From a virus: 20,115 nt of DNA. Numbering within the stretch: the first letter of the stretch is position 1; every line of letters begins with the position of its first letter. Under the pieces are notes generated by a model, which saw only the letters and a list, made by a program, of their open reading frames with translations, searched no databases and was not told the origin of the DNA. Both the position numbers and the translations under genes were made by a program. This document shows positions 1 through 20,115 of the stretch, piece by piece. The stretch is taken from the IMG/VR virus record IMGVR_UViG_3300027848_000597, positions 1 to 20,115 of that record; one strand, 5' to 3'.

Positions 1-774
1 CGCTCCTGCTCCTCCTCGAACACAATTCGATATGAAAGCTGAGGTGTCGCCCTTTTTCTTTTTCTCTTTCTCCCATTTAATGTCAATTGCTTCTCTATGT
101 TCTTTCCATAAGGGCAATCGCCAAGCCCGTTCCCCTTCAGCCTCTGCGACAGCCAAGAATTCCTCAGCTACCCCATCATCGTTGGATAACACGGCTGTTG
201 CCTCCCCCACTGCTGCTGCTGCAGCTCCTGTCAGTGTCGCTATTGTGATTATAAGCCCTGCTTCCCCCCTCACTTTTAGAATTGCGTCTGCTAATATGAG
301 CCTTCCCTCAGCATCTGTATTGTCCACTTCCACCCGAGTTCCATCAGGGTAGGTGAGAATGTCGCCTGGCCTGTATGTATTGTCATGAAATGTGTTCTCT
401 GCACAAGGGGCTAATATAGCCAACGTCGATGAGGGCTTCTGTATATACGCATTCCCTACAGCCAACACTGTTGCAGCCCCCAACATGTCAAACTTCATGT
501 CTTTCATGTTAGCCCCGCCTTTGATGCTAATGCCCCCACTATCAAATGTGACACCTTTCCCTATTAATGCTGTTATCTTATTTCCTCCTCCTAGCACTGT
601 GTTGCCCATATAGGCCTTGTTTCCTCCCACTGCTCTCAACCCCACCAGCCCCTCATCTAAAGCTGCATGTATACTATGTTGAAACTTTCCCGCCAACACC
701 TTAGGCGTCAGCACGTTAGGGGGCATCTGCCCCAGCTCAATTATTAGCTTCTTTCCTTTCTTTATATTTGTCAT
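1..774 (-). CDS. M17 leucyl aminopeptidase catalytic domain (partial, runs off left edge)
   Basis: The protein reads like the catalytic domain of cytosolic (leucyl) aminopeptidases, dinuclear-metal enzymes that remove N-terminal residues from peptides. Visible motifs in order: PPNVLTP near residue 18-24, GKGVTFDSGG with metal ligands K73 and D78, the second lysine K85, MKFDM with D96, then PCAEN, YRPGD and the family signature NTDAEGRL with its D, E and R. Spacing between the ligands equals that of E. coli PepA (K270, D275, K282, D293, D352, E354, R356, from memory). K73 lies about 200 residues earlier than in PepA, so the N-terminal regulatory domain is absent. The ATG at 774 has GGGGGA upstream and overlaps the end of the upstream gene by 38 bp. 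The C-terminus is outside the window. The family call is very secure from the signatures; substrate and role in a phage are unknown. Confidence 0.93.
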   Translation of the reverse strand, partial: MTNIKKGKKLIIELGQMPPNVLTPKVLAGKFQHSIHAALDEGLVGLRAVGGNKAYMGNTVLGGGNKITALIGKGVTFDSGGISIKGGANMKDMKFDMLGAATVLAVGNAYIQKPSSTLAILAPCAENTFHDNTYRPGDILTYPDGTRVEVDNTDAEGRLILADAILKVRGEAGLIITIATLTGAAAAAVGEATAVLSNDDGVAEEFLAVAEAEGERAWRLPLWKEHREAIDIKWEKEKKKKGDTSAFISNCVRGGAGA

Positions 775-994
775 GTTGCTTCCCCCATTTATAATAAGAA
801 TACAGATGCAGAAATATATAAAGTATCCCCGTCACCACGATTCCGTATTGCTTTGATTGCACCCCTAGCGCTATGGTGATTGCCGTCACCGCTACGAACA
901 TCAGCCACCCATTCCTATTGTTGTGTGCCACTTGTATGGAGGCCACTATAGCCCCTATCGGGTAGATTATGTTCAGCACCTCATTAAGTGTCAT
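737..994 (-). CDS. small three-helix membrane protein, unknown function
   Basis: An 85-residue protein with three hydrophobic stretches: about residues 5-23, 29-46 and 49-68, followed by a basic, charged tail rich in K and E. Length and three-helix layout are those of half-transporters such as SemiSWEET, and the third helix ending YSYYKW recalls PnuC-type nicotinamide riboside transporters, but this is resemblance only and no substrate can be assigned. A strong AGGAGG lies just before the ATG. It overlaps the preceding acidic gene by 11 bp and the following aminopeptidase gene by 38 bp, so the three are probably translationally coupled. It sits in the inner membrane if expressed. Confidence 0.8.
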   Translation of the reverse strand: MTLNEVLNIIYPIGAIVASIQVAHNNRNGWLMFVAVTAITIALGVQSKQYGIVVTGILYIFLHLYSYYKWGKQHDKYKERKEANN

Positions 995-1157
995 TCTTGT
1001 CCTCCTCTTGAGATGCCAATAGTCTAAGATGCTCAGCTACATCAGCGTCAAACTCATCCCACCACGCCTCATCCTCTGCTGACATGGTGGTGCCATGCAG
1101 AGCTTCAAACTCTAGCTCTTCCTCTATCGTCCACTCTAAAAATTCCCTCTCTAACAT
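984..1157 (-). CDS. very acidic 57-aa protein
   Basis: A 57-residue reading frame with ATG preceded by AGGAG (spacing about 7). It contains 20 Asp/Glu against 3 Lys/Arg, giving a net charge near -17. Its C-terminal half has WWDEFDADVAEHL, closely similar to VEWDADLEEHL in the next gene upstream (1167-1376), so the two may be diverged duplicates. It overlaps the downstream membrane-protein gene by 11 bp. Function is not recognised; strongly acidic small early phage proteins are sometimes DNA mimics or inhibitors of host enzymes, which is only a possibility here. Confidence 0.75.
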   Translation of the reverse strand: MLEREFLEWTIEEELEFEALHGTTMSAEDEAWWDEFDADVAEHLRLLASQEEDKNDT

Positions 1158-1166
1158 ATTGTTCTC

Positions 1167-1376
1167 CTATTTAGGTGAGTATAAGTGTTCTTCTAAATCT
1201 GCATCCCACTCAACCTCGTAAGTGTCTTCCGCCCACTCATCGAAAGCCTCTTGCCAGCTATGAGGAACGCTCTCTAATATATACAAAGCCGAGAATGTCT
1301 GCCCCATAATCTCCACGTCATCATATGTACGCTCTATTACTTGTTCAAATTCTTCTACCACCTCATCTAAATACAT
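1167..1376 (-). CDS. very acidic 69-aa protein
   Basis: A 69-residue protein with AAGGAG upstream of its ATG. It has 21 Asp/Glu and only 2 Lys/Arg (net about -19). The N-terminal part (residues 1-25) looks helical; the C-terminal part, rich in W, D and E, shares the E-[FW]-D-A-D-[VL]-x-E-H-L motif with the 57-aa product directly downstream. No family recognised. It lies 9 bp before the 57-aa gene and just after the 59-aa acidic gene, forming a three-gene acidic cluster inside the leftward operon. Confidence 0.8.
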   Translation of the reverse strand: MYLDEVVEEFEQVIERTYDDVEIMGQTFSALYILESVPHSWQEAFDEWAEDTYEVEWDADLEEHLYSPK

Positions 1377-1378
1377 TC

Positions 1379-1558
1379 TTATTCTCCTTCGTCGTTGTTG
1401 TATGTCAAGGGCTCAAAGTCTGTGTACGCACTTCTTGCATCCACTCTAGCTTCTTCTCTTGTGTCAAAACCCCAAGTAGAAGATGTTAGTTCGTCACCAT
1501 ATTCGTCCAGAATCGCCCATTCCCAAAGCCCTTCCGATTCCCACAATTCAATTTTCAT
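1379..1558 (-). CDS. acidic 59-aa protein
   Basis: The ATG chosen here has AAGGAG six bases upstream and yields 59 residues. A TTG five codons further upstream would overlap that ribosome site and is unlikely. The sequence has a WEWAILDEYGDEL strand-like segment, then GFDTREEARVDARSAY, a layout (beta strands, then an 'T-x-E-E-A' helix) seen in small single-domain proteins that take a sequence-variable helix after a beta sheet. Net charge about -13. No function recognised. It ends two bases before the start of the 69-aa acidic gene. Confidence 0.75.
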   Translation of the reverse strand: MKIELWESEGLWEWAILDEYGDELTSSTWGFDTREEARVDARSAYTDFEPLTYNNDEGE

Positions 1559-1588
1559 GTCATTCTCCTTCAATATGTATGTCTCTCT

Positions 1589-2527
1589 TTAAATATGGCA
1601 CATACTTCTGTCAAAATCAACTTCCCACTCCAAATATTCAAACAATGTGTCTAAACTGCGCTGTGCGTGCCTAACCCCCATCCCGCTCTTTGCCGCATCT
1701 TTAGCCATCTTGTTTACATCCACTTCTACATGTTCCCCATTCATTCCCATGTTGTCCACTTCTACAAGCTTAGCAGGCAGCAATCTTTCTGTAATGAGAG
1801 TGACATAATCATCCTCAGAGAAAACATCAAGCTCAACTATCTTTGTTATACGCCCCAGCATCTCAGGAATGATGCCACTCTTCAGTAGCTCATCGTCCGT
1901 TATCGCCTTTGTAGCGAGAGCAGTGCTCTCTTCGCCCGTGAATCCCAGCACGTGCTTCTTGACGCGCTTCTTCTCTCTAGTCTCTGTAAACGCCCCGGCA
2001 AACACCCAACTCACTCTTGACATCTCATGCTTGTCATCAATGAGGGTGAGGAAGTTCGATTGAACGTGACTGTTCCACTTCCCGCTGCTCTCGAAAGAGT
2101 TGCCTAGTTTGTCAAACTCGTCTACAAAAACTACTAGCTGAGCTAAAACGCCTTCCCTGCTCTTGAACTTCGACCCTTGCTCTTTAACTAATGCATCAGC
2201 GTATGCTAATATGTTCTTTCGTAACGCAGTTTCTGTAATACCTGTGCTGTTTCCTGTAGGGTTTAGCTTAGTTGCGTCAACGTAGAAGTATGGAAAACCT
2301 AGCTCGTTTCTTAATGTCTCTACAAGAAACGTCTTACCTGTACCGCTTTCCCCCATCAGCAGCAGCTTCATTGGGGACGACAACTCTTTGCGTGACTTTC
2401 CATATGCATGTTCATCAACGTAGTTCCGTTGCGCTCTTACTACAAGAGTGATGAGCGCTTTCTTAGCTGCTTGATGTCCAAACACCTCTTTGTTCATAAT
2501 CTCGAGCAATTGCGCATTGGTTTTCAT
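1589..2527 (-). CDS. ClpX-like AAA+ ATPase
   Basis: A 312-residue AAA+ protein that follows the ClpX core from end to end: N-terminal VFGHQAAKKAL (ClpX: VIGQEQAKKVL), Walker A GESGTGKT (59-66), Walker B VVFVDEFDK (132-140, D136/E137), an FAGAF strand (176-180, ClpX GGAFAG), IIPEMLGR with the arginine finger at R226, and sensor 2 GMGVRHAQRSLD (282-293, R286). An LGF tripeptide at 194-196 sits where ClpX carries its IGF ClpP-docking loop. It lacks the N-terminal zinc domain, the RKH loop and the aromatic GYVG pore loop (NPTGNSTGIT stands there), so it may not thread substrates as ClpX does. AAGGGG precedes the ATG. Role is open: unfoldase feeding host ClpP, remodeller of a replication complex, or inhibitor of host ClpXP. 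Confidence 0.92.
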   Translation of the reverse strand: MKTNAQLLEIMNKEVFGHQAAKKALITLVVRAQRNYVDEHAYGKSRKELSSPMKLLLMGESGTGKTFLVETLRNELGFPYFYVDATKLNPTGNSTGITETALRKNILAYADALVKEQGSKFKSREGVLAQLVVFVDEFDKLGNSFESSGKWNSHVQSNFLTLIDDKHEMSRVSWVFAGAFTETREKKRVKKHVLGFTGEESTALATKAITDDELLKSGIIPEMLGRITKIVELDVFSEDDYVTLITERLLPAKLVEVDNMGMNGEHVEVDVNKMAKDAAKSGMGVRHAQRSLDTLFEYLEWEVDFDRSMCHI

Positions 2528-2537
2528 ATTGTTCCCC

Positions 2538-2714
2538 TTAAAACGCCTTTTCTACAATTTCTTCAAGTAGTTCAAGCTGTATAACTTTCGCTCTCAACGT
2601 AGCCTGAACCTGTTTGTGATTACTCTCGTCCAATGGTGTAGCTAACGCTGCATCTATCTCACCCTGTACTTTCACTAACATGTCACTCAATACCGACATA
2701 ATTTTAGTTTGCAT
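2538..2714 (-). CDS. 58-aa helical protein, unknown
   Basis: A 58-residue frame beginning at ATG with CAGGAG seven bases upstream. The sequence is predicted mostly helical with regular L/V/I spacing (VLSDMLVKVQGEIDAAL near residues 8-24, and a second helix VQATLRAKVIQLELLEEIVEK), consistent with a helical hairpin or coiled-coil. No family recognised. Its start overlaps the stop of the upstream 66-aa gene by 11 bp and its stop is 10 bp from the ClpX-like gene, so it probably is cotranscribed with both. Confidence 0.7.
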   Translation of the reverse strand: MQTKIMSVLSDMLVKVQGEIDAALATPLDESNHKQVQATLRAKVIQLELLEEIVEKAF

Positions 2715-2904
2715 ATTTCACTCCTGATTTTTTAATTGCAGTTCTAGTTTCTATTAATGCTGCTCTCACGAACGCTATCGCTGTCCTATCTCCCACATCA
2801 TTCTCGTCCATATCCATCATCAACGCCTTTAACATGTGTAGTTTCATCAGAAGAGACATATCTTTCTCTCTGCTAATCAACATAAGCTTGTGTAATGTGT
2901 CCAT
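2704..2904 (-). CDS. 66-aa helical protein, unknown
   Basis: A 66-residue protein, Met-rich in its first half, with two likely amphipathic helices around residues 2-32 and 38-60. AAGGGG lies eight bases before the ATG. It is the first gene after the leftward promoter at about 2940-2950 and is coupled by overlap to the 58-aa gene that precedes the ClpX-like gene. No motif that I recognise. Confidence 0.72.
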   Translation of the reverse strand: MDTLHKLMLISREKDMSLLMKLHMLKALMMDMDENDVGDRTAIAFVRAALIETRTAIKKSGVKYAN

Positions 2905-2937
2905 TTCGTTCCCCTTTATTATGTATTGTTCTCTTAT

Positions 2938-2953
2938 ATTTTAATTATAGACC
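2938..2953 (-). promoter_or_regulatory. leftward promoter core upstream of the 66-aa gene
   Basis: On the minus strand the core reads GTCTATAATTAAAATATA, with a perfect TATAAT at 2949-2944. No good -35 hexamer is seen 16-18 bp upstream. The same core precedes two other leftward transcription starts (about 3320 and 4553). It lies 40 bp from the ATG, after the 105-aa gene upstream. Confidence 0.55.
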
Positions 2954-2969
2954 ATCATACGGAAAAATG

Positions 2970-3287
2970 TTATTTATTTGTGTTCTTTACGCTTTTTTTA
3001 CATTTGCGCTTGTGACAAGCACGTGCATTCTTTAAAGCTGCTTTCAATTCTATCGCTATTTTCTCTCTCACGCTTCTATTGTGATAAGAGACGGTGGCTT
3101 TAATCATAAAGAAACATGATGAGAACAGTCCAGTTGCGATTAGAATACGCCCCCAAGTGACACCATCCGCAATCATATCCCTCGCCACCCAAGCACAATC
3201 CGTAGCTAATGCTACAGTCGCTACAATACTCATCACTTCCAACAGCTCAGCTGCTGCGCTTTGATGTGCTCTTCGTCTGATGTTCAT
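2970..3287 (-). CDS. 105-aa membrane protein with basic C-terminus
   Basis: The ATG at 3287 has GAGGAA upstream; an earlier in-frame start at 3335 would lie in the promoter and has no ribosome site. Two hydrophobic segments are visible (about residues 15-36 and 47-66, the latter rich in G, F and M), flanked by charged regions: N-terminal MNIRRRAHQ and a Lys/Arg-rich tail (KRKCKKSVKNTNK), suggesting a two-helix inner-membrane protein with cytoplasmic ends. No family recognised. It is the first gene after the terminator at about 3336-3363 and is served by its own promoter. Confidence 0.75.
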   Translation of the reverse strand: MNIRRRAHQSAAAELLEVMSIVATVALATDCAWVARDMIADGVTWGRILIATGLFSSCFFMIKATVSYHNRSVREKIAIELKAALKNARACHKRKCKKSVKNTNK

Positions 3288-3311
3288 ATCGTTCCTCGTA
3301 ATTTGCTTTGT

Positions 3312-3327
3312 ATTTACACTATAGACT
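3312..3327 (-). promoter_or_regulatory. leftward promoter core upstream of the 105-aa gene
   Basis: Minus-strand core AGTCTATAGTGTAAATACA, -10 TATAGT at 3323-3318, about 31 bp from the ATG at 3287. It starts directly after the T-run of the terminator for the upstream gene, so transcription is stopped and restarted here. No clear -35 hexamer. Confidence 0.5.
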
Positions 3328-3335
3328 ATGCACAT

Positions 3336-3363
3336 AAAAAAGAGGGCTTTCGCCCCCTCTTTA
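3336..3363 (-). terminator. intrinsic terminator after the 53-aa gene
   Basis: Read leftward, the sequence forms an 11-pair stem (two G-U pairs) around the tetraloop GAAA, with GGGGGC/GCCCTC at its core, and ends in six T. The best terminator of the leftward arm. The stem also folds on the + strand, but its tail there is weaker. Confidence 0.88.
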
Positions 3364-3371
3364 CTCTTTAT

Positions 3372-3533
3372 TTACGCTTTCATCAATACGAGGTAAGCTG
3401 CAACTGGAAGTAGTAATGAGAGCCCTATTAACACTTCATGTGTGCTCACTATCCCCGTCAACCACGCTTGTGTTCCTGCCACTATCACCGTACACCCTGC
3501 CACTGCCAATGCGTACACTATCGCTGTTTTCAT
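3372..3533 (-). CDS. 53-aa small membrane protein
   Basis: A 53-residue, almost wholly hydrophobic protein with two likely transmembrane helices (about residues 4-25 and 33-50) joined by a short loop around T29-H32. GAGGGG precedes the ATG. The N-terminal LAVAGC fits a lipobox pattern, but the hydrophobic stretch continues past the Cys, so an integral two-helix hairpin is the better reading. It lies 10 bp after the methyltransferase gene and ends just before the terminator. Function unknown; a holin-like or membrane-modulating role is possible but not shown. Confidence 0.7.
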   Translation of the reverse strand: MKTAIVYALAVAGCTVIVAGTQAWLTGIVSTHEVLIGLSLLLPVAAYLVLMKA

Positions 3534-3543
3534 GATATTCCCC

Positions 3544-4233
3544 TCAGATAATTTTAAATAACTTCTCCACGGCCTTTTTACTTCCTGTATTTTTAGTTAG
3601 ACTGCTCACTTGCTCTTTTTCCCAAATGCAGTGAAAATCAGAGGGTGCCTCATACTCAGAAACAAAAACTCTATTGTTTTTTGATAGTTGACGCGCCCAC
3701 TCCCAGAATTCGTCACTATCGAACCCATTTCTATACTTTGTAGTGCCCTTATACGGAGGGTCACAATACACTACACAATCGTGTAATTCTAAGGTTCTAT
3801 AATCTTGAACCTCTAATAGAACTCCTTGTAGGAGTGTAGATTGCCTCATTGCGTCTCTATAACTTTCCGCAACATAATCTCTCTCACCCACCGAATCCCT
3901 GCGCCACCCTCCCCACCACTTTCCTCCATAGGACAAGCAATAGCCAGCATAAGAATGTAGTGGATGCAGGACATCTTTTTTAACTAACATATAATCACTT
4001 TCTGTAAATTCTAAGCTAGAGGAAGGTAGTATTTCCAGCCTGTCTCTAATCGTTTTAAGAGCATTAATCGTAGCTGGATGAGAATCAAACCCCTTCCTAG
4101 TGGTGTCTTTGCTTATCTGTTCAATACTGTTACCTCCACCTACAAACGGTTCAACGTAAACATCTCCACGTTTAAGCTGAAATAAAGGTATTAATTCTTT
4201 AATAATACGCTTTTTAGACCCCATATACTTCAT
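3544..4233 (-). CDS. DNA adenine N6-methyltransferase (Dam/D12 class)
   Basis: A 229-residue enzyme of the Dam-like family that transfers a methyl group from S-adenosylmethionine to adenine N6 in a short DNA site. Residues 2-8 (KYMGSKK) match the family's N-terminal motif; the SAM-binding motif EPFVGGGN sits at 28-35 and the catalytic DPPY at 158-161, in the order typical of the class. Length is a little short of E. coli Dam (278). ATG start, with a weak AACA-G-GGAGG-type site upstream. No partner restriction endonuclease is seen in the window, so this looks like a solitary methylase, as phages often carry for protection from restriction or for regulation. Recognition site cannot be read from the sequence. 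Confidence 0.93.
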   Translation of the reverse strand: MKYMGSKKRIIKELIPLFQLKRGDVYVEPFVGGGNSIEQISKDTTRKGFDSHPATINALKTIRDRLEILPSSSLEFTESDYMLVKKDVLHPLHSYAGYCLSYGGKWWGGWRRDSVGERDYVAESYRDAMRQSTLLQGVLLEVQDYRTLELHDCVVYCDPPYKGTTKYRNGFDSDEFWEWARQLSKNNRVFVSEYEAPSDFHCIWEKEQVSSLTKNTGSKKAVEKLFKII

Positions 4234-4259
4234 GTTGTTCCTCCCGTCTGTGTTCGTGC

Positions 4260-4508
4260 TTATTTACCATCACCATACATTAAATCGTCCATTGCTTTCT
4301 TATCCTCTTCCCGCTCTGCTCTCAACCATGCTAAATTGTCTTGTTCCACCTTAGCGTATACTTTCACTGTAGGCTCCGATCTCACGTACACTTTCTTGGT
4401 TCTACATTCATCAATGATTGCTGCTAACACTCTAAGAGCAATCAGGCCACCCCAGAATATCACCATCCCATACACCCATAGTGTGAACAATGCATAGATG
4501 ATTCCCAT
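4260..4508 (-). CDS. 82-aa membrane-anchored protein with acidic/basic tail
   Basis: First gene of the leftward arm. A hydrophobic segment at residues 3-32 (one long or two tight transmembrane helices, with YGMVIFWGGLIALRVL) is followed by a charged, probably cytoplasmic or periplasmic helix to the end (DNLAWLRAEREEDKK). AAGGAG is seven bases from the ATG. Its untranslated leader contains a (TG)7 tract and follows the promoter near 4553. No family recognised. Confidence 0.75.
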   Translation of the reverse strand: MGIIYALFTLWVYGMVIFWGGLIALRVLAAIIDECRTKKVYVRSEPTVKVYAKVEQDNLAWLRAEREEDKKAMDDLMYGDGK

Positions 4509-4523
4509 TTCGTTCTCCTTGTT

Positions 4524-4537
4524 TGTGTGTGTGTGTG
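4524..4537. repeat. (TG)7 dinucleotide run in the leader
   Basis: Seven perfect TG units between the leftward promoter and the ribosome site of the 82-aa gene. Such runs slip in replication and could vary leader length; on the transcribed strand it is a (CA)7 run. Confidence 0.9.
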
Positions 4538-4544
4538 CTTCTAT

Positions 4545-4560
4545 ATGTTAACTATAGCAC
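4545..4560 (-). promoter_or_regulatory. main leftward promoter core
   Basis: Minus-strand core TGCTATAGTTAACATATAGA with an extended -10 (TGC-TATAGT; hexamer at 4556-4551). The core aligns with those at 2938-2953 and 3312-3327 (consensus GTCTATARTTWAMATA). No -35 matching TTGACA is visible; the helically phased repeats at 4585-4612 occupy about -41 to -68 from the expected start. Confidence 0.55.
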
Positions 4561-4584
4561 ACTCTCACAGAATGTGTGATGTCT

Positions 4585-4612
4585 TTACACATTTGTTACA
4601 CAATCGTTACAC
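4585..4612. repeat. three TTACAC repeats with an 11-bp period
   Basis: TTACAC occurs at 4585, 4596 and 4607, that is, exactly 11 bp apart, all in the same direction (GTGTAA on the minus strand). The even helical spacing just upstream of a promoter with no -35 is the arrangement of activator or repressor sites. Regulator unknown. Confidence 0.7.
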
Positions 4613-4653
4613 CTCTCTTGTCATCTCCTTATCTCCTTATATGTATGCACCAT

Positions 4654-4825
4654 CACGTGCACTGCCCAGAAACATGCACCCCCCTACCCTCCAAATGTAC
4701 GTGTTTAACATCGTCATCCCCCTTATATACGTACCCTCAACCTCCCCACCCCTCAGGCACCTCAAGAAGAACGCAGCACCCCACGCACATGCAGCGTGAC
4801 TACATAGGACACACACGTGCAGTGC
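4654..4825. repeat. two copies of CACGTGCA[CG]TGC
   Basis: The 12-mer occurs at 4654-4665 and at 4814-4825, differing by one base (C/G). Both include the palindrome CACGTG, and the first also contains GTGCAC. Function unknown; possible protein sites flanking the C-rich to G-rich switch. Confidence 0.6.
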
Positions 4826-4995
4826 TAGCGTGTGAATGTGTAGAAGATGTATGGGGGGCATGAATTATTATCTATATGGTAGGGGCGACCCCAAAGACGT
4901 GCGTTTGAGCCTCTCTGGCCGAGGTACCTGTGCACCATTTCTCATGTTTTTTACCTCTGTTTTTTGGGGGCTTTTGTTCCCTCAAGTGACCCTAA

Positions 4996-5024
4996 ATCGT
5001 ACTCCGTCAGAGGGATGGTACGAT
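4996..5024. repeat. inverted repeat ATCGTAC/GTACGAT
   Basis: Perfect 7-bp arms at 4996-5002 and 5018-5024, with a 15-bp spacer. ATCGTACT recurs at about 5086. Could be an operator or an RNA stem; role not known. Confidence 0.6.
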
Positions 5025-5395
5025 GGAGGACAAGCTATTGAATGTATTGTATTTTTAGGGGAGGACACTAAGTTGTGGAAAAGCGACATCGTACTGTATA
5101 TATTCCGAGACACTATAGAGGCATTTTTTGGGGACAATATCCAGGTGGAAGGAGAGAGCGCAGCAAACTCCACTGTGGGGATTCTTTGGCGAATACTGTG
5201 AGCGCCCCAAAAACACCACGGCAATCTAGGGGGTCTGGGGCGAGAGGCTAGAAGGCAGGACGAAGCAGGGCGAGGACACTGGAAGGCATTATGTAGAGAT
5301 GATCTATGGGGTAGCTTAGGTGTACTGGCGTTCGTTCAATAGGCGTGCTCTACAGAGGTCTCTAGGGAATACGCATTTATTTTCACCTAGGGGGG

Positions 5396-5425
5396 TTGAC
5401 AGTAGGGGTACACTATGGGTATAAT
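5396..5425 (+). promoter_or_regulatory. strong rightward sigma-70 promoter
   Basis: TTGACA at 5396-5401 and TATAAT at 5420-5425, both perfect, separated by 18 bp. The expected start is near 5432, giving a long leader toward the late operon; no gene intervenes. Confidence 0.85.
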
Positions 5426-5462
5426 GCACTAAGGGTTTCATATTAAAACAACTTAAGGGAAT

Positions 5463-5496
5463 TACTACTTAGTACTATATAGACTACTACTTAGTA
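5463..5496. promoter_or_regulatory. two tandem TACTAcTTAGTA dyads (probable operators)
   Basis: TACTACTTAGTA occurs at 5463-5474 and 5485-5496, 22 bp apart (about two helical turns). Each is a dyad TACTA-2-TAGTA. They lie between the two rightward promoters, just downstream of the first start and about 90-120 bp upstream of the second -35. The spacing suggests two dimers of one regulator on the same DNA face. Confidence 0.65.
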
Positions 5497-5584
5497 ATAT
5501 CGTAGAGGTGCCCAGAAAAGTGGGTTGGTGTCAAGGGGCGGAATGTTAAAGTAGCGTAAAGAAGACAACGTCATAGTGAAATGC

Positions 5585-5613
5585 TTGACAGATGCATATT
5601 AGTATGCTATTAT
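5585..5613 (+). promoter_or_regulatory. strong rightward sigma-70 promoter for the leader RNA
   Basis: TTGACA at 5585-5590, 17-bp spacer, TATTAT at 5608-5613 preceded by TGC (extended -10). The expected start at about 5620 falls exactly where the first strand of the leader RNA's long basal stem begins. Confidence 0.85.
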
Positions 5614-5619
5614 GTATTT

Positions 5620-5916
5620 AAGGAAAGTTCTAAGTAGCACATTTCAAGGGTAGAGTTTAGAGCATGCTTAACCGGCGTGCTACTAGACTCTTTCCTTGGC
5701 ACCTCATCAGCAGGCAATAGCCAGATACGCTGACATGGCCTTATGGAGAGGTCTATATAAAACTCCGCGGTTTCGAGGTAACGCCCTATGTAGTTCATCT
5801 ACGTTAAAAAACCTCACCTTCTTCCCCCTCCTAACTACCCTATCGCCTGTCAAGGTGACATTCTGGGTAGTTTCTATTTAGTAAAATAAAAAGTAGGCCT
5901 CTTAGTGAGGCCTTTT
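5620..5916 (+). ncRNA. structured late-leader RNA of about 300 nt
   Basis: No gene fits this stretch but it folds richly. Stem P1 begins at the expected first base: 5620-5627 pairs with 5690-5697 (AAGGAAAG/CTTTCCTT), 5629-5632 with 5684-5687, and 5634-5640 with 5677-5683 (GTAGCAC/GTGCTAC), giving 19 pairs with two small bulges. Next come 5701-5705/5748-5752 (ACCTC/GAGGT) enclosing 5707-5711/5729-5733 and GGC-AATA-GCC; then 5775-5783/5802-5815 in two parts; then AACTACCC/GGGTAGTT (5833-5840/5865-5872) enclosing TGTCA-agg-TGACA; then the terminator. Two ACCTC and two GAGGT copies allow alternative pairings. Promoter, fold and terminator together argue for a discrete transcript, either a regulator in trans or a lambda 6S-like late leader needing antitermination. 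No Rfam family recognised. Confidence 0.65.
5895..5916 (+). terminator. intrinsic terminator before the late genes
   Basis: Perfect 7-bp stem AGGCCTC/GAGGCCT with loop TTAGT, followed by TTTT. It ends 25 bp before the first late ATG, so the two rightward promoters cannot feed the operon without read-through. Confidence 0.88.
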
Positions 5917-5940
5917 GTCGTCTATATTAAAGGAACCTTT

Positions 5941-6501
5941 ATGCTACCCATCCTCACTACGTTGTTTTCTATGTTGTCTTCCATCCCGGGAACCCTTGGT
6001 AAATACTTCGAAACTAAAGCTACAATTGAGAAGATAAAGCTAGACACCCAGAAAGAGATAGCATTAACACAACTTAAAGCTGCGGCTGAGATGGGCATAG
6101 CAGAGACGAATAAAAGCAAGGCAGCGCTTGGAGCCACTTCCCCCACATTCAAATACTTCACTTTCTTTATGTGGTTTGGTCCTTTTATAATAGGCACTAC
6201 ATTCCCTAAGTATTCAGCAGACATATTCTTAAACCTAGGTAGCATGCCTGAATGGTATGTTCAAAGCTGTATGATTATTATGTTTACAGTTTGGGGAATT
6301 ACAGTTAGTAAAGAAGCCATCGGTAATGTGTTTAGTAGTTTAGGTGGTTACTTTGGGTCTAAGCGTCATCACAAAGAAGTGATGGCTAAGATTGACCGTA
6401 AGGCTCTCTTCGATGACTTGAGAGACGTGATATTCAAACAGGGCATGACCCAGCTACAAGTGAAAGAGATAGAGCGGGCATTAGACGAACAAGGGGCATG
6501 A
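5941..6501 (+). CDS. holin-like membrane protein (first late gene)
   Basis: A 186-residue protein: a hydrophobic N-terminus (MLPILTTLFSML), a charged helical region (about 24-62), two transmembrane segments (about 70-89, with KYFTFFMWFGPFIIG, and 104-122, with WYVQSCMIIMFTVWG), and a polar tail ending LRDVIFKQGMTQLQVKEIERAL. This layout resembles the three-helix holin family of gene-transfer agents and phages, where such a protein would permeabilise the inner membrane. The identification rests on layout only. AAAGGA precedes the ATG; an earlier in-frame start at 5905 lies in the terminator and is unlikely. It leads the late operon, right after the leader terminator. No endolysin is seen in the window. 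Confidence 0.7.
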   Translation: MLPILTTLFSMLSSIPGTLGKYFETKATIEKIKLDTQKEIALTQLKAAAEMGIAETNKSKAALGATSPTFKYFTFFMWFGPFIIGTTFPKYSADIFLNLGSMPEWYVQSCMIIMFTVWGITVSKEAIGNVFSSLGGYFGSKRHHKEVMAKIDRKALFDDLRDVIFKQGMTQLQVKEIERALDEQGA

Positions 6502-6514
6502 CATAGGGAATAAC

Positions 6515-6748
6515 ATGGAACTAACAGACATTGTAAAGTATTCCATAGACCTCGTGATAATCCCTATTGGGGTTTTCATCTGGTGGGGATTCAACAAACA
6601 CGTACTACGGATGGACGATATGCATAGGCGCCTCTCCGACAATGAGAGAGATATCGCAGTGATAGAAAATCAAATGCTAAACATTAAAGAAGACATATCA
6701 GAAATCAAATACGGCATTAACAATATGCTGGTGTTACTGAGGAAATAA
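6515..6748 (+). CDS. 77-aa membrane-anchored coiled-coil protein
   Basis: Residues 9-26 form one transmembrane helix (IDLVIIPIGVFIWWGF); residues 33-75 form an amphipathic coiled-coil (RRLSDNERDIAVIENQMLNI). The layout, N-anchor plus coiled-coil, resembles XhlA-type holin partners and small lysis accessory proteins of phages. It follows the holin-like gene by 13 bp and precedes the small terminase by one base, so a lysis function is plausible but unproven. Confidence 0.7.
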   Translation: MELTDIVKYSIDLVIIPIGVFIWWGFNKHVLRMDDMHRRLSDNERDIAVIENQMLNIKEDISEIKYGINNMLVLLRK

Positions 6749-6749
6749 T

Positions 6750-7226
6750 ATGACGGGTAGAGTGATAGAGGACGGAGTAGTTATAGAAGAAAAGGCTACA
6801 AAGGCTAAATACACTCCCGACATGTGTGACAAGATAATAGCCGTGGCTTCTAAAGGTGGACATATTCCTGCGATGATGATGGCAATAGGGGTCAAGAGTA
6901 AGGACACGTGGTATCGATGGATAAAGGACTACCCAGAGTTTAAAGAAGCTGTAGAGTTTGCTAAGATTAGTAACCAAGCGTTCATGGAAGACATAGGGAT
7001 GCGTGCTATTGTAGGCACCATTCCTAACTTCAATTCTCCTACGTACGCTCTTGTAATGCACAACAAATTCAAGGAAGACTATAAGAGAGACACAGGAGGA
7101 GGTGACCGCGTAGAAGTAACCATCAACAACCTCAACCTTACGTCTGAAGAGATAAGTTTAAAGATAGCACAGAAGTTACAGAAGTTAAAAGGGCTAGGTG
7201 TAGACATTGGTCAACAAGAAGATTAA
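6750..7226 (+). CDS. terminase small subunit
   Basis: A 158-residue protein with a helix-turn-helix-type N-terminal part: YTPDMCDKIIAVASKGGHIP, then an 'IGVKSKDTWYRWIKDYPEFKEAV' region (about residues 46-68), a pattern typical of small terminase subunits, which recognise the packaging site in viral DNA and stimulate the large subunit. A central helical region (AKISNQAFMEDIGMRAI) and a C-terminal tail with predicted helices (EEISLKIAQKLQKLK) follow. GAGGAA precedes the ATG. It precedes the large subunit with only a 40-aa gene between, supporting the call. Confidence 0.88.
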   Translation: MTGRVIEDGVVIEEKATKAKYTPDMCDKIIAVASKGGHIPAMMMAIGVKSKDTWYRWIKDYPEFKEAVEFAKISNQAFMEDIGMRAIVGTIPNFNSPTYALVMHNKFKEDYKRDTGGGDRVEVTINNLNLTSEEISLKIAQKLQKLKGLGVDIGQQED

Positions 7227-7238
7227 CAGGAGAGAAGT

Positions 7239-7361
7239 ATGATTATGAAATTAGTTGGTTTTATTAAGAAGTTGTTTAAAGCTGTAGATAGCTTGATTGC
7301 TAAATTGATAGGTAAAATTAAAGACCTATTAAAATGGTCATTTAAAGTTGTAGTGGGCTAA
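7239..7361 (+). CDS. 40-aa cationic amphipathic peptide
   Basis: AGGAG lies six bases before the ATG. The 40-residue product contains 9 Lys, 2 Asp and mostly L, I, V, F, W. Charged or small polar residues recur at 4, 11, 14, 18, 22, 25-26, 29, 32 and 36, the 3-4 spacing of one face of a helix, with hydrophobic residues on the rest (net about +7). This is the pattern of membrane-active cationic helices, including phage outer-membrane-disrupting peptides (disruptins). It sits between the terminase genes and near two lysis-type membrane genes. A virion or terminase-linked role is an alternative. Confidence 0.75.
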   Translation: MIMKLVGFIKKLFKAVDSLIAKLIGKIKDLLKWSFKVVVG

Positions 7362-7379
7362 CATAACTCGGAGAATACT

Positions 7380-8837
7380 TTGGTCAATAAAACAACGGCA
7401 GAGCTTCAAGAGCTATTAGAGTTGCTTGAGGCCAAAGAGTCCGAACTGCAATACAATAAAATGAACGCTATATTCCCTCTTACAGGACCTTACAGACTAG
7501 AGCTCTACCCCAAGCATGCAGCATTCTTATCAGCAGGCGCAGGACATCAGGAGAGAGCCTTCCTAGCAGCAAACAGAACAGGTAAAACACTCACGGGTGC
7601 ATTCGAAATGGCATGTCACCTTACAGGCGCATACCCATCTTGGTGGAAGGGTAAGAAGTTTCTCAACGCCATAGACGCGTGGGCTGTAGGTGTAAGCAAC
7701 CAAGCAACAAAAGAAATTCAACAATACGAACTACTAGGTGACATATCAGACCCCGGGTCAGGTATGGTTCCTAAGGCAAACATAGTTAGATTCACTAAGA
7801 AGCCCGGAGTTGCGGACGCTATAGAAACACTATACGTAAAGCATTCTTCAGGTGGGATTAGTAAAGTTACATTCAAGAGTTACGAGCAAGGACGGATATC
7901 GTTCCAGGGAACAAAGAAACAATGCGTGTGGCTCGATGAGGAACCTACTGACCAAGGCATATACACTGAGTGTTTGACAAGGTTAATGGACAAATTCAAC
8001 CCCGGCATCATATATTGTACCTTCACCCCTTTATTTGGGCTCTCAGATGTGGTATTATCGTTTATACCGAACGGTTCTTTTCCAGCGGGAGGAACTACAG
8101 TTGAGAATCCCCAGAAGTTTGTAGTGAACGTAGACTGGAGCGAAGTACCTCACTTAGATGAAACACAAAAAGCCAACATATTAAAATCATATTCAGCACA
8201 TGAAAGAGATGCTCGAAGCAAGGGTATTCCTTCGTTAGGTGCAGGTGCCATATACCCCTATTTAGAAGAAAACATCTCATGTGAGGCAAGAGACATTCCA
8301 CCGTGGTGGCCTAAAGGCTTCGGCTTAGACACTGGATGGAGCAGAACCGCAGCCGTATGGGGGGCACGTGACCCTGACAGCGGCATCATGTACATCTATT
8401 CAGAACACTATGCCTCAGAATCTCACCCTGCCATTCACGCCTCTGCTATTAAAGCACGCGGTAATTGGATTATGGGAGCAGCAGACCCTGCGGGCGCTAA
8501 CCAGAGCGACGGCAAGAAGATATTTGACTTGTATGTACAAGAAGGGCTAGACATTGTTAAAGCAGAGAAGGCCGACAGGGAAGGTGGTATATTGAAAGTT
8601 GGTCAAATGTTTGAAAGTGGACAGCTTAAGATATTTAGTACATGTAAGAACATATTAAATGAACTACGGCTCTATAGACGAGACGAGAAAGGCACTATTA
8701 TTAAAAGAAACGACCATGCTTTAGATGCATTACGTTACTTATGTACCACAGGCATGCAATACATGCAGGTGGAACCTGATGGAAGAGGTGGAGAATCCTC
8801 CTCTAATGATTCAAGAGATGAATACACAGGATATTAA
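7380..8837 (+). CDS. terminase large subunit
   Basis: A 485-residue packaging motor that pumps DNA into the prohead and cuts it. ATPase: Walker A ANRTGKT (64-70), Walker B CVWLDEEP (182-189; D186, E187), coupling motif TFTPLFG (214-220). Nuclease: D317 in FGLDTGWSR, D369 in AADPAGA, and NDHALDALRY (D445 and D449), consistent with the RNase H-like metal site. Length is typical of the family. The TTG at 7380 has GGAGA seven bases upstream; the next ATG is about 28 codons later and would cut before the conserved N-terminal region only slightly, so the start is less certain than the family. Confidence 0.96.
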   Translation: MVNKTTAELQELLELLEAKESELQYNKMNAIFPLTGPYRLELYPKHAAFLSAGAGHQERAFLAANRTGKTLTGAFEMACHLTGAYPSWWKGKKFLNAIDAWAVGVSNQATKEIQQYELLGDISDPGSGMVPKANIVRFTKKPGVADAIETLYVKHSSGGISKVTFKSYEQGRISFQGTKKQCVWLDEEPTDQGIYTECLTRLMDKFNPGIIYCTFTPLFGLSDVVLSFIPNGSFPAGGTTVENPQKFVVNVDWSEVPHLDETQKANILKSYSAHERDARSKGIPSLGAGAIYPYLEENISCEARDIPPWWPKGFGLDTGWSRTAAVWGARDPDSGIMYIYSEHYASESHPAIHASAIKARGNWIMGAADPAGANQSDGKKIFDLYVQEGLDIVKAEKADREGGILKVGQMFESGQLKIFSTCKNILNELRLYRRDEKGTIIKRNDHALDALRYLCTTGMQYMQVEPDGRGGESSSNDSRDEYTGY

Positions 8838-8839
8838 AC

Positions 8840-10873
8840 ATGAAGAATGACAAATTAGATATTGATAAGTTGAAGAACAGTAAGAATATAGCTATGTTGT
8901 TGTCTGACGAGAAGCTTTTTGAGATTGGACAAGACGTCGTTAAAGGGTATGTGATAGATGAAGAGAGCCGTAAAGAGTGGAAGGACACTGTAGATCAAGC
9001 GATGGACATTGCTAAACAGGTGATGGAAACTAAGAGTTTTCCCTGGACTAATGCTTCTAACATCAAGTTTCCTCTCATCACTCAAGCGTCTATTGACTAT
9101 GCTTCCAGGACGCTCCCAGAAGTGATACAGAACGACAAGATTGTTAAGGCCACTGTGGTCGGAAACGATCCTGATAACAAGAAGTATGAGCGTGCTATGC
9201 GTGTTAGTGCTTACATGTCATACCAGCTTACAACAGAGAGTCCTGATTGGATTGAGGGCACTGATACTTTGTTACAAATATTGCCAGTGCTGGGTACAGT
9301 GTTTAAGAAGACATACTATTCTCCCATTGAGAAGCGTTGCATGTCTGAGTTGTGTGTTCCAGATAAGATTGTGATAAATTACGGAGCCCAAAGCTTAGAA
9401 AGTGCACGCCGTATAACCCATATCATCACTTTATATTCTAATGATGTTATTGAACGCCAACGCGCAGGCATCTTCTTAGAAGAAGACGAACACGGAAAAG
9501 AAATAAACCTTGAACTGCTCAAAAGTCCTGATAATGTCTATGGAGACAATGACAGCCCTCTAAACTTCTTAGAGCAATGCTGCTACCTAGACCTAGATGA
9601 CGATGGTTATAAAGAACCGTATGTTGTTACAGTGCATAAAGAGAGTGGTAGGGTTTTTCGCATACTAAATAGATTTGATGTGATAGAGAAGTCAAACACC
9701 GGGGCGATACGGAAGATTAGTGCAGAGCAATACTACACTGATTTCCATTTTATACGTAGCCCTGACGGTGGGTTCTATTCAATGGGCTTCGGAAGCTTGC
9801 TTCTTCCCATCAATAAAGCCATTAATACACTCATCAATCAGCTAATTGATAGTGGAACCTTGAACAACACTCAAGGCGGCATCATTGGAAGAGGACTAAG
9901 GCTTAAAAACAACGAGTTGAAGTTCAAAATGGGGCAATGGCAGGTATTGGAAGGCGCAGGAAGCGATGACGTAAGCAAGAGTATATTCCCGTGGCCTACC
10001 AAAGAGCCCTCTCAGACGCTGTTTAGCCTTCTTAGCTTGCTTATGCAAGTGGGACGAGATCTATCTTCCACCTCTGATGTACTAAGTGGCAACCAAAACG
10101 CCACAAACGTCTCCAACGGTGCGATTAGCCAATTGGTGGAGCAAGGTACTAAGGTGTTTGTTGCTATTAACAAGCGACTCTACAGAAGCCTTAGGAAGGA
10201 ATACCAGAAAATATACAAACATAATAGGCAATGGGTGACGCAGAAGCAATACATGGCGATATTAGACGATAAAGAGGCTGATGTTAAGGCTGATTTTGCT
10301 GATGATAATATGGACGTGTGCCCTGTAGCTGACCCTTCTATTAGCACTGAGACACAAAGGATACAAAGAGCCGGAATTGTGAGCACTTTACGTACAGCAG
10401 ACCCTAGAGAGGCCGATAGACTTCTTCTACAGAGTATGCAGATTGATAAAGACCTAATTGACCGTCTATTGCCTCCTCCTGACCCTAATGCACCCCCTCC
10501 TCCTGAGGCGCTGAAGATGCAGGCAGACATAGAATTCTCTAAAGCAGAAATCGCTAAGATGACAGCTGAGGCCACGTTGGCAGCAGAGAAACTTAGATAT
10601 GAGAGCGCTAAGGTTGAACAAGATATTAAGGAAAGTGACGCTCGCATAAATGAAGCAGTGGCCAGAGTGTGGAAAATGCAACAAGACGCAGCTCACAACC
10701 TCAGAAAAGACCAGATAGACGCACAGGCTACGGAAAGCAATCTAGCACAAGCCGCAGCAACGTTGTCACACAAAGTGCAAATGGACAATATAGATGCTCA
10801 GCTTAAAGTGTCAGAAAGTGAGATGAAGAAGAGAATAGAAACATTCCCTGACGGCGGTGACGGAGGTAGTTAA
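8840..10873 (+). CDS. portal protein (P22 type)
   Basis: A 677-residue protein at the canonical place after the large terminase. Its length and plan fit P22-type portals (about 725): an alpha/beta body with motifs such as FPWTNASNIKFPL near residue 70-85 and DVLSGNQNATNVSNGAISQL near 405-425, a proline-rich hinge (about 544-557, DPNAPPPPEAL), and a long helical C-terminal region (about 560-665, many A, E, K, Q) resembling the helical barrel of P22 gp1. The ring of twelve subunits would form the DNA channel. It abuts the next gene directly. Family call from context plus the conserved plan; exact lineage unverified. Confidence 0.9.
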   Translation: MKNDKLDIDKLKNSKNIAMLLSDEKLFEIGQDVVKGYVIDEESRKEWKDTVDQAMDIAKQVMETKSFPWTNASNIKFPLITQASIDYASRTLPEVIQNDKIVKATVVGNDPDNKKYERAMRVSAYMSYQLTTESPDWIEGTDTLLQILPVLGTVFKKTYYSPIEKRCMSELCVPDKIVINYGAQSLESARRITHIITLYSNDVIERQRAGIFLEEDEHGKEINLELLKSPDNVYGDNDSPLNFLEQCCYLDLDDDGYKEPYVVTVHKESGRVFRILNRFDVIEKSNTGAIRKISAEQYYTDFHFIRSPDGGFYSMGFGSLLLPINKAINTLINQLIDSGTLNNTQGGIIGRGLRLKNNELKFKMGQWQVLEGAGSDDVSKSIFPWPTKEPSQTLFSLLSLLMQVGRDLSSTSDVLSGNQNATNVSNGAISQLVEQGTKVFVAINKRLYRSLRKEYQKIYKHNRQWVTQKQYMAILDDKEADVKADFADDNMDVCPVADPSISTETQRIQRAGIVSTLRTADPREADRLLLQSMQIDKDLIDRLLPPPDPNAPPPPEALKMQADIEFSKAEIAKMTAEATLAAEKLRYESAKVEQDIKESDARINEAVARVWKMQQDAAHNLRKDQIDAQATESNLAQAAATLSHKVQMDNIDAQLKVSESEMKKRIETFPDGGDGGS

Positions 10874-11104
10874 TTGAAAGTTAATAGAGCTGATTTTTTA
10901 CAGTGGAGAAAAGACGCTGTAACGAAAGAGGTGTTCGACGTGTTCGGTGAAATGGCTATAGCGGTGATGGAAGAGATGTTGTCTCCTACCCTCATCTCCA
11001 GCCCCACTGGACAACTGAGGTTGAACGAACTAATGGGCTATAGAAACGCCCTAAACGAAGTGATAAACTTTGAAATCATAGAAGATGAGGAAACATTATT
11101 ATGA
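10874..11104 (+). CDS. 76-aa protein between portal and co-chaperonin
   Basis: TTG start directly after the portal stop, with GGAGG seven bases upstream; no ATG offers a better site. The sequence is amphipathic, largely helical (residues 3-35, 45-62), with an acidic end (EIIEDEET). Its stop overlaps the ATG of the co-chaperonin (ATGA). No family recognised; its position is typical of small head-assembly helper genes. Confidence 0.72.
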   Translation: MKVNRADFLQWRKDAVTKEVFDVFGEMAIAVMEEMLSPTLISSPTGQLRLNELMGYRNALNEVINFEIIEDEETLL

Positions 11105-11454
11105 CACGTAACGTGAAGGCACCTGGGTATAGAGTGTTGGTGAGACTTAAACCAATCGATGAAGCCAAAGAAGTGAAAAGTGGCGGTGGCATCATTATGG
11201 AAATTAAGACAAAGAACGGCGCAGAGCAAGAACAACAAGGGATGAGGGAAGCATACATTATAGATATTGGACCTTCTGCGTTTAAGATGAAATCCACTGG
11301 CGATAAAACTCCGTGGTGTAAAGTTGGGGATTGTGTAATGATACATAAGTTTTCCGGCACTCTAATTAGTGACATGAGAGATGAATTCACATATCGTATG
11401 ATATTGGACATGGACATTGAAGCTGTATTCCCAGACGAAGGAATTGAATTATGA
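11101..11454 (+). CDS. GroES-like co-chaperonin
   Basis: A 117-residue GroES-family protein. The core strand YRVLVRLKPIDEAKEV (10-25) is followed by the mobile loop with GGG-IIM (28-33), aligned with GGI-V-L of GroES, then IIDIGPSAF (53-61), WCKVGDCVMIH (72-82) and a final YRMILDMDIEAVF (98-110), the family's roof and closing strands. GroES caps GroEL and supplies the folding chamber, and phages such as T4 (gp31) carry their own for capsid folding. Slightly longer than GroES (97). It overlaps both neighbours (ATGA at each end), lying between portal and scaffold, so it is probably made with them for capsid protein folding. Confidence 0.88.
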   Translation: MTRNVKAPGYRVLVRLKPIDEAKEVKSGGGIIMEIKTKNGAEQEQQGMREAYIIDIGPSAFKMKSTGDKTPWCKVGDCVMIHKFSGTLISDMRDEFTYRMILDMDIEAVFPDEGIEL

Positions 11455-12224
11455 GCGAAGAAATTATGAATGATGCAGTGGAGGTTAACGAAGTAGTTAA
11501 GCTAGCTGCAGAGTATGGTTGGAAGCCAGAGGGTAAGAAAAGCGCCCAAGAGTATATTAAGTTTGCTCTTGAGAAGCTTCCAGAGAGAGGCGAAGCCCTT
11601 TCCGCTCAGAACAAAGCTTTAGATGCAAAGGAAGGCGAACTCTCTAAAATGAAAGCCACATTAGAAGAGCTCAGCGGCCACATGAAGAAACAAAAGGAGC
11701 AGGCATACAACGAAGCAATGACTTCTTTTAAAGAGCAGAAGCGACAAGCTATATTAAACGGTGACGTAGATACAGTGGAAGCTTTAGAAGCCAGCATGTC
11801 ACCTGTAGCAGAAGTAAACAATGAAGCCCCCGCCTACATTCAAGAGTTTGAAGAGCGTAACAATGCGTGGTTGAACGGAGATAGCTACGAAGAGCTTGAA
11901 ATGCAGGATTGGGTGGATAGACATGGAGCATTGCTTGGTAAGAAGCGCCTTCCTCCCGAGGAGCACATGAAACGACTTGAACAAGACGTACATAAGAAGT
12001 TTTCAGCTTATTTTGAAGCAGTAGAGAACGAAGACGTACATCATGCCTCTGTAGAGAGTGCTGGAGGTAGTCGGGTGAGTGGTGTCAAAAGCAATAACAA
12101 GACATACACCTTCGCCAATCTTTCTGACACTCAAAAGCAAGTGGCAAAGTATTTGAATGATAGTGGTCACATGAAAATCGAAGACTACATCAAAGAACTC
12201 GTATCTCATGGAGACTTAAAATGA
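11451..12224 (+). CDS. scaffolding protein
   Basis: A 257-residue acidic, largely helical protein between portal and capsid genes. Residues about 50-100 (EGELSKMKATLEELSGHMK, followed by KQKEQAYNEAMTSFKEQKR) form a coiled-coil, then a polar linker and a Lys/Arg- and E-rich C-terminal part ending MKIEDYIKELVSHGDLK. The N-terminus (EYGWKPEGKKSAQEYIKFA) is a motif common in phage scaffolds. Scaffolds guide capsid protein assembly into the prohead and are removed before packaging. It overlaps the neighbours by ATGA. Gene position is the main support; no protease gene is seen in the window. Confidence 0.85.
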   Translation: MSEEIMNDAVEVNEVVKLAAEYGWKPEGKKSAQEYIKFALEKLPERGEALSAQNKALDAKEGELSKMKATLEELSGHMKKQKEQAYNEAMTSFKEQKRQAILNGDVDTVEALEASMSPVAEVNNEAPAYIQEFEERNNAWLNGDSYEELEMQDWVDRHGALLGKKRLPPEEHMKRLEQDVHKKFSAYFEAVENEDVHHASVESAGGSRVSGVKSNNKTYTFANLSDTQKQVAKYLNDSGHMKIEDYIKELVSHGDLK

Positions 12225-12679
12225 CAGAATCAAAAGCTAGAGAAGACATAGCAGATAGAAAACGACCTGTGAGTAGAGAAGCAGACAGAAAGGCAAGAGT
12301 ACCCTTGCATTTACAACAAACTCTATCGTATTTTGATAGGGAGCCAGGATTTACATATCGGTTTGTTAACGATAATCATGGGCGCATTAGTAATTTCCTT
12401 AAAGCTGGATGGGAAATCGTGGAAGGAGACTCCTCGAGTACATTCTCCGGCAAAGGACGAGAAGTAGAAACACAGAAGAGTAGTCAAGTGTGGCGAACAG
12501 TTAATAGAGGCACAGATGCTTCAACTAGAGATGCCGTTTTGATGAAAATACCAACCGAGTTGTATGAAGAAGATCAGACAGCGAAGGTTAGCCAAGTGGC
12601 AGCAAATGAGGCTCGACTAGACCCTGATGGAAAATTAAAATCAGCACGTAGGTTTGGGTCTGCCGGAAGTAAACATTAA
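12221..12679 (+). CDS. conserved virion-type hypothetical protein, 152 aa
   Basis: Basic N-terminal half (many K and R), then FTYRFVNDNHGRISNFLKAGWEIVE (residues about 43-67), a pattern (W/F-V-N-D-x-x-G-R-I) that I have seen in conserved head-region proteins of podoviruses, but no function is known. The end is Lys- and Arg-rich. It begins in the scaffold's stop codon and lies 23 bp before the decoration-like gene. It probably acts in head assembly by position only. Confidence 0.8.
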   Translation: MTESKAREDIADRKRPVSREADRKARVPLHLQQTLSYFDREPGFTYRFVNDNHGRISNFLKAGWEIVEGDSSSTFSGKGREVETQKSSQVWRTVNRGTDASTRDAVLMKIPTELYEEDQTAKVSQVAANEARLDPDGKLKSARRFGSAGSKH

Positions 12680-12702
12680 TTATATCAAAGGAAAATTAAC
12701 AA

Positions 12703-13275
12703 ATGCCAAATATTGATGCTCCACGGGGTTTTATCCCCGTAGTTCTTAACGATTGTGATGTCCACATGTATTACAAAGCCGCTGCCGTAGTTCTAGGCGT
12801 TGGTGACCCTGTAGTACGTGCTGCCAACTCATCTGACCCCCTCGGCTACCCTATGGTGACTCGTGCTACCACTGGCGCTGCAATCTCTGGTGTCGTTGTA
12901 GCAATACTACCTAGCGTCTCTGCAACCTCTCAGCGCTCCACTAAACATTTGGCGTCTGGCGACACCGGTTATGTATTGGTTGCTGACTCTCCTAATCAAC
13001 TGTTTAAAGTTCAAGATAACGGCGGAGCTTCTGGCCTCATCGTTACACAAATTGGTGAGAGCATAGACAGTGTTGCTGCTATCAATGCTAACACTACCAC
13101 TGGTGTTTCTAACTACGAACTAGACACTGAAGCAGTGGCTGCTGATAATACATGGAGTTTGGTGAGCAAAGACAATCGCCCTGGAAACACTGTAGGCGCT
13201 AACTGTATTTGGATTGTTAAAGCCAACTTGCATACAGAAGCAAACGCCTCAGCCACTAATATCGCCAACATCTAA
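12703..13275 (+). CDS. probable capsid decoration or stabilisation protein
   Basis: A 190-residue, non-hydrophobic, Thr/Ala/Gly/Asn-rich protein starting MPNIDAPRGFIPVV, a start typical of phage capsid-cement (decoration) proteins placed just before the major capsid gene. Strands rich in V and G, no Cys pairs beyond two, no signal. AAAGGA precedes the ATG. Such proteins bind the outside of the expanded head. Support comes from gene position and composition; exact family is unverified. Confidence 0.75.
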   Translation: MPNIDAPRGFIPVVLNDCDVHMYYKAAAVVLGVGDPVVRAANSSDPLGYPMVTRATTGAAISGVVVAILPSVSATSQRSTKHLASGDTGYVLVADSPNQLFKVQDNGGASGLIVTQIGESIDSVAAINANTTTGVSNYELDTEAVAADNTWSLVSKDNRPGNTVGANCIWIVKANLHTEANASATNIANI

Positions 13276-13293
13276 TAACAAGGAATATAAATA

Positions 13294-14205
13294 ATGTCTG
13301 TAATAACAAGAGGTAGTATTCTTGAAGCGTTGCGCCCCGGTGTTCACAAGTTTTACGGCTTGGGCTACAACCGCTACGAAGACGAATACAAACAAATATT
13401 TGACGTAATGCAAAGCTCTCTTAACTACGAACGTGACGTAAACATGTATGGTTTCGCTATGGCTGGTGTTAAGAACGAAGGCACTTCTGTTGAATACGAT
13501 ACAATGGGTGAAAGCTTCGCATACAACTACGTACACATTCCTTATGCTCGTGCATTCTCCATTACGCATGAAGCTATGATGGATGGCCAGTACATGAAAC
13601 ATGCTGAAGTTGGTAGTCGTGAAATGGGTATTTCAATGCGTGAAACCAAAGAAACCATAGCAGCTAACATTCTCAACTTGGCTTTCTCTAACACTGTAAC
13701 CTACGCCGATGGCCTTGAGCTTTGCTCTACAGCCTCCCTGCTGGGTGGTGGCGGCACGTTCTCTAACAAGCTGGCTGTAGATGCTGACTTGTCTGAAGCG
13801 TCTCTTGAGCAAGCTATAATTGACATTGGTAACTTCGTCTCTGACCGTAACCTGAAATCTAAAGTTATGGCTCGCAGAATTATCGCCCCAATTCAGTTGC
13901 AATTTGAATGTGCTCGTATATTGAAATCTGACTTGCGCGTATCTTCCGCAGAGAATGACATCAACGCAATCAAGCAAGGCATGTACATCCCTGAAGGCGC
14001 CACTATCAACCACTACTTGACAGATGCTGATGCTTGGTTTATCAAAACTGACAAACCACAAGGCTTGCAACATTTCGTACGTGAACCTGTCAAAATTGAC
14101 ATGGACACTGAATTTAACACTGACAACCTGTTGGTTAAATTCTACGAACGTTACAGCTTTGGTTGCACAGACAAACGCGGTATTTATGGCTCTGCTGGAG
14201 CATAA
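13294..14205 (+). CDS. major capsid protein
   Basis: A 303-residue protein at the place of the main coat subunit. It has the mixed alpha/beta character of HK97-fold capsid proteins: N-terminal region with LEALRPGVHKFYGLGY, a central MGESFAYNYVHIPYARAF strand set, a long helix SREMGISMRETKETIAANIL, a strand MARRIIAPIQLQFECARIL and a C-terminal FVREPVKIDMDTEFNT region. CAAGGA precedes the ATG. Codons are richer in abundant choices (GAA, AAC, CGT) than in its neighbours, as expected for a highly made protein. A strong multi-hairpin structure follows the stop codon. Confidence 0.88.
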   Translation: MSVITRGSILEALRPGVHKFYGLGYNRYEDEYKQIFDVMQSSLNYERDVNMYGFAMAGVKNEGTSVEYDTMGESFAYNYVHIPYARAFSITHEAMMDGQYMKHAEVGSREMGISMRETKETIAANILNLAFSNTVTYADGLELCSTASLLGGGGTFSNKLAVDADLSEASLEQAIIDIGNFVSDRNLKSKVMARRIIAPIQLQFECARILKSDLRVSSAENDINAIKQGMYIPEGATINHYLTDADAWFIKTDKPQGLQHFVREPVKIDMDTEFNTDNLLVKFYERYSFGCTDKRGIYGSAGA

Positions 14206-14283
14206 GTAACACACCAATTATATTGGCGTTACATTTTAGAGAGGGGGGCATCTGCCTTCTTCTCTTCCTTGTCTTAAGCAAGG
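14206..14283 (+). terminator. three consecutive hairpins after the major capsid gene
   Basis: Hairpin 1: GTAAC/GTTAC with CCAAT/ATTGG inside (14206-14232). Hairpin 2: 12 pairs, AGAGAGGGGGGC/GCCTTCTTCTCT (14238-14265; three G-U pairs), loop ATCT. Hairpin 3: CCTTG/CAAGG (14267-14283), then a T-rich run ending CTTTTT. Together they are likely to weaken transcription or protect the capsid message. Confidence 0.7.
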
Positions 14284-14307
14284 GTTAACTCTTTTTAAGG
14301 AATAAAT

Positions 14308-15249
14308 ATGGGAATGTCAAATTTTCCAAATGGTTTTTCAAGCGGTGTTATGATTAGAGGAGTTCCTCTCACTCTAGCACATCCAGGTAGTGTGTTCTGG
14401 GTGGGAAATTCCACTGTTCTGCCTGATAGGGGCATAGGTGGTAGTAATGGTAATGACGGTAGCTATCTTGCACCTTTCGCTACGATAGACTATGCCGTAG
14501 GTAGATGTAAAGCAGGTCGTGGTGATATAATCATGGTTAAGCCTGGTCATATTGAAACTGTTGCAGCTGCTGCCGGGTTGGCTGTAGACGTAGCCGGTGT
14601 AGCCGTTGTAGGATTGGGTTCTGGTTCATTGCGCCCCACCATCAACCTCACTGCCACTGCATCAACGATAACTTTCTCTGCTGCAAACTGCTCCATGATT
14701 AACTGCCTAATCACTGGTGGAATCGATGCTGTAGTTAGCTGTGTTGTAGTTAGTGCTGCCGATGTAACATTCGATAGAGTGGAGGTTAGAGACGTAACTG
14801 GTGAAATGACACTAGGAATCCTAACTACAGCCGGTGCTGCTCGCTTGAAAGTGTTGAATCACATTCACCGAGGTGCTTCTGCTGTAGGCTCTGTGGCCGC
14901 GATAGCAATCGTAGGCGGAGATGGTATTGAAATCACTGCATCTTTGCTGGATGGTAACTTTAGTACAGGCATCATTGATGTTCGTACCACTGCCACCACC
15001 AACTTGCATGTTCACTCAATCCTACGCGCATTCAACCGCAACTCTAGTGACATAATTGTCGTAGACACCATTACAGCGTCTACAGGACAAGTGGGACCGA
15101 ACATCAGCGCTCGATTGGCAGATAATGCTGCAAACATAACAGAAGCCTTTACGGGTGCCACGTTTGTTTACATGCAGCCTTTGAATCTTGTCAACTTAGC
15201 TGGTGAAAGTTCAATGTTCTCTAACATAACTGCTTCTACAGACGCGTAA
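14308..15249 (+). CDS. beta-helix virion protein, 313 aa
   Basis: Short-strand, Gly/Val/Thr/Asn/Ala-rich sequence with regular turns, typical of right-handed parallel beta-helices. The segment DGSYLAPFATIDYAVGRC (about residues 51-68), then GDIIMVKPGH and VAVVGLGSGSLRPT (coils), matches the pattern of phage structural proteins with pectin-lyase-like folds. No catalytic acids can be assigned, so a structural role, for example head or fibre decoration, is more likely than an enzyme. AAGGAA precedes the ATG. Confidence 0.78.
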   Translation: MGMSNFPNGFSSGVMIRGVPLTLAHPGSVFWVGNSTVLPDRGIGGSNGNDGSYLAPFATIDYAVGRCKAGRGDIIMVKPGHIETVAAAAGLAVDVAGVAVVGLGSGSLRPTINLTATASTITFSAANCSMINCLITGGIDAVVSCVVVSAADVTFDRVEVRDVTGEMTLGILTTAGAARLKVLNHIHRGASAVGSVAAIAIVGGDGIEITASLLDGNFSTGIIDVRTTATTNLHVHSILRAFNRNSSDIIVVDTITASTGQVGPNISARLADNAANITEAFTGATFVYMQPLNLVNLAGESSMFSNITASTDA

Positions 15250-15264
15250 CATCCTACATAACGA

Positions 15265-15282
15265 GAGGGAAGGAATTCCCTC
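15265..15282 (+). terminator. terminator-like hairpin
   Basis: Perfect 7-bp stem GAGGGAA/TTCCCTC closed by a GGAA tetraloop, followed by GAGTTATTCT. The T-run is poor, so it may be only an attenuator or an RNA-stability element between the beta-helix and next gene. Confidence 0.5.
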
Positions 15283-15340
15283 GAGTTATTCTAATGTGTT
15301 CTCCAAGAGAGTACATTATAATAACCTAATGGAGACTCTA

Positions 15341-15748
15341 GTGGCTAACACAATAACAAACAAAAGAATTATTTCAGGAACAAAGCGTGTAATACAATAC
15401 ATTTCTATAGCTAGTGATGGTACAGAAGAAACAGATTTAGTGGTTTATGATAGTAGTGCAGTGGCTACAGAGATTGGGAAAGTGGATAGTTTAATGTGCA
15501 CCATCTTGTCTATAACGTACAGTACCTCTTCAGTGTTGGGAATTAATAAGCTTGAGTGGGATGGTACAACAGACGTATTAGCGTGGAGTCTTCCCTTAGC
15601 TGCAGGCACAGGGATATTTGATTTCACTAAATTTGGTGGACTAAAGAACACAGCAGGTGCAGGTATTACAGGGGATGTCCTTCTCACAACCACTGGATTG
15701 GTGGCTGGGGATGTAGTGAGCCTGATTATAGAACTGATGCCCTACTGA
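15341..15748 (+). CDS. 135-aa hypothetical virion-type protein
   Basis: Start chosen at GTG 15341 because GGAG lies six bases before it and the product begins MANTITNKRIISG. Two other starts in frame (GTG 15296, ATG 15329) have weaker sites, so the start is uncertain. The protein is beta-rich, hydrophobic-alternating (VIQYISIASDG, VVYDSSAV, LAWSLPLAAGTG, VVSLIIELMPY), without Cys pairs or membrane helix, resembling small structural proteins between capsid and tail genes. Function not recognised. Confidence 0.7.
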   Translation: MANTITNKRIISGTKRVIQYISIASDGTEETDLVVYDSSAVATEIGKVDSLMCTILSITYSTSSVLGINKLEWDGTTDVLAWSLPLAAGTGIFDFTKFGGLKNTAGAGITGDVLLTTTGLVAGDVVSLIIELMPY

Positions 15749-15758
15749 GGAGATGTAA

Positions 15759-16409
15759 ATGGTTAGCTTGACACGCAAGAGTAGAAGCGATAGACGTGTA
15801 ATTTGTGACATATGCGGTCAAGCCTATCGCCTGTCTGAAATGACTAAAATAACAGATAAGTATAACAGACACTTCGGGATGCTGGTTTGTCCTTTCGATA
15901 GGGATGCCACCAACCCTCACGATGTTCCTTTTACAGTGAAAGACGTCATATTATCATCGCCGAAGATGGTGAGAGACAGACCTCCTATATTGTTTGACGT
16001 AAATGCCCTTGATGATAGGGTGCCTGGAAAGCCAAAGAACGGTATGGCACAGCGAGACAGTTTAACAGGAAATATAATAAACAGGTGGGAAGGTCCTACG
16101 GACACGGGAAGCAGTGGTATTCTAGGGTATAGAGTGCAGAGAGCGAGCCCTCAAGGAGGCTTCTACGACACGTTGGAGGACAACACGGGCTACGGTAGTG
16201 GTTTCTATTTAGACGCCTCAGGAAGCTTGTCTGGAAGTTATTCGTACAAGGTGGCAGCTATAAATAGCTTCGGGGTAGGAGCCTATTCTGAAGAATGGTT
16301 GTTTCCTCCGTCTCCCTCTGCTCCTGAACTTCCCTATCTCATCATGGGTCAAGAAGACTCCTTCATTCTCACTGGAGACGGTGATTACCTTCTAGTGTCA
16401 AACCTATAA
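15759..16409 (+). CDS. zinc-knuckle plus fibronectin type III protein, 216 aa
   Basis: N-terminal zinc site: C16-x2-C19, then H38 and C44, in the layout of a short treble-clef or knuckle. Then a linker and a fibronectin III-like domain at about 103-180 (IINRWEGPTDTGSSGILGYRV ... YSYKVAAINSFGVGAYS). The C-terminal end LPYLIMGQEDSFILTG with a D-G-D-Y-LLV repeat is a common tail of phage structural proteins. Such proteins are virion or host-surface contacts. GAGGAG precedes the ATG. Sits directly before the tail fibre gene. Confidence 0.8.
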   Translation: MVSLTRKSRSDRRVICDICGQAYRLSEMTKITDKYNRHFGMLVCPFDRDATNPHDVPFTVKDVILSSPKMVRDRPPILFDVNALDDRVPGKPKNGMAQRDSLTGNIINRWEGPTDTGSSGILGYRVQRASPQGGFYDTLEDNTGYGSGFYLDASGSLSGSYSYKVAAINSFGVGAYSEEWLFPPSPSAPELPYLIMGQEDSFILTGDGDYLLVSNL

Positions 16410-16427
16410 ACTTAAGGAACCTTTTAT

Positions 16428-18059
16428 ATGGCAACAAAAAAGATTAGTGAGATAACAAGCTTAGGAAGCCTGGCAGACGGGGATGTGATATTAGGGGAAC
16501 GTGTATCAAATGTCACTTCAACCTTCATATTCAACGGTATTGTAAGAGATGCAGATTTTACAGTGGACGGTATGATGTGCCGTACCGCTGCAAACGTATA
16601 TAACACACGTGTCATGACAGGCACCAGCAACACTATAGACGTGGCTGATGGAGATGGTATTTCGGGCAACCCAACATTCACTATATCGGCTACGTACGCA
16701 GGGGGCACTTCAATAGCGTCTCTCGGTACGGTGACAGTGGGAACGTGGAGTGCTGACGCCATAGCACTAAACAAAATAACAGCCCTTACAGCTAGTAGGG
16801 CGGTGGTTAGTGATGCAAGTGGGTTTTTAGCCTCTGCTGCCACCACTGCTACAGAACTTGGGTATGTTAATGGCGTGACGTCTGCTATTCAGACACAAAT
16901 TAATGCAATTAATTCCTCTGCGACCCAAACACTCACCAATAAGAGTATAGATTCTGATACGAACGTAATAACGAACATTGTGGATGCAGACATAAAGGCA
17001 TCTGCTGCAATTGCCGTTAGCAAGCTTGCTGCAACAACAGCATCTAGGGCATTGGTTAGTGATGGAAGTGGATTTGTCTCAGCAGCCACGACTACCTCCT
17101 CAGAGATTGGGTTTGTTAATGGAGTGACATCTGCTATTCAGACACAGCTTAACACTAAAATAACCACCTCATCCACTGACGTGTTAACGAATAAGAGCAT
17201 AGACGCCGATACGAACACTATAACAAACATAGAAAACGCTGATATTAAAGCTGCTGCTGCGATTGCTGTTAACAAGCTTGCTGCATTGACGGCTAGTAGA
17301 GCAGTGGTTAGTGATGGAAGTGGGTTTTTAGCTTCTTCTGCAACGACAGCTACGGAGATTGGGTATGTTAATGGAGTGACATCTTCAATACAGACACAGC
17401 TCGACACTATTGCTTCCTCTGGGGTTCCAGATGGAGACAAAGGCGATGTCTCCGTAACCGCCTCAGGGCTCACGTGGACAATCGACCCTGCTGTTGTGAC
17501 ATACGCTAAGATACAGAACGTAAGCGCTACAGACAAGCTATTAGGACGCAGCACTGCCGGAGCAGGCGTTACGGAAGAAATCACTTGCACCTCGTTTGGA
17601 CGTGACCTCTTAGATGATGCTAGTGTGAGCGCTCAGCGTATTACATTAGGACTCGATGAAGGCACTTGGACACCTGCATTGACATTCACCACTCCTGGAG
17701 ACGTAAGTGTTTCCTATACCGTACAGACAGGTCAATATCAGAGGTGGGGGGCAAGAGTGCATTGCACGTTCTCTTTGACGTTCACCCTAACCCACACTAC
17801 AGCATCCGGCTCAATTAACATAACAGGGTTTCCATTCACTGCAGCAGCTTCTAACGCGAATCCTGCATTTTTGTATACATCTAACGTAACGTTGCCTGCG
17901 TCCAGAACTGTGGTTTCAGTTAACGTTTCTGCAGCCGATAGTGTGGCAACATTAATCGCCCTAGGGACAGCCACCACAGCCTCCACGCTAAGTACTACGG
18001 CAATTCCCACTGGCGCCACTACCTACACTATACGCTCTACTGTCACGTATCAAATATAA
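16428..18059 (+). CDS. tail fibre protein
   Basis: A 543-residue, Ala/Thr/Ser/Gly-rich protein with about two and a half repeats (period 83-84 residues) of TASRAVVSDxSGF ... YVNGVTSAIQTQ followed by TLTNKSIDxDTNxITNI ... DIKAxAAIAVxKLA, the pattern of trimeric phage fibre shafts. The C-terminal third starts with EGTWTPALTF (411-420), a motif found at the start of fibre tip domains, and is beta-rich. It would bind the receptor on the host surface. TAAGGA precedes the ATG. No collagen repeats or intramolecular chaperone domain recognised. Confidence 0.88.
   Translation: MATKKISEITSLGSLADGDVILGERVSNVTSTFIFNGIVRDADFTVDGMMCRTAANVYNTRVMTGTSNTIDVADGDGISGNPTFTISATYAGGTSIASLGTVTVGTWSADAIALNKITALTASRAVVSDASGFLASAATTATELGYVNGVTSAIQTQINAINSSATQTLTNKSIDSDTNVITNIVDADIKASAAIAVSKLAATTASRALVSDGSGFVSAATTTSSEIGFVNGVTSAIQTQLNTKITTSSTDVLTNKSIDADTNTITNIENADIKAAAAIAVNKLAALTASRAVVSDGSGFLASSATTATEIGYVNGVTSSIQTQLDTIASSGVPDGDKGDVSVTASGLTWTIDPAVVTYAKIQNVSATDKLLGRSTAGAGVTEEITCTSFGRDLLDDASVSAQRITLGLDEGTWTPALTFTTPGDVSVSYTVQTGQYQRWGARVHCTFSLTFTLTHTTASGSINITGFPFTAAASNANPAFLYTSNVTLPASRTVVSVNVSAADSVATLIALGTATTASTLSTTAIPTGATTYTIRSTVTYQI
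16788..17408 (+). repeat. about 250-bp internal repeats in the fibre gene
   Basis: The fibre shaft repeats are visible at the DNA level (for example TATGTTAATG, then GAGTGACATC and TTCAGACACA in several copies). Recombination between them could change fibre length or swap host range. Confidence 0.75.
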
Positions 18060-18071
18060 GAGGAAATAAAC

Positions 18072-18317
18072 ATGCTTACAGAAGAAATCTTAAAACCTAT
18101 ATTATCAGAAGTTAATCTTAACACAGGTAGCGTGAGCGTTGCCCTCGATGTATTGATTAAGAGAAACGGGGAGGTTATAAGCAGTGGTCGAGATAGAAGG
18201 GCTTTTAATGTAGGAGAACTTGAGCAATATAAGGAATACGTAGGTTACTCAGAAGGCTTGGACATTACGTTTCTGTCTGCATTATGGGCTAGCTTTCCAA
18301 AAGGTGAGGTGGCTTAA
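18072..18317 (+). CDS. 81-aa hypothetical protein
   Basis: AGAGGA precedes the ATG. The protein is mixed, with VSVALDVLIKRNGEVISSGRD strand-like segment and a helical middle (NVGELEQYKEYVGYSEG). No family recognised. Its stop overlaps the next ATG (TAATG), suggesting coupling to the gp4-like gene. Confidence 0.72.
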   Translation: MLTEEILKPILSEVNLNTGSVSVALDVLIKRNGEVISSGRDRRAFNVGELEQYKEYVGYSEGLDITFLSALWASFPKGEVA

Positions 18318-19234
18318 TGACAACTACATTTACACAAACACGCAATTCCCTAATCACCGACTCCTTGCATCTACTGGGGGTTTATGGTGTCGGGCGTACG
18401 GTTAGTAGTGAGGACATGTCAATTGGTGTTAGCGCTCTGAGTAAGATGGTGAAGGCATGGGGGGCGAAAGGGCTTCATTTGTGGGCTAAGCAAGAAGCTG
18501 TGCTGTTTCTCACCAAAGGAACATCTCAATATAGTTTGACAACAAGCAAGGCTGTAGACGCCGATGCTCTCGTCTCTACTACATTGTCCGCTGCCGAAGC
18601 TGCTGCTCAGACAACACTCTCCATCGCTTCCACCACTGGAATGACAATTGGGGATAATGTAGGGATTGTGCTGGACGATGACACGATACATTGGTCTACA
18701 ATCTCAACTCTCTCCCCCTTCGTAATCGTGAGCGCGCTGCCTTCTGCTGCATCTTCTGCAAATGTGGTGTATACGTACACCTCAGGCGTTAGCAAGCCCC
18801 TGAACGTCTTACAATGCCGTTTACGCAATGCTAGCGGCCTAGACATCCCTATGGGGCAGATTGACTATCAAGATTATTACGAAATTGGACGTAAAACAAA
18901 CACTGGACTACCGAATCAATGGCATTACATTCCTAAGACAGTGACGGGCACTATGTCTATTTGGCCGTCTCCTTCGTTAGGAACGGACAGGGTGATGTTT
19001 ACATATGAGCGCATTAACAACGACATCTCGACAGCAAACGCTGATTTTGACTTCCCTGCGGAGTGGTTAGAGGCCTTAACGTGGCAGCTGGCTGTTAGAC
19101 TCTCTCCTGCCTTCGGGAAAGGCTCAAAGGGTGCTTCGTTGCTTCCTATCGCATCCTCTATGTTAGCAGATTTACAGGATTGGGATAGAGACATCAGTGA
19201 TTTAGAAGTGAGTCCGGACATAGAGGGGTATTGA
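18317..19234 (+). CDS. P22 gp4-like tail accessory/head completion protein
   Basis: A 305-residue protein. The N-terminal RNSLITDSLHLLGVYGVG (about 8-25), central YTSGVSKPLNVLQCRLRN (about 152-169) and FDFPAEWLEALTWQLAVRL (about 241-260) match the pattern of P22 gp4-type proteins that seal the portal and connect it to the tail, where the W-rich segment near the C-terminus is characteristic. P22 gp4 is shorter (166), and this protein is about twice that, with an inserted beta-rich Ser/Thr/Ala region (about 75-145) not expected in P22. It precedes the gp10-like gene as in P22-type clusters. Confidence 0.75.
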   Translation: MTTTFTQTRNSLITDSLHLLGVYGVGRTVSSEDMSIGVSALSKMVKAWGAKGLHLWAKQEAVLFLTKGTSQYSLTTSKAVDADALVSTTLSAAEAAAQTTLSIASTTGMTIGDNVGIVLDDDTIHWSTISTLSPFVIVSALPSAASSANVVYTYTSGVSKPLNVLQCRLRNASGLDIPMGQIDYQDYYEIGRKTNTGLPNQWHYIPKTVTGTMSIWPSPSLGTDRVMFTYERINNDISTANADFDFPAEWLEALTWQLAVRLSPAFGKGSKGASLLPIASSMLADLQDWDRDISDLEVSPDIEGY

Positions 19235-19238
19235 CATT

Positions 19239-20115
19239 ATGGATATAAACGTAGCAGGGGGTGCATACCTTCACATTTCCCAAGATGCTAACTTTCAGCG
19301 TTGTGTAAATATGTTCACAGTGGGATCTGGGGAGGGGGGCAGAGGGGGCTCTGAGGGTAAACAAGGTCAAGTGTTGCTTCCAACAGCAGGCCTTACATTA
19401 TTGACAGACAAGGGATTGGGCAAATGCCGGGGAATGAAAACTGTAGGGGCATACACTTACGCAGTGATGGGAAATACAGTTTTTAGGCTTTCTATAAATG
19501 CTACCACTCTTGTTGTCACCTCCGTCACGTTAGGCACTTTAACCACTTCCACGGGGGAAGTGAACATCTCAGCAAACCCCACGCAGGTTATATTTGTTGA
19601 CGGCACTGTATCAGCGTACACATACACGCTAGCAACCACTACATTTGCAGTTATGTCGGACGCAGATTTCCCCATCGCCAATTATGTAGCGTTCTTAAAC
19701 GGATATACAATAGTTAATGTAGCCTCCACAGGTAAGTTTCAAGTTAGTAGCTTGAATGACAGTAGGGCATGGGACGCTACAGACATTGCCACTGCCGAGA
19801 GTAATACGGACAATATAGTGGGCTTTGGGGTGGCTAAGGGAGAACTTTGGATTTTTGGAAGTGCAAGTACAGAGATTTGGTATGACGCAGCGAACGCTTC
19901 AGGGATGCCACTCTCTCCTCGTACAGGATTGGAGCTGCAAATTGGATGTGGGGCTTCTGCTTCAATCACGCAGCTTGATGACTTGCTCATTTGGCTAGAT
20001 AATAGGGGCTTCATAGTTCAGAGTGATGTTGCACCCTTTGTACGTAATAACAACTCCGGGTATACGCTTAAAATTATCTCCACTGAAGCCATCACCAGTC
20101 AGATTCTGGGATACT
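19239..20115 (+). CDS. P22 gp10-like tail hub/DNA-stabilisation protein (partial, runs off right edge)
   Basis: 292 residues are seen. The motifs VAFLNGYTIVNV, TGKFQVSSLNDSRAWDA, DIATAESNTDNIVGF, GELWIFGSASTEIWYD and LLIWLDNRGF fit the P22 gp10 family (phage stabilisation protein), a beta-propeller-like ring attached below gp4 that keeps the packaged DNA in place and holds the tail machinery. The N-terminal part (about 30-50) is Gly-rich (GSGEGGRGGSEGKQGQ), perhaps a flexible loop. Its start, ATG 19239, follows the gp4-like stop by four bases, with GAGGGG further upstream. The C-terminus is outside the window. Confidence 0.85.
   Translation, partial: MDINVAGGAYLHISQDANFQRCVNMFTVGSGEGGRGGSEGKQGQVLLPTAGLTLLTDKGLGKCRGMKTVGAYTYAVMGNTVFRLSINATTLVVTSVTLGTLTTSTGEVNISANPTQVIFVDGTVSAYTYTLATTTFAVMSDADFPIANYVAFLNGYTIVNVASTGKFQVSSLNDSRAWDATDIATAESNTDNIVGFGVAKGELWIFGSASTEIWYDAANASGMPLSPRTGLELQIGCGASASITQLDDLLIWLDNRGFIVQSDVAPFVRNNNSGYTLKIISTEAITSQILGY

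Follow-up and report, generated by a model that had tools for sequence, protein, structure and literature searches.

The window analyzed here, a stretch of 20,115 bp, is an entire virus record, so that both of its edges are contig ends. At its left edge lies the gene of an M17 aminopeptidase, whose frame runs from an ATG at position 774 to the edge without a stop and encodes 258 residues. The gene is on the minus strand, which the sequence-only reading had left unstated; on the plus strand, frame 1 of positions 1-774 is full of stops. A ClpX-like AAA+ gene, small genes and then the M17 gene follow one another on the minus strand (Table 1). The genes for terminase, portal and capsid are all present in the window, and the terminase is 48% identical to that of EBPR podovirus 1. 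No tRNA was found in the window, and scans for promoters and terminators gave no decisive operon boundary.

Table 1. Positions of the features of the window, with the evidence for each
Feature	Position	Strand	Evidence
M17 aminopeptidase gene, catalytic domain only	1..774	-	PF00883, ATG, homologue L002:3-905, dN/dS
NTDAEGR signature, residues 152-158: ligands D154, E156, catalytic R158	301..321	-	motif position; invariant columns
MKFDM, residues 93-97: ligand D96	484..498	-	motif position; invariant D93 in L002 numbering
GKGVTFDSGGISIK, residues 72-85: ligands K73, D78, catalytic K85	520..561	-	motif position; invariant columns
85-residue membrane protein, PnuC-like C-terminal part	737..994	-	PF04973 E 3.5e-7; phrog_1880 E 3.5e-6
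GGGGGAAG, putative ribosome-binding-like sequence before the M17 ATG, within the end of the upstream gene	779..786	-	sequence; RBS reading inferred
ClpX-like AAA+ ATPase, 312 aa, same minus-strand run as M17	1589..2527	-	NCBIfam ClpX E 5.5e-21
Dam-like adenine methyltransferase, upstream in the minus-strand gene run of M17	3544..4233	-	PF02086 E 2.5e-11
Terminase large subunit; marks the record as a tailed phage	7380..8837	+	PF03237 E 2e-22, PF17289 E 3.3e-13

The sequence-only reading had described the gene as a phage-encoded M17 aminopeptidase consisting of the catalytic domain only, and the profile match, the stop upstream of the gene and the phage genes around it all agree with this description. 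The upstream stop is in frame and lies 20 codons above the ATG; since the region above is also occupied by the PnuC-like gene, which shares 38 bases with the start of M17, the locus does not encode an N-terminal domain. A hidden N-terminal domain or a frameshift was considered and ruled out by the same stop. The PnuC-like product, an 85-aa fragment that corresponds to the C-terminal part only, also resembles phrog_2421 (function unknown).

At the other end, about 47 C-terminal codons of the window M17 were lost at the contig edge. A scan of viral contigs recovered a 93% identical sister locus (L002, contig IMGVR_UViG_3300020201_000441), in which positions L002:3-905 supply the complete C-terminus: the missing 47 residues, ending in FLNGRD and followed by a normal stop. 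The frame break or premature stop that could have lain beyond the left edge is therefore absent from the sister phage. The L002 copy is cut at its own contig edge. Thus both sister-phage contigs break within the M17 gene, at the left edge of the window and at the start of L002, and the twin breaks suggest that the locus varies between strains or that assembly broke off there.

The window M17 matched the Pfam Peptidase_M17 profile (PF00883) with an E value of 1.3e-60 and 205.7 bits (cut-off 25), and the L002 protein scored 247.2 bits. The window protein also matched 35 distinct PDB sequences, with cytosol (leucyl) aminopeptidases on top. Scores against the narrower NCBIfam equivalogs fell below their cut-offs: the best for leucyl aminopeptidase was 182.5 bits against 415, the window copy being cut at the contig edge, and that of the window M17 for PepB (NF003450) was 166.9 bits against 437. 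All five metal ligands (K73, D78, D96, D154 and E156) and both catalytic residues (K85 and R158) were located in the window M17, and these seven columns were invariant in an alignment of 70 viral and bacterial sequences, which confirms the earlier statement that every ligand and the NTDAEGRL signature are present. The signature reads DTDAEGRL in three relatives (G002, G061 and G064). The companion statement, that a regulatory N-terminal domain is missing, holds for the absence of the domain but not for the word regulatory; a more fitting description is that this domain supplies PepA with its main DNA-binding determinants (PMC6245113).

We modelled the L002 protein with AlphaFold2 from the 70 sequences, obtaining a pLDDT of 92.6 and a pTM of 0.92; a version built from five sequences gave a pLDDT of 58 and was set aside. 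The model superposed on residues 180..497 of E. coli PepA (1gyt_A); the 291 structurally aligned residues gave a Z score of 44.4 and 1.5 A, with a sequence identity of about 40%. Comparison of the window and L002 genes gave a dN/dS of 0.069 at a dS of 0.53, pointing to strong purifying selection on the window M17. The window encodes a true M17 aminopeptidase that begins at the catalytic domain, and the complete active site and the fold kept in the model indicate an apparently working version.

The phage protein resembles PepA and the other PF00883 enzymes in its fold, its metal and catalytic residues and its NTDAEGR signature, but it differs from PepA in that the N-terminal domain is absent and the catalytic domain is shorter in its first part. 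The catalytic fold is likewise common to the phage M17 and E. coli PepB (6oad; Z 42.1 over 288 residues), but in PepB the matched domain (chain residues 103-427) is preceded by about 100 residues, which have no counterpart in the phage protein.

IMG/VR profile scans recovered seven M17-carrying contigs of one family of small phages, known from environmental DNA: the window (G000), G001 (which holds L002), G002 (which holds L040), G058, G059, G061 and G064. The seven proteins amount to six distinct sequences, those of G058 and G059 being identical. In the five copies not cut by a contig edge (G002, G058, G059, G061 and G064), frames of 290-302 aa start at the catalytic domain, and all active-site residues were retained among members near 53-55% identity. 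The genomes of the family are about 45 kb in size (45.9 kb for G002), several of them are syntenic, and the M17 gene is patchy among them; G060 lacks it yet carries homologous terminase, portal and capsid genes. As to whether the protein belongs to a viral clade or branches with hosts, the seven phage M17s formed a single clade with a support of 100. Its stem measured 2.29 changes per column, placing the family at great distance from cellular PepA.

Other M17 proteins provided a frame for this clade. The N-terminal domain was present in all cellular M17s examined. Among the best 80 of at least 589 confirmed bacterial matches, 78 are at least 483 aa long, the remaining two are cut by a contig edge, and no catalytic-domain-only M17 was shown. 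The full-length viral M17s (L044-L070 and L073, from large, mostly T4-like contigs) are borne by viruses like the window M17, but they measure 447-495 aa with an extra N-terminal part, and 20 of them formed one clade, a lineage separate from that of the window. Two further viral M17s, L041 (a 5.3 kb fragment) and L042 (the T4-like G004), are also catalytic-only, with 317-322 aa and a dN/dS of 0.136 between them, but they belong to a different phage group, are 38-42% identical to the L002 protein and join its family with a support of only 57. All catalytic-only viral M17s might have had a single origin, for which one tree gave that support of 57 and another two label changes. The T4-like G004 (44 kb) encodes ClpA, ClpX, ClpS and ClpP in addition to its catalytic-only M17 (coordinates L083:165-2473, L083:18242-19452, L042:5021-5323, L084:12335-12919 and L042:4485-4988), together with putative IF3-like and DnaJ-like proteins, which were recognised by eye in the sequence.

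The M17 gene occupies one of two sites, both of which are associated with AAA+ or peptidase genes. One is that of the window and L002; in the window M17 follows the ClpX-like gene, and in L002 a ClpP-like gene is convergent with M17 at a distance of about 33 bases. The order ClpX-like, M17, ClpP-like is a join of these two sister phages, each broken within M17, and the three genes were not found side by side on any one contig of the family. One 45 kb record (G061) does hold all three, with M17 15 kb from the ClpX-like and ClpP-like genes, and in G060, G061 and G066 the latter two are close convergent neighbours with no M17 between them. The second site is found in the five genomes with edge-uncut copies, where M17 follows SpoVR on one strand at a distance of no more than 2 kb, after the PrkA and DUF444 genes. 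The families of these genes were confirmed in the L002 phage, and the homologues in the other genomes were identified by tblastn. The place downstream of SpoVR is taken by a ClpP-like gene in G060 and L038, and no ClpP was found in the 45.9 kb of G002. PrkA-DUF444(VWA)-SpoVR operons were located in phages of about 45 kb at L003:9996-14400, L040:2140-7966 and L038:853-5930, and PrkA homologues occurred in only 16 of 50,697 INPHARED records.

We examined the predicted Clp-like neighbours by alignment. The ClpX-like family in small phages comprises the window gene, G002:44007-44882 and L007:1-657. The window protein scored 74.9 bits against the NCBIfam ClpX equivalog, below the cut-off of 359, and carries a Walker A motif (GESGTGKT, residues 59-66) and a Walker B motif (VFVDEFDK, residues 133-140). 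When its loop was aligned with the IGF loop of ClpX, a ClpP-docking tripeptide was read as LGF at about residues 193-196 of the window protein and as IGF in G002 and L007; the docking capacity deduced from this alignment is putative. The zinc domain and the RKH-loop region are absent, and the pore-1 GYxG motif is replaced by GNST or GNDH, with loss of the aromatic residue. Set against the loop functions described for ClpX (PMC7112951), the ClpX-like protein appears from its sequence to have lost the substrate-gripping features. Instead of unfolding proteins in general, it may dock with ClpP or regulate it, and the family could act as a ClpP-capping or redirecting factor. The ClpP-like protein of the sister phage (L002:938-1471) scored 42 bits against PF00574 (cut-off 20.2). 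Its catalytic Ser (SMG) and His (MFH) align with those of ClpP, and a candidate Asp falls in GKDIY, where the alignment is uncertain. Against the equivalog TIGR00493 it scored 29.5, compared to a cut-off of 308.6; the best NCBIfam match of the ClpP-like proteins was a ClpP-related head maturation protease, and here too the score fell short of the cut-off.

Our first impression, from 28 records, was that M17 travels with Clp genes across viruses. This was rejected by a control set of 32 PhoH-selected T4-like contigs, each of at least 60 kb, and by a distance test. ClpX was present in 17 of the 32 control contigs, ClpS in 19 and M17 in four; ClpX occurred in one of the four M17-positive contigs, compared to 16 of the 28 M17-negative ones. 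The distance from M17 to Clp genes in large T4-like phages was no closer than random placement (combined p 0.32-0.38). Since ClpX is rarer with M17 and the distances are at chance, the co-occurrence in big phages is background. Within one phage family, synteny may be due to plain descent.

M17 enzymes remove N-terminal residues from peptides. The explanation that we favor, and consider reasonably likely, is that the window M17 is a minimal, catalytically competent leucyl-type aminopeptidase that releases amino acids from peptides during infection. It would probably act in the infected cytoplasm, removing N-terminal residues from the short peptides that remain after proteolysis by phage and host; the freed amino acids would return to virion protein synthesis, and the benefit would be greatest under amino-acid or nitrogen limitation. 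YeaG/YeaH, the PrkA/DUF444 pair of E. coli, is a metabolic brake in nitrogen-starved cells (PMC10954441), and in view of this role and of the peptidase and AAA+ genes nearby, amino-acid recovery is the best reading. Hence, among the three roles that the sequence-only reading had offered, peptide breakdown fares best, judged by gene context only. The position of M17 near protein-turnover genes suggests that these viruses help to recycle host protein into amino acids. We infer the activity, substrates, oligomeric state and timing of the enzyme, as well as its benefit to the phage. A more elaborate version is speculative, and we regard it as rather doubtful: phages of about 45 kb would carry a protein-disassembly line of their own, composed of a pared-down ClpX-like motor with its ClpP-docking loop retained, a ClpP-like peptidase of the phage and a one-domain M17 that carries the breakdown of peptides through to amino acids. 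This line would operate jointly with the PrkA-DUF444-SpoVR system of nitrogen starvation, of which these phages have a copy.

The alternative that survives best, although we think it unlikely, is that the enzyme does a narrower job than bulk recovery, trimming the N termini of certain proteins, of the phage or of the host, or those of signalling peptides. Its catalytic site is intact, yet bulk recycling may bring a small phage little benefit where the host has a PepA of its own, and in five genomes the gene lies beside the putative regulatory genes of the PrkA-DUF444-SpoVR group. However, the sequence points to no specific substrate, and M17 enzymes are generally hexamers with their active sites in an inner cavity, an arrangement that favors short peptides (PMC12826064).

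Interference with host PepA, which the sequence-only reading had also proposed, is considerably less probable. The phage protein might co-assemble into the PepA hexamer and block DNA binding at cer or carAB; it keeps the PepA catalytic fold, with the identity of about 40% given above, and mixed hexamers could be defective because the main DNA-binding domain would be absent from its subunits (PMC6245113). However, a protein that only blocks PepA would have no need to preserve all seven active-site residues, which here are under purifying selection, and the great divergence of the clade from cellular PepA (stem 2.29) disfavors co-assembly. The DNA-binding role of PepA rests mainly on the N-terminal domain (PMC6245113), and the absence of this domain from the phage M17 makes a DNA role unlikely.

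The third role proposed earlier, in virion protein maturation, found no support, and we consider it highly improbable. In its favor, profile searches of the window's structural genes turned up no head maturation protease of a conventional kind. Against it, aminopeptidases make no internal cuts; the M17 gene is found either in the minus-strand run of non-structural genes or after SpoVR, and in no case within the head module; and it is patchy (G060 lacks it) while the structural genes are common to the family. It is just as improbable that M17 is a recently captured host gene carried as a functionless passenger, for which its patchy presence would speak, given a dN/dS of 0.07, the active-site residues kept in members near 53-55% identity and a single clade in place of scattered captures.

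The enzyme family is known, but in the libraries and open papers covered we found no earlier description of a phage clade of single-domain M17s. PHROGs gave no match to any M17 protein scanned, and in BFVD only one M17, from a giant virus, matched the fold well. The only clear BFVD match (E 1.1e-26) was the cytosol aminopeptidase A0A5B8IGY4 of Mimiviridae sp. ChoanoV1, a full-length giant-virus protein of 523 aa, unlike the single-domain phage M17. Neither resource thus contains a phage M17, and annotation built on them would miss it. The M17 matches in INPHARED were rejected as phage relatives, as they look bacterial: MT835496 and CAKLQH020000023 carry bacterial chromosomal genes, and the remaining matches were judged by name, size and annotation. 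AGRM01000005, AFYI01000007 and several OR84xxxx/OR85xxxx records are probably bacterial DNA filed as phage too. No phage genome with an M17 aminopeptidase was described in the open-licence PMC literature that we searched, which is a weak negative; a virome enzyme table lists leucyl aminopeptidase with 2 counts and without context (PMC6008428). Jumbo phages also encode ClpP, ClpS, ClpA or ClpX (PMC7824862), but the window family, at about 45 kb, is not jumbo, and that overview mentions aminopeptidase 0 times.

As a natural minimal M17, the phage protein offers a probe of the need for the N-terminal domain in assembly or catalysis. Phages borrow host genes for nucleotide metabolism, energy and translation. 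If they also take over an enzyme that completes protein breakdown, this would suggest that some infections are limited by the supply of amino acids and not by that of nucleotides alone. The same phage family also carries M48-family metallopeptidases (L003:7269-7853, L080:7578-8018 and L080:18969-19703). In the L002 phage, a metallophosphoesterase (L003:7857-9440) measures 527 aa, compared to 256 in its relatives; the insert opens with Cys after VIAGA, closes with HHN before Cys and looks, from its sequence, like an intein with a homing endonuclease.
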